From Lachnospiraceae bacterium UBA3850 (GTDB taxonomy: Bacteria; Bacillota; Clostridia; Lachnospirales; Lachnospiraceae): a DNA stretch of 62,447 nucleotides. The position numbers and the translations under genes were made by a program. Under the pieces are notes generated by a model. That model was given only the letters and a program-made list of their open reading frames with translations, was not told where the DNA came from and ran no database searches. Location of the stretch: the NCBI GenBank assembly GCA_002392655.1, contig DGHK01000059.1:1-62447 (forward strand), written 5' to 3'. Every line of letters starts with the position of its first letter. Position 1 is the stretch's first letter. Shown one piece after another: positions 1-62,447 of the stretch.

Positions 1-339
<339 letters not shown>

Positions 340-381
340 TAAATAATATAATTTAGGTTATACAAAATAGGGGGTTACAAT

Positions 382-1239
382 ATGATCAATATTAACAATT
401 TGTTTAACAATGAGAATATTAAACTTATTGCTAGTGGCGGACAGTATTTTGTTTACGAGCATCAGAGAGACTTATCTGTTTCTCCATGGTCAGCAGTAAG
501 CGAATATTTCATGAAGGAAATGAATTGCAAAAAGCGTCAGGTTCTTGTTCAGCTTAACAATTCTGCTTGTAAGACTCAGGCAGGTGCAATGCAGTGGGTT
601 GCAGGAAATATTCAGACCACCTCAGGGGTAACCGGTGTTGGAAACTTCCTTGGAAAGATGGTTAAGGGTGCTGTAACAGGAGAGTCTGGTGTTAAGCCTG
701 AGTATACAGGTCAGGGATTTGTAATGCTTGAGCCGACGTATAACTATATTCTTATTGAGGATATAGCTCAGTGGGGACCTGGAGTTGTTCTTGATGATGG
801 ACTTTTCCTTTGCTGTGATATGTCACTTCAGGAGAGTATTACTAAGAGAAGCAATGTTTCATCTGCTGTACTTGGTGGAGAGGGACTTTTCAACCTGACA
901 CTTTCAGGACAGGGATATGCAGTTCTTGAAAGTCCTGTGCCAAGAGAAGAACTTATAGAGTTCAATCTTGAAAATGATGTTCTGAAGATAGACGGAAACA
1001 TGGCTATAGCATGGTCCAAGTCACTTCAGTTTACTGTTGAAACCATAACCGGTAAGGCACTAGGTTCAGCAGCAACAGGAGAGGGATTTGTAAATGTTTA
1101 TCGTGGTACCGGTAAGGTGCTTATGGCTCCAACTATCCCGGGAACTGCAATGAGCAATAAAAATGGCCCTGAACAGACAGCAAGAACATCATCTAATGGT
1201 ATTGCAAGCAGTGTGGCAAGCAGTCTTTTCAATTTATAA
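382..1239 (+). CDS. AIM24 family protein
   Basis: 285 aa. The glycine-rich beta-sandwich pattern (ASGGQYFVYEHQ near residue 17, GEGLFNLTLSGQGYAVLES near residues 170-190, then GSAATGEGFVNVYRGTGKVLMAPT near 235-260) is that of the AIM24/TIGR00266 family. The family is widespread in bacteria and named after a yeast mitochondrial protein; its biochemical role is not established. There is no signal peptide or membrane segment. A good Shine-Dalgarno (AGGGGG) lies about 6 bases before the ATG. The gene follows ilvC after 42 bases and is closed by a strong terminator, so it is probably the last gene of that transcript. Family is confident, function unknown. Confidence 0.85.
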   Translation: MININNLFNNENIKLIASGGQYFVYEHQRDLSVSPWSAVSEYFMKEMNCKKRQVLVQLNNSACKTQAGAMQWVAGNIQTTSGVTGVGNFLGKMVKGAVTGESGVKPEYTGQGFVMLEPTYNYILIEDIAQWGPGVVLDDGLFLCCDMSLQESITKRSNVSSAVLGGEGLFNLTLSGQGYAVLESPVPREELIEFNLENDVLKIDGNMAIAWSKSLQFTVETITGKALGSAATGEGFVNVYRGTGKVLMAPTIPGTAMSNKNGPEQTARTSSNGIASSVASSLFNL

Positions 1240-1246
1240 TTATTAT

Positions 1247-1290
1247 CAGGAGTCTTGTGATCTTTACAGGACTCCTGTTTGCATTTTTGA
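1247..1290 (+). terminator. Rho-independent terminator after AIM24 gene
   Basis: Perfect 8-bp stem CAGGAGTC (1247-1254) and GACTCCTG (1270-1277) with a 15-nt loop, followed by TTTGCATTTTT. It separates the ilvC/AIM24 transcript from the polA group. Confidence 0.8.
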
Positions 1291-1305
1291 TTTTGAGGTT
1301 CAGAT

Positions 1306-1878
1306 ATGACACATTTAGAGGCACAATCATATATCATGCCTTTTATTGAAGGTAAAGTTCCTGATAACAAGCAGGAGGATTTTGTAATTCATATGAAGAA
1401 TTGCAATAAATGTCATGAAGAGCTTGAAATCTACTACACCCTTCTTGTCGGAATGAAACAGCTTGATACTCATAGTGATGTGACTATGGATCTGAATGCA
1501 GATCTTGAGAGAGAACTGAATAGAATGAGTCATCGAGTTAGAAACAGACGTGGTGTCAAGATATCGGCGTTTTCTATCATTATGGCTATTTTTATAGTGA
1601 TTGGAACAATCATATACGCGGGAATTCTGAATCGTGTTTATGCATTTGAACAAAATACAAAGCATATAGAACAGGGAAGTCATTATTATAGAGATTATAT
1701 CGGCGATATCATGTGTCTGGATGATAAGGATAACATAGAAAAAAGCATGCTTATAGAAGCTGAGAAACAGATTTCGGATTATGAGCGAATTAGAGGCTTT
1801 ATAAGACTTGTGGATGATTATGACAGGATACTAAAGCTTGGAGAGGATATAGGTAACCATGAAGCTACTACTGATTGA
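1306..1878 (+). CDS. Zinc-finger (zf-HC2/anti-sigma-like) single-pass membrane protein
   Basis: 190 aa. The N-terminus carries an HxxxCxxC triad (His29, Cys33, Cys36 in HMKNCNKCHEE), the zinc-binding helix typical of ZAS-type anti-sigma factors and zf-HC2 proteins. One strongly hydrophobic segment follows at about residues 85-107, then a roughly 80-residue, charged, probably extracytoplasmic tail. In known systems such a protein holds an ECF sigma factor inactive at the membrane. No sigma factor gene is adjacent, so an anti-sigma role is inference. The start has a GAGG site about 8 bases upstream. The last 20 bases overlap polA in another frame, implying translational coupling. It could equally be a zf-HC2 protein that is no longer an anti-sigma factor. 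Confidence 0.7.
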   Translation: MTHLEAQSYIMPFIEGKVPDNKQEDFVIHMKNCNKCHEELEIYYTLLVGMKQLDTHSDVTMDLNADLERELNRMSHRVRNRRGVKISAFSIIMAIFIVIGTIIYAGILNRVYAFEQNTKHIEQGSHYYRDYIGDIMCLDDKDNIEKSMLIEAEKQISDYERIRGFIRLVDDYDRILKLGEDIGNHEATTD

Positions 1879-4471
1879 CGGAAACAGCATAATGAACAGG
1901 GGGTATTATGCGCTCCCTAAAACACTTACGGCCAAAAATGGTGTTCATACGAATGCTGTTCTTGGTTTTTTAAATATATTTTTTAAGATTTATGATGAAG
2001 AGAAGCCTACACATATAATAGTTACATTTGATGTACATGAACCAACTTTCAGACATAAGATCTATAGTGATTATAAGGGTACAAGACAGCCTATGGATCC
2101 TGAGCTTCGCGAACAGTTTCCTCTGATCAAGGAGATACTTTCTAAAATGAAAATAGCCTGCGTAGAAAAGGGAGGCTATGAAGCAGATGACATTATTGGT
2201 ACTTATTCCAGACAGGCTGTAGCTGAAGGAATGGATGTAACGGTTGTTTCCGGAGATCGTGATTTACTTCAGCTTGCGACTGATAAAGTGCTTATCAGGA
2301 TTCCGAAGACAAAGGGTGGACAGACGACTGTCGAGAACTATTATGCTGAAGATGTAGTTGAGGAATATGGAGTAACTCCGATAGAGTTTATTGAAATGAA
2401 AGGACTTATGGGAGATACATCTGATAATATCCCTGGTGTACAGGGGATTGGTCCTAAAACTGCGTCTAATATTATACAGAAGTATCATACAATCGAGGCG
2501 GCGCTCGAGGATATAGAAAATATAAAGCCTGATAAGGCCAGAAAAAATCTGGATGCTGAACGTGATATGGCTCTTTTTTCCAGAGATCTTGCTACTATTA
2601 AGCTTGACTGTGATCTAGAGCTTAGGGTTGATGAGAGTTCAGTAACCTTGGATGAGATACTTGGTCAGGATGCATATGATTATTTCTTTATGCTCGGAAT
2701 GAAGAGTATGCTTAAAAGATTTGATACTAATGTGTCAGAAAATACAGGCAAGATATCTCTTGATATCATAGAGACTTCATATAGGGAGCTTACAGAGAAG
2801 ATAGCTATTGATAAACCGGCTGTTATTGGTGTCGGCATATATCCGATAAATGGAGAAATAACAGGCGGAGCAGTAAGCTATGGCGGCTCAACTTATGTGG
2901 TAAGAGACAGTCGCATAAAGGATATAAGAAAGGACTTAAGTCCTGATACAGTTATATCAATGATCAGCATCAAGGATTATATACATGATATGGGGCTTAG
3001 TGAAAAGGATGCTCTTTTTGACTGTTCTGTTGCGGCTTATCTGATAGATCCGCTCGCTAGTGACTATACCTATGATCTGCTTGGATTTAAATATCTGAAT
3101 TATACATTTGAGGATGTTAAAGCTCTTATAGGGAAAGAAGAGTTGAGTATATTCTCGTATGATATGGAGGGCTACCGAAAGCTGATTACTTATATGGCAT
3201 ATGTGTCAGAACAGCTTTTTGATATTCTGAATAATAAGATGACAGATATGGGAGTAGACAGCCTGTACAGGGATATTGAATATCCGACTATATTCGTGCT
3301 GGCTGATATGGAGCTTTTTGGAATTGGTATTGATAAAAAAGCTCTTGATGATTATGGGAAAGAGCTTGATCAGGAGATTGAACGCCTGACAAGTGAGATA
3401 TATAAAGAGTCAGGTGAAAGCTTCAACATTAATTCTCCCAAGCAGCTTGGTGTTATACTTTTTGAGAAACTTGGTTTGAAGGCTGCAAAGAAGACAAAAA
3501 GTGGATATTCTACAAGTCAGGAAGTCTTGATGAAGCTTATCGATAAACATCCGATCATCCCACTTATTATCGATTACAGAAAGAAGACTAAACTTAAGTC
3601 TACTTATGTGGACGGACTTACTGGAACGATCAAAAATGACGGCAGGATACATAGCACATTTAATCAGACTGTTACAGCAACGGGAAGACTCAGTTCAACA
3701 GAACCGAATCTACAGAATATTCCTGCCAGAACTGCTGAAGGTCGTGAGATAAGAAAGTCCTTTATACCTGATGTTGGGTGTGTTTTTGTTGATGCTGATT
3801 ATTCGCAGATAGAGCTTAGAGTTATGGCTTCTATTTCAGAGGATGAGGCATTGATTGAAGCTTTTAATTCTTCAAAGGATATTCATTCTATTACTGCCTC
3901 TCAGGTGTTCGGAGTGGATATAGAAGATGTTACTCCCGAACTTAGAAGAAGAGCCAAGGCTGTAAATTTCGGTATCATATATGGAATCAGTTCATTTGGA
4001 CTCGGTGAGGATCTGGGGATATCCAGAGCAGAGGCTAAGGATTATATAGAGAAGTACTTTTTGACATATTCTAAGGTTAAGCTCTACCTGGATTCTTGTG
4101 TCGAATCTGCGAAAAGAGATGGTTATGTAAAGACCATGATGAATAGAATAAGACCTATCCCGGAGCTTTCCAGCAGTAACTTTATGCAGAGATCCTTTGG
4201 AGAGAGAGTGGCAATGAATTCTCCGATTCAGGGTACAGCTGCTGATATAATCAAGATAGCTATGATCAAGGTCAGCAGGGAACTTAAGGAGAGGAAGCTT
4301 AAGTCAAGGCTGATACTTCAGATACATGATGAGCTTCTGATAGAGGCACCGGAGGATGAGAAGGACGTTGTAAGTGAGCTCCTTAAAAGGAACATGGAGG
4401 AGGCTTTAGAACTTGCAGTTCCGCTTTTTGTTGATCTGCATACCGGTTATTCACTCTTTGATGCCAAATAA
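1859..4471 (+). CDS. polA: DNA polymerase I
   Basis: 870 aa, normal length for Firmicute PolA. Residues 1-290 are the 5' nuclease domain (LLIDGNSIMNRGYYA start, GGYEADDIIGT, VVSGDRDLLQL, GLMGDTSDNIPG, and the helix-hairpin-helix around GIGPKTASNI). Residues 300-480 occupy the 3'-5' exonuclease position, but the first motif (AVIGVGIYPINGE) lacks the catalytic Asp-x-Glu, so proofreading is probably absent, as in Bacillus and Thermus enzymes. Residues 500-870 are the polymerase: motif A DADYSQIELRVMA near 645, motif B RRAKAVNFGIIYG near 697, motif C QIHDELLIEAP near 820. It fills gaps and removes primers in replication and repair. coaE follows 20 bases downstream, a common Firmicute order. The gene starts inside the preceding zf-HC2 gene. 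Confidence 0.97.
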   Translation: MKLLLIDGNSIMNRGYYALPKTLTAKNGVHTNAVLGFLNIFFKIYDEEKPTHIIVTFDVHEPTFRHKIYSDYKGTRQPMDPELREQFPLIKEILSKMKIACVEKGGYEADDIIGTYSRQAVAEGMDVTVVSGDRDLLQLATDKVLIRIPKTKGGQTTVENYYAEDVVEEYGVTPIEFIEMKGLMGDTSDNIPGVQGIGPKTASNIIQKYHTIEAALEDIENIKPDKARKNLDAERDMALFSRDLATIKLDCDLELRVDESSVTLDEILGQDAYDYFFMLGMKSMLKRFDTNVSENTGKISLDIIETSYRELTEKIAIDKPAVIGVGIYPINGEITGGAVSYGGSTYVVRDSRIKDIRKDLSPDTVISMISIKDYIHDMGLSEKDALFDCSVAAYLIDPLASDYTYDLLGFKYLNYTFEDVKALIGKEELSIFSYDMEGYRKLITYMAYVSEQLFDILNNKMTDMGVDSLYRDIEYPTIFVLADMELFGIGIDKKALDDYGKELDQEIERLTSEIYKESGESFNINSPKQLGVILFEKLGLKAAKKTKSGYSTSQEVLMKLIDKHPIIPLIIDYRKKTKLKSTYVDGLTGTIKNDGRIHSTFNQTVTATGRLSSTEPNLQNIPARTAEGREIRKSFIPDVGCVFVDADYSQIELRVMASISEDEALIEAFNSSKDIHSITASQVFGVDIEDVTPELRRRAKAVNFGIIYGISSFGLGEDLGISRAEAKDYIEKYFLTYSKVKLYLDSCVESAKRDGYVKTMMNRIRPIPELSSSNFMQRSFGERVAMNSPIQGTAADIIKIAMIKVSRELKERKLKSRLILQIHDELLIEAPEDEKDVVSELLKRNMEEALELAVPLFVDLHTGYSLFDAK

Positions 4472-4491
4472 ATATCACAAAAGGATTTTAT

Positions 4492-5082
4492 ATGAAAATA
4501 ATAGGAATAACAGGCGGTATAGGATCCGGAAAGTCCAAAGTTCTTGATATTCTTTCGGATAAGTACGGTGCTTATATAGTTGAAGCAGATAAAATAGCAT
4601 ATACACTCATGCAACCGGGGTATGAAACCTATGATAAAATAATATCCTGTTTTGGTGATGATATAAAAGATTCGGAAACATTGCTTATAGACCGTAGTAA
4701 GCTTGCGAAAATTGTTATGAATGATAGAGAGAGCCTGAACAAGTTAAATGGTATCGTTCATCCGGATGTTAAGTCATACATAAATAAGGATATTGCTGAT
4801 AAGAGGGAGAACGGGGAAGAATATTATATAATCGAGGCGGCACTTCTCATTCAGGACAATTATCAGCTTATCTGTGATGAGATATGGGCTGTTTTGACAG
4901 ATAAAGAATTAAGGATATCCAGACTTATGAATAATAGAGGATTCAGCAGAGAAAAGGCGCTTGATTTTATGAAAAATCAGCCGGATGATGACTATTATTC
5001 TAAAAACTCTGACAGGATTATTTATAATAATGGTGATGTCTCTGATTTGATTAAATCTATTGATGAAATCTTACATATGTGA
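4492..5082 (+). CDS. coaE: Dephospho-CoA kinase
   Basis: 196 aa. The P-loop GGIGSGKS is at residues 7-14. The DADxIA-like segment appears as EADKIAYTLMQ and the lid region as RLMNNRGFSREKALDFMKNQ. It phosphorylates the ribose 3'-OH of dephospho-CoA using ATP, the last step of CoA synthesis, in the cytoplasm. Length is typical. It lies 20 bases after polA with a weak AAAAGGA site and is very probably cotranscribed with it. Confidence 0.93.
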   Translation: MKIIGITGGIGSGKSKVLDILSDKYGAYIVEADKIAYTLMQPGYETYDKIISCFGDDIKDSETLLIDRSKLAKIVMNDRESLNKLNGIVHPDVKSYINKDIADKRENGEEYYIIEAALLIQDNYQLICDEIWAVLTDKELRISRLMNNRGFSREKALDFMKNQPDDDYYSKNSDRIIYNNGDVSDLIKSIDEILHM

Positions 5083-5121
5083 TAAAATTAACTGGTATGT
5101 AACATATGGGGGCAATATATA

Positions 5122-6831
5122 ATGTCTGATAGATTTAAACTTGATTTTCTTGATTCTTTAAAAAAGATAAATAGAGCCGGTTATATCTTATTTATCGGCA
5201 CTATTCTTTTTGTATGGGGTTCTGAGATAGCAATATCAAATGCACTTGCCATCTATTATCTGGTGGTTTATGTTTTGCTTTTTGGTATTGATGAGATCAT
5301 TCTTAAAAAGAAGAGAAGTAAATTCCCATTTCTTCTCTTTCAAGTCAGATTGTTCAGCTATACTCTTGTTATATGCGTAGGTACTATTATAGGAAAGCTC
5401 CCTACTATTCTTGTTATTGCACTTCTTAGTTTTTTAGTTGTTCTATTGATTGAAGATTTATATCTGTCTGATGTTTTCAATACATTTTTCAACTATATAA
5501 AAAGAATAATCATTGGTTTAGTTGTTTGCGTGTGCTTCGTTTTCATCCAGATGAATGGAGAGGTTAAGGGCGCGTGGATACTGACATTTTTTATAGTGAC
5601 TATTATTATAGTATGTACTGTATTTCTTGCTTATGAGCTATTCTACAGAGCGATTGTCAGCATGGATGACAGATATACGAAGCTTTATTTCAAGAATGCA
5701 GACATGATAGAAGAAAACAAGAAGCTCATTAAATTCCAGGAGAGAGTTGAGAAGGTTAATAGTGAGATTAATTATCAAAAGATTAATCTGACTAAAGCTA
5801 TAGATGATCTGGCGAAGATCAATGAAGAGAGCCGTTCCCTTATCGAGGTTATGAAGTACTTTTCGGCCAGCTTTGATGTTGAGAAGAATGCTGAAGTAAT
5901 GATGCAGAACGTTGTTGATATCAAGAACACCGGTGCTGTGGCTCTTTATATGGAAAAGGATGTATATATGAATGATGAGCCGTATATGCATATCATTTCC
6001 TCCAATCCTGTTACAGAAGAACTTCTCAAGAAGGATATGCTTAACATATATAATGCAATTATCAGGAGGATATCATATACACCGCTTGTGCTTTGTGATA
6101 ATTATGATTTTAAATATCCTTACCTTACTGGTGGAAATATATGTAATGCTGTGGCATTTCCTGCATATGAGAATGATAGAATTTACGGAGTGATGGTAGT
6201 TACTTCCAGTAAGTATGATTTCTTTGAAAATGGATTCTCATTCTATGAGTCATCCATAATGGATTTCACATCAGCACTTATATCTGACCGTCTCTATCTG
6301 AAGACTGAAGATATGGCCAAGAAGGACGGTCTTACCAAGATATATAATCGTATCTACTTCAATCAGTTCTATCCTGAGCTTAAGAGTCAGGTTGAACAGG
6401 AAAATGGTGTTCTCACTGTTGCCATGCTTGATATAGATCATTTCAAGAATGTAAATGATACATATGGACATCTGGCCGGTGATGAGGCTATCAAATTTGT
6501 TGCTGGTGTTGATGATAAGTATGCCAAGAAGTATAACGGAACAGCTGTCAGATTTGGTGGTGAGGAGTTCCTGCTTATTCTTCGTGATAAGGGACTTATG
6601 GAGACATATGAGATATTGAAGGAGATGCACGAAGAGATCAAGAACAACATAGTTGAGTTTGAGGATCTGAAGATTAGTTTAAATACAAGTATGGGACTTG
6701 CATCATATCCCGAAACTTGTTCAGATATCCATGAGATAGTAGACAAAGCCGACCAGGCTATGTACTACAGTAAAGAGCATGGAAGAGGAAGAATAACTAT
6801 AGATGGTCGAGAAGGAGAAGACGTACAATGA
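5122..6831 (+). CDS. Membrane diguanylate cyclase with GAF-like sensor (GGEEF)
   Basis: 569 aa. Residues about 15-180 hold roughly six hydrophobic segments. A short coiled coil (ERVEKVNSEINYQKINLTKAIDDLAKINEES, about 205-235, interrupted) leads into a GAF-like region (about 240-390, ending SFYESSIMDFTSALISDRLYL). The C-terminal GGDEF domain has the active-site loop RFGGEEFLLIL with GGEEF near 479-483 and the DIDHFKNVNDTYGH metal-binding segment, so it should make c-di-GMP. No RxxD inhibitory site lies at the expected place before GGEEF, so product inhibition is probably absent. The stop overlaps the ackA start by four bases (ATGA), suggesting translational coupling to acetate kinase. The ligand is unknown. 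Confidence 0.88.
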   Translation: MSDRFKLDFLDSLKKINRAGYILFIGTILFVWGSEIAISNALAIYYLVVYVLLFGIDEIILKKKRSKFPFLLFQVRLFSYTLVICVGTIIGKLPTILVIALLSFLVVLLIEDLYLSDVFNTFFNYIKRIIIGLVVCVCFVFIQMNGEVKGAWILTFFIVTIIIVCTVFLAYELFYRAIVSMDDRYTKLYFKNADMIEENKKLIKFQERVEKVNSEINYQKINLTKAIDDLAKINEESRSLIEVMKYFSASFDVEKNAEVMMQNVVDIKNTGAVALYMEKDVYMNDEPYMHIISSNPVTEELLKKDMLNIYNAIIRRISYTPLVLCDNYDFKYPYLTGGNICNAVAFPAYENDRIYGVMVVTSSKYDFFENGFSFYESSIMDFTSALISDRLYLKTEDMAKKDGLTKIYNRIYFNQFYPELKSQVEQENGVLTVAMLDIDHFKNVNDTYGHLAGDEAIKFVAGVDDKYAKKYNGTAVRFGGEEFLLILRDKGLMETYEILKEMHEEIKNNIVEFEDLKISLNTSMGLASYPETCSDIHEIVDKADQAMYYSKEHGRGRITIDGREGEDVQ

Positions 6832-8036
6832 AAATTTTAGTTATTAATGCCGGTTCTACATCACTTAAGTATCAGTTGATTGATTCTGAAACTGAAAAGG
6901 TACTCGCTAAGGGCCTTTGTGAAAGAATCGGAACAGATGCTGAGGGTGGAAAGCTGAAGTATGATAGTTCAAAGACAGGAGAGAAAAAAGAGAAGGATAT
7001 CGATCTTCCGGATCATGGAGTTGCACTCCAGGCTGTTATTGATGTCCTTGTTAGTCCAGAGGATGGAGCTATCAGCTCTCTTGATGAGATAGATGCTGTA
7101 GGACATCGTGTAGTACACGGTGGAGAGTATTTTGATAAGTCAGTGCTTGTTACTGATGAGGTTATAGCTCAGATAGAAGAGTGTTCGGATCTTGCACCTC
7201 TTCATAATCCGGCTAACCTGCTTGGAATCAGAGCTTGTAAGAAGCTTATGCCTGAGGTTCCTCAGTGTGTTACATTTGATACAGCGTTCCATCAGTCTAT
7301 GCCTGAAAGAGCTTATATCTATGGTATCCCATATTCATATTATGAGAATTACAAGATCAGACGATATGGATTCCATGGAACAAGCCATAGCTATGTTTCA
7401 AAGAAGGCTCTGGAACATCTTGATAAGCCTGTAGACGATACCAAAGTTATCGTATGTCACCTGGGTGGTGGTGCCAGCATAACTGCAGTACAGGGAGGTA
7501 AGTCAGTAGATACATCTATGGGGCTTACACCACTTGAAGGACTTGTAATGGGTACAAGAAGCGGAAATATCGATCCTGCTATAGTTCAGTATATAGCTGA
7601 TAAAGAAGGTAAGTCGGTAGATGAGGTTTTGAATATACTTAATAAGCAGTCAGGTCTGTTTGGTCTCTCAGGAAGATCCAGCGACTGCAGAGATATAGAT
7701 GCCGGAATCAAAGAAGGCGATAAGAGATGTGAGATCGCTTTCAATGCATTTGTATACAGTGCCATAAAAATAGTCGGAAGCTATATAGCTGCGATGAATG
7801 GAGTTGATCTTATCGCATTCACAGCCGGTATTGGTGAGAATGATGACAAGATCAGAGCTGCTATACTTGATAACTTCGGTTATATAGGAGTTGATTATGA
7901 CAAAGAACTCAATTCAACAGTTCATGGAGATGAAGTAGAGCTCCAGACTGCTGAGTCTAAGGTCAAGGTTGTTGTTATACCTACTAATGAAGAACTCACA
8001 ATTGCCAGAGAAACACTTGAGATAGTTGCAAAATAA
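6828..8036 (+). CDS. ackA: Acetate kinase
   Basis: 402 aa, full length. It has the ASKHA-fold start (ILVINAGSTSLKYQLID), HRVVHGGEYF, the catalytic region FDTAFHQSMP, YGFHGTSHSYVS, the phosphate loop CHLGGGASITAV and the adenosine motif FTAGIGENDDKIR. It interconverts acetyl phosphate plus ADP with acetate plus ATP, the final ATP-forming step of acetate fermentation. pta, which makes acetyl phosphate, is not nearby. Its start overlaps the diguanylate cyclase stop. The downstream YceD/DUF177 gene that usually lies between ackA and rpmF in Clostridia is absent: only 112 bases separate ackA from rpmF. Confidence 0.97.
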   Translation: MKILVINAGSTSLKYQLIDSETEKVLAKGLCERIGTDAEGGKLKYDSSKTGEKKEKDIDLPDHGVALQAVIDVLVSPEDGAISSLDEIDAVGHRVVHGGEYFDKSVLVTDEVIAQIEECSDLAPLHNPANLLGIRACKKLMPEVPQCVTFDTAFHQSMPERAYIYGIPYSYYENYKIRRYGFHGTSHSYVSKKALEHLDKPVDDTKVIVCHLGGGASITAVQGGKSVDTSMGLTPLEGLVMGTRSGNIDPAIVQYIADKEGKSVDEVLNILNKQSGLFGLSGRSSDCRDIDAGIKEGDKRCEIAFNAFVYSAIKIVGSYIAAMNGVDLIAFTAGIGENDDKIRAAILDNFGYIGVDYDKELNSTVHGDEVELQTAESKVKVVVIPTNEELTIARETLEIVAK

Positions 8037-8064
8037 CAAAACTTGTATTTTTTAAAAGTTTTGG

Positions 8065-8093
8065 TTGACAATCATATCTGTTATAAGTATAAT
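8065..8093 (+). promoter_or_regulatory. Consensus sigma-A promoter for rpmF
   Basis: TTGACA (8065-8070), a 17-base spacer, and TATAAT (8088-8093): a perfect match to the vegetative consensus. The leader then contains a small hairpin, TGGTC (8104-8108) with GACCA (8116-8120), before a strong Shine-Dalgarno, AAGGAGGTG. Such a promoter fits the high expression of a ribosomal protein gene. Confidence 0.85.
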
Positions 8094-8148
8094 TGTGCAA
8101 GTGTGGTCTGAATGCGACCAAAGTTTCTCGTAAGGAGGTGTAATCGAT

Positions 8149-8328
8149 ATGTCAATATGTCCAAAGAATAAAATCTCTAAAGCTAGACGTGACAAGAGAA
8201 GAGCAAACTGGAAGATGACTGCTCCAAATCTTGTAAAGTGCAGTAAATGCGGAGAGCTTATGATGCCTCATAGAGTATGCAAGAATTGTGGCTCATATGG
8301 TCAGAAGGAGATCATAGCAGTAGATTAA
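8149..8328 (+). CDS. rpmF: 50S ribosomal protein L32
   Basis: 59 aa, starting MSICPKNKISKARRDKRRAN. Two zinc-ribbon cysteine pairs (CSKCGE and CKNCGSYG) identify the Zn-binding C+ form of L32. The start is fixed by the AAGGAGGTG site 8 bases upstream. It is monocistronic here, with its own consensus promoter and a strong terminator. In most relatives rpmF is cotranscribed with yceD upstream and fatty-acid genes downstream. Here plsX still follows, but behind a terminator. Confidence 0.96.
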   Translation: MSICPKNKISKARRDKRRANWKMTAPNLVKCSKCGELMMPHRVCKNCGSYGQKEIIAVD

Positions 8329-8352
8329 TATAAATCTGTATTTAAGAAGCTT

Positions 8353-8384
8353 AAAAGCAAGTGGTTTTCCACTTGCTTTTTTAT
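8353..8384 (+). terminator. Rho-independent terminator after rpmF
   Basis: A 12-bp perfect stem (AAAAGCAAGTGG, 8353-8364, with CCACTTGCTTTT, 8369-8380) closes a TTTT loop and runs into a T-tract. It is one of the strongest terminators in the window. Confidence 0.93.
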
Positions 8385-8395
8385 CTATAAAAGCA

Positions 8396-8424
8396 TTGCA
8401 AAAACCTATCCAATGGTCTAAAAT
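8396..8424 (+). promoter_or_regulatory. Probable promoter for plsX-rnc-smc-ftsY
   Basis: TTGCAA (8396-8401), a 17-base spacer and TAAAAT (8419-8424), just after the rpmF terminator and 36 bases before plsX. No palindrome resembling a FapR operator is visible here. Confidence 0.6.
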
Positions 8425-8460
8425 ATTAAAGTTACAGACAATAATCAGGAGGGATTCCCT

Positions 8461-9474
8461 ATGAGTGATTTAATAACGATTGTTATTGATACTATCGGTG
8501 GTGATAATGGAGTAGAGGTCTGCGTCAAAGGAGCAGTTCAAGGACTTTCAGATCATCCAAATGTTAAGCTGTTTCTTACAGGTCATAAATCAGAGATAGA
8601 GGGTTTTTTATCTGAGTATGAATATGATAAATCAAGAATTGAAGTGATCGACTGTTCTGAAGAAATCAGTCCTAATGAACATCCTGTTCAGGCTGTTCGA
8701 GAAAAGAAGGATTCTTCACTGGTTGTAGGTCTTAAACTTTTAAAGGATGAGAAGGCAGATGCATTTATTTCGGCCGGAAGCACCGGGGCTATACTTGCAG
8801 GTGGTCAGTTCGTTGTCGGAAGAGCTAAAGGAGTTAAGAGAACCCCGCTTGCACACCTGCTCCCAACTAACAGTACGCCATCACTTCTTCTTGACTGCGG
8901 AGCAAATGTTGATGTTAAGCCTGAGGTTTTACTTCAGTTTGCAGAAATGGGTTCTATATATATGCAGTCAGTCTGCGGTGTAGATAATCCCAGAGTTGCT
9001 ATAGCCAATATCGGAACAGAGGAAGAAAAAGGAAATGCTCTTGTTAAGAAGACTTATCCTTTGCTTCGTGACTCTAAAATAATTAATTTTACCGGTTCCA
9101 TAGAGGCTAGAGCTATTCCATTTGGTAAAGCTGATGTCATAGTCGCTGACGGCTTTGTAGGTAATATCATAATTAAACTGTATGAAGGACTGTCAAAGAT
9201 GCTCCTTAGAGAGCTAAAGGGTGCATTTCTTTCTACTGTCAGAAGTAAGATCGGTGCTATCATGGTTAAAAAGAGTATGAAGAATACTCTGCAGAAGTTC
9301 GATGCTTCTGATAAAGGTGGAGCTCCGCTGCTTGGTCTGAAGGCACTGGTTGTTAAGATTCATGGTAATTCCAAGGATGGAGAAGTCATATCTGCTATTA
9401 CTCAATGTGTAACATTTGTAGAGAATGACGTTACGGGAAAAATAATAAAGGGATTTGAAAATAGTGAGGAATAA
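8461..9474 (+). CDS. plsX: Phosphate acyltransferase PlsX
   Basis: 337 aa. The N-terminus ITIVIDTIGGDNG matches the PlsX opening (usually AxDxMGGD; here DTIGGD). Further family motifs are SAGSTGAILAGGQFVVGR, LLPT, LLDCGANVDVKPE, ANIGTEEEKGN and ADGFVGNIIIKLYEGL. It converts acyl-ACP plus phosphate to acyl-phosphate for phosphatidic-acid synthesis at the membrane face. GGAGGGA precedes the ATG. The acpP gene normally between plsX and rnc in Firmicutes is missing; the 3' end instead runs into rnc. Confidence 0.95.
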   Translation: MSDLITIVIDTIGGDNGVEVCVKGAVQGLSDHPNVKLFLTGHKSEIEGFLSEYEYDKSRIEVIDCSEEISPNEHPVQAVREKKDSSLVVGLKLLKDEKADAFISAGSTGAILAGGQFVVGRAKGVKRTPLAHLLPTNSTPSLLLDCGANVDVKPEVLLQFAEMGSIYMQSVCGVDNPRVAIANIGTEEEKGNALVKKTYPLLRDSKIINFTGSIEARAIPFGKADVIVADGFVGNIIIKLYEGLSKMLLRELKGAFLSTVRSKIGAIMVKKSMKNTLQKFDASDKGGAPLLGLKALVVKIHGNSKDGEVISAITQCVTFVENDVTGKIIKGFENSEE

Positions 9475-10162
9475 TAATTATAAGGATTTAGAAAAGATAC
9501 TGAGATATAAATTTAAAGATCTGTCCCATCTGGATACCGCATTTACCCACAAGTCTTACGCAAATGAGTGTAAGGAGGATATCATATCCTATGAGAGATA
9601 TGAGTTTCTGGGAGATGCGATATTGGAGTTTGTTGTGAGTAAAGAGCTTTTCAACGAGTACCCCGATAAGACGGAAGGCGAACTTACTAAGCTCAGGGCC
9701 AGCCTGGTTTGTGAATATACACTATCCCAGATTACTAAAGAGTTGGGATTTGGTGAGTATCTGTATCTGAGCCATGGTGAGGAAATAACCGGTGGAATGA
9801 ACAGAGCTTCTATTTTGTGTGATCTTTTTGAATCTGTACTCGGTGCTATATACTTAGATGGCGGACTTGAAGAAGCAGAAAAATACATAAAGAGATTTCT
9901 GCTTACGGATATAGAGCATAAATCTATATTTTATGACGCCAAGACTATCCTACAGGAATATGTTCAGAGCGAGGGTGGCAAACTCGAGTATAAGCTGATC
10001 TCTTCGAAAGGCCCTGAGCATAACAGGATATACACTGTTGTTGCTTATGTTAATGGTGAAAAGTTTGAAGAGGGAAGCGGCCAGACGAAGAAGATGGCAG
10101 AGCAGGTCGCTGCTCATAAAACGATAATAAAATTAAACTTTGACGATAGTGTCAGTTTATAA
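9464..10162 (+). CDS. rnc: Ribonuclease III
   Basis: About 232 aa. The signature ERYEFLGDAILEFVVS with catalytic Glu/Asp lies near residues 42-57. The second acidic cluster is CDLFESVLGAIYLDGG, and a dsRNA-binding domain fills the last 75 residues (AKTILQEYVQSEGG to the end). It cuts double-stranded RNA in rRNA processing. The start is uncertain. A TTG at 9455 is only 2 bases after the AAAGGG site, while the GTG at 9464 is about 11 bases after it, so I prefer GTG. Either way the gene overlaps the plsX 3' end. smc follows 12 bases later. Confidence 0.94.
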   Translation: MRNNNYKDLEKILRYKFKDLSHLDTAFTHKSYANECKEDIISYERYEFLGDAILEFVVSKELFNEYPDKTEGELTKLRASLVCEYTLSQITKELGFGEYLYLSHGEEITGGMNRASILCDLFESVLGAIYLDGGLEEAEKYIKRFLLTDIEHKSIFYDAKTILQEYVQSEGGKLEYKLISSKGPEHNRIYTVVAYVNGEKFEEGSGQTKKMAEQVAAHKTIIKLNFDDSVSL

Positions 10163-10174
10163 AAAGGAAAAATT

Positions 10175-13100
10175 ATGTATCTTAAAAGTATAGAAGTAAA
10201 TGGATTTAAATCCTTTGCTAATAAAATAGATTTCAGATTTGAAGAGGGAATAACAGGAATAGTTGGACCGAATGGTTCCGGTAAGAGTAATGTAGCTGAT
10301 GCTGTCAGATGGGTTCTGGGTGAGCAGAGTGCTGTTAAGCTCCGTGGAGCAAAAATGGAGGATGTTATTTTTGCCGGCACTGAGCAGCGTAAACCACAGG
10401 CTGCCGCATATGTTGCGATAACTCTGGATAATTCTGATCATAGTCTACCTATTGATTATAATGAGGTAAAAGTTGCCAGAAGAGTTTATCGTTCAGGTGA
10501 AAGTGAATATCTGATCAACGGAAATGTATCCAGACTTAAGGATGTAACGGCACTTTTTTTCGATACAGGTATCGGTAAGGAAGGCTATTCTATCATAGGA
10601 CAGGGTCAGATAGAAAGAATCCTCTCTGATAAACCTGATGACAGACGTGCTCTTTTTGATGAGGCTGCTGGTATAGTTAAGTACAAAAAGAATAAGCAGA
10701 TTACAGAGAAACAGCTGGATGCAGAGCATGTTAATCTGAATCGTGTAAATGATATACTGTCAGGTCTTGAAGAAAGAGTAGAACCATTAAGACAGCAGTC
10801 GGAAAAAGCGAAAATATATCTCGAATTTAAGGAAAGATTAAAAACACTTGATATTAATTCTTTCCTTTTTGAGGTTGATAAGATACATACAAAGCTTGAT
10901 GAAAATAAAGAAAAGCTGCAAATTACTGAAGAAGATACTGATAGACTTAAGAAAGAGTTTGAATTTACCAAGGCTGAATATGAGAGACTCGAAGAAACAC
11001 TTGAAAATCTGAATCAGAAGATTGATGAGACCAAAACTCTTATCAGTGAAAAACGAGTTGAGAATGAACATGCTGATGGTGAGATAAGGGTTATAAATGA
11101 GAAGATAACCTCTGAAGACGTGATCACAGCCGAAATTAACTCTCAGATCGAGAAGGTTGATACAAGGGTTTTAGAGCTCACTTCTTCTCTTAAAGAACAT
11201 CAGAATAAAAAGGATGAAATTACAAAAGAATATGAGAAGAAGCTAGCAGAGTCTGAGCTTATAGATAAGGACAGACAGAGAGCTGAGGATGAAGAGGATG
11301 CTATAGCTGCTCGTATAGAAACAGCTAAATCAGACATCATTGAATTTATTAATGAGGGTGGTAATCTCAAGGAGAAGATAGCCAGATATGACACGATGCT
11401 TGAGAATATAAACCTTCGTAAGACAGAGCTTAAGTCCAAGCTTCTTTCAGATAAAAGTGAAGAGGCTCAGATACTTGCAGAGAAGAAAACTCTTGAAACA
11501 GAGATGGATACTGTAAATGAAGCTCTTCAGAAAAACAGTGCTAAACTTGCAAAGTGTGATAATGAACTGAGAACAGTCTCTGACAGAGTCAGCTCAGTGA
11601 AAAATGATATACAGAAGCATAGTCAGACGGTCATAAGCCTGAAGTCCAGATATGAAAGTCTGAGAAATCTGACAGAGCGTTATGAGGGCTATGGTCAGAG
11701 TATCAAGAAGGTTATGGAGAGAAAGTCTGCAAATAACAAGGTAGTTGGTGTTGTTGCAGATATTATAACTGTTGATAAGCAGTATGAAACTGCGATTGAG
11801 ACTGCTCTCGGTGGAAGTATACAGAATATAGTTACTGAGGATGAGGCAACAGCTAAAGAGATGATTGCTTACCTCAGAGATAACAAATTGGGCCGAGCTA
11901 CATTTCTTCCTATTACAGGTGTTGTAAAAAGAGGCAGCGTAAGTCCGGATGCACTTAAGGAGGATGGGGTTATCGGCGTAGCCTCGCAGCTTGTAAAAAC
12001 TAATGCCAAGTACAAGGGAATCATAGATAACCTCCTCGGAAAGAGTATAGTTGTTAAAAACATCGATGATGCCATTAGGATATCAAAGAAGTATAACAGT
12101 TCTCTGAGACTTGTAACTCCTACCGGAGAGCTAATTAACCCGGGTGGTGCCATGACAGGTGGTGCTTTCCGTAATTCCAGCAATCTCCTGGGACGTAAGA
12201 GGGAGCTTGAAGATATTCAGAAACAGATAGGTGAGACCAGTGCACTTCTTGGAAAAGCTCGTGAAGAGGATGCTAACCTCTCTATGAGAAGAGAAACACT
12301 TAAAGAGGAGAAGACCAATCTTACCAATCAGATTCAGAAGCTAACTATAGACCAGAACTCAGTCACTATAGGTCTTAAGAATATAGAGGAGAGACTGGAT
12401 ACAGTAAAGCAGAGCTTTGCAAATATCAAAAAGGAAAATACTGAGCTGGATTCACAGGTCAGCCAGATAGATGATAACAAGAAACAGCTCTTTGATACGG
12501 GTCTTCAGCATGAGAACTCTATTACAGAGCGTGAATCAATGATTGCTAAGCTTGAAGTTGAGCTTGGAGAGAAGCGTGACGAGAAGCATGCAATCGAGGA
12601 TAAGCTCTCTGTTGCAAACCTTGATCTCGCTGCTATAAAGCAGAGCGTAGGACATGTTGATAGTGATATCAATCGTGTGAACTTTGAAATTGATGAGTAT
12701 AAAGCTGAGAAGGATATTCTCATCGGACGACTCAGCGATAATTCTGAGCATGTGAGTGAGCTCAGAAAAGAAGCTGATACACTTGAAAAGTCTAAGGCTT
12801 CAAATATCAAGATAATAGAAGAAAAACAGAAGGCATTAAATGAATATACTGAAGAAAAGGATTCAATCAATCAGAATCATAAGGACTTCTTCAGCAAGAG
12901 AGAACAGCTCTCATCAGATATTAACGGACTTGAAAAAGCTGCTTATACTCTGAAGCTTTCTATAGAAAAGCTCGAAGAGGACAGGGACAAGCTTTCCAAC
13001 TACATGTGGGAGGAATATGAACTCACATACAGCTCTGCTGAGCAGCTGAAAACAGAAGACTTCGATGATCCTGCATCCCTTAAGAAGGAGATGAGTCAGA

Positions 13101-13732
13101 TCAGACAGAAGATCAAGTCTCTGGGTGATGTAAATGTTAATGCCATAGAGGAATATAAAGAAGTATCTGAGAGATATGAATTCCTTACTGAACAAAGAGA
13201 TGATATTCTCGAGGCTGAGAATAATCTTCGTGGTATTATTGCCGATCTTGACAGAGCAATGAAGGAAACCTTCGCTGAAAAGTTCAAGGATATTCAGACT
13301 ATGTTCAACAAGGTATTCAAGGAACTCTTTGGTGGTGGTAAGGCAAGTCTGATGCTTGTTGATGAGGAGGATATTCTCGAAACAGGTATTATCATTAATG
13401 CTCAGCCGCCTGGAAAGAAACTTCAGAATATGATGCAGCTTTCCGGTGGTGAGAAGAGTCTGACGGCAATAAGTCTGCTTTTTGCCATTCAGAGTCTCAA
13501 GCCTTCTCCGTTCTGTCTGCTTGATGAGATAGAGGCTGCTCTTGATGATTCAAACGTAAGCAGATTTGCACATTATCTCGATAAGCTGACAAAACATACC
13601 CAGTTTGTTGTTATAACACACAGAAAGGGTACTATGGAGGCGGCAAACCGACTATATGGTATTACTATGCAGGAAAAGGGCGTTTCTACTCTTGTTTCGG
13701 TTAATCTTATTGAAGATAAGCTGGATAATTGA
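10175..13732 (+). CDS. smc: Chromosome segregation protein SMC
   Basis: 1185 aa, standard for bacterial SMC. Walker A GPNGSGKS at residues 31-38. Long coiled coils (about 170-500 and 680-1020) flank a hinge at about 520-665 (VVGVVADIITVDKQYETAIETALGG; GGAMTGGAF). The C-terminal ABC signature LSGGEKS is near 1089 and is followed by Walker B CLLDEIEAALDD. It compacts and segregates chromosomes with ScpA/ScpB. It sits between rnc and ftsY, the conserved Firmicute order. Confidence 0.98.
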   Translation: MYLKSIEVNGFKSFANKIDFRFEEGITGIVGPNGSGKSNVADAVRWVLGEQSAVKLRGAKMEDVIFAGTEQRKPQAAAYVAITLDNSDHSLPIDYNEVKVARRVYRSGESEYLINGNVSRLKDVTALFFDTGIGKEGYSIIGQGQIERILSDKPDDRRALFDEAAGIVKYKKNKQITEKQLDAEHVNLNRVNDILSGLEERVEPLRQQSEKAKIYLEFKERLKTLDINSFLFEVDKIHTKLDENKEKLQITEEDTDRLKKEFEFTKAEYERLEETLENLNQKIDETKTLISEKRVENEHADGEIRVINEKITSEDVITAEINSQIEKVDTRVLELTSSLKEHQNKKDEITKEYEKKLAESELIDKDRQRAEDEEDAIAARIETAKSDIIEFINEGGNLKEKIARYDTMLENINLRKTELKSKLLSDKSEEAQILAEKKTLETEMDTVNEALQKNSAKLAKCDNELRTVSDRVSSVKNDIQKHSQTVISLKSRYESLRNLTERYEGYGQSIKKVMERKSANNKVVGVVADIITVDKQYETAIETALGGSIQNIVTEDEATAKEMIAYLRDNKLGRATFLPITGVVKRGSVSPDALKEDGVIGVASQLVKTNAKYKGIIDNLLGKSIVVKNIDDAIRISKKYNSSLRLVTPTGELINPGGAMTGGAFRNSSNLLGRKRELEDIQKQIGETSALLGKAREEDANLSMRRETLKEEKTNLTNQIQKLTIDQNSVTIGLKNIEERLDTVKQSFANIKKENTELDSQVSQIDDNKKQLFDTGLQHENSITERESMIAKLEVELGEKRDEKHAIEDKLSVANLDLAAIKQSVGHVDSDINRVNFEIDEYKAEKDILIGRLSDNSEHVSELRKEADTLEKSKASNIKIIEEKQKALNEYTEEKDSINQNHKDFFSKREQLSSDINGLEKAAYTLKLSIEKLEEDRDKLSNYMWEEYELTYSSAEQLKTEDFDDPASLKKEMSQIRQKIKSLGDVNVNAIEEYKEVSERYEFLTEQRDDILEAENNLRGIIADLDRAMKETFAEKFKDIQTMFNKVFKELFGGGKASLMLVDEEDILETGIIINAQPPGKKLQNMMQLSGGEKSLTAISLLFAIQSLKPSPFCLLDEIEAALDDSNVSRFAHYLDKLTKHTQFVVITHRKGTMEAANRLYGITMQEKGVSTLVSVNLIEDKLDN

Positions 13733-13759
13733 TGAATATAAGGAAGATGAGGATAAAGT

Positions 13760-14728
13760 ATGGGATTTTTTCAAAAGCTTAAGGAAGGTCTTAAGAAGAC
13801 AAGTAACAGTATATCCAGTGTATTTAAGACTACCACAGAAATAGATGAAGATTTTTATGATGAGCTGGAGGAAACACTCATATCAGCTGATATGGGATTT
13901 GAAACTACAGAGAAGGTAATAGACGACCTGAGAGAAAAAGTTGAAGAACTTGGAATAAAGAGTGCTTCAGACTGTAAGGATCTCGTTATGAATTCTCTGA
14001 GAGATCAGATGAATGTACCTGATAATGCCTACTGTTTTGAAGATGCCAAAACGGTTATGCTTATCATCGGAGTAAATGGTGTAGGCAAAACTACATCTAT
14101 AGGAAAACTTGCATATCAGTATAAGCAGCAGGGAAGAAGCGTTTTACTTGCGGCAGCAGATACATTTAGAGCTGGTGCTATTGAACAGCTTAGAACCTGG
14201 GCTGACAGGGCAGGCGTTGATATAATCGCTCATTCAGAAGGATCAGATCCATCTGCTGTAGTACATGATGCAGTGAAGGCTGCAAAAGCCAGAAAAACCA
14301 ATCTAACTCTTGTTGATACAGCCGGAAGACTTCATAACAAAAAGAATCTTATGGACGAGCTTGCAAAAATGAGAAGGGTAATCTCTAAGGAATATCCGGA
14401 ATGTTATGTAGAGGCTCTTATAGTGCTTGATGGTTCTACAGGTCAGAATGCACTTGAGCAGGCCAGACAGTTTTCAAATGTAACTGAGATAAACGGTATC
14501 ATTCTTACAAAGCTGGATGGAACTGCAAAGGGTGGTATAGCAGTTGCGATTCAGTCAGAGCTGAATGTTCCTGTTAAGTACATCGGTGTTGGAGAGAAGA
14601 TTGAGGATCTGCAGAAGTTTGATCCTGATGAATATATAAATGCTCTGTTTGCTGATTTTGATATGAAATCAGATCAGGACATAATAGTCGACGAAGCTGT
14701 AAGGAATATACAGGACGAAGAGTATTAA
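13760..14728 (+). CDS. ftsY: Signal recognition particle receptor FtsY
   Basis: 322 aa. An N-domain helical bundle occupies residues 1-95. The NG GTPase domain follows, with P-loop GVNGVGKTTS near 104, the insertion-box start ADTFRAGAIEQL, VDTAGRLHNKKNLMDEL, TKLDGTAKGG and the closing GVGEKIEDLQKFDPDEYINALF. It lacks the long acidic A-domain of E. coli, as usual in Firmicutes. It docks SRP-ribosome complexes at the membrane. The start 27 bases after smc has an AAGTATG context with GAGGA upstream. ffh is not adjacent. Confidence 0.97.
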   Translation: MGFFQKLKEGLKKTSNSISSVFKTTTEIDEDFYDELEETLISADMGFETTEKVIDDLREKVEELGIKSASDCKDLVMNSLRDQMNVPDNAYCFEDAKTVMLIIGVNGVGKTTSIGKLAYQYKQQGRSVLLAAADTFRAGAIEQLRTWADRAGVDIIAHSEGSDPSAVVHDAVKAAKARKTNLTLVDTAGRLHNKKNLMDELAKMRRVISKEYPECYVEALIVLDGSTGQNALEQARQFSNVTEINGIILTKLDGTAKGGIAVAIQSELNVPVKYIGVGEKIEDLQKFDPDEYINALFADFDMKSDQDIIVDEAVRNIQDEEY

Positions 14729-14773
14729 TTTAAACTTATATAACATGTCATTAGAATAGTTAGGAGCAAAGAA

Positions 14774-15991
14774 ATGATAACCAGAGAAAAATGTGAAGAG
14801 GCTTATGAGATCGTCTCAAAGGTAGCCAGAAACACGGGATTAGTTGAAAGTGAGTATTTTAGTAATTTAACAGGAAATAAGGTTTTCCTTAAACCTGAAA
14901 ACATGCAACTTACAGGTGCATATAAAATAAGAGGGGCTTACTACAAGATAAGTCAGCTCTCTGAAGAAGATAGAGAAAAGGGACTTGTTACCGCATCTGC
15001 CGGAAACCATGCTCAGGGGGTTGCATATGCAGCAAAGGCTTATGGAGTTAAGGCAACAATTGTTATGCCAACAACAACACCTCTTATCAAGGTTAATAGA
15101 ACTAAGAGCTATGGTGCTGAGGTAATCCTTTATGGAGATGTTTATGATGAGTCCTGTAATTATGCACTTAAACTCGCTGAAGAGCACGGAAGTACATTTG
15201 TACATCCCTTTGATGATCTGGAAGTTGCAACAGGACAGAGTACAGTTGCAATGGAAATCCTCAAGGAACAGCCGTTTATCGATACTATACTTGTTCCAAT
15301 TGGTGGAGGCGGACTTGCTACAGGTGTTGCTACACTTGCCAAGATGTTGAATCCATCAATCAAGGTTATCGGAGTCGAACCTGCAGGTGCGGCTTGTATG
15401 AAGGCTTCTCTTGAAAAGGGCAAGGTTACAACTCTTGGAAATGTAAATACTATCGCTGATGGTACAGCAGTAAAAACTCCGGGAGAGAAGATATTCCCAT
15501 ATATTCAGAAAAATATAGATGAAATAATAACTGTTGAGGATAGTGAGCTTATAGTTACATTCCTCGATATGATCGAGAATCACAAGATGATTGCTGAGAA
15601 CTCAGGTCTGCTTACAGTTGCAGCACTCAAGCATCTGAAACCTGAGGGCAAGAAGGTAGCTGCCATAATATCTGGTGGAAATATGGACGTGATCACACTT
15701 TCCTCAGTTGTACAGCATGGTCTAATTGCAAGAAGTCGAATCTTTACTGTTTCCGTGCTTCTGCCTGATAAGCCAGGTGAGCTTGTGAAGGTATCACAGC
15801 TTATTGCTGAGCTTCAGGGAAATATCATCGAGCTTGAACATAATCAGTTTGTTTCACTCAACAGAAATGCAGCAGTTGAACTTATTATAACTATTGAAGC
15901 ATTTGGCCCTGAACATAAAGAAACCATTATGAAGACACTTGAAAAGAAGGGTTACAGACCAAAGGATAAGAGTCCAAAGGCGGTACTTTAA
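14774..15991 (+). CDS. ilvA: Threonine ammonia-lyase (ACT-domain form)
   Basis: 405 aa, TIGR01127-type. The PLP lysine lies in GAYKIRGAYYK (Lys51), the PLP phosphate loop is GGGGLATG, and SAGNHAQGVAYAA is a family motif. The last about 75 residues (TVSVLLPDKPGELVKVSQLIAELQGNI) form one ACT domain, as in the short, TdcB-like deaminases and not the two-domain allosteric IlvA of E. coli. It converts threonine to 2-oxobutyrate and ammonia, for isoleucine synthesis or catabolism. AGGAG precedes the ATG. The stop shares a base with the next gene's start (TAATG), so the two are coupled. Confidence 0.93.
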   Translation: MITREKCEEAYEIVSKVARNTGLVESEYFSNLTGNKVFLKPENMQLTGAYKIRGAYYKISQLSEEDREKGLVTASAGNHAQGVAYAAKAYGVKATIVMPTTTPLIKVNRTKSYGAEVILYGDVYDESCNYALKLAEEHGSTFVHPFDDLEVATGQSTVAMEILKEQPFIDTILVPIGGGGLATGVATLAKMLNPSIKVIGVEPAGAACMKASLEKGKVTTLGNVNTIADGTAVKTPGEKIFPYIQKNIDEIITVEDSELIVTFLDMIENHKMIAENSGLLTVAALKHLKPEGKKVAAIISGGNMDVITLSSVVQHGLIARSRIFTVSVLLPDKPGELVKVSQLIAELQGNIIELEHNQFVSLNRNAAVELIITIEAFGPEHKETIMKTLEKKGYRPKDKSPKAVL

Positions 15992-16788
15992 TGAGATTAA
16001 TGACTATTTCCAGCGGAAGCTCCGGTAATTCATCATATGTCGGAACCGATACAACCAGCTTACTTGTTGATGTCGGGAACAGTATGAAGAACATAATAAA
16101 CGGACTTCAGGATATCGGGCTCAGCGGAAAAGATGTGGATGCTATACTCATCACGCATGAACATATGGATCATATAAAAGGGCTGGGGATTCTGTCCCGC
16201 AAATATAATATTCCAATATATGCCACCTATGGCACGCTGGATGGGATAATGACCTGCAAAAGTCTCGGAACCTTTGATTATAACCTATTTAAACCAATTA
16301 AGAGTGATCAGAGCTTTGAAATAGGTGATATAACCATTAGTTCCAAGAGCATATCTCATGATGCAAATGAACCCGTTTGTTTTAACTTTACTGACGGGAA
16401 GAGTAAAGTATCCATAGCGACAGATTTCGGAAAATATGATGACCTGATAATCGATTTTCTTTCTGAGAGTGATGCAATGGTTATAGAGAGTAATCACGAT
16501 GTTAGAATGCTTGAGGTAGGACCATATCCCTTTGAACTGAAACGAAGAATCTTAAGTGACAAGGGACACCTGTCAAATGAAGCATCAGGTATGTTGATAA
16601 AACAGCTCCTGAATGATCATTTAAAGCATATATCCCTTGGTCACCTCTCTGATAAGAATAATTATCCGGAGCTTGCGTATGAAACCGTCAAACAGGAGAT
16701 ATCTGACAATATCTTCACAAGTGACATAAGAGACTTCGGACTTACGGTTGCCCCGAGATATGAACATGGTGAACTGATAGAAGTATAA
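15991..16788 (+). CDS. MBL-fold metallohydrolase (YycJ/WalJ family)
   Basis: 265 aa. It opens MRLMTISSGSSGNSSYVG, typical of the YycJ/WalJ/VicX group. The metallo-beta-lactamase metal motif HEHMDH is at residues 56-61, later metal ligands include the SHDA segment near 128 and ATDFGK near 145, and the C-terminal SLGHLSDKNNYPELA is characteristic. In Bacillus walJ sits with walRK and is linked to coordination of DNA replication and cell division; here it is separate, behind ilvA with a one-base overlap. Substrate unknown; a 5' exonuclease activity is reported for relatives. Confidence 0.88.
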   Translation: MRLMTISSGSSGNSSYVGTDTTSLLVDVGNSMKNIINGLQDIGLSGKDVDAILITHEHMDHIKGLGILSRKYNIPIYATYGTLDGIMTCKSLGTFDYNLFKPIKSDQSFEIGDITISSKSISHDANEPVCFNFTDGKSKVSIATDFGKYDDLIIDFLSESDAMVIESNHDVRMLEVGPYPFELKRRILSDKGHLSNEASGMLIKQLLNDHLKHISLGHLSDKNNYPELAYETVKQEISDNIFTSDIRDFGLTVAPRYEHGELIEV

Positions 16789-16815
16789 GAATATATAGCA
16801 GATAGGAGCAAGTAA

Positions 16816-17088
16816 ATGGACAAGACAATAATCACAGTCGTAGGAAAAGATACAGTTGGAATCATCGCTAAGGTTTGTAACTACCTGGCAAGTAACAAGA
16901 TCAACATAAACGATATCACTCAGACAACCATGCAGGGATATTTCAACATGATGATGCTTGTAGATACCTCTGAATCTCTCAAGAAGCATGAGGAGCTCTC
17001 CAGTGAATTAGCAAGTCTCGGCGAAGAAATCGGAGTACAGATCAAAGCACAGAAGGAAGAAATCTTCCAGATGATGCACCGTATATGA
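16816..17088 (+). CDS. ACT domain protein (UPF0237)
   Basis: 90 aa, a single ACT domain of the GcvR-like UPF0237 family: KTIITVVGKDTVGIIAKVCNYLASNKINI at the start and an FNMMMLVD strand. The family is nearly always followed by a PFL-family (UPF0210) gene, as here, and the pair is presumed to act together, perhaps in sensing or handling an amino-acid-like ligand. The true function is unknown. GGAGC precedes the ATG. The spacer to the PFL gene is not a simple junction: it holds the structured element at 17115-17327. Confidence 0.88.
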   Translation: MDKTIITVVGKDTVGIIAKVCNYLASNKININDITQTTMQGYFNMMMLVDTSESLKKHEELSSELASLGEEIGVQIKAQKEEIFQMMHRI

Positions 17089-17114
17089 TAGATATAATTT
17101 GAATATGATTTTAC

Positions 17115-17327
17115 AAGATTCGTCGTCAGTAATACTCCGACAAACGATAGCGGAGGACCACTTGCTGAGAACGAGTCTGGGGACACCGAGTCGCTGATTG
17201 ATTAAGATGTCTCTCGGTATCATGAAAGAAAATAATCAATTGTGCAGGGAGGTGTCCGAAAAGGACGAAGTTCGAAGCTTAGTGACTCGGAGCGTGTTTG
17301 GAGGGGTATTATCTTGACACGAATCTT
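17115..17327 (+). ncRNA. Rod-shaped structured element between ACT and PFL genes (unassigned)
   Basis: 213 nt, one nested set of helices. AAGATTCGT (17115-17123) pairs with ACGAATCTT (17319-17327). GTCA (17125-17128) pairs with TGAC (17315-17318). TAATACTCC (17130-17138) pairs with GGGGTATTA (17303-17311) including one U-G. CAAACG (17141-17146) pairs with TGTTTG (17295-17300) including one G-U. CGAGTC (17172-17177) pairs with GACTCG (17284-17289). GGACACC (17181-17187) pairs with GGTGTCC (17251-17257). ATTGATTA (17197-17204) pairs with TAATCAAT (17233-17240). About 49 pairs, with a 25-nt asymmetric bubble at 17147-17171. The U-G pairs favour a + strand RNA. There is no ORF, no T-tract after the closing stem and no good -35; a TATAAT lies at 17093-17098. 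It may be a leader or processed spacer of the PFL gene, a free 6S-like RNA, or a mobile element with 25-nt inverted ends. I do not recognise a family. Confidence 0.55.
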
Positions 17328-17356
17328 AGGAAAAAAATATATAAAGGATAGATAAA

Positions 17357-18721
17357 ATGATTACACTTGATGAAGTTTTAGAGACAAATGAGATGGTTCA
17401 GCGAATGAATTTTGATGTCAGAACCATCACGATGGGTATATCTCTTCTGGACTGCGTTGGAGTTGATGTAGAGGATACCTGTAATAAGATATATGAGAAG
17501 ATTACCACGAAAGCAAAGGATCTGGTTAAGGTTGGTGAGGAGATAACTTCCATGTACGGAATTCCTATTGTAAATAAGAGGGTTTCAGTTACTCCTATAG
17601 CCTTGGTTGGTGGATCTGTCTGCAAGACAGAGGATGATTTTGTAGAGATTGCCAAGACTCTGGATAAGGCTGCACATAATGTTGGAATCAATTTCCTCGG
17701 TGGTTATTCTGCATTGGTTTCTAAGGGTATGACCCCTGCGGATGAACTTCTTATCAATTCAATTCCGAAGGCTCTTGCTTCAACAGATCTGGTTTGTTCT
17801 TCAGTTAACTGTGGCTCTACTAAGACAGGAATTGATATGGATGCTGTTCGTCTTATCGGTCAGAAGATAAAGGAGACAGCTGAACTTACAAAGGATAAGG
17901 ACAGCTTCGGAACTGCAAAATTTGTAGTGTTCTGTAATGCTCCTGATGATAATCCTTTCATGGCCGGTGCATTTCACGGAGTTACAGAGGCTGATACTAT
18001 TATAAATGTCGGAGTATCAGGACCGGGCGTAGTTAAGACAGCTCTTGAGCAGGTCAGAGGAGAAAGCTTTGAGATTCTCTGTGAGACTATCAAGAAGACA
18101 GCATTTAAGATTACGAGAGTTGGACAGCTTGTTGCAAGAGAGGCTTCTGAGAGGCTTGGTGTTCCATTTGGTATAGTTGATCTGTCTCTTGCACCTACAC
18201 CTGCTGTTGGTGATTCTGTTGCAGATATTCTTTGCGAAATGGGACTTGAATATGCTGGAGCTCCTGGTACTACAGCTGCACTGGCTCTTCTTAATGATCA
18301 GGTTAAAAAGGGTGGAATTATGGCTTCTTCATATGTCGGAGGTCTGTCAGGTGCATTTATCCCTGTTTCAGAGGATCAAGGTATGATTAATGCGGTTGAA
18401 AAGGGTGCGCTCACTCTTGAGAAGCTTGAGGCGATGACCTGCGTATGTTCAGTAGGTCTTGATATGATAGCGATTCCTGGAGATACTTCAGCTGCAACTA
18501 TTTCAGGAATAATAGCCGACGAAATGGCAATCGGTATGATCAACCAGAAAACAACAGCTGTCAGGATAATGCCTATCATCGGAAAGGATATAGGAGACAG
18601 AGCAGTATTCGGAGGTCTTCTTGGTGAGGCACCGGTTATGCCTGTAAATAACAGTAACTGCGAAGGCTTTATCGGTAGAACGGGTCGTATACCTGCTCCG
18701 ATTCATTCTTTTAAGAATTAG
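17357..18721 (+). CDS. PFL family protein (UPF0210/DUF711)
   Basis: 454 aa, full length. Family features include the N-terminal [29 protein letters not shown] (interrupted by family variation), [33 protein letters not shown], and the glycine/alanine-rich C-terminal block ending [14 protein letters not shown]. The fold is related to pyruvate formate-lyase-like barrels, but no glycyl-radical loop is visible and no activity is established. It partners the upstream ACT protein. Its ATG is preceded by GGATAG and the 30-bp A-rich stretch after the structured element. rng follows after 11 bases. Confidence 0.88.
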
Positions 18722-18732
18722 AAAATACGAGT

Positions 18733-19902
18733 ATGGAAGCCAGATATATAATCACAAGTTACAATTCAAAAAAACTCTTTTTCCTGCTTGAGGATAATAT
18801 GCTTGTTAGAGTAGGCTTTCTTGATGATGGCAGTCTGCTGGGAGGTATATATACTGCAAAGGTTGTGAATATAGTAAAGTCTATAAATGCTGCATTTGTG
18901 GATATAGGTACGGGTGATTATCTGTATTATCCACTTGATGATAATGCAGGAAAGCACATATATCTGAAACATGGTAATACTGAGAAGGTATGTGAAGGTG
19001 ACGAGATTCTTGTCCAGGTTTCTATGGATCCGATTAAATCCAAGAAGGGCGTAGTGAGTTCGGACATAACCCTGAAGGGAGATTATCTCATACTAAATAG
19101 AAGTAATGAAATAGGTATATCTAAAAAAATAACTGATGAAGAACTTAGAAAGAAGCTTATCGGTGAACTGGGTTGCATAAAGCAGAAGGATATGCTCGGA
19201 GCGATCATAAGAACTGCGGCTGAGTCAGCTGAGCCTGGAATGGTTTCAGAAGAAGCAAAAAATCTTACTGATCTTTATGATAGCATTATAAAGAAAGCCT
19301 CTACATCAGTTTGTAAGAAATGTATATATGCACCTAATCGGAACTATATCTCGGATATAAAGGATATAATACTTAAAAATAAATATGAAAGCTTCAGTGT
19401 ATATACTGATCTTGAGGATGTCTACGCTGAGCTTTCGGAGAAGATAGAAAAGAGATATCTGTACTTTTATAATGATAATATGCTTAGTCTGGATAAGCTT
19501 TACAGCCTTGAGGATAAGCTGAAAAAAGGATTTAATAAATATCTGTATCTAAAATCGGGAGGTACGATCGTTGTTGAACCTACTGAGGCAATGACTGTGA
19601 TTGATGTAAATACAGGCAAGGCTATAAAGGGTAAAAATGTACAGAGTACATTTCTTAAGATTAATAAAGAAGCGGCAACAGAGATAGCCAGAGTTATAAG
19701 ACTCAGGAATCTGTCCGGAATAATAATAATAGATTTCATTAGCATGACTGATATTGAAAAAGTAAATGAGCTCATAAACCATCTGAGATCGCAGCTTGGC
19801 AGGGATGAGACTATGGTAAAGTATGTAGATATCACATCGCTCGGCCTTGTGGAGCTTACGAGGAAGAAGGTTTCTAAGCCACTTACTATTAACATGTTTT
19901 GA
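18733..19902 (+). CDS. rng: Ribonuclease G/E family protein (short form)
   Basis: 389 aa. Residues about 35-115 form an S1-like RNA-binding domain (LLGGIYTAKVVNIVKSINAAFVDIG). The catalytic DNase I-like subdomain has the metal-binding DVN (VIDVNTGKAIKG) and a second aspartate in IIIIDFISMTD. The protein ends soon after (GLVELTRKKVSKPLTINMF) and lacks the Zn-link and scaffold region of E. coli RNase E. It matures rRNA 5' ends and decays mRNA. In Firmicutes rng usually abuts rplU; here three envelope genes intervene, the first only 11 bases downstream. Confidence 0.9.
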   Translation: MEARYIITSYNSKKLFFLLEDNMLVRVGFLDDGSLLGGIYTAKVVNIVKSINAAFVDIGTGDYLYYPLDDNAGKHIYLKHGNTEKVCEGDEILVQVSMDPIKSKKGVVSSDITLKGDYLILNRSNEIGISKKITDEELRKKLIGELGCIKQKDMLGAIIRTAAESAEPGMVSEEAKNLTDLYDSIIKKASTSVCKKCIYAPNRNYISDIKDIILKNKYESFSVYTDLEDVYAELSEKIEKRYLYFYNDNMLSLDKLYSLEDKLKKGFNKYLYLKSGGTIVVEPTEAMTVIDVNTGKAIKGKNVQSTFLKINKEAATEIARVIRLRNLSGIIIIDFISMTDIEKVNELINHLRSQLGRDETMVKYVDITSLGLVELTRKKVSKPLTINMF

Positions 19903-19913
19903 AAGGAGCATAA

Positions 19914-21872
19914 ATGAAAAAAAATAGAATAATCTCTGATTTTATGGCTCTGCTCATGGTGATCGCATCAATTGGTATCATTAAAGCAGACGTGAAGGCG
20001 GCCTCTATCGATGTAAGCTATGCAAAGCTACTTCAGGAATCGCTTTATTTCTTTGATGCCAATATGTGTGGACAGAAGGTTTCGGAGAGATCTGCATTTT
20101 CATGGAGAGGTAACTGTCATGCCGGAGATAAAAGTGTATCAATAAATGGTAAAACAGTTGATGTAAGCGGTGGTTTTCATGACGCAGGTGATCATCTGAA
20201 GGCGGGACTTCCACAGGCATATTCAGCGACGATGCTTGGTGTAGCCTATATGGAGTATAAGAGTTCTTTTGAGGATGCTGCTTCTGTTGAGCATCTGAAG
20301 ACCATAACGAATCATTTTGCTGAATATTTTGAGAATTGTACTGTTTTAAAAGGTGACGGATCTGTTGATTTCTTCGTATATCAGGTTTCTGATGGTGATG
20401 AGGATCATAAAAAATGGAGTTCGCCTGAGTCTCAGAATGATGTGAGACACGTTTATTACACTTCAGATTCAAATCCGGCAACGGACGAGGTGAGTGAAGC
20501 AGCTGCTGCACTTACTTTGCAATATATAAACTTCGGCGATTCAAAGGCTCTTGACTATGCTAAAAAGCTTTTCAATTATGCTTATAGTCACAGTGCATCT
20601 TGTGCAACAGAGGGGCTTTGGGACAGCAGTACTGGAAATTATCTCTATAAGTCAGAGTCATGGGGTGATGACTATGCTCTTGCAGCAGCTCTTTTATACA
20701 AGGCGACAAGTGAGTCATGGTATAAAACTGAGTTTGATAATGTTAAAGCCGGAAATGGCAGCTACAGTAATAGTGGCTATAACATATGGTCATGGTTTTC
20801 CTGGGACAACGTAAGTGCTCTTGCAGAGTATTATGGCTCAGGAGATGCATCGTCTCTTAAGAATTGCGCTGATAATATGTATAATGGAATGGATAAAAAC
20901 GGCGGTTATGGCTGTCTGCTTCAGTGGGGAAGTGCCAGATATAATTGTAACACGCAGTTTATGGGCCTTTTTTATGACAAGGTCACCGGTAAATCCGAAT
21001 ATGCAAGCTGGGCAACCGGACAGATGCGATATCTCCTCGGAGAAAATAATCAGAATCAGTGTTATGTGGTTGGTTATAATTCATATAGCGCTAAATATCC
21101 GCATCATCGTGCTGCGTCTGCTTCATCAGATGCAGGACAGTATTCCGATAATAGGCATGTACTTTTGGGGGCTCTTGTAGGGGGACCAAAGGATTCATAT
21201 GGTTCATATACTGATAGTCAGACAGATTATCAATGTAACGAGGTTGCTCTTGATTATAACAGCGGACTGGTTCTTGCAAGTGCCGCTCTTTACTCTGTAC
21301 ATAAGAATGATGGAACATCCAAAGCTCTTATGTCTGAAAGTGATCTGAATGCTGCCGGCGCTGAGATGAGATTTACTTATAATACTACAGGCGGAAGATC
21401 AGATGGTAATAAGGGGGCATCAGGCGGAGCTGATACTGGAAAGCCTTCTAATGAATGGATAGGCGGGAAATGGTATGATGCATCAGGTAATAATACATAC
21501 AAATATACTGCATCATGGAAATCGAATGTATCCGGCTGGTGGTATGAGGATACATCTGGCTGGTATCCGAAATTCTGTTGGCAGAAGATAGATCATGTAT
21601 GGTACTATTTTGACATAGATGGCTATATGGCTAGTAATGAGTATAGAGAAGGATGCTGGCTCGGGGCTGACGGAGCCTGGAAATATGCAGCAATAGGTAG
21701 CTGGCGAAGCTCGTCCGGTGGATGGTGGTTTGGTGATACTTCTGGATGGTATGCCTATAGTCAGTGGTTAAAGATAGATGGTTATTGGTACTATTTTGAT
21801 GGAAGTGGATATATGGTCACAAATACATATATCGACGGTTACTGGATAGGATCAGATGGCGTGTGTTATTAA
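19914..21872 (+). CDS. Secreted GH9 endoglucanase with C-terminal wall-binding repeats
   Basis: 652 aa. A Sec signal peptide covers about residues 1-30 (KKNRIISDFMALLMVIASIG to VKA-A). The GH9 catalytic domain (about 33-475) has the nucleophile motif HDAGD near 89-93 (GGFHDAGDHLKAG), FGDSKALDYAKK and the acid-catalyst motif NEVALDYNSGL with Glu near 443. A Gly/Ser-rich linker leads to two aromatic repeat units (about 515-652: SGWWYEDTSGWYPKFCWQKI and GGWWFGDTSGWYAYSQWLKI) like choline/glucan-binding repeats. There is no dockerin. It should hydrolyse cellulose or mixed-linkage beta-glucan at the cell surface. The start has an ideal AAAGGAG site. It is probably cotranscribed with rng and overlaps nothing at its own 3' end once the next start is corrected. 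Confidence 0.92.
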   Translation: MKKNRIISDFMALLMVIASIGIIKADVKAASIDVSYAKLLQESLYFFDANMCGQKVSERSAFSWRGNCHAGDKSVSINGKTVDVSGGFHDAGDHLKAGLPQAYSATMLGVAYMEYKSSFEDAASVEHLKTITNHFAEYFENCTVLKGDGSVDFFVYQVSDGDEDHKKWSSPESQNDVRHVYYTSDSNPATDEVSEAAAALTLQYINFGDSKALDYAKKLFNYAYSHSASCATEGLWDSSTGNYLYKSESWGDDYALAAALLYKATSESWYKTEFDNVKAGNGSYSNSGYNIWSWFSWDNVSALAEYYGSGDASSLKNCADNMYNGMDKNGGYGCLLQWGSARYNCNTQFMGLFYDKVTGKSEYASWATGQMRYLLGENNQNQCYVVGYNSYSAKYPHHRAASASSDAGQYSDNRHVLLGALVGGPKDSYGSYTDSQTDYQCNEVALDYNSGLVLASAALYSVHKNDGTSKALMSESDLNAAGAEMRFTYNTTGGRSDGNKGASGGADTGKPSNEWIGGKWYDASGNNTYKYTASWKSNVSGWWYEDTSGWYPKFCWQKIDHVWYYFDIDGYMASNEYREGCWLGADGAWKYAAIGSWRSSSGGWWFGDTSGWYAYSQWLKIDGYWYYFDGSGYMVTNTYIDGYWIGSDGVCY

Positions 21873-21883
21873 AGGAGGGGGAA

Positions 21884-23686
21884 ATGAAATATTGTGTATC
21901 ATGTGGGTCGCAGTTAAGTGATGCCAGTAATTTTTGTAAGGTATGCGGTGCCAAACAACCTGATATATCGGGGTTTGTTAATCAGGGACAGAATCCACAG
22001 ATGATGAATCCGCAGATGATGAATCAAGGACAAAATCCGCAGATGATGAATCCTCAGATGCAGGGGGTAAGTCAGGACGATATACCTACACAGGCATTTT
22101 ATCAGGATCAGATAACTCCGCAGCAGCTAGGCGGATCAGGTTTTGTTGATAAGAATGAAAAAGAGAAAAAATCCATGTCGGGCGTTGCTATAGGTCTTAT
22201 TATTACGGCGGTAGTGCTCCTTCTGATGGTAGGAACATTTCTCATACTTGTACTTACGGGTGTTATAAAATTCGGTAATGATGATAAGGATAATGATGAT
22301 GATGTGGACGTTGCCAAAGCTACGGAAACTGAAGCTGAGACGACTGAGGATAAGGATGGAGCTAATGCGGTATCTGTCGATGAGAATTCATTTGATGCGA
22401 TGAATGCTTCACTTACGAATAAGCAGAGTATGAGTGTAGGTTTTGTTTCTTCTGATGTTTCTGAATATCCTACAGTTAAGCTCTATTATACAGTAGAGGA
22501 TTCGATGGGGGAGACACTGCTCCTTACCAGTCCAAATGCAGCTGTCCGCGAGACTCTGTCTAATGGTCAGCAGGTAGAAAGAGTGGTTTCATCAATTGAG
22601 ATTCTTGATGGTAATCAGGGAGTATCCTTTAATATCTGTGCTGATAAATCAGGAAGTATGGAAAGTGATATGGATACAATGAAGAGGGCCATGACTGATT
22701 TTGTTGATGCTATGGATACAGCGTCAGGTGATCAGGCTGAGCTTATATCATTTGATTCATATATCATGTATATGTGTACATATACACAGGATAAGAGCCT
22801 TCTGCAGAATGGTATCAATAACATGGTTGCCGATGGCGGAACAGCTTTCTACGATGCGTTATATGAAAGCGTTATGAATGCCAGTACACAGGAAGGTGCC
22901 AGATGTGTAGTTGCTTTTACAGATGGTGACGATAACGAAAGTACTCGTTCATATACAGAAGTTATTGATTATGCAAACAGTATGAATGTTCCTATCTTTA
23001 TCATAGGAACAACATCCTATGGCGGAGTTTATGAAAATATAGCTAATCAGACCGGCGGATGGTTCTGGTCAATTAACTCTGTAAGTGATATGTCTCAGGT
23101 CCTTTCCGAGATATATAAGATGGAAAAGGATATGTACTGTGTATCCTATGAAACTGACTCCTCGATAGATCAGTATTCTCAGAGAAGTGTAGAGTGTATC
23201 ATAAGTGATGCTACATATGGATCATACACAGATTCTACATTTACTCCTATTAAGCCTATCGAGGTTGCTGCACATACATCCAGATATGAGGTTGTTAAGG
23301 CCGATGTTTCATGGACGGAAGCTAATCAGGCTTGTATGCAGAAGGGAGGTCATCTGGTTACTATCACTTCTCAGGCAGAAATGGATGAAGTAAGTGCATT
23401 ATGTGATGCTGAAGGAATTAAATATGTATGGATGGGTGGATATACCTCTGTATATGGAAGTTCTTCCTTTGGACATTGGGTAACAGGTGAGAACTTTGAC
23501 AGTTATACTGCCTGGTATGATGGAGAGCCATCAAGACAGGACAGAGATCAGGTTGAAGAGATGTATCTCATGCTATGGAAAATAAATGATGAATGGAGCT
23601 GGAACGACCAGCGTGAAAATGTATTCGATACCGGTCTTAAGTATTTTGAAGGAAATGTCGGGTACGTTATCGAATATGAAGACTGA
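21884..23686 (+). CDS. Zinc-ribbon / TM / VWA / C-type-lectin membrane protein
   Basis: 600 aa. The start is the ATG at 21884, seven bases after AAAGGAGG; upstream in-frame codons overlap the GH9 gene. Residues 1-25 are a zinc ribbon (Cys4, Cys7, Cys18, Cys21). Residues 33-62 repeat QNPQMMN. A TM segment covers about 100-127, followed by an acidic, threonine-rich stalk. The VWA domain (about 250-430) has a complete MIDAS: DKSGSM near 253, GGTAFYDAL, and FTDGDDN. The C-terminal C-type-lectin-like domain (about 460-600) shows VSWTEANQACMQKGGHLVTI and WSWNDQRE, without the usual closing cysteines. The layout places VWA and lectin outside, so I infer an adhesion or glycan-binding role. It lies between GH9 and GH3 genes. 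Confidence 0.85.
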   Translation: MKYCVSCGSQLSDASNFCKVCGAKQPDISGFVNQGQNPQMMNPQMMNQGQNPQMMNPQMQGVSQDDIPTQAFYQDQITPQQLGGSGFVDKNEKEKKSMSGVAIGLIITAVVLLLMVGTFLILVLTGVIKFGNDDKDNDDDVDVAKATETEAETTEDKDGANAVSVDENSFDAMNASLTNKQSMSVGFVSSDVSEYPTVKLYYTVEDSMGETLLLTSPNAAVRETLSNGQQVERVVSSIEILDGNQGVSFNICADKSGSMESDMDTMKRAMTDFVDAMDTASGDQAELISFDSYIMYMCTYTQDKSLLQNGINNMVADGGTAFYDALYESVMNASTQEGARCVVAFTDGDDNESTRSYTEVIDYANSMNVPIFIIGTTSYGGVYENIANQTGGWFWSINSVSDMSQVLSEIYKMEKDMYCVSYETDSSIDQYSQRSVECIISDATYGSYTDSTFTPIKPIEVAAHTSRYEVVKADVSWTEANQACMQKGGHLVTITSQAEMDEVSALCDAEGIKYVWMGGYTSVYGSSSFGHWVTGENFDSYTAWYDGEPSRQDRDQVEEMYLMLWKINDEWSWNDQRENVFDTGLKYFEGNVGYVIEYED

Positions 23687-23701
23687 TAATGAGGATATAA
23701 A

Positions 23702-25039
23702 ATGAGTAGAGATTCAAACAAAAGAGCTATTTCATTTCTGAAGGGTATGATCATATTTCTTGTGGGAATAGTTGTTGGACTGCTTCTATTGACACTGGTA
23801 CTGAATATCAGTGATAAGAAGGATCCTACATCTGAACATGAGATAAACGGTGATGTAGTCAGCAGTAAAACTGAAGCTACGACAGAAATGATCACAACTG
23901 AAGCGGCTACGGCTGAACAGCAACCTGAACAACAACCACCTGCTCAGGCCACACCTGCAGAGCCTGTAGATGAGACTGAAAAACCTAAAAACAATGCTGC
24001 CGGTCCTGAAGTGGAAGCAATGATCTCCAAGATGGATCTTCACCAAAAGGTCTGCCAGTTATTTGTGGTCACACCTGAATCACTGACAGGTTTTTCACAG
24101 GTTACTGAATTCGGCGATACATCAAAATCAAGCTTTGATGCTTACCCTGTTGGAGGACTTGCTTATTTCTCTCAGAATATTGAATCTGAGGAGCAGACTA
24201 AAACGATGCTTGCTAATACCCAGAGCTATGCAAAGGAAAAAACAGGTCTTCCTGTAATACTTTGTGTTGACGAAGAGGGTGGCGGGGTAGCCAGATGTGC
24301 TGATAAGCTCAGTAGTGTACCGAAACTTAATCCTATGTTCACATATAAGGATCAGGGTACTCAGGTGGCGTACGATAATGCAAAAACCATTGCTACATAT
24401 CTAAAAGGACTTGGATTTAATCTGGACTGTGCTCCTGTAGCTGATACCTGGTCCAATGCTTCAAATACAGTCATTGGTAAAAGAGCGTATAGTGATAATT
24501 TTTCTCAGACGGCTGAGCTTGTCGGCTCTGCAGTTAAGGGCTATGAAGAAAATGGAATGAAGAGCACGCTCAAGCATTTTCCGGGACACGGTGATACAGC
24601 CACTGATTCACATACATCTACAGCTACTACCTCCAAAACTCTTGATCAGCTGAGCAAGGAGGAGTATCTGGCATTCCAAAGTGGAATAAGCTCCGGTTGT
24701 GATGTTGTAATGGTTGGTCATATAACTGTTACCTCGGTTTCAAATGAACCCGCATCGGTTTCAAAGGATATAGTTACCGGCGAGCTCAGGAATAAGCTCG
24801 GATTTGACGGTGTTGTAATAACTGACGCCCTTAATATGGGTGCAGTTTCAAATAATTACTCCAGTGGAGAGTTAGCAGTAAAATGTATACAGGCTGGAGA
24901 CGACATGCTTCTTATGCCTTCTGATTTCAAGGCTGCTGTTGCAGCAGTTGAAGATGCAGTAAAGAATGGAACGATATCAGAGGACAGGATTGATGAAAGT
25001 TTGAGAAGAATACTTACTCTCAAGCTTGAAATGCAGTAA
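23702..25039 (+). CDS. nagZ: Membrane-anchored GH3 beta-N-acetylhexosaminidase (NagZ-like)
   Basis: 445 aa. An uncleaved N-terminal anchor (about residues 15-38) is followed by a low-complexity Thr/Glu/Gln/Pro linker (about 50-98). The GH3 barrel begins at VEAMISKMDLHQKVCQLFVV. Diagnostic NagZ motifs are VDEEGGGVARC and KHFPGHGDTATDSHTS (from Lys290), whose Asp-x-His pair supplies the general acid, then VITDALNMGAV with the nucleophile Asp. It should release N-acetylglucosamine from muropeptides or chitooligosaccharides outside the membrane. It lies 15 bases after the VWA/lectin gene. A broader beta-hexosaminidase activity is possible. Confidence 0.88.
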   Translation: MSRDSNKRAISFLKGMIIFLVGIVVGLLLLTLVLNISDKKDPTSEHEINGDVVSSKTEATTEMITTEAATAEQQPEQQPPAQATPAEPVDETEKPKNNAAGPEVEAMISKMDLHQKVCQLFVVTPESLTGFSQVTEFGDTSKSSFDAYPVGGLAYFSQNIESEEQTKTMLANTQSYAKEKTGLPVILCVDEEGGGVARCADKLSSVPKLNPMFTYKDQGTQVAYDNAKTIATYLKGLGFNLDCAPVADTWSNASNTVIGKRAYSDNFSQTAELVGSAVKGYEENGMKSTLKHFPGHGDTATDSHTSTATTSKTLDQLSKEEYLAFQSGISSGCDVVMVGHITVTSVSNEPASVSKDIVTGELRNKLGFDGVVITDALNMGAVSNNYSSGELAVKCIQAGDDMLLMPSDFKAAVAAVEDAVKNGTISEDRIDESLRRILTLKLEMQ

Positions 25040-25047
25040 AATAACAT

Positions 25048-25076
25048 TTGACATACATTTTCATAAGTGTTAATAT
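25048..25076 (+). promoter_or_regulatory. Promoter for rplU operon
   Basis: TTGACA (25048-25053), 17 bases, then TAATAT (25071-25076). It begins 8 bases after the GH3 stop and restores an independent start for the ribosomal genes downstream of the inserted envelope genes. Confidence 0.65.
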
Positions 25077-25079
25077 GTC

Positions 25080-25160
25080 AAAGTATGCCGCACAACCAGG
25101 TTGTAAGTGTATCCACCGGATACCACCGACGTTGGCGAGATTTATAAGTTAGGAGGAAGA
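25080..25160 (+). promoter_or_regulatory. L21 leader (ribosomal protein autoregulatory 5' UTR)
   Basis: Two tight hairpins, ACAAC (25092-25096) with GTTGT (25100-25104) and GTATCC (25109-25114) with GGATAC (25118-25123), are followed by ACCACCGACGTTGGCGA and the Shine-Dalgarno AGGAGG. Position and the CCGCACAACC / CACCG...GGCGA segments match the Firmicute L21 leader, in which the ribosomal protein is thought to bind its own mRNA. Assignment is from memory of the motif, not a covariance search. Confidence 0.65.
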
Positions 25161-25164
25161 ACTT

Positions 25165-25473
25165 ATGTACGCTGTTATTGCAACAGGTGGAAAGCAGTAC
25201 AAGGTAGCAGAGGGTGACATCATCAGAGTTGAGAAGTTAGATGCTGAGGATGGAGCTACAGTGACATTTGATACTGTTATCGCTATTAACAATGACAAGG
25301 ATGTTCTTGTAGGCGATAAGGTTTCAGGTTCAAATGTAAAGGCTACAGTACTTAAGACTGCTAAGGCTAAGAAGGTTACTGTTTACAAGTATAAGCCTAA
25401 AAAAGGTTTCCACAAGAAGAATGGACACAGACAGCCTTTCACAGAAGTAAAGATTGAAGCTATCAATGCTTAA
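25165..25473 (+). CDS. rplU: 50S ribosomal protein L21
   Basis: 102 aa. It starts [20 protein letters not shown] and ends with the L21 signature [26 protein letters not shown]. It is a 23S rRNA-binding protein of the large subunit. It heads the conserved rplU-prp-rpmA group, preceded by its leader and a good AGGAGGAAG site. Confidence 0.97.
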
Positions 25474-25498
25474 TTTGTATAGTATCGAAAGGTAGATT

Positions 25499-25831
25499 AT
25501 GATAAGAGCAGTTTTTTATTCAAAGAATGAAACTTATTTCGGATTCAAGATATCCGGACATGCAGAGTATGGATGCTGCGGCAAGGATGTTATCTGCGCA
25601 GGAGTATCTGCTCTGGTTATCAATACAGTTAATTCCATTGAGGAATTTACTGAGGATAGTGTGGTTACTGAAGAATGTGAAGATGGTCTTGTAAGATTCA
25701 AGATAATCGGAAATGTTAGTCAGGAAAGTAAACTGCTTCTTAAGACTCTTCGACTTGGACTTTGTTCAATATATGAAGAGTATGGTGATAAGTATATTCA
25801 GATATTTTTTAGGGAGGTAAGTCATGTTTAA
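25499..25831 (+). CDS. prp: Ribosomal-processing cysteine protease Prp
   Basis: 110 aa. The catalytic histidine is in GHAEYG (His21) and the cysteine in [12 protein letters not shown] (Cys33), the arrangement of the Prp/YsxB family. In Staphylococcus and relatives Prp removes an N-terminal extension from L27 before ribosome assembly. The adjacent rpmA here has such an extension. The gene overlaps rpmA by 8 bases, consistent with coupled production of enzyme and substrate. Confidence 0.92.
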
Positions 25832-26108
25832 GATGAATTTACAGCTCTTCGCTCATAAGAAGGGAATGGGTTCTACAAAGAATGGTAGAGATTCAGCTTC
25901 TAAGAGACTTGGAGCAAAACGTGCAGACGGTCAGTTCGTTAAGGCCGGAAACGTTTTATATACACAGCGTGGAACAAAGATCCATCCAGGACTTAATGTT
26001 GGACGTGGCGGAGATGATACTCTGTTCGCATTAACAGATGGAGTTGTTAGATACGAGAGACTTGGTAGAGACAGAAAGCAGGTTTCTATCTACCCTGTAG
26101 CTGAGTAA
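25824..26108 (+). CDS. rpmA: 50S ribosomal protein L27 (with Prp-cleavable N-terminus)
   Basis: 94 aa. The N-terminus [16 protein letters not shown] carries the extension seen in Firmicutes (MLKLNLQFFA-SKKG in Staphylococcus). By analogy Prp should cut after Ala10, exposing [14 protein letters not shown], the arm that reaches the peptidyl-transferase centre. The core [18 protein letters not shown] is normal. The AGGGAGGT site about 7 bases upstream fixes this ATG; starting later would remove the site. Confidence 0.96.
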
Positions 26109-26122
26109 GTATCGGTTTTTAT

Positions 26123-26160
26123 GGAGCTTTGTGGATTATTCCACCAAGCTCCTTTGTTTT
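26123..26160 (+). terminator. Rho-independent terminator after rpmA
   Basis: GGAGCTTTGTGG (26123-26134) pairs with CCACCAAGCTCC (26141-26152) around one T-C mismatch and an ATTATT loop, followed by TTTGTTTT. It separates L21/L27 from obgE. Confidence 0.82.
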
Positions 26161-26210
26161 ATTCCTGGGTTTAAAAGGTCCGGGAATCATTTATGATTAG
26201 GAGTCATACT

Positions 26211-27512
26211 ATGGCCAATATGTTTGTAGACAGGGCGAAAATTTTTGTCAGAGCAGGTAAGGGCGGAGACGGTCATGTTTCCTTCCGAAGAGAGCTTTAT
26301 GTTCCTAATGGAGGTCCTGATGGCGGAGACGGCGGAAAAGGCGGAGACGTTATATTTGTCGTTGATTCAGGACTTAATACTCTGATGGATTTTAAAAATA
26401 TAAGAAAATACAAGGCTACTGACGGAGAAGAAGGCGGTAAAAGAAGATGCCACGGTGCAAATGGTAAGGATGTAGTTATAAAAGTACCTCCAGGAACCGT
26501 GATCAAGGATTTTGAAAGTGGCAAGATTTTGATTGATATGGCAGACAGAGTTGAACCCTTTGTTCTTCTGCAGGGTGGAAGAGGAGGAAAGGGTAATCAG
26601 CATTATGCCACCAGTACGATGCAGGCACCCCGTTATGCTCAGCCGGGACAGACTGCAATAGAGAAAACTCTTGTGCTTGAGCTCAAGATGCTTGCTGATA
26701 TAGGACTGGTAGGTTTTCCGAGCGTTGGTAAATCGACACTTCTTTCCAAGGTTTCAAATGCCAGACCGAAAATAGCTGATTATCATTTTACAACACTTGT
26801 TCCTAATCTCGGAGTCGTAGGACTTGGAGAGGGAAGAAGCTTTATAATGGCAGATATTCCTGGAATCATAGAAGGTGCTGCAGAAGGAGTCGGACTAGGA
26901 CTTGATTTTCTCAGGCATATAGAGAGAACCAGAGTTCTTCTTCATATAGTTGACGGTGCATCTGTCGAAGGACGTGATCCTATCGAGGATATAGATGCAA
27001 TTAATGAAGAGCTTCGTAAATACAGTGAGGATCTTCTTGATAGACCTACTATAATCGTTGCTAACAAGCTGGATGTACTTTCTGCAGAGGATAGAGAGGC
27101 AGTGCTGGATAAGCTTAAGAAGAAGTATGAGCCCGATAAGAAGGTTATGGCTATCTCAGCTGTGACCGGAGAAGGCGTTAAGGAGCTTCTGAATGCAGCA
27201 TATGATCTTCTTGAAAAGGCTCCGGATAGTAAAATTGAGTTCAATCCGGAGATATCTCTTGAGGAATATACCTCCAGAGTTGAAGAGCTTCCTTATACTG
27301 TTGAAAAAGGTGAAGAGGAAGGTGTTTATCTGGTTGAAGGACCGAGAATTGAGAGAATGCTTGGTTATACAAATCTCGAGGATGATAAAGGCTTTAAGTT
27401 CTTCCAGGATTTCATGGTTAAAAATGGTATTATTGATGAACTGAAGGAACTTGGAATACAGGAAGGAGACGAGGTTCGTCTCTATGGTTGGAGCTTTGAA
27501 TACCTCGAATAA
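26211..27512 (+). CDS. obgE: GTPase ObgE/CgtA
   Basis: 433 aa. The start is the ATG reading MANMFVDRAKIFVRAGKGG, 7 bases after AGGAG; an in-frame ATG 18 bases earlier lacks a site. Residues 1-160 are the glycine-rich Obg fold (GGPDGGDGGKGGDVIF, GGRGGKGN). The GTPase domain has P-loop GFPSVGKST near 168, the switch region FTTLVPNLGVV, DIPGIIEGA and NKLD. The last about 85 residues are the OCT domain. It assists 50S assembly and stress control. It follows rpmA as in most Firmicutes. Confidence 0.97.
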   Translation: MANMFVDRAKIFVRAGKGGDGHVSFRRELYVPNGGPDGGDGGKGGDVIFVVDSGLNTLMDFKNIRKYKATDGEEGGKRRCHGANGKDVVIKVPPGTVIKDFESGKILIDMADRVEPFVLLQGGRGGKGNQHYATSTMQAPRYAQPGQTAIEKTLVLELKMLADIGLVGFPSVGKSTLLSKVSNARPKIADYHFTTLVPNLGVVGLGEGRSFIMADIPGIIEGAAEGVGLGLDFLRHIERTRVLLHIVDGASVEGRDPIEDIDAINEELRKYSEDLLDRPTIIVANKLDVLSAEDREAVLDKLKKKYEPDKKVMAISAVTGEGVKELLNAAYDLLEKAPDSKIEFNPEISLEEYTSRVEELPYTVEKGEEEGVYLVEGPRIERMLGYTNLEDDKGFKFFQDFMVKNGIIDELKELGIQEGDEVRLYGWSFEYLE

Positions 27513-27558
27513 TAATTAATATTCGCAGATTGTCCTGTGAACTAAGAAAGGATTTACT

Positions 27559-27879
27559 ATGACAACAAAAGACAGAGCATTTCTTAAGTCTATAGCACAG
27601 ACTACAGATCCTGTTCTTTCTCTTGGAAAGGCCAGTCTCACTCCTGAGTTTGTTGAGGCTGCATCTGAAGCACTTAAGGCAAGGGAACTTATCAAAATCA
27701 ATGTTCTTAAGAATTGTATGGATGATCCCCATACACTTGCTATTATGCTTAGTGAACGTACACGTTCCGAGGTGGTACAGGTTATCGGGCGCAAGATAGT
27801 GCTGTATAAGAGAAATCATGATAATATCAAGATTGTATTTCCCGGAGAAAAGGTAAAAAAAGTTGATAAGAAGAAATAA
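27559..27879 (+). CDS. yhbY: Ribosome assembly RNA-binding protein YhbY (CRM domain)
   Basis: 106 aa. The CRM domain has the expected LSLGKASLTPEFVEAASEAL helix and, in place of the GxxG loop, VIGRKIVLYKRN. It associates with pre-50S particles. The AAAGGA site is 8 bases before the ATG. The 3' end overlaps nadD by 17 bases. Confidence 0.92.
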   Translation: MTTKDRAFLKSIAQTTDPVLSLGKASLTPEFVEAASEALKARELIKINVLKNCMDDPHTLAIMLSERTRSEVVQVIGRKIVLYKRNHDNIKIVFPGEKVKKVDKKK

Positions 27880-28507
27880 TCTGGATCTTTCTCAGAGAAG
27901 AGATGATAAAATATACATATTGGGCGGTTCGTTTAACCCTGTGCATAACGGTCATATAGCTATGGCTGAGTCAGTCCATAAGATGTTTTCCTGTGAGGTT
28001 GTATTTGTTCCGAACAAGTCAACTTATTATAAAGATAATAGTCTCCTTGCTACGGACGAAGACAGGCTTTGTATGCTGGAGCTTTTATGCAATTCTTATG
28101 ACTATATCAGATATAGTGATATAGAGATAAAAAGGGGCGGAGTTACCCATACGATAGATACTGTAAGAGAACTTAGGAATATCTATGGTTATAAGGATAT
28201 ATATTTTATAATCGGAGGAGACAGTCTGGAGTGGATTGACAGATGGGTTGATGCGGATGAACTGCTGGAATCTGTTAAAGTACTCAGTGCAATCAGAGGT
28301 GAAACAGACAGGAAGAAGAGCATGGATATAATTGAGAGGCTTAAGAACGAACATCCCAAGTCAAGAGTTATCCTGTTAGATATGAAGGACAATCCAGTTT
28401 CATCATCAGATATAAGAAAAAAAATAAGTTTAGGAATGCCTGTAGGAGGTCTTGTACCTGAATCAGTCGAAGAGTATATTATCAATAATAATCTATATAA
28501 AGGTTAG
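27863..28507 (+). CDS. nadD: Nicotinate-nucleotide adenylyltransferase
   Basis: 214 aa from a TTG start at 27863, inside the end of yhbY. The N-terminal nucleotide-binding motif GGSFNPVHNGH is at residues 21-31, FVPNKSTYYK follows, and the C-terminal SSSDIRKKISLGMPVGGLVPESVEEYI matches the ISST-IR signature. It adenylates nicotinate mononucleotide in NAD synthesis. The TTG is chosen because no ATG or GTG lies between the yhbY frame and GGSFNP and a GGAGAAAAGG stretch is upstream; the exact start is uncertain by some residues. Confidence 0.93.
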   Translation: MIRRNNLDLSQRRDDKIYILGGSFNPVHNGHIAMAESVHKMFSCEVVFVPNKSTYYKDNSLLATDEDRLCMLELLCNSYDYIRYSDIEIKRGGVTHTIDTVRELRNIYGYKDIYFIIGGDSLEWIDRWVDADELLESVKVLSAIRGETDRKKSMDIIERLKNEHPKSRVILLDMKDNPVSSSDIRKKISLGMPVGGLVPESVEEYIINNNLYKG

Positions 28508-28515
28508 GAGATATT

Positions 28516-29106
28516 ATGGATCGAGTAGATATGATAAGAAAGCTTAAGCCAAAGCTTAATGAGAAGAGATATGTTCATTCAGTAGGAGTTGAGTACACTG
28601 CCGCAACGCTTGCATTTGTTTATGGCGCTGATATACAGAAGGCCAGAATAGCGGGACTTCTGCATGACTGTGCAAAGTGTATACCTACTGAAGAGAAACT
28701 TAAGAAGGCAAAAAAATACGGACTGCCTATTAATAAAAGTGAGAAAGCTAATCCGGATCTGCTTCATGGAAAGCTTGGCGCTTATATAGCTAAAGAAAAG
28801 TTTGGTATAAAGGATCCGGACATCCTGTCTGCGATAACATATCATACAACGGGACATCCGGGAATGAGTCTGCTTGATAAGATCATATTTGTTGCTGATT
28901 TTATAGAGCCAAACCGAAAGATGATCAGAGATCTGACTGAAATCAGAAGAGAAGCGTATGAGGATATAGATAAATGTATCATACATATACTTGAGAATAC
29001 ATTGGAGTATCTGATCTATAAGGATACAATAATAGATGAACTCACTAAAGAGACATATGATTATTATGTGGCTCAGAATAAAAACAAGAAAAATAAAACC
29101 AAGTAA
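28516..29106 (+). CDS. yqeK: HD-domain hydrolase YqeK (symmetrical Ap4A hydrolase)
   Basis: 196 aa. The HD metal-binding residues are visible: His21 in RYVHSVGV, His50-Asp51 in LLHDCAK, and later HTTGHPGMSLLDKIIFVADFIEP. YqeK enzymes split diadenosine tetraphosphate into two ADP. The tail is very lysine/asparagine rich. It lies directly after nadD and before rsfS, the conserved order. Confidence 0.92.
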   Translation: MDRVDMIRKLKPKLNEKRYVHSVGVEYTAATLAFVYGADIQKARIAGLLHDCAKCIPTEEKLKKAKKYGLPINKSEKANPDLLHGKLGAYIAKEKFGIKDPDILSAITYHTTGHPGMSLLDKIIFVADFIEPNRKMIRDLTEIRREAYEDIDKCIIHILENTLEYLIYKDTIIDELTKETYDYYVAQNKNKKNKTK

Positions 29107-29118
29107 AGGATTTAAAAT

Positions 29119-29469
29119 ATGTCAGATATATTTGAAAATGATATGATAAACTGCGCTGTCGGTGCAATTCAGGAGAAGATGGGATACGATGTTAAGGCTA
29201 TGTTTGTAGGCGAAGTGACTGCAATCACAGATTTTTTTGTGCTTGCAAGCTGTTCAAATACAACCCAGCTTGGCGCTCTTGTTGACGGTGTAGAAGAGGC
29301 TATGAAGGACTCAGGTTATGTTCTTAAACATAGAGAGGGAAAAACACTAGGTGGATGGATATTGCTGGATTATAGTGATATCGTTATCCATCTTTTTCTT
29401 TCTGAGATGCGTGAGTTTTATGATCTGGATCATTCATGGAGAGATGTAAAAACAAAAAGCTATGACTGA
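29119..29469 (+). CDS. rsfS: Ribosome silencing factor RsfS
   Basis: 116 aa. Family motifs are VTAITDFFVLASCSNTTQ, GWILLDYSDIVIHLF and REFYDLDHSWRD. It binds L14 and blocks subunit joining when nutrients are low. It ends the obgE-yhbY-nadD-yqeK-rsfS run; a consensus promoter follows 12 bases downstream. Confidence 0.95.
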   Translation: MSDIFENDMINCAVGAIQEKMGYDVKAMFVGEVTAITDFFVLASCSNTTQLGALVDGVEEAMKDSGYVLKHREGKTLGGWILLDYSDIVIHLFLSEMREFYDLDHSWRDVKTKSYD

Positions 29470-29480
29470 TCGTTCATATT

Positions 29481-29509
29481 TTGACACTGATATTTATAAA
29501 TAGTATAAT
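29481..29509 (+). promoter_or_regulatory. Consensus promoter of the his operon
   Basis: TTGACA (29481-29486), 17 bases, TATAAT (29504-29509). The transcript start would be followed by a hairpin, AAGTTTA (29511-29517) with TAAACTT (29534-29540), ahead of the first gene. No histidine-rich leader peptide or T-box is visible in the short leader. Confidence 0.82.
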
Positions 29510-29557
29510 GAAGTTTAGTGTCTGCATAGCATATAAACTTAAGCGGGTGGTAGGAAT

Positions 29558-29893
29558 ATGTTCAGAGCTATTAATGAATATATGGCGAAACTGAATATAG
29601 TTACTGATGAAGATCTGGCTCGTCTGATGAATGATTATCTCGCGAAACAGAAGAATATAGATAACTTCAGTATAAATGTCAATTATAACCGTTATATAGT
29701 TGATATAAGAATGAAAAAGTATTCTGTTAATTCGGCTGATAAAACATTCAGAAAGTTTGTTTCAGCAACTGCCTATCCGTATTCTCATATATCAGTCAGG
29801 TATAACGAGGATGAAAGAGTCAGATACAGATATGTAACATGTAAAGAAAATAAAAATGGTGTTTATATGGATATCATCATTTCACAGGCATAA
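29558..29893 (+). CDS. Unknown 111-aa protein heading the his operon
   Basis: I do not recognise this protein. 111 aa, no signal peptide or membrane segment. Residues 1-40 look helical (MFRAINEYMAKLNIVTDEDL), and the remainder looks like a beta-rich basic domain (YNRYIVDIRMKKY; YRYVTCKENKNG; YMDIIIS). It starts 48 bases after a perfect promoter, has a GGTAGG ribosome site, and is 18 bases upstream of hisZ, so it is the first gene of the histidine transcript. A role linked to histidine synthesis or its control is only inferred from position. Confidence 0.7.
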   Translation: MFRAINEYMAKLNIVTDEDLARLMNDYLAKQKNIDNFSINVNYNRYIVDIRMKKYSVNSADKTFRKFVSATAYPYSHISVRYNEDERVRYRYVTCKENKNGVYMDIIISQA

Positions 29894-29911
29894 TGATTCA
29901 GGAGTATGATA

Positions 29912-31171
29912 ATGAGAGAAAATCTGCTTTCTACACCGGAGGGTGTAAGAGATATATATGGTACAGAGTGTGAGAACAAGCACCTGGTTTTAAACAAGAT
30001 AGAAAATGTACTTCATCTGTATGGAAATAAGGATATAGAGACTCCTACCTTCGAATATTTCGGAATATTCAATTCTGATAAGGGGTCTGCACCTTCTAAT
30101 GAGATGTACAAATTCTTTGATAGAGAGAATAATACTCTGGTTCTCAGACCCGATTTTACTCCGAGTGTTGCAAGATGCGTAGCTAAGTATTTTGCAGATG
30201 AAGAGCTTCCGATCAGGCTTTGTTACAAGGGCAAAACATTTTCCAGTAACGAGCGACATCACGGTAAGCTCTCAGAGATAACACAGATAGGAAGTGAGCT
30301 GATAAATGATGACAGTTCAGCCGCTGATGCTGAAACAATTGCTTGCGTCATTGATTCACTCAAGGCCTGTGGACTTAATGATTTTATGATTGAAATCGGT
30401 GAGGTAGACTATTTCAAGGGCATCATTGAGGATGCCGGAATAGATGAGGATACCGAGAATACAATCAGAGACTTTATACAGATTAAGAACTTCTTCGGTT
30501 TATCTGAATATCTGCAAAGACTTGATATAGATGAAAACATTAAGAATAGCCTGAATTCAATGTCTGCACTTTTTGGCGGTCCGGAGATACTCGATAAGGC
30601 TGCTGAGTCTACAGACAATGCGAGAGCTCTTGAGGCTATAGAGAGAATGAAGAAGGTTTATACTGCACTTTCATATTATGAGTATACAGACTATGTGAGC
30701 TTTGATCTGTCTATGATTAATGGATATGACTATTATACTGGTATTGTATTCAGTGGTTATACATACAAGACAGGAAATCCTATAGTTAAAGGTGGCAGAT
30801 ACAACAATCTGCTTTCACAGTTCGGTAAGGATGCTCCTTCTATAGGCTTCTCTATATATGTTGATGAGCTTATGAATGCTATCTCCAGACAGAAGATTGA
30901 TCTTGGAAGCAACAATAAGTCTGCGCTTATCATATATACTATTGAAAACCAGCAGTCTGCGGTGCTTCTTGCGAAGAGGCTCAGAACTACAGGTTGGATA
31001 GCACAGCTTATTAGAAAGTCCAAGAGACATACCGGAGATGAGTATATGGATTATTCTGATACCTATGATGCCGGAAAGGTATATATCTTAAGTGACAGTG
31101 AGACAGTAAGGATAATCAGTGCTGACAGAAGTGTCGATGAAGAGAAAAGTATAAAAGATCTGGATATATAA
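29912..31171 (+). CDS. hisZ: ATP phosphoribosyltransferase regulatory subunit HisZ
   Basis: 419 aa. A histidyl-tRNA-synthetase-like fold: LLSTPEGVRDIYG, the motif 2 region LVLRPDFTPSVARCVA, and GYDYYTGIVFSGYT. The C-terminal anticodon-binding-like part is short, as in HisZ. It lacks a full HisRS C-terminus and sits with short-form hisG, which needs HisZ. The ATG at 29912 is 7 bases after GGAG; an ATG six bases earlier is too close to it. Confidence 0.92.
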   Translation: MRENLLSTPEGVRDIYGTECENKHLVLNKIENVLHLYGNKDIETPTFEYFGIFNSDKGSAPSNEMYKFFDRENNTLVLRPDFTPSVARCVAKYFADEELPIRLCYKGKTFSSNERHHGKLSEITQIGSELINDDSSAADAETIACVIDSLKACGLNDFMIEIGEVDYFKGIIEDAGIDEDTENTIRDFIQIKNFFGLSEYLQRLDIDENIKNSLNSMSALFGGPEILDKAAESTDNARALEAIERMKKVYTALSYYEYTDYVSFDLSMINGYDYYTGIVFSGYTYKTGNPIVKGGRYNNLLSQFGKDAPSIGFSIYVDELMNAISRQKIDLGSNNKSALIIYTIENQQSAVLLAKRLRTTGWIAQLIRKSKRHTGDEYMDYSDTYDAGKVYILSDSETVRIISADRSVDEEKSIKDLDI

Positions 31172-31182
31172 TTGGAGGAGAT

Positions 31183-31818
31183 ATGAGATATCTTACATTT
31201 GCTCTTGCTAAGGGCAGACTTGCAAAGGAAACACTAAAGCTTCTTGAAAAAATAGGAATAACCTGTGATGAGATAAATGATCCGAAAACAAGGAAGCTTA
31301 TCTTCCAGAATGATGAGATTGGTATGAGATTCTTTCTCGCTAAGCCCAGCGATGTCCCTACATATGTTGAGTACGGTGTTGCGGATATCGGAGTAGTCGG
31401 AAGAGATACGCTTCTTGAAGAGGGAAGAAACCTCTATGAGGTTATGGATCTTGGCTTCGGAAAATGCAGAATGTGTGTCTGCGGTCCTGAATCAGCCAGA
31501 GAGCTTCTTACCAGAAATGAGATAATTCGAGTTGCAAGTAAGTATCCGAATATTGCAAAGAATTACTTTATTGGTGAGAAGAACCAGACAGTAGAGATAA
31601 TCAAGCTGAACGGTTCCGTTGAGCTGGCGCCTATAGTAGGACTCTCAGAGGTTATAGTAGATATAGTTGAGACAGGATCTACACTCAAGGAAAATGGACT
31701 TACGGTACTTGAGGAGATTACTGATCTCTCTGCGAGAATTGTAGTAAATCAGGTAAGTATGAGACTTGAGCATGAGAGGATCAACAAGCTTCTTGCAGAC
31801 ATAAAGAGTGTATTATAA
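31183..31818 (+). CDS. hisG: ATP phosphoribosyltransferase, short form HisG
   Basis: 211 aa, the HisG_S length without the C-terminal regulatory domain. Motifs are LTFALAKGRLAKETL, GVADIGVVGRDTLLE, and the PRPP-binding EVIVDIVETGSTLKENGL. It catalyses the first step of histidine synthesis and should form a hetero-octamer with HisZ, which supplies feedback sensing. GGAGG lies 6 bases before the ATG. Confidence 0.96.
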   Translation: MRYLTFALAKGRLAKETLKLLEKIGITCDEINDPKTRKLIFQNDEIGMRFFLAKPSDVPTYVEYGVADIGVVGRDTLLEEGRNLYEVMDLGFGKCRMCVCGPESARELLTRNEIIRVASKYPNIAKNYFIGEKNQTVEIIKLNGSVELAPIVGLSEVIVDIVETGSTLKENGLTVLEEITDLSARIVVNQVSMRLEHERINKLLADIKSVL

Positions 31819-31847
31819 TTTGATTCTTATAGAAAGAGGAACATAAA

Positions 31848-33137
31848 ATGAGAATAGTTAAACTGACAAGTGAGACCAAGAATAAACTGATGAGCAATCT
31901 TCTTAAGAGGACAACTGATGATTATACTGAACAGGAAATAATAGTAAAGGAAATCATAAAGAATGTTCATGATAACGGAGATAAGGCTCTTTTTGAGTAT
32001 ACAAAGAAGTTTGACAAGGCAGATCTGAGTGCTGAAAACATCAGAGTTACAGATGCTGAAATAGAGGAAGCGTATGGAGCAATGGACGGTGATCTCATAG
32101 ATGTAATCAGAAAATCTATTGAAAACATCAGATCCTTCCACGAGCTTCAGAAGAGGAATAGCTGGATAAATACCTACGAGAATGGTTCTGTTCTCGGACA
32201 GAGGGTTACGCCTATTAAGTCTGCCGGCGTTTATGTGCCGGGTGGAAAGGCTGCTTATCCTTCGACAGTTCTTATGAATGTTATCCCTGCTAAGGTTGCA
32301 GGTGTTCAGAAGATAGTAATGACAACACCATGTAATTCTGCCGGAAAGGTTTATCCTACAACTCTTGTTGCCGCAAAGGAGGCAGGTGTTCAGGAGATAT
32401 ATAAGGTCGGCGGAGCGCAGGCTATAGCTGCTCTTGCATACGGAACAGAAAGCATACCGAAGGTTGATAAAATTGTAGGTCCCGGTAACATATTTGTTGC
32501 CATTGCAAAGAGGCTTGTATATGGACACGTAAGCATCGATTCAATCGCAGGTCCAAGTGAGATACTTGTTCTTGCTGACGAAACTGCAACTCCTGAGTTT
32601 GTTGCTGCAGATCTTTTGTCACAGGCAGAGCATGATGAACTCGCAAGTGCTACACTTGTAACTACCAGCGAGAAGCTTGCAGGTGAGGTATCTGAATGGG
32701 TAGATAAATTCACTGCAGAGCTTGAGAGAAAAGAAATAATACAGAAGTCACTTGATAACTTCGGTAACATATTTGTAGCTGATACTATGGAAGATGCTAT
32801 AGATGCAACAAATGAGATAGCCCCGGAACACCTTGAGATTCTTACTAAGAATCCTTGGGAAACTATGACACATGTCAAGAATGCAGGTGCCATATTCCTC
32901 GGAGAATACTCATCTGAACCACTTGGAGATTATTTCGCAGGGCCAAATCATGTACTTCCTACAAACGGAACTGCCAGATTCTTCTCGCCGCTTGGTGTAG
33001 ATGATTTCATTAAGAAGTCCAGCATTATCTGTTACTCAGAGGATGCGCTCAAAGCTGTTCACACTGATATCGAGACTTTCGCTAAAGCCGAAGGACTTAC
33101 TGCACACGCTAACTCGATTGCAGTTAGATTTAAGTAA
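31848..33137 (+). CDS. hisD: Histidinol dehydrogenase
   Basis: 429 aa. Landmarks are AGVYVPGGKAAYPSTVLMN, GPGNIFVAIAKRLVYG, DLLSQAEHDELASATLVT with metal/catalytic His, EIAPEHLEI with the catalytic Glu-His, and GPNHVLPTNGTARF. It oxidises histidinol to histidine with two NAD+. A 284-base structured spacer separates it from hisB, although the other his genes are closely packed. Confidence 0.96.
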   Translation: MRIVKLTSETKNKLMSNLLKRTTDDYTEQEIIVKEIIKNVHDNGDKALFEYTKKFDKADLSAENIRVTDAEIEEAYGAMDGDLIDVIRKSIENIRSFHELQKRNSWINTYENGSVLGQRVTPIKSAGVYVPGGKAAYPSTVLMNVIPAKVAGVQKIVMTTPCNSAGKVYPTTLVAAKEAGVQEIYKVGGAQAIAALAYGTESIPKVDKIVGPGNIFVAIAKRLVYGHVSIDSIAGPSEILVLADETATPEFVAADLLSQAEHDELASATLVTTSEKLAGEVSEWVDKFTAELERKEIIQKSLDNFGNIFVADTMEDAIDATNEIAPEHLEILTKNPWETMTHVKNAGAIFLGEYSSEPLGDYFAGPNHVLPTNGTARFFSPLGVDDFIKKSSIICYSEDALKAVHTDIETFAKAEGLTAHANSIAVRFK

Positions 33138-33147
33138 AATATATAAA

Positions 33148-33395
33148 TATGCTGAGCATACTGAGAATTGTCACTCGAGACCGTTTTGGGTCTGTGCCAT
33201 ATTGCTTTGCGATATGATAGACTTGCTAAGCAAGTCTATATTCTGCTTCGCAGAATGCATCTGCACTTTTTGCAGACCCTCGATTTTGCAAATCGAGAGC
33301 TGGTTCGGCACTTAGCAAGCGAAGCGGCCGCTAGGGGCTAGCCCAAACCGAGCGGAAGCGATGTCGAGAGGGGCAATATCGCAGATGCGAAGCAC
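33148..33395 (+). ncRNA. Multi-hairpin structured element inside the his operon (unassigned)
   Basis: The hisD-hisB spacer (33138-33421) has no gene but at least eight hairpins. Local stems: TATGC/GCATA (33148-33160), ATATTGC/GCGATAT (33199-33215, one U-G), ATAGACTTGC/GCAAGTCTAT (33217-33239), ATTCTGC/GCAGAAT (33240-33256), TCTGCA/TGCAGA (33260-33276), CTCGATTT/AAATCGAG (33279-33297), TTAGC/GCTAG (33312-33334, one U-G). These lie inside nested long-range helices: ATTG/CAAT (33167-33170, 33374-33377), CTCGA/TCGAG (33174-33178, 33364-33368), CGTTTTGGG/CCCAAACCG (33182-33190, 33342-33350, one mismatch), GTGCC/GGCAC (33194-33198, 33307-33311). An alternative pairing, GCATCTGC (33257-33264) with GCAGATGC (33381-33388), competes. 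Many apices share GC-NNN-GC. Role unknown: processing site, attenuator, stabiliser or inserted element. Confidence 0.6.
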
Positions 33396-33421
33396 TATTA
33401 GATATAGTTAAGGAGAATGAT

Positions 33422-34015
33422 ATGGCTGAAAGAAAAGCAAGTATAGAGAGAAAAACTGCAGAGACAGATATCAAGCTGGCTCTTAATCTTGATGGAACCG
33501 GTGTTAGCAATGTAGATACCGGAATCGGATTCTTTGATCACATGTTAAAGAGCTTTGCTAAACATGGCTTCTTTGATATGAACTTAGTAGTTAAGGGTGA
33601 TCTGGAGGTTGATTGTCATCATACAATAGAGGATACGGGTATTGTTCTCGGCAGGGCTATTAAAGAGGCTGTTGGAGATAAAGCAGGCATCAAGAGATAT
33701 GGCTCGTTTATAATGCCTATGGATGAAACTCTGGTTCTTTCAGCTGTTGATTTATCTGGTAGACCTTATCTGAACTTTGATCTGAATCTCACTGTTCCGA
33801 AGGTTGGAAATTTCGATACAGAGATGGCAAGAGAGTTTTTCTATGCCCTCAGCTATGCTGCAGAGATGAATCTGCATATAAAGCAGCTTGATGGTCTGAA
33901 CAACCATCATATCATTGAAGCTACTTTCAAAGCATTTGCAAATGCACTTGATATAGCTACAAGTTATGACCCTAGGCTTGATGGAGGCCTTCTCTCTACG
34001 AAAGGAGCTCTGTAG
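33422..34015 (+). CDS. hisB: Imidazoleglycerol-phosphate dehydratase
   Basis: 197 aa, the monofunctional form. Mn-binding histidine motifs are [28 protein letters not shown] and [18 protein letters not shown]. It dehydrates IGP to imidazoleacetol phosphate. AAGGAG lies 7 bases before the ATG, directly after the structured spacer. It has no phosphatase domain, so histidinol phosphatase must come from elsewhere. Confidence 0.96.
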
Positions 34016-34017
34016 AT

Positions 34018-34971
34018 ATGTTTATGACGTATTTTACAATAAATGATTCAGTGAATTTTTCTCTTCAGGATCAAATAGAAAAAGCATTTCTGAACAAAGA
34101 TACCAATAAGCCATATGTTTGTGTAGTATTACATCATAGTGAAGCTACATTTGATGATGTTAAGCACATCCTTTATGGTGGTGTAAAGTTTGTAGTCTTT
34201 AATCTTGATGGCTATGACAAAACTACAGCGTTTTATAATCTGTATGAATATTCAAAGGAGAGATTCCCTGAAAAAGTTTTTGCCAGCCGTTCAGAGGTTG
34301 AGGATTTTGTACAGAACAACATGTCTGACATTTCCAAAAAATTAGAAGAGATAGATTTTTCAGAATTTAAACTTAACAGTGATGGGCTTATTCCATGTAT
34401 TGCACAGGATTATAAGACTGGAGAGGTTTTAATGATGGCTTATATGAATGAAGAATCCTATCAGAAGACTCTTGATACCGGTCTTATGACATATTGGAGC
34501 CGCTCACGTAAGAAGCTCTGGACCAAGGGTGAGGAGTCAGGACATTTTCAGCATATGGTAGGCCTTATTATAGATTGTGATAAAGATACAATTCTTGCAA
34601 AAGTCAGACAGGAAGGCCCTGCATGTCATACCGGAAATCCGACATGCTTCTTCACACCTCTTACAGAAGGCGCTGATAATAAAGAAAAGAATGCACTTTC
34701 AGTATTTGAGGATGTGTATGAGGTGATTCTGGACAGAAAGCAGAATCCTCGTGAAGGAAGCTATACAAATTATCTGTTTGATAAAGGACTTGATAAGATA
34801 CTTAAGAAGGTTGGCGAGGAATGTACAGAGCTAGTTATCGCAGCTAAAAATCCGGATTCAGAAGAAATCAAGTATGAGATGGCGGATTTTCTCTATCATG
34901 CAATGGTGCTCATGGCTGAGCGCGGTGTTACATGGGAAGAAATTGCTGATGAGCTTGCCCGAAGAGAGTAA
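34018..34971 (+). CDS. hisI: Bifunctional HisIE with an extra N-terminal domain
   Basis: 317 aa, about 110 longer than usual HisIE. Residues about 123-225 are PR-AMP cyclohydrolase ([42 protein letters not shown], the zinc site [10 protein letters not shown]). Residues about 230-317 are PR-ATP pyrophosphohydrolase ([30 protein letters not shown]). Residues 1-115 form an additional domain I cannot assign firmly; [15 protein letters not shown] and [16 protein letters not shown] resemble beta-alpha units of the HisA/HisF barrel, so it may be a degenerate half-barrel. The start two bases after hisB is supported by AAAGGAG 10 bases upstream. Confidence 0.9.
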
Positions 34972-35068
34972 GAAATAACTAATTATTTCGATTATTAAAA
35001 GAATAAGAAAAAAATTATAAAAACATAGAAATATAAGAATTATAAGAAATATAAGTAGGAGCACAAAA

Positions 35069-37723
35069 ATGAAACAGTTTACTTCTAAAGAGCTGAGAAA
35101 AACCTGGGTTGAATTTTATAAAGAAAGAGGACATGTTGATGTCGGAGCAGTATCACTCGTATCTGACGGTTCAACAGGCGTTATGTTCAACGTTGCAGGT
35201 ATGCAGCCTCTTATGCCATATCTCCTTGGAGAGAAGCATCCGATGGGAACAAGACTTTGTAATGTTCAGGGATGTGTAAGAACTAATGATATAGACTCTG
35301 TAGGAGACAAGAGCCACGTTACTTTCTTTGAGATGATGGGTAGCTGGAGTCTCGGAGATTACTTCAAGGAAGAGAGATGTAAGTGGAGCTTCGAGCTTCT
35401 TACTGAGGTTTTCGGCTTTGACAGAGATCATCTCGCATCAACTGTTTTTGCAGGCGATGAGAATGCACCTCGTGACGAAGAGGGTGCTGAATACCGTATA
35501 GCTTCAGGTTTTAAGCCTGAGAATATCTATTATCTCCCTGCAAAGGATAACTGGTGGGGACTTGAGTATGGTCCTTGCGGTCCTGACAGTGAGATGTTCT
35601 ATATAGCTGATGTTCCTGATTGTGGTCCTGACTGTGGTCCGGGCTGTGACTGCGGAAAGTATACTGAGCTTGGAAATGATGTATTTATGCAGTATGAGAA
35701 GCATCATGACGGCACACTTACTCCGCTTAAGCAGAAGAATGTTGATACAGGTTGGGGACTTGAGAGAATCCTTGCGTTCCTTAACGGTACTAAGGATGTT
35801 TATCAGACTGACCTTTTCACTGATGCAATCAGCTTTATCGAGAAGGTATCAGGCACAAAATACGAAGCAGACGAGAAGCTTACAAAGTCTATGAGAATCC
35901 TTGCAGATCATATGCGTACAAGTGTTATGCTTATCGGCGATGCTGCAAAGCTTCTTCCTTCAAATGTAGGTGCAGGCTATGTGCTTCGTCGTCTAATAAG
36001 AAGAGCTGTAAGACACGGACGTACTCTTGGTCTTACAAAGGAAAATCTTCTTGAGCTTGCAAAGATCTACATAGAGAAGGTTTATGATGACAGCTATCCG
36101 CTTCTTACAAAGAATGAAGAGTTCATCATAACAGAGCTTGGAAAAGAAATATCACGTTTCGAGAGTACTCTTGAAAACGGTATGAAGGAATATAATAAGA
36201 TACTTGAGGAAAAGAAGAGTGCCGGAGCTAAGGAAATCGATGGTGAAAGCGCATTCTACCTCTATGATACATTTGGCTTCCCAATTGAGCTTACAGTTGA
36301 GATGGCTGCTGAGGAAGGTCTTAAGGTAGACGAGGCCGGATTTGATAAGGCTATGGAGGCTGCAAAGCAAAGAGCTAGAGAAAATCAGAACTTCTCACAG
36401 AGTCTGGTTGCTTCTGATGATCTGTTTGCAGGACTTTCAGATGATATTGAGACTGAGTTTACAGGTTATGAAAAGCTTGAGGATACAAGTAAAATCGCTG
36501 CTGTAGCTGATGAAAATGCTATGGTTGAGAGCCTTTCAGAGGGTTCAAAGGGTACTATTATTACTCTTGCAACTCCATTTTATGCAACAATGGGTGGACA
36601 GACAGCCGATACCGGTGTGATTGAGACAGCTGATGGTAAGTTCAAGGTTGAGGATACCGTAAAGCTTAAAGGAAACCGTGTGGCTCATACCGGTGTTGTA
36701 GTAAGTGGAACAATCAAGTCAGGTGCAGAGGCAGAGCTTAAGGTTGATGCTGAGAGACGTGCTCTTATATGTAGAAACCATTCTGCAACTCATTTGCTTC
36801 AAAAGGCTCTTAAAACTGTGCTTGGAAATCATGTTGAGCAGGCAGGTTCACTTGTTGAAGAGGGCAGACTTAGATTTGACTTCAGCCATAATCAGGCTAT
36901 GACTCCTGATGAAATAAAACAGGTTGAAGCTATTGTAAATAAAGAAATAAGTGAGGACCTCAAGGTTAATACAGAAGTTATGTCTCTGGATGAGGCTAAG
37001 AAGACCGGTGCTATGGCTCTCTTTGGTGAGAAGTACGGCGAAGAGGTTCGCGTTGTAAATATGGGAGACTGGTCAATAGAGCTCTGTGGTGGTACTCATG
37101 TACCTCATACAAGTGTAATAGGTTCATTTAAAATCGTATCTGAACAGGGTATTGCAGCCGGAGTAAGACGTATAGAAGCGCTTACATCAGTTGGTGCAGC
37201 TAATTACTACGCAGATGTTGAGGATAGACTTAATGCTGCTGCAAAGGCTGCTAAAACAGAGCCTGCAAAGCTGACTGAGAAGATTCATTCACTTATGGAT
37301 GAGATCAAGGCTCTTCAGTCTGAGAACGAAAGCTTAAAGTCCAAGATGGCCAAGGCAGCTGCATCAAGTGCAGAGGATGCTGTAGTTGAAGTCGGAGATA
37401 TCAAGGTACTTCCGATGGCTGTTCAGGGAGTTGATCCGAATGCACTCAGAAATCTCGGTGATGATTATAAGGTTAAGCTCGGAAAGTCAGTAATTATCAT
37501 GGCTTCTGATCTTGGCGGAAAGGTAAGCCTTGTTGTTATGGCATCTGATGATGCGGTTTCAGCAGGTGTTCATGCAGGAAATGTCATTAAAGCAATTGCA
37601 CCTATCGTTGGTGGCGGCGGTGGTGGACGTCCGAATATGGCACAGGCTGGAGGTAAAGATGCTTCCAAGATACAGGATGCACTTACAGCCGGAATTGAAG
37701 AGGTCAAGAAACAGGTTGGATAA
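35069..37723 (+). CDS. alaS: Alanyl-tRNA synthetase
   Basis: 884 aa, full length. Class II core (FNVAGMQPLMPYLLG; GSWSLGDYFKEE; NVDTGWGLERILAFLNG), the editing domain with zinc-site motifs HSATHLLQKAL and CGGTHV, and the C-terminal DHHA1 oligomerisation region (GGGGGGRPNMAQAGG). A Cys-rich insertion (CGPDCGPGCDCGKYTELGN) sits near residue 190. The 97-base spacer after hisIE is AT-rich and too short for a T-box leader. GTAGGAGC precedes the ATG. It may be read through from the his operon. Confidence 0.97.
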   Translation: MKQFTSKELRKTWVEFYKERGHVDVGAVSLVSDGSTGVMFNVAGMQPLMPYLLGEKHPMGTRLCNVQGCVRTNDIDSVGDKSHVTFFEMMGSWSLGDYFKEERCKWSFELLTEVFGFDRDHLASTVFAGDENAPRDEEGAEYRIASGFKPENIYYLPAKDNWWGLEYGPCGPDSEMFYIADVPDCGPDCGPGCDCGKYTELGNDVFMQYEKHHDGTLTPLKQKNVDTGWGLERILAFLNGTKDVYQTDLFTDAISFIEKVSGTKYEADEKLTKSMRILADHMRTSVMLIGDAAKLLPSNVGAGYVLRRLIRRAVRHGRTLGLTKENLLELAKIYIEKVYDDSYPLLTKNEEFIITELGKEISRFESTLENGMKEYNKILEEKKSAGAKEIDGESAFYLYDTFGFPIELTVEMAAEEGLKVDEAGFDKAMEAAKQRARENQNFSQSLVASDDLFAGLSDDIETEFTGYEKLEDTSKIAAVADENAMVESLSEGSKGTIITLATPFYATMGGQTADTGVIETADGKFKVEDTVKLKGNRVAHTGVVVSGTIKSGAEAELKVDAERRALICRNHSATHLLQKALKTVLGNHVEQAGSLVEEGRLRFDFSHNQAMTPDEIKQVEAIVNKEISEDLKVNTEVMSLDEAKKTGAMALFGEKYGEEVRVVNMGDWSIELCGGTHVPHTSVIGSFKIVSEQGIAAGVRRIEALTSVGAANYYADVEDRLNAAAKAAKTEPAKLTEKIHSLMDEIKALQSENESLKSKMAKAAASSAEDAVVEVGDIKVLPMAVQGVDPNALRNLGDDYKVKLGKSVIIMASDLGGKVSLVVMASDDAVSAGVHAGNVIKAIAPIVGGGGGGRPNMAQAGGKDASKIQDALTAGIEEVKKQVG

Positions 37724-37730
37724 TTAATTC

Positions 37731-37758
37731 TTGACAAGATAATTCAGTGTGTTATAAT
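37731..37758 (+). promoter_or_regulatory. Promoter for rpsU
   Basis: TTGACA (37731-37736), 16 bases, TATAAT (37753-37758). The leader contains a hairpin, CGTGT (37767-37771) with ACACG (37783-37787), before GGGAGGG. Confidence 0.82.
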
Positions 37759-37820
37759 AACAGTCGCGTGTTTTAGTTAGTTACACGTGTAAATTCCCAA
37801 TATGAAGGGAGGGTAGTAGG

Positions 37821-37997
37821 ATGTCAAGCGTAGTTGTTAAAGAAAATGAAACACTCGATAGCGCTCTTCGTAGATTTAAGAGAAACTGTGCTAAGGCCGG
37901 TATTCAGCAGGAGATACGTAAGAGAGAGCATTATGAGAAGCCATCAGTTAGACGTAAGAAGAAGTCTGAGGCTGCTAGAAAGCGTAAATACAAATAA
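37821..37997 (+). CDS. rpsU: 30S ribosomal protein S21
   Basis: 58 aa, reading [20 protein letters not shown] and ending with the basic stretch [16 protein letters not shown]21 helps the 16S 3' end contact mRNA. The start is set by GGGAGGGTAGTAGG just upstream. It is monocistronic, between a consensus promoter and a UUCG-capped terminator. gatB/yqeY-type partners common in Firmicutes are absent. Confidence 0.96.
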
Positions 37998-38015
37998 GTA
38001 ATACTTAGATATATT

Positions 38016-38042
38016 GCCACGTTCTTCGGAACGTGGCTTTAA
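38016..38042 (+). terminator. Rho-independent terminator after rpsU
   Basis: GCCACGTTC (38016-38024), a TTCG tetraloop, GAACGTGGC (38029-38037), then TTT. The stem is perfect, with the very stable C(UUCG)G cap; the T-tract is short. Confidence 0.88.
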
Positions 38043-38059
38043 TTGTAAAAGGGGAATAA

Positions 38060-39040
38060 ATGGCAGTAGTAAAAAAACCAATTAAAATAGAGGAACAGCG
38101 TATTCAGGCGGTTTTCGGTCAGTTTGATAAGAATATCAGAAAAATCGAAAAGTCTTTTAACGTTAATTATGTATGCAGGGATGACAGTCTGATTCTTGAG
38201 GGTGAAGAGTCAGCGGTGAATAAGGCTGAAAGGGTTATAAGAGATCTGCTTGTAATAGCTAAGAATGGAAGTGAGATATCAGATCAGAATGTTGATTATT
38301 CAATAAGTCTTGCTTCTAATGGTGATAATGGTAATGCAAGTGATCTGGAGTCCGATAAGGAGCTTATCTGTCATACACTTGCCGGTCGACCTATAAGGCC
38401 GAAAACCTTTGGACAGAAGAGGTATGTAGAAGCTATCGATAATAATATGATTATATTCGGAACAGGTCCTGCAGGAACAGGTAAAACCTATCTCGCAATG
38501 GCGAAGGCGATAACTGCTTTTAAGAAGGGCGATGTTGAAAGAATTATCCTTACAAGACCTGCTATTGAAGCAGGTGAAAAGCTGGGATTTCTTCCGGGTG
38601 ACCTTCAGAGCAAGATAGATCCATATCTGAGGCCACTCTATGACGCTTTGTATGAGATAATGGGAGCAGATTCCTTCCAGAAGAATATGGAAAAGGGACT
38701 TATCGAGGTGGCACCTCTTGCATATATGAGAGGTAGAACGCTGGACAATGCATTTATCGTGCTTGATGAGGCTCAGAATACGACTCAGTCTCAGATGAAA
38801 ATGTTCCTTACTAGAATTGGCTTTGGCTCCAAGGCTATAATCACCGGTGACCAGTCACAGAAGGATCTCGCAGCTGGCACTAAATCAGGACTTGATATAG
38901 CACTAAAGGTTGTAAGAAATATAGACGGTATAGCTATATGCAACTTGACCAGTAAGGATGTAGTGAGACATCCACTCGTACAGAAGATAGTCGAAGCTTA
39001 TGAGAAGTATGAAAAACCTCAGGGACATGACAAGAGATAA
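38060..39040 (+). CDS. phoH: PhoH family ATPase
   Basis: 326 aa. A KH-like N-terminal region covers about residues 20-75. The P-loop ATPase follows with Walker A GPAGTGKTYLAM, LTRPAIEAGEKLGFLPGD, Walker B FIVLDEAQNTT and TGDQSQKDL. In Firmicutes it precedes ybeY in an rRNA-quality-control cluster; here a toxin-antitoxin pair has come between. The exact substrate is unclear; RNA helicase activity is proposed for the family. Confidence 0.94.
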   Translation: MAVVKKPIKIEEQRIQAVFGQFDKNIRKIEKSFNVNYVCRDDSLILEGEESAVNKAERVIRDLLVIAKNGSEISDQNVDYSISLASNGDNGNASDLESDKELICHTLAGRPIRPKTFGQKRYVEAIDNNMIIFGTGPAGTGKTYLAMAKAITAFKKGDVERIILTRPAIEAGEKLGFLPGDLQSKIDPYLRPLYDALYEIMGADSFQKNMEKGLIEVAPLAYMRGRTLDNAFIVLDEAQNTTQSQMKMFLTRIGFGSKAIITGDQSQKDLAAGTKSGLDIALKVVRNIDGIAICNLTSKDVVRHPLVQKIVEAYEKYEKPQGHDKR

Positions 39041-39189
39041 TAACATGTCATCTGTGGCTGATATAATATTCACTGAATTTGTTTTCATCTGTGCTTATAT
39101 TTAAATGATATAAGTTAATACTGATTTAAGTAGAGCCATTTTGACATCAACTAAGAAAACCTTGCACGTTCATTTTTTTTGTGATAACA

Positions 39190-39280
39190 TCAAGACAATT
39201 AAATGAGGACTTCCTTAGCAGGATGTTGTGTATGATAGTACCAGCGGAACGCCAATTCACGAGCTGGTGCTATTTTTTGA
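39190..39280 (+). ncRNA. Candidate small RNA / terminator upstream of relBE
   Basis: The 314-base gap after phoH holds a strong intrinsic terminator: ATAGTACCAGC (39235-39245) pairs with GCTGGTGCTAT (39263-39273), one U-G, then TTTTTT. A promoter-like pair, TTGCAC (39162-39167), 17 bases, TAACAT (39185-39190), would give an RNA of about 85 nt ending there. A second TTGACA lies at 39141. It may instead simply end the phoH transcript. There is no ORF of note, and it lacks the signatures of SRP or 6S RNA. Confidence 0.4.
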
Positions 39281-39292
39281 TTTTATAGATTA

Positions 39293-39338
39293 TTGCAAAT
39301 ACATTGTTATTGTATTATAATTATAATACAATAACAAT
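39293..39338 (+). promoter_or_regulatory. relBE promoter with 36-bp perfect palindromic operator
   Basis: TTGCAA (39293-39298), 17 bases, TATAAT (39316-39321). The -10 sits at the centre of a perfect 36-bp palindrome (39303-39338; left arm ATTGTTATTGTATTATAA, 18 bases, and its exact complement). Antitoxins of the RelB/DinJ ribbon-helix-helix type autorepress through such sites, so a bound repressor would block polymerase directly. Confidence 0.85.
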
Positions 39339-39354
39339 AAAGGAGGCTATTATT

Positions 39355-39645
39355 ATGGCAAGTGTAATACAGGTAAGAGTAGATGATGATTTAAAAACCA
39401 GATCAGATATTCTTTTTAAGTCACTTGGAACAGATACGACAACAGCTATAAGGATATTCCTGACGCAAGCTCTTGCGACAAATGGATTTCCTTTTGAAAT
39501 AAAGAGGAATACAGAGATATATAGACCATTAACCGAAAATGAGCTTTTAGAGAAGCTGTCGGTATCAAGAGCACATGCGGATCAAGGCTTATATAGAGAT
39601 GCGGATGATGTTTTGGCTGATGTGAGGGCTAAGTATGGAATATAA
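39355..39645 (+). CDS. RelB/DinJ-family antitoxin
   Basis: 96 aa from the ATG at 39355, 8 bases after AAGGAGG; the in-frame ATG 51 bases upstream lies inside the operator. The N-terminus ASVIQVRVDDDLKTRSDILFKSLGTDTTTAIRIFL is the ribbon-helix-helix DNA-binding fold of RelB/DinJ. The C-terminal part (ELLEKLSVSRAHADQGLYRD) would bind and neutralise the toxin. The stop overlaps the toxin gene by 11 bases. Confidence 0.9.
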   Translation: MASVIQVRVDDDLKTRSDILFKSLGTDTTTAIRIFLTQALATNGFPFEIKRNTEIYRPLTENELLEKLSVSRAHADQGLYRDADDVLADVRAKYGI

Positions 39646-39949
39646 AGTATTTATAACTATCGACGCTGAGAATGATTTTATCAGGCATATAAAGTATATC
39701 TTGGAAAAATTCTATAACGAACAGGCAGCTAAAAGTGTGGCTGATGATTTTGAAGAGACGAAGAATAGCCTGTCTAAATCAGCGGGCAGTCTTCAATACT
39801 GCGAGAACCCAAAGCTGAGAGATTTGGGGTATAAGAGGATTAACTATCTTCATCACGACTATTTTATGCTATTTCGTGTAGTGAATGATACGGCAATAGT
39901 TGATAACATATTTCATTTCAGGGAAGATTTCGAGAATAAGATGAGATAA
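39635..39949 (+). CDS. RelE/ParE-superfamily toxin
   Basis: 104 aa. EYKVFITIDAENDFIRHIKYILEKF (continuous with the family's N-terminal strand and helices), YKRINYLHHDYFMLFRV and the C-terminal VDNIFHFREDFENKMR match the RelE/ParE fold, with the basic/tyrosine strand typical of ribosome-dependent RNases. Whether it cleaves mRNA (RelE) or poisons gyrase (ParE) cannot be told from sequence by eye. It is produced by overlap with its antitoxin. Confidence 0.85.
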   Translation: MEYKVFITIDAENDFIRHIKYILEKFYNEQAAKSVADDFEETKNSLSKSAGSLQYCENPKLRDLGYKRINYLHHDYFMLFRVVNDTAIVDNIFHFREDFENKMR

Positions 39950-40036
39950 ATAAGACAGGGAGATATGCTTTAAAATGTGAGCAAGGTTGATAAAATATAC
40001 AAGATATGTTAAAATCTGTCTCTGTGAGGTTAATAT

Positions 40037-40543
40037 ATGAGTATTTCAATCATAAACGAATCTGATATTGAATATCCTAAAGAATTCGATGAGATCATCG
40101 AATCAGTTATAGAGGCATCGATTGATTATATGAAATGCCCCTATGAGTGTGAAGTATCCGTAACACTTACGGATAACGAGGGGATACACGAGATAAATAT
40201 GTCGGAGCGCTCTATAGACAGCCCCACGGATGTGCTTTCATTTCCGATGCTGGATTTTGATAGTCCCGGAGATTTATCTTACGTAGAGAAATATCCTCAG
40301 GATTATTTTAATCCCGAATCAGGCGAGCTTCTTTTGGGAGATATTGTTATATCTCTTGAAAAGGTTGCCACTCAGGCTGAAGAATATGGACATAGCCAGA
40401 AGAGAGAGATTGCGTTTCTCGTGGCACATAGCTGTCTGCACCTTTTTGGCTATGATCATATAGATGATGCTGAGAGGGAAGAAATGGAAGAGCTCCAGAA
40501 CAATATCTTAAATATGAAAGGATATACTAGAGATTATGAATAA
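40037..40543 (+). CDS. ybeY: Endoribonuclease YbeY (16S rRNA maturation)
   Basis: 168 aa. The zinc site is AHSCLHLFGYDH near residue 133, with Ser in place of the usual Gly after the first His. SPTDVLSFPM is a further family motif. It acts in 16S 3' processing and ribosome quality control. It normally follows phoH directly; the relBE pair now separates them. Its 3' end overlaps the next gene by 8 bases. Confidence 0.94.
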   Translation: MSISIINESDIEYPKEFDEIIESVIEASIDYMKCPYECEVSVTLTDNEGIHEINMSERSIDSPTDVLSFPMLDFDSPGDLSYVEKYPQDYFNPESGELLLGDIVISLEKVATQAEEYGHSQKREIAFLVAHSCLHLFGYDHIDDAEREEMEELQNNILNMKGYTRDYE

Positions 40544-41705
40544 AAAGGTTTTAGCAACTGTACTTTCAGCAGGACTTTGCATCAGTGCATTTGCTGCATG
40601 TGGAAAAAAGGAAGAGGAAAAGAAGACAACAGAGGCAGGCACCTACGAGGTTCAGCTTTCAGATTCTTCTATGATTACAGATGCTACCAACATCTCAATG
40701 ATGAAGGATGGTAAGGTCCTCAGCGATATGAACGGTGATTGGATCGACCCTGAGCAGGCTGATAAGAGATATGTTGCAATAATGGTAGTTAATAACAATC
40801 TCGGACTTCCTCAGTCAGGTATAGAGAAGGCTGATGTTGTTTACGAGATGCTTGAAGAAGGCGGTATATCACGTTGCCTCTGCCTGTTTAGTCAGGATAC
40901 TCTTAAGGAGACAGATAAGATCGGTCCTGTAAGAAGTACACGTGTTAACTTTGACAGAAAGGCACTTGAGCATGATGCAGTTCTTGTTCACTGGGGCGGT
41001 ATCTGGGCTATGATGGAGATGCCTCTTATCGAAGATCTTGATGATATGAACCTTAATACTGAGTCTTCAGCTTATGGATTCAGAGTTTCAAGACCTGGAT
41101 ATGGTTCAGAGTTTACAGGTTACACATCAGGAGAGAAAATCCTTCAGGGTATGCAGGATAAGGGCTTTGATTTTGATAAATGTGATAAGTACGAAAGTAT
41201 GTTCAGCTTCAACATGGAAGATAAGGATCTTGAGGGTGGTGAGACCTGTAACAAGATAGCTATTACAAGTAACATAGAGTCTAAGCCTTCATTTGATTAT
41301 GATCCTGAAACAAAGCTTTATAAGAAGAATACTTACGGACATGAACAGATAGATGAAGTATCCGGAAATCAGATAGCTTATAAGAACCTTATTTATGAAT
41401 TCTGTCCTCACTATGTACTTGGCGACGAAGCAGGAAGTAAGTACATCGATGATGTAGGTAAGGGTTCAGGTCTTTACTGTACAAATGGTAAGGTTATTCC
41501 TATTACATGGGAAAAGGATGCCAAGAAGAAGTTTGCTTACAAGGAAGAGATATTCGGACAGTCAGCTACAAGAAGTGGTGCTTGCTCTGATTACGGTGTT
41601 ACACATTTCTATACAAACGATGGTCAGGAGCTTAAGCTTAATCCTGGTAAGACATACATCACACTGTTCCCTGATTCAGCAAACAATGATGTAGCATATG
41701 AATAA
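40536..41705 (+). CDS. DUF3048 (YerB-like) lipoprotein
   Basis: 389 aa. The signal peptide ends at Cys22 (CISAFAAC), a plausible though weak lipobox, followed by a charged linker. The DUF3048 N-domain reads YVAIMVVNNNLGLPQSGIEKADVVYEMLEEGG and GPVRSTRVNFDRKALEHDAVLVHWGG in pieces; the C-domain ends at AYE. Function is not established for the family. It is translationally coupled to ybeY, a combination I infer is local. Confidence 0.87.
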   Translation: MNKKVLATVLSAGLCISAFAACGKKEEEKKTTEAGTYEVQLSDSSMITDATNISMMKDGKVLSDMNGDWIDPEQADKRYVAIMVVNNNLGLPQSGIEKADVVYEMLEEGGISRCLCLFSQDTLKETDKIGPVRSTRVNFDRKALEHDAVLVHWGGIWAMMEMPLIEDLDDMNLNTESSAYGFRVSRPGYGSEFTGYTSGEKILQGMQDKGFDFDKCDKYESMFSFNMEDKDLEGGETCNKIAITSNIESKPSFDYDPETKLYKKNTYGHEQIDEVSGNQIAYKNLIYEFCPHYVLGDEAGSKYIDDVGKGSGLYCTNGKVIPITWEKDAKKKFAYKEEIFGQSATRSGACSDYGVTHFYTNDGQELKLNPGKTYITLFPDSANNDVAYE

Positions 41706-41734
41706 AATGACGTTTGTTATTTCTTAAATAATGG

Positions 41735-42994
41735 ATGGATGTAATGCAAAATACTGATTTTGACATTTGTATAATAGGCGCAGGTGCATCAGGACTTGTG
41801 TCAGCAATTGAAAGCTCCCGCAGGGGGCTTTCTTGCGTAGTTGTGGATAAAAATAAAAAGCCCGGAAACAAGCTCTATGCCACCGGGAATGGAAGATGTA
41901 ATCTCACAAATGATGATTATGATGACGATACTTACTACAGAAATGAATTTGTTGACTCAGTTTATGAGAACTTATATAAAAGCTGTGGGATGATGCAGAG
42001 AAGCTTTGTAGTTGACTACTTTAATAAACTCGGAGTAAATACTGTCAATAAGGATGGATACATCTATCCTTCCAGTCTTCAGGCTTCTACTGTCGTGTGG
42101 GCTCTTACCGATACTGCTATATCTCTCGGATGCAGAATTGTTAACAGAGCTACAGCTGTTTCTGTTGAAAAAGAGGATATGTACAAGGTTAATCTTTTGA
42201 TCAGACAGGATGGCGAGGAACAGCAGTACTACGTTAAAGCGAGAAATATAATCATAGCTACAGGCGGTCTTTCGCAGGAAAAACTCGGTGCTGCTACAAG
42301 AGATCAGTCTGACAGCCTGCTCTCAAGTCTGGATGTTCCGTATAATGAGTATGAGTGTGCGCTTTGTCCTGTTATCTTAAATGATGATGTCAAACAGCTT
42401 AGTGGTGTCAGAACCAAATGTAAGGTGTCGGTCGATGGTCATTCTGAGATGGGTGAGCTGCAGATAACCGATACCGGTTTCAGCGGAATAGTTGTTTTTG
42501 ACCTTTCTTACTATATGAAGCCCGGCGATGTGATATCAGTAAATCTGCTTCCGAAGGTGAGTGAAGAGGATTTTGTTCAGCAGTTTAACGATATAAAAAA
42601 TAGCTTCCCGAATAAGAGACTGGATCTTTTTCTGAATGGTTATCTGAATGATAAGCTTGCAGTCTTTATGATAAAGAGATTCTATGGTGAAACTGAAATG
42701 AATCTTACGCTTAAGGATGTAACAGAAACAGGTATAAGAGGTCTATATCAGGAAATAGTTGATTGGAAAAGTACTGTTAGATGCAGAGCCGGCTTTGATC
42801 AGTCCCAGGCTTCTTCGGGTGGTATAATGACAGCATTTATTAATCCGAAGACGATGCAGCTCAGAGCTGAGATGACTCTTGGTCAGGGTATATATGCAGT
42901 AGGAGAGGCCACAGATGTTCTGGGAAAATGTGGTGGCTATAATCTTACGTATGCATTTGTAACTGGATTTTTAGCGGGTAATTCTGTCAGATAA
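41735..42994 (+). CDS. FAD-dependent oxidoreductase, HI0933 family
   Basis: 419 aa. The dinucleotide motif is CIIGAGASGLVSAIES, with GNKLYATGNGRCNLTN, IIIATGGLSQ and, at the end, AVGEATDVLGKCGGYNLTYAFVTG (fragments in order). The family is often labelled aminoacetone oxidase-like, but its substrate is unproven. The start is uncertain: ATG 41735 or the in-frame ATG 41744; neither has a strong ribosome site. It is followed 31 bases later by a second flavoprotein. Confidence 0.88.
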   Translation: MDVMQNTDFDICIIGAGASGLVSAIESSRRGLSCVVVDKNKKPGNKLYATGNGRCNLTNDDYDDDTYYRNEFVDSVYENLYKSCGMMQRSFVVDYFNKLGVNTVNKDGYIYPSSLQASTVVWALTDTAISLGCRIVNRATAVSVEKEDMYKVNLLIRQDGEEQQYYVKARNIIIATGGLSQEKLGAATRDQSDSLLSSLDVPYNEYECALCPVILNDDVKQLSGVRTKCKVSVDGHSEMGELQITDTGFSGIVVFDLSYYMKPGDVISVNLLPKVSEEDFVQQFNDIKNSFPNKRLDLFLNGYLNDKLAVFMIKRFYGETEMNLTLKDVTETGIRGLYQEIVDWKSTVRCRAGFDQSQASSGGIMTAFINPKTMQLRAEMTLGQGIYAVGEATDVLGKCGGYNLTYAFVTGFLAGNSVR

Positions 42995-43025
42995 GCAGAA
43001 GAGTTATTTATATAGAGAAAGTGCC

Positions 43026-44750
43026 ATGATTACTATTCGAAATATAAAAATGAAAATCGGATATACAGAAGATGATCTGATAAGAGTGATCATAAAAAAA
43101 CTTCGTACTGACAGCTTCAAGTATAAGATAATAAAAGAATCTCTTGACTCAAGGAATCATAATGATATACATTATCTGCTGACTGTTGGTGTTTTTTGTG
43201 AGAATGAAAAGAAAGTTTTGAATTCTGTTCACGATAAAAATATTATGTTAACAAATGAGAGAAAATACTGTTTTCCTCATATAATTAACACTGAGGTTAG
43301 AGAGTTTTTAGATGATGCACCCGAGTTTCGACCGGTAATTATCGGAGCCGGTCCTGCAGGTTATTTTGCTGCAATTAAGCTTTGCGATGCCGGCTTCAGA
43401 CCGATTATTCTTGAACGTGGGCATTCAGTTGAAAAACGAGTTGAGGATGTTAATGCTTTCTGGAAGGATTCTAAGCTTAATCTTGAATCTAACGTCTGCT
43501 ACGGTGAAGGCGGAGCAGGAACCTTCTCAGATGGAAAGCTGAATACCGGAAACAAGGATAAAGCTGGTTATTTTAAAGAGGTTCTTGAAACCTTTGTAAG
43601 ATTCGGAGCTGATGAGTCTGTAGCGTACAAGGCTAAGCCTCATATAGGAACAGACCAGCTGCGTTTTATACTTATCAATATGAGAAACTATATACTTTCT
43701 CATGGCGGAGATATACGGTTTGGTCATAAGCTTTTGGGTATAACACATGAAACCGAGATAAGTACATTTGGCTATGAATCAGAGCTCCCTATTTATGAGC
43801 TTGATATTGCTGCTGAGGATGGTTTAGATGATTCAGGTGAGAAGCTTTATCATATAAAGACTCATGGTTTGATCCTGGCAATAGGTCATAGTGCGAGGGA
43901 TACTTATGAGATGCTCGATTCTCGTGGCTTTACTATGGAACGTAAGTCCTTTGCTATGGGTGTAAGAGTTGAGCATAAGAGTGAGACTATAAATAAAGCT
44001 ATGTATGGTGAGAATTATCTCAAGCATTATGGCGATGGTCTTCCAAATGCTGATTATAAGCTTGTTTATCATACAGCGGGTGGAAGGGATGTTTTCTCAT
44101 TTTGTATGTGTCCGGGCGGATATGTAGTTAATTCCGCCACTGAAGAGGACAGCATAGTAATAAATGGAATGAGCTATAGCGGACGTTCTGGAGAGAATTC
44201 AAACTCAGCTATTGTTGTGAGTGTAACGCCTGATGATTTTCCGGGTGATGATGTACTTGCCGGAGCAGAGCTTCAAAGAAGGCTTGAAAGGACTGCTTAT
44301 AAAGAAGGAAACGGAAGTATTCCGCTTCAGTTATATGGCGATTTTGCAGATGGAAAATTATCAGAGAAGCTTGGAAGTATAAGTCCTGAGATAAAAGGAA
44401 GTTGGAGCTTTGCTGATCTGAGAAAGGTTCTTCCTGATTATATGACAGAATCGATTATAGAGGCCATGAAGTATTACGGGACAAGAATTAAAGGCTTTGA
44501 TGACAGAGATACTGTAATTACAGCGATTGAATCAAGAACTAGCTCGCCTGTGAGAATTCTCAGAAACAAGGATGATATGATGTGTACCTGCTTTCCGGGG
44601 ATAATTCCATCAGGTGAAGGAGCAGGATATGCTGGTGGAATCACATCTGCTGCGGCTGATGGTATTAAATCAGCTGAGGCGATGTCTGAATATCTTGTGG
44701 ATGATTTGATTGAATGCTACAAGGCTTATGAAACAGCTAAATATTTATAG
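43026..44750 (+). CDS. FAD-dependent dehydrogenase (COG2509)
   Basis: 574 aa. An N-terminal domain of about 95 residues precedes the Rossmann motif VIIGAGPAGYFAAIKL. Further motifs are CYGEGGAGTFSDGKLNTG, HIGTDQLRFIL, GVRVEHKSETINKAMYG and the C-terminal PSGEGAGYAGGITSAAADGIKSAE. COG2509 proteins are widespread in Clostridia without a proven reaction. No ribosome site is obvious before the ATG. proB follows 18 bases after its stop, counted to the corrected proB start. Confidence 0.87.
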   Translation: MITIRNIKMKIGYTEDDLIRVIIKKLRTDSFKYKIIKESLDSRNHNDIHYLLTVGVFCENEKKVLNSVHDKNIMLTNERKYCFPHIINTEVREFLDDAPEFRPVIIGAGPAGYFAAIKLCDAGFRPIILERGHSVEKRVEDVNAFWKDSKLNLESNVCYGEGGAGTFSDGKLNTGNKDKAGYFKEVLETFVRFGADESVAYKAKPHIGTDQLRFILINMRNYILSHGGDIRFGHKLLGITHETEISTFGYESELPIYELDIAAEDGLDDSGEKLYHIKTHGLILAIGHSARDTYEMLDSRGFTMERKSFAMGVRVEHKSETINKAMYGENYLKHYGDGLPNADYKLVYHTAGGRDVFSFCMCPGGYVVNSATEEDSIVINGMSYSGRSGENSNSAIVVSVTPDDFPGDDVLAGAELQRRLERTAYKEGNGSIPLQLYGDFADGKLSEKLGSISPEIKGSWSFADLRKVLPDYMTESIIEAMKYYGTRIKGFDDRDTVITAIESRTSSPVRILRNKDDMMCTCFPGIIPSGEGAGYAGGITSAAADGIKSAEAMSEYLVDDLIECYKAYETAKYL

Positions 44751-44768
44751 AATAAAATGGAGCGAAAA

Positions 44769-45623
44769 ATGGATATCAGAGAAACATTAAAAGACAAAAG
44801 AAGAATAGTAATAAAGGTTGGTTCATCATCACTGATTCATCCGGAAACCGGTGATCTGGATCTGGTCAAGCTCGAAAAGCTTGTACGTATCATGAGTGAT
44901 ATAAAGAATCAGGGGAAGGATGTAATACTTGTTTCCTCCGGTGCCATATCAGTCGGAAGAAGAATGCTCGGGCTTACCAAGAAGCCTGAGGTGCTTTCAA
45001 TGAAGCAGGCTTGTGCCGCTCTCGGTCAGGGTGAGCTTATGATGATCTATCAGAAGCTTTTCTCAGAATATAATCATAAGGCTGCACAGGTACTTCTTAC
45101 ATTTGACGTTATTACCTCTGATGAGAGAAGAAAGAATGCAGAGAATACGCTTAAGCAGCTTATTGATCTTGACATAATTCCTATCGTAAATGAGAATGAT
45201 ACAGTTGCCATAGAGGAAATTGAGTTTGGTGACAACGATACACTTTCAGCTATAGTATCTACTCTTATCGGGGCTGATCTTCTGATAATGCTTACTGATA
45301 TAGACGGCTTCTATACGGATGATCCTAAGAAGAATCCTAATGCTAAGAGACTTTCGGTTATTGAGCATGTTGATGATTCTCTGAAGGATATGGCAAAGGG
45401 CTCAGGTTCTACCTACGGTACAGGCGGTATGTATACCAAGGTTGCCGCTGCTGAGATTGCGTGTCATGCAGGAGCTGATCTGGCTATACTTTCATCTACA
45501 GATCTCAATCTTATAGTTCGCCTGCTAAATGGAAAGGATGTTGGAACGCTCTTTGTAAGCGATACATCTACACAGTTCGATATAATGGACTATATAGTAA
45601 ATAAAAAATACCTTGAGAATTAA
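44769..45623 (+). CDS. proB: Glutamate 5-kinase (no PUA domain)
   Basis: 284 aa from ATG 44769, 6 bases after GGAG; the in-frame ATG 12 bases earlier lacks a site. Amino-acid kinase motifs are VIKVGSSSL, VSSGAISVGRRML, PIVNENDTVA, FGDNDTLSAIVSTLIGADLL and GTGGMYTKVAAA. It phosphorylates glutamate for proline synthesis. It ends before the C-terminal PUA domain of E. coli ProB, as in many Firmicutes. proA, usually next, is not in the window. Confidence 0.94.
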   Translation: MDIRETLKDKRRIVIKVGSSSLIHPETGDLDLVKLEKLVRIMSDIKNQGKDVILVSSGAISVGRRMLGLTKKPEVLSMKQACAALGQGELMMIYQKLFSEYNHKAAQVLLTFDVITSDERRKNAENTLKQLIDLDIIPIVNENDTVAIEEIEFGDNDTLSAIVSTLIGADLLIMLTDIDGFYTDDPKKNPNAKRLSVIEHVDDSLKDMAKGSGSTYGTGGMYTKVAAAEIACHAGADLAILSSTDLNLIVRLLNGKDVGTLFVSDTSTQFDIMDYIVNKKYLEN

Positions 45624-45639
45624 ACGGGAGATTTTTAAT

Positions 45640-46686
45640 ATGGAAGGAACAGGGCTCGTACTTTCCGGCGGTGGTGGAAAGGGTATATATCAGGTCGGTA
45701 TGTTAAAGGCTCTTGCAGAAGCAGGAAAGCTTGATGATGTAGTTGCCGTTTCGGGAACCTCTATAGGCTGTGTAAATGCCATACTTTTTGCTGAGGGAAT
45801 TGCCGAGGGAAAGTCAGAAACTTCAAACGGACTGGCTCATGCTATAGAACAGATGGAGCAGGTCTGGAATGAGACGGACTACGGTGTTTTCTTTAATATT
45901 GACTATAAGGCGCTTAAGGCCGGTGATTTACATTTCTCAAGAAATTCAACTATCGACCTTATGGATGAGTATATCAATTATTCTTTCTTCGATAATTCAA
46001 ACGATATGCAGATCATGCCTATGTACTGTGCGGTTGCAAAGTGCCCTCCGGAGGTTCAGTCCTCAGAAGAGATAACAAATGAGGAGCTTAAGCTGCTCAC
46101 CAATAGAGAGGAAGCAGTATATAGAAATTATGAGCTTAAGTATCTTGACTTCATGGGAAAGGATAAAGAATATGTAAGAAATGCAGTGCTTGCATCAACG
46201 GCGCTTCCTGTTATCTATAAGCCTGTTTCGATGAATGGTGAGCTTTATATAGATGGCGGTGTCAGAGATAATGTTCCTATCAAGCCGCTCTATGATATGG
46301 GACTTAGAAAGTTTATAGTTATTGAGCTTAGCAGCAGAAGCTTTGCTGCTTTTGATAAATTTCCTGATGCTGAGTTCGTAAGTATATATCCAAGCAGAAG
46401 TCTGGGCGGTTTGTTTGGTGGAACAATGTGTTTTGACAAAGAAGATCTGGCTATTAAGAAGGAGCTTGGTTACAGAGACGGAAAACGTTATCTGAAGACA
46501 AGGTTTGAAAAGGATGAATATTTTATCTCTTTGGAGCCGGCTATGGCAGAAAGAGATTTTCAGGATATACTCAAGCAGAGACAGTTTCAGAAAACATATG
46601 ATTCATTAAATAATGATATAAGTGGCAGATTTGATTATATAAATAAATTGGAGGAATCACTGGATGGGCATTTTAAAGAATCTTGA
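45640..46686 (+). CDS. Patatin-like phospholipase
   Basis: 348 aa from ATG 45640, 9 bases after GGGAG. Patatin motifs: oxyanion loop GGGGKG (10-15), nucleophile elbow GTSIG with Ser41, and the catalytic Asp in YIDGGVRDNVPI. It has no signal peptide, so a cytoplasmic or peripheral acyl hydrolase acting on membrane lipids is likely. The 3' end overlaps pepD by 23 bases. Confidence 0.88.
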   Translation: MEGTGLVLSGGGGKGIYQVGMLKALAEAGKLDDVVAVSGTSIGCVNAILFAEGIAEGKSETSNGLAHAIEQMEQVWNETDYGVFFNIDYKALKAGDLHFSRNSTIDLMDEYINYSFFDNSNDMQIMPMYCAVAKCPPEVQSSEEITNEELKLLTNREEAVYRNYELKYLDFMGKDKEYVRNAVLASTALPVIYKPVSMNGELYIDGGVRDNVPIKPLYDMGLRKFIVIELSSRSFAAFDKFPDAEFVSIYPSRSLGGLFGGTMCFDKEDLAIKKELGYRDGKRYLKTRFEKDEYFISLEPAMAERDFQDILKQRQFQKTYDSLNNDISGRFDYINKLEESLDGHFKES

Positions 46687-48139
46687 ACCGGGAAAGGTGT
46701 TTGAATATTTTGAAGAGATCTGTTCTATTCCACATGGTTCAAGGGATACGGATAAGATGACAGAATATCTCGTTGGCTTTGCCAAAAAGTTTGGACTTGA
46801 GTCTATAAGAGATGATAGGGGAAATGTAATTATTTTCAAGGATGCTAGTGGAACAAATGTGACAGAGCCAGTAATCCTCCAGGGACATATTGATATGGTA
46901 TGCGAGAAGGAGGATGATTGTGACATCGATTTCTTAAATGATGGACTTAAGCTTATGATTCAGGATGGCTTCGTTACAGCAGATGGAACAACACTTGGTG
47001 CCGATGACGGAATTGGTGTTGCTTATATGCTTGCGCTTCTTGCTGATGACTCTATAGTTCATCCACCTCTTGAATGTGTATTTACCGTAGATGAAGAGAT
47101 AGGTATGCTCGGAGCTGAGGTTCTGGATATGTCTGTATTGAACGGTAAAAAGATGTTAAACATCGATTCCGAGGTGGAAGGTAATTTTGTCGTTTCGTGT
47201 GCCGGTGGTGCGATTGCAATGCCTAGCTTTCCGATAATCAGAAGAGGAGCGCAGGGTGAGCGTTGCAAAATAGTTATCTCAGGCCTGATAGGCGGTCATT
47301 CAGGTGTCGAGGTGCAAATGGGAAGAGCTAACTCGAATGTTCTTATGGCCTCACTGTTAAAGGAACTTCTATATCTAGACGATAGTCTCAGAATTGTAGC
47401 TGTTGATGGAGGTTTCAAGGACAATGCATTTCCTATAAAAACAACTGCTGTTATTGTCACAAAGAATGCCGGTCTTATTGAAGGCGAGATAGATACAGTC
47501 TTCGGAAATATCATTTCCGATTATTCCGAAACTGATCCTGATATCAAAATAAGCTTTGAAAGAATAGCTACAGGATCAGAAGAATACGAAGCGCTTACTG
47601 ATGTTCAGAAGGCTTATCCACTTGATGAGATGAACAATCTGTCCTTTATTATGGCTTTTGAATCTCTTCCGAATGGTATACAGGCTATGTGTCCGGATGA
47701 TACATCTCAGGTCCAGACATCTCTTAATCTGGGAATTTTAAATACAAGCGATGATAAGATTGATTTGTCATATTGTGTGAGAAGCTCTGTGAATAGTGAT
47801 AAGGAGAAGCTTCTTCAGGATATTGAAGATATAACCAGATCTGCTGGCGGAGAAATGAGTGTTGAGGGTGTTTATCCTGGATGGGCTTATGATCCCGATT
47901 CTGAGCTTACGAAGATAATGTGCGATACCTACAAAGAAATGTATGGCAAGGAAGCTGTGATCGAGATGATTCATGCAGGTGTTGAGTGTGGATTCTTCGC
48001 GGACAGGATAGAAGGGTTGGAGACTATATCCTTTGGACCAAACATATATGATATTCATACATTTAGAGAAAAGCTCGATATAGAGAGCACAAAGAGAGTA
48101 TGGGATTATATAAAAGAGGTTTTGAAAAAGCTTAGCTAA
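46664..48139 (+). CDS. pepD: Aminoacyl-histidine dipeptidase (M20 family)
   Basis: 491 aa. PepD/M20C features: the metal ligands in ILQGHIDMVCEK and TLGADDGIGVAYMLALL, the catalytic Glu in FTVDEEIGMLGAE, a lid-domain GGHSGVEVQMGRANS, and the final metal His in the FGPNIYDIHTFREKLDI block. It splits Xaa-His dipeptides such as carnosine in the cytosol. GGAGG precedes the ATG inside the patatin gene. Confidence 0.93.
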   Translation: MGILKNLEPGKVFEYFEEICSIPHGSRDTDKMTEYLVGFAKKFGLESIRDDRGNVIIFKDASGTNVTEPVILQGHIDMVCEKEDDCDIDFLNDGLKLMIQDGFVTADGTTLGADDGIGVAYMLALLADDSIVHPPLECVFTVDEEIGMLGAEVLDMSVLNGKKMLNIDSEVEGNFVVSCAGGAIAMPSFPIIRRGAQGERCKIVISGLIGGHSGVEVQMGRANSNVLMASLLKELLYLDDSLRIVAVDGGFKDNAFPIKTTAVIVTKNAGLIEGEIDTVFGNIISDYSETDPDIKISFERIATGSEEYEALTDVQKAYPLDEMNNLSFIMAFESLPNGIQAMCPDDTSQVQTSLNLGILNTSDDKIDLSYCVRSSVNSDKEKLLQDIEDITRSAGGEMSVEGVYPGWAYDPDSELTKIMCDTYKEMYGKEAVIEMIHAGVECGFFADRIEGLETISFGPNIYDIHTFREKLDIESTKRVWDYIKEVLKKLS

Positions 48140-48149
48140 TGAGGTTGTT

Positions 48150-49013
48150 ATGTTTTTAAGTATATTAGATAAGGGGATATTTGACCCGGATGGTCTGAAG
48201 GACTGGCTGCAGAATAAAGGACTGAGCGTGGTTGATTATCTGATCAAGCTTGTACTTGCTGTTATTATATATTTCATTATCAGCAAGATTCTTAAAATGG
48301 TGATTGCTAAGATACAGACCAGACTGGATAAAAGAGGCGTGGATCATATAGCAAGTCATTTCATACTCAGTCTGCTCAAATATGCTGCCCTGGTTTTTGT
48401 TATTGTAACTATTATTATACAACTGCATATTGTTGAGGCTGCATCTATTGCTGCACTTATTGCTTCAGCAGGTGTCGGAATTTCACTTGCTATGCAGGGG
48501 GCGCTTTCCAACTTTGCAGGTGGAATTCTTCTTTTGGTAATAAAGCCATTTAAGAAGGGGGACTATATAGTCATTACAGATAAGAATGTTGAGGGTGTTG
48601 TTGAGCTTATAGAGATATACTACACGACAATAAAGACTGTTTATGGAGAGACAGTCAAGATTCCGAATTCGCAGCTTACCAATAACAGTGTTTTGAATAA
48701 AAGCGCTGATTCTCTGAGAGCACTAGTTGTTTATACCGGAGTTTCATATGATACCGATATTGAGAAGGCAAAGGAAGTTCTTGAAAAGCTTACAAAGGAT
48801 GAGCTTGGAGATGTTGAAAGCAGTATTTCGGTTTTTGTTGACGAGCTTTCAGAAAGCTCAGTTAAGCTTGGGGTATTTATAATGGTTCCTATAGATAGAT
48901 ATCTCAGCTTAAAGAGAAGCATAAATGAAAGAATTATAAAAGATTTCAGAGAAAATGGTATAGTTATTCCTTATAACAAGTTAGATGTTCACCTGGTAGA
49001 AGGTAACAAGTGA
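48150..49013 (+). CDS. mscS: Small-conductance mechanosensitive channel (MscS)
   Basis: 287 aa. Three TM segments cover about residues 25-125; the pore-lining TM3 reads ASIAALIASAGVGISLAMQGALSNF in pieces with its Ala/Gly repeat, followed by the beta domain (GDYIVITDKNVEGVVELIEIYYT) and a C-terminal alpha/beta cage (VSYDTDIEKAKEVLEKL). It releases solutes on hypo-osmotic shock. It lies 10 bases after pepD and is the last gene before a long terminator hairpin. Confidence 0.93.
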   Translation: MFLSILDKGIFDPDGLKDWLQNKGLSVVDYLIKLVLAVIIYFIISKILKMVIAKIQTRLDKRGVDHIASHFILSLLKYAALVFVIVTIIIQLHIVEAASIAALIASAGVGISLAMQGALSNFAGGILLLVIKPFKKGDYIVITDKNVEGVVELIEIYYTTIKTVYGETVKIPNSQLTNNSVLNKSADSLRALVVYTGVSYDTDIEKAKEVLEKLTKDELGDVESSISVFVDELSESSVKLGVFIMVPIDRYLSLKRSINERIIKDFRENGIVIPYNKLDVHLVEGNK

Positions 49014-49052
49014 TAAAAAGGTTAAATAAAACTTTGAAATCTTAAAAAACAT

Positions 49053-49098
49053 TAACTCGGTTTACTAAAGGTTAGCTTTATTAAACCGAGTTATTTTA
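49053..49098 (+). terminator. Long hairpin between mscS and hyd promoter
   Basis: TAACTCGGTTTA (49053-49064) and TAAACCGAGTTA (49082-49093), a 12-bp perfect stem. It continues after a C-T mismatch with TAAAG (49066-49070)/CTTTA (49076-49080) and a GTTAG loop. It is followed by TTTTAG. It probably terminates mscS, but it also lies directly over the -35 position of the hyd promoter and could serve as an operator. Confidence 0.72.
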
Positions 49099-49099
49099 G

Positions 49100-49158
49100 T
49101 ATAATGTTTTTGTATGCAATATATTATAAAAGGGTGCAAATATGATTGTTTATTGCAC
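49100..49158 (+). promoter_or_regulatory. hydCBA promoter region
   Basis: TATAAT (49100-49105) has only a poor -35 (TTTATT, 49077-49082) inside the preceding hairpin, suggesting an activator or regulated promoter. Downstream is an inverted repeat GTGCAA (49134-49139)/TTGCAC (49153-49158), 13 bases apart. No Rex-like TTGTTAA-N4-TTAACAA site is present. Confidence 0.5.
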
Positions 49159-49187
49159 TGAAAATAACATAAGAAAGGGGCTGCAAT

Positions 49188-49673
49188 ATGAGCAAGTTGA
49201 ATGCTGCTGCGGTAGCACAAATCGAGGAAATCTGCGATAGATACGCAGAAGAGAAGACTCCTCTAATGATGATACTGAGTGACATCCAGAATGAGTATGG
49301 CTACATACCTCTCGATGTTCAGGAACTCGTATCAAAGAAGACCGGTATCTCGGTTGCTGAGATCTACGGAGTTGTTACATTTTATTCATTCTTTTCTCTT
49401 ACACCAAAGGGAAAGTATGTTATTGGATGTTGTCTTGGTACAGCATGCTATGTTAAGGGTGCTCAGAACGTTATTGATAAGTTCTCAGAACTCCTTAAGA
49501 TCGCGCCTGGTGAGACTTCAGAGGATGGACTGTTTACACTTGATGCACTTAGATGTATCGGTGCATGCGGTATAGCACCTGCTGTTTCAATTAACGGTAA
49601 GGTTTATCCTAAGGTTCAGGTTGGACAGGTTCCGGAGATTATTGAAAGCTATAGACAGGCTGCAAACGCTTAG
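49188..49673 (+). CDS. hydC: [FeFe]-hydrogenase/NADH dehydrogenase 24-kDa subunit (HydC/NuoE-like)
   Basis: 161 aa. The thioredoxin-like [2Fe-2S] domain uses four cysteines: GCCLGTACYVKGAQ and LRCIGACGIAP. The N-terminal helical bundle includes ILSDIQNEYGYIPLDVQELVS. With HydB and HydA it should form the cytoplasmic trimer that couples NADH and reduced ferredoxin oxidation to H2 production (electron bifurcation/confurcation). AAGGGGC lies before the ATG. hydB follows after 18 bases. Confidence 0.92.
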   Translation: MSKLNAAAVAQIEEICDRYAEEKTPLMMILSDIQNEYGYIPLDVQELVSKKTGISVAEIYGVVTFYSFFSLTPKGKYVIGCCLGTACYVKGAQNVIDKFSELLKIAPGETSEDGLFTLDALRCIGACGIAPAVSINGKVYPKVQVGQVPEIIESYRQAANA

Positions 49674-49691
49674 AAAGGAAGGGAATGAGAT

Positions 49692-51575
49692 ATGATAGAT
49701 AATATTCAGACTTTTGAAGAGTGCTCATCCACTTGCACTAAGTGTTTGGATGACAAGCTTGCCGGCACAGACGGTAAGAGACATATCGTTCTTTGTGGAG
49801 GTACTGGATGTCTTTCAAGTAACTCTATGGAGATCAAAGAGAAATTCGAGAAGCTTCTCGAGGAAAAAGGACTTGCTGATAAAGCAACTGTTAACATCGT
49901 AGGATGTTTTGGTTTCTGTTCACAGGGACCTTTCGTAAAGATCTATCCTGAAGATACACTTTATCGTATGGTTTCTATCGACGATGTTGAGGAAATCATT
50001 GATACAGATATCGTTGGCGGAAATATCGTAGAGAGACTTCTCTATGTTGATCCTGCTACAGGAGAGAAGGTAACAAAGCAGGATGATATCAACTTCTACA
50101 AGAAGCAGCGTCGTGTTGCTCTTCATGGATGTGGTGTTATCAATCCTGAGGATATCAACGAAGCTCTCGGTATGGGTGCATTCCAGGGACTTAAGAAGGC
50201 TCTTTCAATGACACCGGAAGAGGTAGTTGATGAAGTACTTAAGTCAGGACTTCGTGGACGTGGAGGCGGTGGCTTCCCATCAGGACGTAAGTGGATGTTC
50301 GCACAGAAGTCAGCTGGCGATGAGAAGTATGTAGTATGTAACGGTGATGAGGGTGATCCAGGTGCATTTATGGATCGTTCTATCCTTGAGGGTAACCCAC
50401 TTGGAGTTATCGAGGGTATGATGATCGCCGGTTATGCAATTGGTGCTCAGAACGGATATTTCTATGTTCGTGCAGAGTATCCTATCGCAGTAAACAGACT
50501 TAAACTTGCTATCAAGCAGGCTCGTGAGATGGGTCTCCTTGGTGAAAATATAATGGGAACAGGCTTCAGCTTTGATTGTCATATCAGACTTGGTGCCGGT
50601 GCATTCGTTTGTGGTGAGGAAACAGCCCTCCTTAACTCAATCGAAGGTAAGCGTGGTATGCCTAGACCAAGACCTCCATTCCCTGCAGTTAAGGGACTTT
50701 GGGAGAAGCCAACTATCGTTAATAACGTTGAGTCACTTGCTTGCGTTCCATTTATCCTTAGAGAAGGTGCTGACGAGTTTGCTAAGGTTGGTACAGAAGG
50801 ATCAAAGGGAACCAAGGTATTCGCTCTTGGTGGAAAGGTTAACAACGTAGGACTTGTAGAGGTTCCTATGGGAACAACTCTTCGTGAGCTTATATATGAT
50901 ATCGGTGGTGGAATTCCTAACGGAAAGAAGTTCAAGGCTATTCAGACAGGTGGTCCTTCAGGTGGATGTCTGACAGAAGAGTTCCTTGATGAGCCTATCG
51001 ATTTCGATAACCTGGTACAGAAGGGATCTATGATGGGTTCCGGTGGTGCTATCGTTATGGATGAAGATAACTGTATGGTTGACGTTGCTAAGTTCTATAT
51101 GGAGTTCATTTGTGACGAGTCATGTGGTAAGTGTTCACCTTGCCGTATTGGTACAAAGAGAATCCTTGAGATACTTACAAAGATCACAGAGGGTAAGGGA
51201 ACAATGGAAGATCTTGAGACTCTTGAAGAGCTCAGCAAGACAATCCAGACTAACTCACTTTGTGCTCTTGGACAGACAGCAGCTAACCCTGTTAATTCAA
51301 CACTTAAGCATTTCAGAGATGAGTATATCGCTCATATCGTTGATAAGAAGTGTCCTGCTCATGTATGTAAGAACCTTATGCAGTATAAGATTGACAAGGA
51401 TAAGTGCGTAGGCTGTGGTCTTTGTGCTAAGAATTGTCCTGCAAGCTGCATCACTCAGACAGATTATATCGCTGAGGGTCATAAGCTTGCATCATATGAG
51501 ATCGATCCTGAGAAGTGCGTAAAGTGCGGACTTTGTATGAGTAACTGTAGACTTAGTGCTATTTCAAAAGAATAA
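49692..51575 (+). CDS. hydB: Hydrogenase flavoprotein subunit (HydB/NuoF-like)
   Basis: 627 aa. Domains in order: N-terminal thioredoxin-like [2Fe-2S] region (GGTGCLSSNSMEIKEK; CFGFCSQGP), the NuoF FMN/NADH site (GLRGRGGGGFPSGRKW; CNGDEGDPGAFMDRSI; RAEYPIAVNRL), an SLBB domain, the N3-type [4Fe-4S] site ESCGKCSPCRIGTKR, and two C-terminal ferredoxin clusters (CVGCGLCAKNCP; CVKCGLCMSNCR). The architecture matches T. maritima HydB and not respiratory NuoF, which lacks the ferredoxin tail. It is the NAD(H)- and flavin-binding bifurcating subunit. Confidence 0.94.
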   Translation: MIDNIQTFEECSSTCTKCLDDKLAGTDGKRHIVLCGGTGCLSSNSMEIKEKFEKLLEEKGLADKATVNIVGCFGFCSQGPFVKIYPEDTLYRMVSIDDVEEIIDTDIVGGNIVERLLYVDPATGEKVTKQDDINFYKKQRRVALHGCGVINPEDINEALGMGAFQGLKKALSMTPEEVVDEVLKSGLRGRGGGGFPSGRKWMFAQKSAGDEKYVVCNGDEGDPGAFMDRSILEGNPLGVIEGMMIAGYAIGAQNGYFYVRAEYPIAVNRLKLAIKQAREMGLLGENIMGTGFSFDCHIRLGAGAFVCGEETALLNSIEGKRGMPRPRPPFPAVKGLWEKPTIVNNVESLACVPFILREGADEFAKVGTEGSKGTKVFALGGKVNNVGLVEVPMGTTLRELIYDIGGGIPNGKKFKAIQTGGPSGGCLTEEFLDEPIDFDNLVQKGSMMGSGGAIVMDEDNCMVDVAKFYMEFICDESCGKCSPCRIGTKRILEILTKITEGKGTMEDLETLEELSKTIQTNSLCALGQTAANPVNSTLKHFRDEYIAHIVDKKCPAHVCKNLMQYKIDKDKCVGCGLCAKNCPASCITQTDYIAEGHKLASYEIDPEKCVKCGLCMSNCRLSAISKE

Positions 51576-51588
51576 GGAGGTAACTACT

Positions 51589-53361
51589 ATGGCGATGGTA
51601 AATATTAAAATAGAAGGCATCTCCTATCAGGTAGAGGAAGGTTTAACTATCCTCGAGGCTGCTAAGAAGTGCGGTTATGAGATTCCTTCACTTTGTGCAT
51701 TCAATCACGGTGAGTGCAATCAGGGTTCATGTCGTGTTTGTCTCGTTGAGGCAACAGGCGCTAGAGGCCTTGTAGCATCTTGTGTATATCCTGTAGCTGA
51801 GGGAATGGAGATTACTATTTCTTCACCAAAGGCTACTGCAGCTAGACGTCAGAGCGTTGAACTGCTTCTTTCAAATCATAACAAGAATTGTCAGCAGTGT
51901 GACAAGAACGGTCAGTGTGAGCTTCTTCATGTAGCAAACATTACTGGTGCAAGAGAGGGCGCTTTTGAAGGTGTTCATTCTGAAACACATTTTGATGAGG
52001 TTGCTCCTGGTCTTGTAAGAGATACATCTAAGTGTATCCTTTGTGGAAGATGTATCGAGAGATGTAAGAATGCTCATGGTCTTGGAATCCTTGGATTCGA
52101 GAACAGAGGTTTCAACGTATTCGTATCACCTGCAGAGAACAGATCATTTGCTGATTCTCCATGTATCCAGTGTGGACAGTGCGTAAATGTATGTCCTACA
52201 GGAGCTCTTATGGAGCATTCAGAGATAGATAAGATTGATGCTGCACTTGCAGCAGGCAAGACTGTTATCGCTCAGGCTGCACCTGCAGTTAGAGCAGCAC
52301 TTGGAGAGGAGTTCGGATATCCTATCGGAACACCTGTTACAGGTAAGATGGCAGCTGCTATGAGAAGACTTGGTTTCACAAGAGTTTATGATGTAAACTT
52401 TGGTGCTGACCTTACAATTATGGAAGAGGGAACAGAGCTTCTCGGACGTCTTCAGAATGGTGGAACACTTCCTATGATCACATCATGTTCACCGGGATGG
52501 GTTAACTATGCTGAGTACAATTATGGAGATCTTCTTCCACATCTTTCATCATGTAAGTCACCTCACCAGATGCAGGGTGCTATAATCAAGTCATACTGGG
52601 CTGAGCAGAATGGTATAGCTCCGGAGGATATCTTCGTAGTTTCTGTTATGCCATGTACAGCTAAGAAGTTCGAGAGACAGAGAGATCAGCTCAAGGTTAA
52701 CGGACTTGATGATGTAGATGCAGTTATAACAACTAGAGAGCTTGCTCGTATGATTAAGAGATCAGGTATCCTCTTTGATAGACTTCCTGATGAAGATTGG
52801 GATCAGGATATCATGGGCGATTACACTGGTGCCGGAGTTATCTTTGGTGTTACCGGTGGTGTTATGGAAGCTGCTCTTCGTACAGTATACTTCAAGCTTA
52901 CAGGAAAAGAGTCAGAGCCAATCGAGTTCAAGGCAGTTCGTGGTCATGATGCCGGAATAAGAGAAGCATCTATCGATATCAACGGAACAACAGTTAATGT
53001 TGCTATAGCTTCTGGAATGAAGTCAGCATCTGTTCTCCTTGATGAGATAAGAGAAGGCAAATCAAAGTATCAGTTCATCGAGATCATGGGATGTCCTGGT
53101 GGATGTATCAATGGTGGTGGACAGCCTTACGTACGTGAGTGCTTCCTTCCTAATGAGGATGATGACATCATGGATACTTATAAAGAGAAGAGAGCACAGG
53201 CTCTTTACTCAGAGGATGAGAGGCAGACACTTCGTCAGTCACATAATAATCCTCAGATCATTGACCTCTATGAGAAGTACCTTGGCGAACCTAACAGCCA
53301 CAAGGCACATGAGCTTCTTCATACTACATATGCAGCTAGAGAAGGCTTCAACGAGGTTTAA
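51589..53361 (+). CDS. hydA: [FeFe]-hydrogenase catalytic subunit
   Basis: 590 aa from ATG 51589, 8 bases after AAGGAGG. N-terminal [2Fe-2S] (CGYEIPSLCAFNHGECNQGSC in pieces), a His/Cys-ligated cluster (HNKNCQQCDKNGQCELL), two [4Fe-4S] clusters (CILCGRCIERC; CIQCGQCVNVCP), then the H-cluster domain with all three signatures: L1 TSCSPGWV, L2 MPCTAKKFE, L3 EIMGCPGGCINGGGQP. It lacks the extra C-terminal [2Fe-2S] domain of T. maritima HydA and ends like CpI. It produces H2. Maturases HydEFG are not in the window. Confidence 0.96.
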   Translation: MAMVNIKIEGISYQVEEGLTILEAAKKCGYEIPSLCAFNHGECNQGSCRVCLVEATGARGLVASCVYPVAEGMEITISSPKATAARRQSVELLLSNHNKNCQQCDKNGQCELLHVANITGAREGAFEGVHSETHFDEVAPGLVRDTSKCILCGRCIERCKNAHGLGILGFENRGFNVFVSPAENRSFADSPCIQCGQCVNVCPTGALMEHSEIDKIDAALAAGKTVIAQAAPAVRAALGEEFGYPIGTPVTGKMAAAMRRLGFTRVYDVNFGADLTIMEEGTELLGRLQNGGTLPMITSCSPGWVNYAEYNYGDLLPHLSSCKSPHQMQGAIIKSYWAEQNGIAPEDIFVVSVMPCTAKKFERQRDQLKVNGLDDVDAVITTRELARMIKRSGILFDRLPDEDWDQDIMGDYTGAGVIFGVTGGVMEAALRTVYFKLTGKESEPIEFKAVRGHDAGIREASIDINGTTVNVAIASGMKSASVLLDEIREGKSKYQFIEIMGCPGGCINGGGQPYVRECFLPNEDDDIMDTYKEKRAQALYSEDERQTLRQSHNNPQIIDLYEKYLGEPNSHKAHELLHTTYAAREGFNEV

Positions 53362-53378
53362 TAACTAGTTTTCTAATA

Positions 53379-53419
53379 GGGACGGTTCTACTATGCATAT
53401 AGATCCGTCCCTTTTTTTA
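53379..53419 (+). terminator. Rho-independent terminator after hydA
   Basis: GGGACGG (53379-53385) and CCGTCCC (53405-53411), extended inside by TCTA/TAGA past a T-T mismatch, then seven T residues. Confidence 0.93.
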
Positions 53420-53441
53420 CATTTTATGGAGTGGAATTGTT

Positions 53442-55091
53442 ATGAATACTTATATGAAAAGAAGATACAGACTTATTGGGATTATAATATCATTAGCTGT
53501 TATACTTTCATGTGCTTTTGGGAGCTTCTTTATTAATAATGTATCTGAAGTATATGCGGACAGTAGTGTTTTGACATTAAATGCAAGTGAGCTTAAGGCA
53601 GGAAAATATCCTGAATATTATGATAATAAAACTTGTGAATTTAATATATCATCTCCGAAGCTTTTGATATTAAATATGGATGACACGCTTCATGTAAATA
53701 AATGTGATATAGATGCAGCTCTGGAGATAGAGGGTGAAAGAACACTTTTTATTGATGGATCTGTTTGTGTATGTGGTGCTGTAACTATAAATGATAACGT
53801 AGGAATAGCATTTAATAAAAGTGAAAGTGGTATATATGTACTTTCTGATTCGCTGGATAAAACTTACAGTTTTACGTGTTTTGGAAATATAACGGCATCT
53901 AATAATAATAATAATCCCATTATTTGGGGTGATGCAGAGTTTATCATGTCAAGAGGAGCTTTTGTTGCTGAAAATAACAAAAGCACCTTGATAAGTATTA
54001 ATGGTGACGTTTATATAGAAGGTGGAAGTGTTGATATAAAAAGCACGAATAGATTTGCTAAATGCAGAGACTTCTATATCTGCGATGGTGAGATTAAAGC
54101 TGATATGAATGATTCTTTTCTGGAAGCTGATCATTTCACTATGACCGGTGGAAAAATAGATGCGTATTCTCATAAAAATGAAACTATTTATACTACTAAG
54201 GGAACAAGAATATCAAATGGTTATATAAAAGCTGTCTCTTCTGATAACTCAGCTTTTTATACAGAAGGAAATATGAATATAACAGGTGGTTATGTAGAGG
54301 CCGTTTCAGAGCTTAACGATAATTCTGATGATGTTAATGGCTATAGTATCATCGATAAAACACATTCACCGATAGATTCTGTAAAAGAAATAATAATTGG
54401 TGATGGGTGGGGCATCACAGAACCAGCTGATGGAAAAATAATATATGATGATGTAAATCTTTATAGAATAGTTGACTCAAAAGGTATGTGGACCAGAAAA
54501 GTTGTCATTCAAAAATATGAAAAGAAGGATGATCCATCAGAAGATGACACTTCTAAGGATGATTCATCAAAAGATGATGCTTCAAAGGATAATTCATCAA
54601 AAGATGATGCTTCAAAGGGAGATTCTGATAACAATAGTGAAAAGAATAAACCTAAGTATTCCAACGAATGGGTAAATGGCAAATGGTATAACGTTGATGG
54701 TATATGTGATTATGCCGGTACACTCTCATGGAAGAGTAATGCTTATGGCTGGTGGGTAGAGGACAGCGAAGGCTGGTATCCGACTTCTCAGTGGCAGAAG
54801 ATAGATGGGAAATGGTACTACTTCTGTGCAGATGGATACATGGACTACAGCGAATACAGTGATGGCTACTGGCTTGGCGCTGATGGAGCATGGGACGAGG
54901 CTTACTCAGGTGGTCATTGGATGAGTGATTCCAATGGCTGGTGGTACGAGGATGCATCCGGCTGGTACCCTGTTTCAAAGTGGCTGTGGATTGACGGTTC
55001 ATGCTACTACTTCGAAGCAAGTGGATATATGGCAAGAAATAAATACGTAGATGGCTGTTGGTTAGGTGCCGACGGCGCGTGGGTTAAATAA
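53442..55091 (+). CDS. Secreted beta-helix-like protein with wall-binding repeats
   Basis: 549 aa. A signal peptide covers about 1-39 (IIISLAVILSCAFGSFF; cleavage near VYA-D). Residues 40-350 repeat short beta strands with glycine turns (GNITASNN; INGDVYIEGGSVDIKS; FTMTGGKIDAYS; MNITGGYVEAVS), the look of a right-handed beta-solenoid, reminiscent of carbohydrate-binding repeat proteins; no catalytic motif is seen. A Ser/Lys/Asp linker (about 365-405) leads to two tryptophan-rich units (YGWWVEDSEGWYPTSQWQKI; NGWWYEDASGWYPVSKWLWI) closely matching the GH9 tail. It is likely surface-attached; function unknown. It has its own transcription unit after the hyd terminator. Confidence 0.8.
   Translation: MNTYMKRRYRLIGIIISLAVILSCAFGSFFINNVSEVYADSSVLTLNASELKAGKYPEYYDNKTCEFNISSPKLLILNMDDTLHVNKCDIDAALEIEGERTLFIDGSVCVCGAVTINDNVGIAFNKSESGIYVLSDSLDKTYSFTCFGNITASNNNNNPIIWGDAEFIMSRGAFVAENNKSTLISINGDVYIEGGSVDIKSTNRFAKCRDFYICDGEIKADMNDSFLEADHFTMTGGKIDAYSHKNETIYTTKGTRISNGYIKAVSSDNSAFYTEGNMNITGGYVEAVSELNDNSDDVNGYSIIDKTHSPIDSVKEIIIGDGWGITEPADGKIIYDDVNLYRIVDSKGMWTRKVVIQKYEKKDDPSEDDTSKDDSSKDDASKDNSSKDDASKGDSDNNSEKNKPKYSNEWVNGKWYNVDGICDYAGTLSWKSNAYGWWVEDSEGWYPTSQWQKIDGKWYYFCADGYMDYSEYSDGYWLGADGAWDEAYSGGHWMSDSNGWWYEDASGWYPVSKWLWIDGSCYYFEASGYMARNKYVDGCWLGADGAWVK
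54558..54617 (+). repeat. 30-bp tandem repeat in linker coding sequence
   Basis: Two copies (54558-54587 and 54588-54617), nearly identical (GATGAT versus GATAAT at the start), encoding DDSSKDDASK and DNSSKDDASK. A less exact unit precedes them. The near-identity at DNA level suggests recent expansion by slippage. Confidence 0.85.
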
Positions 55092-55182
55092 GTCAAGGGT
55101 GACAGATTGTGTGACATAACTGTGACAATATCTTTGATAGTATGAAATCGTTGAAAAGAGTTATTACAGGAGGAACAGGACA

Positions 55183-55368
55183 ATGTCAACATTAAATACT
55201 TTTGATGCGACTAAGATAGAGCATGATTCATTAAGACAAACCACTATACTTACGAATATATATAATGCGAAGGTTCAAAACTTTACTAAGGAACAGTTTA
55301 TGATGATAAACAAAGATCCGATAGTAAAAAAGGATATTCTTGTTTATTGGGATAATGTAGCTGTTTAA
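55183..55368 (+). CDS. Unknown 61-aa protein
   Basis: I do not recognise this protein. 61 aa, hydrophilic, no signal or TM segment (starts MSTLNTFDATKIEHDSLRQT, ends YWDNVAV). It looks real: an AGGAGGAAC ribosome site 7 bases upstream, its own terminator 11 bases downstream, and AT-rich upstream DNA with two TGTGACA repeats exactly 11 bases apart (55110-55116, 55121-55127), one helical turn, which could be a regulator site. It is monocistronic. Confidence 0.65.
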   Translation: MSTLNTFDATKIEHDSLRQTTILTNIYNAKVQNFTKEQFMMINKDPIVKKDILVYWDNVAV

Positions 55369-55379
55369 TTGGGGTTACG

Positions 55380-55405
55380 AAAAAGGGACGAAAGTCCCTT
55401 TTTTA
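55380..55405 (+). terminator. Rho-independent terminator after 61-aa gene
   Basis: AAAAAGGGAC (55380-55389), a GAAA tetraloop, GTCCCTTTTTT from 55394. The stem is perfect, with a GNRA cap. Confidence 0.93.
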
Positions 55406-55484
55406 ATGCAATCTTTTCCTGTATGAGTTATAATGTCATAGGTGTCAAATACACTGAAACAAACTAGAGAGGAAAAATGATAAG

Positions 55485-56699
55485 ATGAGTAGTGAAGATA
55501 AAAAGAGTACTGAAAAGAAAAATGATAAGACAAAGAAGTCTAAAAAACCTAAAAAACTATGGCAGAAAATACTCCGAGTTGTTTTAATCATACTTGGAGT
55601 GATTTTACTTCTTGTTGGCGGTTTCTTTGGATGGCTTACTGTAAATGAATATAGGCCTAAGGCGGTCGAAGATATCGAGGTTGATACTTCTCAGGGTGAA
55701 GGAAAGAAGCTTAAAATAGGCGAAAATATAAATGTCTTCACATGGAATTTTGGCTTTGGACAATTAGGTGATAATGCTGACTTTTTTATGGACGGCGGAA
55801 AAGAGGTTATGCCTTCATCTCAGGATAGAGTAAAGGTCAATATAGCCGGTTTTCAGGGTTCAATGGCTACTTTAAATCCTGATATTGTATTTATTCAGGA
55901 AATAGACAGAGATGCAAAACGTAGCTACCATACAGATCAGTATAAGAAGATGAAGGAAGAGTATCCTGTACTTACAAGTGAATTAAATAAAGATGATCCT
56001 GATTTTAATGGTTATGTATCTACGTTTGCTTATAATATGAAGTCTAAGTTTATTCCATATCCACTTTCAGAACCAATTGGCAAAGTAAATAGCGGAATTG
56101 CTACATTTTCAAAATATCAGACTTCGTCTGCTGAAAGAATCAGTCTTCCTGATTCTTATAGCTGGCCAAAATGCACTGTTAATTTTAAGAGATGTCTGCT
56201 TGTAAACAGAACTCCTGTATATGACAAGGATGGAAATGATACCGGTAAGGAACTCGTTATTGTAAATATGCACCTTGAAGGATATGATGAGAATAACGGT
56301 CGTAAAAAGCAGACTAATAAGATGATTGATTTTATTAAGAAGGAATATGCCAAGGGTAATTATGTTATCGCTGGTGGTGATTTCAATCAGACATTTTCAA
56401 ATACAGATTCATCTATGTATCCGTTCCATGATGAACTAAAGGATCTGTATGAACCTCAGACGCTTGATGTGAAGGATGTTGGAGATGATTTCACATGTTA
56501 TATGGATAACACTAATCCAACATGCAGGTCTCTTGATAAGGTTTATAAAGGTGCTGATTTAGCAAATTTCCAGTATTATCTGATCGATGGCTTTATTGTA
56601 TCAAATAATATCAAGGTTAATACTGTTAATACATATAATGCTAATTTTGCACCATGTGATCATAACCCTGTCATGATAAGCCTTACTATTGAAGAATAA
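55485..56699 (+). CDS. Membrane-anchored endonuclease/exonuclease/phosphatase-fold protein
   Basis: 404 aa. A Lys-rich cytoplasmic start, one TM segment at about residues 30-53 (VVLIILGVILLLVGGFFGWL), then an extracytoplasmic EEP domain with its catalytic set: FTWNFG (Asn), FIQEID (Glu), NMHLEG (His), AGGDFN (Asp-Asn) and CDHNPV (Asp-His). The family includes DNases, sphingomyelinases and inositol phosphatases; the substrate cannot be told. A TATAAT at 55429-55434 is a possible promoter. Its TAA stop abuts the ATG of the next gene with no gap. Confidence 0.86.
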   Translation: MSSEDKKSTEKKNDKTKKSKKPKKLWQKILRVVLIILGVILLLVGGFFGWLTVNEYRPKAVEDIEVDTSQGEGKKLKIGENINVFTWNFGFGQLGDNADFFMDGGKEVMPSSQDRVKVNIAGFQGSMATLNPDIVFIQEIDRDAKRSYHTDQYKKMKEEYPVLTSELNKDDPDFNGYVSTFAYNMKSKFIPYPLSEPIGKVNSGIATFSKYQTSSAERISLPDSYSWPKCTVNFKRCLLVNRTPVYDKDGNDTGKELVIVNMHLEGYDENNGRKKQTNKMIDFIKKEYAKGNYVIAGGDFNQTFSNTDSSMYPFHDELKDLYEPQTLDVKDVGDDFTCYMDNTNPTCRSLDKVYKGADLANFQYYLIDGFIVSNNIKVNTVNTYNANFAPCDHNPVMISLTIEE

Positions 56700-57731
56700 A
56701 TGGATAAGGAAATGAATAAGGATATCAATAATTCTGAAAACAGAATATCGAATAAACAGACGCTGCTTCTGACTCCTGACAGTACAGATGCAGGTGTAAG
56801 AATTGATAAGTATATATCAGAGGAGCTAGAGGGACTATCTCGTTCATATATAAAGAAGCTAATAGATAAGGGGAATATAATTATAAATTCCGGTGAAAAT
56901 GGGCAGGAGATGACTCAGAAAAAGAATATCAAGGCTTCTTACTGTATAACAGATGGTGATAGGATACATATCATGCTTCCTGAACCTGAAAAGCTAGAGA
57001 TTGTCCCAGAGAATATCCCATTGGAAATTGTTTATGAGGATGATGATGTTATAGTAGTGAATAAACCTCAGGGAATGGTTGTTCATCCTGCTGCCGGCAA
57101 TTATACCGGTACACTGGTAAATGCACTTATGTATCATTGCGGAGAAAACCTATCATCTATAAACGGTGTTGAGCGTCCTGGAATAGTTCATCGTATAGAT
57201 AAGGATACAAGCGGACTTCTTGTAATATGCAAAACTGATCTCGCTCATCAGAGTCTCTCTGTTCAGTTTGCAGAGCATTCTATAAATCGTATATATGATT
57301 CTATCGTTTATAATCATTTTGATATAGAGAAAATGGAAAAAACAGACGATGGACTTTATACGCTTACAGTAGATAAGCCCATAGCGAGAGCAAAGAATGA
57401 CCGAAAGAAGATGGCTATTGATTCTGATGGCAGAAGAGCAGTAACACATATCTATCTACAGGATAATTTGGAGCAGAATTTTGCATATATCAGATGTAAG
57501 CTTGAAACAGGAAGGACACATCAGATAAGAGTGCATCTGACAAGTATTAACCACCCTCTACTGGGAGACCCTGTTTATGGTCCGAAAACCTGTCCTTATA
57601 AGCTTAAAGGACAGGCACTTCATGCAGGAACATTGGGTTTCGTCCATCCAAGAACAAAAGAATACATAGAGTTTAAGAGTGACCTTCCTGAATACTTCAG
57701 CAGGATTCTAGAACGTCTAGGTTCAAAATAA
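56700..57731 (+). CDS. RluA-family rRNA pseudouridine synthase
   Basis: 343 aa. An S4 RNA-binding domain (about 20-105: RIDKYISEELEGLSRSYIKKLIDKG) is followed by the catalytic domain with NKPQGMVVHPAAGNYTGTLVNAL and the active-site motif HRIDKDTSGLLV, with LETGRTHQIRVHL later. Closest in type to RluD/YlyB, which modify 23S rRNA. The start immediately follows the EEP stop; no separate ribosome site is clear, so it probably depends on coupled translation. Confidence 0.92.
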   Translation: MDKEMNKDINNSENRISNKQTLLLTPDSTDAGVRIDKYISEELEGLSRSYIKKLIDKGNIIINSGENGQEMTQKKNIKASYCITDGDRIHIMLPEPEKLEIVPENIPLEIVYEDDDVIVVNKPQGMVVHPAAGNYTGTLVNALMYHCGENLSSINGVERPGIVHRIDKDTSGLLVICKTDLAHQSLSVQFAEHSINRIYDSIVYNHFDIEKMEKTDDGLYTLTVDKPIARAKNDRKKMAIDSDGRRAVTHIYLQDNLEQNFAYIRCKLETGRTHQIRVHLTSINHPLLGDPVYGPKTCPYKLKGQALHAGTLGFVHPRTKEYIEFKSDLPEYFSRILERLGSK

Positions 57732-57752
57732 TAAAAAAAACAGGTGATTATT

Positions 57753-58007
57753 ATGGAACAAATGGTTTTTAAAAATAATATCAAAGAAAAACGTCAACTA
57801 AAAAAAATGACGCAGGCTGATCTGGCTGAAAAAGTCGGAGTATCAAGACAGACTATAATATCAATTGAAAATGGAAGCTTTAGTCCAACAGCTAAGCTTG
57901 CTTATTTGATCTGCCTTGCCCTCGATGTACATTTTGAAGATCTCTTTTATTTTGAGATGGAAGGCGAGAAGGTTGTTGATTCCAGTATTATACCTATTAC
58001 TATATAA
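57753..58007 (+). CDS. XRE-family transcriptional regulator
   Basis: 84 aa from ATG 57753, 6 bases after AGGTG. The helix-turn-helix covers about residues 7-60 (NIKEKRQLKKMTQADLAEKV; SRQTIISIENGSFSPTAKLA), with a short tail. Such small XRE proteins in Firmicutes often sit with a small membrane gene, as here (59051-59383). The palindromic AAAATGTAA repeats just downstream are its most likely binding site. Confidence 0.88.
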   Translation: MEQMVFKNNIKEKRQLKKMTQADLAEKVGVSRQTIISIENGSFSPTAKLAYLICLALDVHFEDLFYFEMEGEKVVDSSIIPITI

Positions 58008-58012
58008 CACCA

Positions 58013-58076
58013 AATGTAAATAAAACTTGACTATATTGCGTGTTCTGTTTAAAATGTAAACAAAACATTACATTTT
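58013..58076 (+). promoter_or_regulatory. Promoter and inverted-repeat operator upstream of 317-aa gene
   Basis: TTGACT (58027-58032), 17 bases, TAAAAT (58050-58055). AAAATGTAA (58051-58059) and TTACATTTT (58068-58076) form an inverted repeat overlapping the -10 and transcription start, and a third half-site AAATGTAAA lies at 58012-58020 upstream of the -35. The layout suggests repression by the adjacent XRE protein. Confidence 0.65.
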
Positions 58077-58090
58077 AGGAGCGCGTTTTT

Positions 58091-59044
58091 ATGAATAAAA
58101 TAAAGGATATTTTTGATTCCATAAATGATTATCTGAATAAGCATAAAATAAAAGTTATCGTTGTTACTGTTGTTTTATTCGTTTTGTTTTCTGCTTATCA
58201 GATTTATAAAACTTATACTTATACGCAGATAGTATATTATTATGAGTCCGGTGATTATAATGAGGATAGTGCAGATGATGTAAAAGAAATGTTTGATAAG
58301 GCTGTGTTTTTTTATGGCTACAGGGACACATCAGTCTATGTAAAACTTTTTGCTGACAAAATAATTGAGAAATATTGCGATGAAGGAGAGTATGAAAAGG
58401 CCAGATTTTTTGCATCACATAATAAACATATTAATAAAAGGCTTCTGCTTGCTCAGGTTGATACTTATGAAAAGGAAAATTATGAGAATTCAACCGAGGG
58501 TCGCACTGAAATGATCATTAAAAATGAGAAGAGAAACGGTCTGGGTGGAACTGATTTTTGTGATAATATTATAAAATGTATGTTTGATGATTATAATAAT
58601 AATTATTCGACGGTTGATTATGTCCTTCCCAGCTGGAATCGAAATGATGTTTATAAAACCATGGTGAAGAACTATATCAAAGAAAACTACAGTCAGTGTG
58701 ATGAGTTCTGTCTAGATTATTATAGTCTGAAGGAAAGCGATTATGTCATCGAAATCGATGATTTTAACAACTATTTACATAGCTTATATAATATAGATAT
58801 TAATGCGACCAGTGTTGTCGTGTATGATTTTAATGTAGATATGCAGACTAAGTATAATTATGATTTTTGTTCCGGCTCGTCGCATTATATGCAGCCTGCT
58901 AAGGCGGTTTTGTTTAAACGTGACAATAAATGGTTCTTTGGTGGATTTATAACTAAAATTGGAAATACGAATTCCAATAAAATAAATATTAATCATAATA
59001 TTGCACCTGATGATTATACTTATAAAGGAGTCATAGGAGATTAG
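58091..59044 (+). CDS. Unknown 317-aa single-pass membrane protein
   Basis: Not recognised. A TM segment at about residues 21-38 (VIVVTVVLFVLFSAYQIY) follows a short basic cytoplasmic start. The rest is a large Tyr/Asn/Asp-rich extracytoplasmic domain. Its first part (SADDVKEMFDKAVFFYGYRD; AVYVKLFADKIIEKY-like; GEYEKARFFASHN) looks like short helical repeats; its last part (YMQPAKAVLFKRDNKWFFGGF) resembles a beta-rich, DUF-type extracellular domain. It is AT-richer than its neighbours. It is preceded by a regulated-looking promoter and followed 6 bases later by a small membrane gene. Confidence 0.7.
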   Translation: MNKIKDIFDSINDYLNKHKIKVIVVTVVLFVLFSAYQIYKTYTYTQIVYYYESGDYNEDSADDVKEMFDKAVFFYGYRDTSVYVKLFADKIIEKYCDEGEYEKARFFASHNKHINKRLLLAQVDTYEKENYENSTEGRTEMIIKNEKRNGLGGTDFCDNIIKCMFDDYNNNYSTVDYVLPSWNRNDVYKTMVKNYIKENYSQCDEFCLDYYSLKESDYVIEIDDFNNYLHSLYNIDINATSVVVYDFNVDMQTKYNYDFCSGSSHYMQPAKAVLFKRDNKWFFGGFITKIGNTNSNKININHNIAPDDYTYKGVIGD

Positions 59045-59050
59045 TAGTAA

Positions 59051-59383
59051 ATGGATAGAGATGAAATATTGAAAATGGCATCCGGTAATGATCCTGAGCT
59101 TGATGAATATCATGAACAGGTTGATATAGAGGGAGCTGACAGAGGCTTTACAGCTACACTTGTCATATGTATCATAATAGCTGCTCTGAAGATATTCGTT
59201 TTTAAAACCGATCCATATGATGTATTTCTTATTGAGTTTATAGGAGCAACAAACTGGTTTTATTATAAATGGAAGAAGCTCCATTATAAGAGACATAAAT
59301 ATCTGACAATTATATATTTTATTCTCAGTGTTTTGTGTCTGTTATTCTTCCTTATTTGGGAGGTTTTTCTACCTCAAAACTAA
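59051..59383 (+). CDS. Small two-TM membrane protein (DUF6442-like)
   Basis: 110 aa. A hydrophilic start containing DRDEILKMASGNDPELDEYHE leads (in pieces) to two or three hydrophobic segments (about 33-50, 57-70, 85-107). Proteins of this kind, often labelled DUF6442, are common beside small XRE regulators; the label is from memory. Function unknown. It shares a transcript with the 317-aa gene and is followed by a terminator. Confidence 0.68.
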   Translation: MDRDEILKMASGNDPELDEYHEQVDIEGADRGFTATLVICIIIAALKIFVFKTDPYDVFLIEFIGATNWFYYKWKKLHYKRHKYLTIIYFILSVLCLLFFLIWEVFLPQN

Positions 59384-59407
59384 AGAATTATAAGCTTTGA
59401 TCAGTCT

Positions 59408-59446
59408 AAAGACATTTTTCAAAAAATGAAAGGTGTCTTTTTATTT
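59408..59446 (+). terminator. Rho-independent terminator
   Basis: AAAGACA (59408-59414) and TGTCTTT (59434-59440), with an inner TTTCA/TGAAA pairing, followed by TTATTTTTC. It closes the XRE-associated membrane genes. Confidence 0.85.
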
Positions 59447-59506
59447 TTCAACATTTTGTGTTAAAATATAGGGGCATAGTTAAATTTATTGAAAAGAGGT
59501 TATGCT

Positions 59507-60580
59507 GTGAGTTTTAATGATTATGTTACTGAGCATTGGGGAATGCTAATATTATTAATAGGCTTAGCTATAGTGCTGAGAGCAGATAAGCATCTTGAAA
59601 AAAGGATGCTTATTAGGATGAAAGTGGCTATTGCTTTACTTTTTATTTATTCAATTACATGCTATGTTGAGTCTTATCTTGGAAATCAAGAGACGTATTC
59701 GAGTCTGCGACCGTTACTCAGTGCGTTTGATTACAGCCTGATTGCTGTTATCCTTGTAAATATAATACTTATCGTTTATCCTGAGCAGAAGTTCTATCTG
59801 TTTATCCCTGCTATTATAAATGCTTTATTATGCTTTATATCTATTAAAACCGGTCTGGTTTTCTTTATTGATAAAAGCAATCATTTTCATAGAGGTTCCC
59901 TCGGATATCTTACATATTTTATAAGTGCTATGTATCTTACATATCTGATAATCAATATGTTCAGAAATAAAAGGGTTCAGAAGGAAGATTATCCGTTGAT
60001 CATATTTCTGGCATTAACTGCAATTTTATGTCTAATTATGCCGCTCTATATGCAGGGGGTAGCCAGCCATTGGTTTATTGTAACTATCGCTATAGATGTG
60101 ATCCTTTATTACATATATCTCCTTCAGCAGATTACTAAACGTGATCCACTGACAAATCTGCTGAACAGGCAAAGTTATTATACTGATACTGATAAATATC
60201 TCGACGATATAACATCCTATATAGCGATTGATATGGATGGTTTAAAGGAAGTAAATGATAGCGATGGCCATGTAGCAGGAGATATAGCGCTTAGAGCTCT
60301 TGCAGACTGCTTCTGGAGAGCAGCGCAGCAAAAGCAGAGGGTTTATCGTATAGGTGGAGATGAATATGCCATTTTATGTATAGATTCCTCTGAGGCTGAT
60401 GTTAAGGAACTCATAAGACGTATAAGAGAAGAAGTAGCTAAAACTAAGTATACCTGCTCCATCGGATATGCCATGAAGCAAAAGGACAGCACAATCGATT
60501 CTCTATATCAGGAAGCTGATGCTATGCTTTATGTAGAAAAGAAGAAATTCTATAAGAGGATAGGTAAAAAACCTCGTTAA
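59507..60580 (+). CDS. Membrane diguanylate cyclase (GGDEY)
   Basis: 357 aa from GTG 59507, 8 bases after AGAGG; a TTG 18 bases earlier lacks a site. Six to seven hydrophobic segments fill about residues 10-210. The GGDEF domain follows (RDPLTNLLNRQSYY; AIDMDGLKEVNDSDGHVAGD), with active-site loop RIGGDEYAIL near residue 283. GGDEY is an accepted active variant. No RxxD inhibitory site is seen. The sensory domain resembles no GAF or PAS; the signal is unknown. It is the second c-di-GMP synthase in the window. Confidence 0.88.
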   Translation: MSFNDYVTEHWGMLILLIGLAIVLRADKHLEKRMLIRMKVAIALLFIYSITCYVESYLGNQETYSSLRPLLSAFDYSLIAVILVNIILIVYPEQKFYLFIPAIINALLCFISIKTGLVFFIDKSNHFHRGSLGYLTYFISAMYLTYLIINMFRNKRVQKEDYPLIIFLALTAILCLIMPLYMQGVASHWFIVTIAIDVILYYIYLLQQITKRDPLTNLLNRQSYYTDTDKYLDDITSYIAIDMDGLKEVNDSDGHVAGDIALRALADCFWRAAQQKQRVYRIGGDEYAILCIDSSEADVKELIRRIREEVAKTKYTCSIGYAMKQKDSTIDSLYQEADAMLYVEKKKFYKRIGKKPR

Positions 60581-60585
60581 AATAT

Positions 60586-61473
60586 ATGAAGAATAAGACA
60601 GTTAATCAATATCTGAAAGAAAGATTCGGACAAAAGGTTTATAAGATATCAATAAATGGTGGATTTACATGTCCCAATAGGGATGGAACCATAGGCTATG
60701 GAGGATGCATATTCTGTTCAGGATATGGATCCGGAGATTTTGCAGAGGAAGCATCTTTAACTGTTACGGAGCAGATAGAAAGAGGAAAGAAGCGCGTAGC
60801 ATCCAAGATGCATAGTGATGAAAATAACAAATATATAGCATATTTCCAGGCTTTTACAAACACATATGCTCCTGTAGAACGTCTGAGAGCTTTATATACA
60901 GAGGCAATAAATCATCCTGATATAGTTGCTTTATCTATCGGAACACGTCCAGACTGTCTTCCCGAGGCTGTTCTGGATCTTCTTAGTGAGATGAATAGGA
61001 TAAAACCTGTGTGGGTTGAGCTTGGCTTGCAGACAATCCACAAGAAGAGTGCTGTTTATATAAGACGCGGATATGAATTACCTGTTTATGATAGAGCAAT
61101 AAAAGAGCTTAAATGCAGAGGAATTGAGGTTATAACCCATGTTATACTCGGACTTCCCGGAGAAACACGAGAAGATATGCTGAGTACAGTAGATTACGTA
61201 GGAAAAAGTGGTGTATCGGGCATAAAGCTCCAGCTGCTACATGTGATAAAGGATACAGATCTTGAAAAGGATTATAATCGTGGACTTTTCAGATGTTTGA
61301 CTATGGATGAATATGTTGAACTTATATATGACTCTATATCTATTCTGCCAGATGATGTTATCATACATCGTATGACAGGTGACGGTGCCAGAAAAACACT
61401 GGTTGCACCACTTTGGAGTACAGATAAAAAGAGAGTTCTTAACGCATTAAATAATAAGCTAAATAATATATAA
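60586..61473 (+). CDS. TIGR01212-family radical SAM protein (YhcC-like)
   Basis: 295 aa. Cluster cysteines Cys29, Cys41 and Cys44 in FTCPNRDGTIGYGGCIFC, the wider spacing typical of YhcC/Elp3-related radical SAM enzymes. Further motifs are YFQAFTNTYAP, LSIGTRPDCL, WVELGLQTIH and VITHVILGLPGETREDML. The reaction is unproven; tRNA or small-molecule modification is likely by relationship. It starts 6 bases after the cyclase gene. Confidence 0.9.
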   Translation: MKNKTVNQYLKERFGQKVYKISINGGFTCPNRDGTIGYGGCIFCSGYGSGDFAEEASLTVTEQIERGKKRVASKMHSDENNKYIAYFQAFTNTYAPVERLRALYTEAINHPDIVALSIGTRPDCLPEAVLDLLSEMNRIKPVWVELGLQTIHKKSAVYIRRGYELPVYDRAIKELKCRGIEVITHVILGLPGETREDMLSTVDYVGKSGVSGIKLQLLHVIKDTDLEKDYNRGLFRCLTMDEYVELIYDSISILPDDVIIHRMTGDGARKTLVAPLWSTDKKRVLNALNNKLNNI

Positions 61474-61494
61474 AAGAGGGTAGTAGTAAGAAAA

Positions 61495-62154
61495 ATGAAA
61501 CAAAATGTATTAATGATTCTTGCATCAGGCTCACCGCGAAGAAAAGAACTCCTTCAGCAGGCTGGGCTGGAATTTGAAGTTTTAGTTAGTGACGTAGAAG
61601 AAATAATAACAAAAATGTCACCTGAAGAGGTTGTTCTTGAGCTTTCTGATCAAAAATGCAGTGCTGTATGCAAGGATTTTACAACCCAAACACCGGATAA
61701 TCTAAAGGATATCATAGATATAAAAACCGGAGGAATACTTATAATAGGCGCAGATACAGTTGTTTCATTGGATAAGAGGATTCTTGGTAAGCCCGCAGGA
61801 CCAAAAGAAGCATTAAGCATGCTCATGAGTCTATCAGGAAGATCGCATGAGGTATATACAGGTGTTACTTGTAAGGTTTTGAAGTACAATATATTTACAG
61901 ACAGCTTGCTTGAAACAGATAAGTTTTCATTCTATTCCGAGACCAAAGTTAATATGTATCCTTATGATAAGTACGAAGCACTAGATTATATAGCTACAGG
62001 AGAACCAATGGACAAAGCCGGTGCATATGGAATTCAGGGAATTGGCGAACGACTTGTTGAATCAATAAGCGGCGACTATAACAACGTCGTAGGATTCCCA
62101 CTCAGCAAATTTATGAAAGAACTCTCAGAAAGAGAATACATAACCTACGAATAA
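61495..62154 (+). CDS. maf: Maf-family nucleoside triphosphate pyrophosphatase
   Basis: 219 aa. The N-terminal ILASGSPRRKELLQQAGLEFEV, the catalytic region IIGADTVVSLDKRILGKP, SGRSHEVYTGVT, and the C-terminal DKAGAYGIQG are the Maf signatures. Maf enzymes remove modified or canonical pyrimidine NTPs (dTTP/UTP class) and affect septation when overexpressed. There is a small insertion around TTQTPDNLKDIIDIKTGG compared with the usual 190-200 aa. The mreB/minD genes often nearby are beyond the window, if present. Confidence 0.93.
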   Translation: MKQNVLMILASGSPRRKELLQQAGLEFEVLVSDVEEIITKMSPEEVVLELSDQKCSAVCKDFTTQTPDNLKDIIDIKTGGILIIGADTVVSLDKRILGKPAGPKEALSMLMSLSGRSHEVYTGVTCKVLKYNIFTDSLLETDKFSFYSETKVNMYPYDKYEALDYIATGEPMDKAGAYGIQGIGERLVESISGDYNNVVGFPLSKFMKELSEREYITYE

Positions 62155-62204
62155 TTCAATAAATCAAATATCATAATAAATCCCTATTTTTCCCGCTAAA
62201 TTAC

Positions 62205-62233
62205 TTGATTTTCACACAAAAGAGTAGTATTAT
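62205..62233 (+). promoter_or_regulatory. Promoter ahead of the four-way-junction element
   Basis: TTGATT (62205-62210), 17 bases, TATTAT (62228-62233), one base off the -10 consensus. A transcript from about 62240 would enter the structured element after about 35 nt. Confidence 0.6.
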
Positions 62234-62275
62234 AAAAATATGTATTTATTCGTGAAACCATAGTTTTGCGAAAAT

Positions 62276-62440
62276 AAAGCCGTGCAAATATGCGAAAGTA
62301 GTGCCTCGTGCATGCTTGCATGCTAAGAGGTGCTATCTTGCGCATATTTATACGGGCGACAGCCCGTGATCGCGAGTCATAAGGTGACGTAGTCACCGAC
62401 GCACAGCTTGCTGGGCGGACTCGCGATTGGCACGGCTTTT
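62276..62440 (+). ncRNA. Four-way-junction structured RNA candidate (unassigned)
   Basis: 165 nt. The closing stem AAAGCCGTGC (62276-62285)/GCACGGCTTT (62430-62439) encloses three arms. Arm 1: AAATATGCG/CGCATATTT (62286-62294, 62341-62349), stacked directly on the closing stem, then GTAGTGCCTC/GAGGTGCTAT (62298-62307, 62327-62336) with three G-U pairs, and GCATG-CTTG-CATGC at the tip. Arm 2: ACGGGC-GACA-GCCCGT (62352-62367). Arm 3: ATCGCGAGTC/GACTCGCGAT (62369-62378, 62418-62427), branching into GGTGAC-GTA-GTCACC (62383-62397) and CAG-CTTG-CTG (62404-62413). CUUG is a stable RNA tetraloop and appears twice. A promoter lies upstream and TTTT follows. It contains no ORF. It could be a free ncRNA or the leader of a gene beyond the window. 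Confidence 0.65.
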
Positions 62441-62447
62441 ATCAAAA

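Follow-up and report, generated by a model that had tools for sequence, protein, structure and literature searches.

Several described systems resemble parts of the locus reported here. BOX elements of Streptococcus pneumoniae are built as boxA-boxBn-boxC (PMC3049150), Rickettsia palindromic elements and bacterial MITEs are short palindromic inserts (PMC10969869), difSL/XerS modules pair a recombination site with one recombinase gene (PMC5357621, PMC2731167), and the STAXI motif is a structured sequence found near integrase genes (PMC2864571). We analyzed a 62,447-nucleotide stretch of DNA from Lachnospiraceae bacterium UBA3850 (the window; positions 1–62,447 of contig C62 of genome G000 in our set, a contig that continues to 104,416), in which a first-pass annotation had singled out a 165-nt four-way junction at 62,276–62,440. 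We estimate a probability of roughly 0.72 that this structure is one copy of a new family of small, composite, probably mobile palindromic elements that is dispersed in Lachnospirales and is not in Rfam 15.

The minimum-energy fold of 62,276–62,440 had an energy of -92.2 kcal/mol (z = -9.3; 0 of 200 shuffled sequences folded as low), and every part described earlier, namely the coordinates, the 10-bp closing stem, arm 1, the 6-bp arm 2, the 10-bp arm 3 and the two CUUG tips, was present in it. The opposite strand folds nearly as strongly (z = -7.6). On the + strand, the closing stem, P1, pairs a 5′ strand at 62,276–62,285 with a 3′ strand at 62,430–62,439, both supported by the fold and by covarying pairs. 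Within it, the fold places P2 (arm 1; 62,286–62,349), a long hairpin with a CTTG tip; P3 (arm 2; 62,353–62,366), with the loop GACA; and P4 (arm 3; 62,369–62,427), a three-way junction of its own whose two inner hairpins, P4a (62,383–62,397) and P4b (62,400–62,417), are each supported by covariation as well. Searches of Rfam at the gathering score gave no matches in the window or in nine related loci, and the three matches given by the region 62,100–62,447 at E ≤ 10 were weak and lay in the AT-rich stretch upstream of the structure; the earlier statement that no known riboswitch or non-coding RNA family has this layout was therefore borne out. The proposed T-tail fared less well: TTTT is present in the window, but it is not a conserved terminator, since the closing stem ends TTTA, CTATA, CTCATA or in other ways in relatives, and with end sequences that differ in this manner the element lacks the GC hairpin and T-run of an intrinsic terminator. 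A pattern scan of viral contigs and a blastn comparison with phages and plasmids gave no match. Retrons, group II introns and integron attC sites were set aside on layout alone.

Upstream of the structure are the gene maf (ORF at 61,495–62,154, + strand; gene name as in the first-pass annotation), a homologue of which adjoins the element in 7 of 13 loci examined by tblastn, the window's own included, and a 26-mer, TTCGTGAAACCATAGTTTTGCGAAAA (62,249–62,274, + strand), that stops 1 nt short of the structure. With up to three mismatches allowed, the 26-mer had a single match in each of 40 of the 61 genus genomes and two matches in none. In the complete genome G005, the one genome in which skew was examined, GC skew changes from +0.042 (180–185 kb) to -0.143 (185–190 kb), and the dif-like site lies at 183.2 kb. 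Reading beyond the 3′ end of the window for a downstream gene, as had been suggested, revealed 195 Ns, a piece whose end again resembles that of the element (GGTTCAGCGATTGGCACGGCTTTA), and then a 367-aa tyrosine recombinase, for which the best NCBIfam model is XerS (228 bits, under the cut-off of 267) and the Pfam family is Phage_integrase. The flanking site thus shows single copy, a GC-skew switch (from one genome) and an XerS-type gene alongside (with a family score below the cut-off), and by the criteria given in the available parts of PMC2731167 and PMC5357621 the 26-mer probably represents the dif of a single-recombinase module. Judged from sequence, the element probably sits between the site of chromosome separation and the gene of the enzyme that probably acts there. 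L108, which is closely related to the window's genome, has three consecutive P4-type modules ahead of xerS, so the run of Ns is probably an assembly gap over modules of this kind. Gut Lachnospiraceae thus have a single XerS-like recombinase (L032:1301–2404) and a probable dif that belongs to it; the systems described in the parts of the cited accounts available to us are those of streptococci and lactococci.

A sigma-70-like promoter, TTGATT-17-TATTAT, lies upstream of dif at 62,205–62,233 (+ strand), where it had been reported. The same layout was found in G005, G033 and G043, and with TTGAAA in G041 and G055. In G015, G030, G050, G052 and G053, which keep the structure, no promoter upstream of dif is clear by eye; a crude promoter-pattern scan, a weak test that overlooked the plain promoter of G016, found weak hexamers at best in these five. 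AGTAGT boxes flank dif on both sides, at 62,223–62,228 upstream and at 62,297–62,302 downstream, inside the 5′ arm of P2 (both + strand). Within one mismatch, the upstream box was present in 29 of 40 dif loci (shuffled mean 8.6) and the downstream box in 31 of 40 (shuffled mean 9.3), the latter at +21 to +25 relative to the dif core whether the site is filled or empty. In direct orientation, at about -26 and +22 to +25, the boxes flank dif in most of these loci, irrespective of whether a promoter is recognizable, and are possibly accessory or promoter sites. A promoter-like TTGNNN-17/18-TATNCT was found 3′ of dif in several empty sites and, by the same pattern scan, in 0 of 14 filled sites; therefore, the promoter upstream of dif is probably the one that drives xerS in the window, and dif and the element would then lie within the xerS leader.

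The element was present at 14 of the 40 dif loci (in G016 without arms 2 and 3) and absent from 26. The named relatives are Lachnospiraceae and "Eubacterium sp.", several of them annotated as ruminant gut. Thirteen of the filled loci, together with L108, gave 14 full copies, in all of which the closing stem begins 0–5 nt past the dif core. Folded one by one, these took mostly one shape; the exceptions were L108, with the lower part of P2 broken, and G015, with a plain long hairpin as P4. The covarying pairs in relatives that the first-pass annotation had named as a test were found: in a hand-made alignment of the 14 homologues, 41 of 58 pairs had changed on both sides, and the covariation score was 0.461, against a mean of 0.182 for shuffled alignments and at most 0.093 for slid versions. 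In a tree of 34 XerS proteins, 10 of them from filled sites (10 of 15 filled sites were usable), the filled sites all fell in one clade with 100/100 support that also includes two empty sites, one of them (G059) with an apparent remnant. At dif, the element thus seems to have entered once and mostly stayed. Dif and the element together are inverted relative to maf and xerS in G030 (L006/L053), the xerS start is ~1.2 kb from dif in G050, and no xerS was found within the ~1.5 kb examined beyond dif in G015 and G053.

These observations bear on two readings tied to this locus. The first is that promoter, dif and cloverleaf form the xerS 5′ UTR, a cis-acting RNA leader whose fold controls xerS expression. 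The order promoter-dif-element-xerS in the window's genome and several relatives, the strong covariation and the excess of G-U over A-C in P2 agree with such a role, and a structured leader of xerS is possible in genomes with that order, the window's included. However, the fold is kept where xerS is ~1.2 kb away or outside the stretch examined, and where dif and element are inverted; it recurs after atpE, ychF, tuf, groEL and other genes; and it has few G-U pairs. We consider a leader function a rather improbable explanation of the structure. Of the earlier proposal of a non-coding RNA class or a structured leader, the leader stands as possible at such loci, and the stand-alone RNA is improbable, the structure being one of many dispersed copies. 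The second reading is that the palindrome cluster is an accessory DNA element of dif that aids XerS/FtsK recombination or terminus processing. It would account for the 0–5 nt spacing in the 14 full copies, for retention in one clade despite compensated changes in the type of P1, and for AGTAGT boxes on both sides of dif, one within P2; with 26 of 40 dif loci lacking the element and the same fold at many non-dif loci, we regard it as very improbable.

Dispersal was measured with a covariance model, R1. Matches at E ≤ 0.1 were found in 47 of the 61 genus genomes (1–9 each, the window's genome included), and at order level matches at E ≤ 0.001 were found in 33 of 295 genomes and 23 of 130 genera, again with the window's genome and genus included. 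The window's genome has four matches, two of them weak, and one relative has up to nine. Against a 600 kb background from G005, the model found only the two copies already known there, one of them also as a reverse-strand shadow. Sixty non-dif copies were read out; they span 130–216 nt, with the full fold in most and truncation or rearrangement in some, and share a recurring plan: P1, P3 and a long P2 whose tip is of the CTTG type, usually joined by P4. All of 16 order-level matches inspected had P1, P2 and P3, and most had a P4-like hairpin. The number of P4 modules varies, from none in G016, which lacks arms 2 and 3, to three in L108 and arrays at ychF, and 3′ parts of copies are often in tandem repeats. 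At ychF, L233, L238 and L249 each have a single P1 5′/P2 half followed by tandem arrays of the 3′ half (P3, P4 and the P1 3′ strand). A single genome, G038, has four closely similar copies (L173, L176, L177 and L181), at least three of which adjoin GTGACAA/TTGTCAC-type palindromes.

The dispersed copies are placed unevenly relative to genes. The nearest left gene, present for 58 of the 60 copies, is in the sense orientation in 45 cases and antisense in 13; beside genes, 33 copies are in tandem sense and 7 in antisense orientation. Thirty-two of 60 copies begin between -32 and +12 nt from a sense stop codon, and four have convergent stops within 20 nt of their right end. The copy-bearing gene ends include those of genes that, from their translations, we take to be atpE, ychF, tuf, groEL, fabG and rpsI. 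Replication strand was set aside as the determinant of orientation, because it is not independent: local GC skew follows the gene strand. A trans-acting RNA or an mRNA stability element, that is, a new RNA class spread by duplication, would fit the position of these 32 copies at stop codons and of several copies 3′ of core metabolism and translation genes. It fits poorly with orthologous sites that are often empty and with triloops that obey the DNA mini-hairpin rule C-GNA-G, both described below, and we think it improbable.

Orthologous sites were compared at three loci. At the ychF-lgt spacer (30 loci), the full element was found in G043, G008, G052, G016 and G050, and a 3′ remnant in G005 and G059; other hairpin sequences occur in G007, G031 and partly in G044 and G023, and the remaining loci, including that of the window's genome, have no such element. 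Between atpE and atpF (30 loci), G007 and G045 have a full copy, G027 and G001 a partial one, G003 and G058 one of another type, and the remainder none. At the end of an ABC-ATPase gene, readable in 29 of 30 loci, uninterrupted proteins end MVQEA, MVQEG or similarly, and those at filled sites end MVQDVQSQSK (G043, G005), MVQDRQ (G052, G050) or MVQDEQ (G001); G051 has a truncated copy, G055 a scar consisting of the P1 hairpin only, and G009 and G046 have kept P1 and part of P4. In L252 and L254 (ychF) and in L214 and L232 (atpE), the same intergenic sites are taken up by other hairpin elements, which have a tip of the CTTG type but differ in their 3′ part. Copies of the family are dispersed, share a fold, carry tandem modules and occupy sites that are filled, empty or scarred in different genomes, and it is this site polymorphism and the scars that suggest mobility. 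Read by eye, the filled and empty pairs at ychF, atpE and the ABC gene established no target-site duplication. P1 is present as a terminal stem, its sequence varies, and no fixed terminal repeats were found in the copies. Y1 genes are present in 36 of the 61 genus genomes; model R1 had no match at E ≤ 1 in 20 chosen Y1/RAYT loci, and mobilization of the RAYT/IS200 type was set aside, the flanking of RAYT genes by copies that marks REP/RAYT systems being absent from these 20 loci.

P2 varies in an unusual way. When ten copies from different loci, all of one subfamily, were compared, identity over the outermost 18 nt of the 5′ arm of P2 was 0.61 (shuffled 0.58; 45 pairs), which is near random, and over the P3-P4 part it was 0.74 (shuffled 0.58). 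Within one locus P2 can be conserved: four ychF copies, with that of G008 left out, had alike P2 sequences (0.76, shuffled 0.58; 6 pairs). The P2 of the G008 copy differs by eye, and the filled ABC sites have several P2 sequences that differ by clade. An identity measure that included the tip gave no separation, and the trimmed measure separated between loci. The 5′ arm of P2 at dif seems to consist of native flanking sequence, because AGTAGT is at the same distance in filled and empty sites. The idea that the P1 and P2 5′ arms are always native target sequence is not general, as empty ychF and ABC sites do not have these arms. A guide-like P2 was also set aside: in a search of the window's genome, a first arm matched only its own copy, exactly, and a second matched its own two arms and one site with two mismatches, with one match per strand for a reversed-pattern control. 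That the family is a new class of single-stranded-DNA hairpin element, gaining a fresh P2 stem of ~20 bp at each insertion and possibly copying the site's sequence into the inverted arm, strikes us as unlikely.

The first-pass annotation had taken G-U pairs in arm 1 as an argument for a + strand RNA. In the hand-made alignment, the 14 sequences give 254 Watson-Crick, 24 G-U, 3 A-C and 31 other cells for the P2 stem; the remaining helices, including the P2 tip hairpin, have 570 Watson-Crick, 2 G-U, 2 A-C and 14 other cells, so that the excess there is confined to arm 1 and the argument carries less weight than it was given. The dispersed copies have 74 G-U and 25 A-C cells. G-T pairs are tolerated in single-stranded DNA too, and an excess of G-U over A-C therefore does not decide between RNA and DNA. 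By one automatic procedure, the G-U share of paired cells in variable pairs was 3.1% for the element and 13.9% for RNase P from 24 sequences of the same genus (16.7% in 11 of these). Among 118 triloops in 74 copies, with related copies counted separately, 91 had the form C-GNA-G and 3 the reverse-strand equivalent. GNA and GNNA loops on G-C pairs are described as extraordinarily stable DNA mini-hairpins, with a Tm of 78 °C for GCGAAGC, in the part of PMC4686876 available to us. The pair and loop statistics look more like those of DNA hairpins than of RNA, and hairpins of coding-strand DNA seem to us somewhat likelier than an RNA function.

We therefore favor a family of composite, probably mobile palindromes. 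A copy has a P1 closing stem, a long P2 hairpin whose tip is of the CTTG type and a short P3 hairpin, along with a P4 module prone to loss or tandem repetition. The copies are probably non-autonomous mobile elements, perhaps spread or lost by way of single-stranded DNA hairpins; those inside transcripts would fold as RNA too, with possible effects on the surrounding messages. The copy at the window's locus would descend from one that inserted between dif and xerS in a clade's ancestor and has mostly been kept since. Several points weigh against this reading. No transposition event was observed, and no mobilizing enzyme was found, the 20 chosen Y1/RAYT loci being without a copy; the sense bias (33 versus 7) and the excess of G-U over A-C also fit a role at the RNA level. 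In addition, the P1 and P2 5′ arms resemble the native flank of empty sites at dif and not at ychF or the ABC gene, so that one insertion mechanism does not yet cover both. No such family in Lachnospiraceae was named in the titles and abstract openings, largely of open-access papers, that we searched. A strongly covarying "RNA" structure can thus be a dispersed palindrome of DNA-like appearance, and two cheap discriminators are the G-U rate relative to RNase P of the same genomes and the type of loop. A probable dif/XerS site is now proposed for a genus of gut Lachnospiraceae, and with the family in 23 of 130 sampled genera of the order, its mode of movement is testable from strain collections.

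In layout, compared by description and not by sequence, the element is closest to pneumococcal BOX as set out in the available parts of PMC3049150. Like BOX, it is a repeat that is small, composite and dispersed, is predicted to have extensive secondary structure, and contains an inner module whose tandem copy number varies and which hardly interacts with the outer parts; both dispersed copies within one genome and variable module number were found here. Unlike BOX as described there, it has a four-way junction, with P2 stems that vary among copies and P1 ends that are not constant; BOX ends in terminal inverted repeats, for which a match to an IS element has been proposed, and its host order is different. 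As far as the account in PMC10969869 goes, the element resembles Rickettsia palindromic elements and bacterial MITEs as palindromic inserts of ~150 bp, and resembles the former in that the end of a host ORF can change, here at the ABC-ATPase gene; however, Rickettsia palindromic elements encode peptide inside ORFs, whereas many copies of the element lie just past a stop codon, and MITEs have terminal inverted repeats and direct repeats, fixed forms of which were not found in the copies. The locus shares with difSL/XerS an inverted-repeat site at the terminus that adjoins one XerS-type gene, but its protein scores under the NCBIfam XerS cut-off (228 versus 267), and the window's locus has a structured element between site and gene, of which the available parts of PMC5357621 and PMC2731167 make no mention. 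According to the part of PMC2864571 available to us, STAXI consists of repeated pseudoknots, often with UUCG loops, in contrast to the element, to which no Rfam family matches; the two have in common a structured sequence near integrase genes, for which the STAXI authors discuss possible single-stranded DNA.
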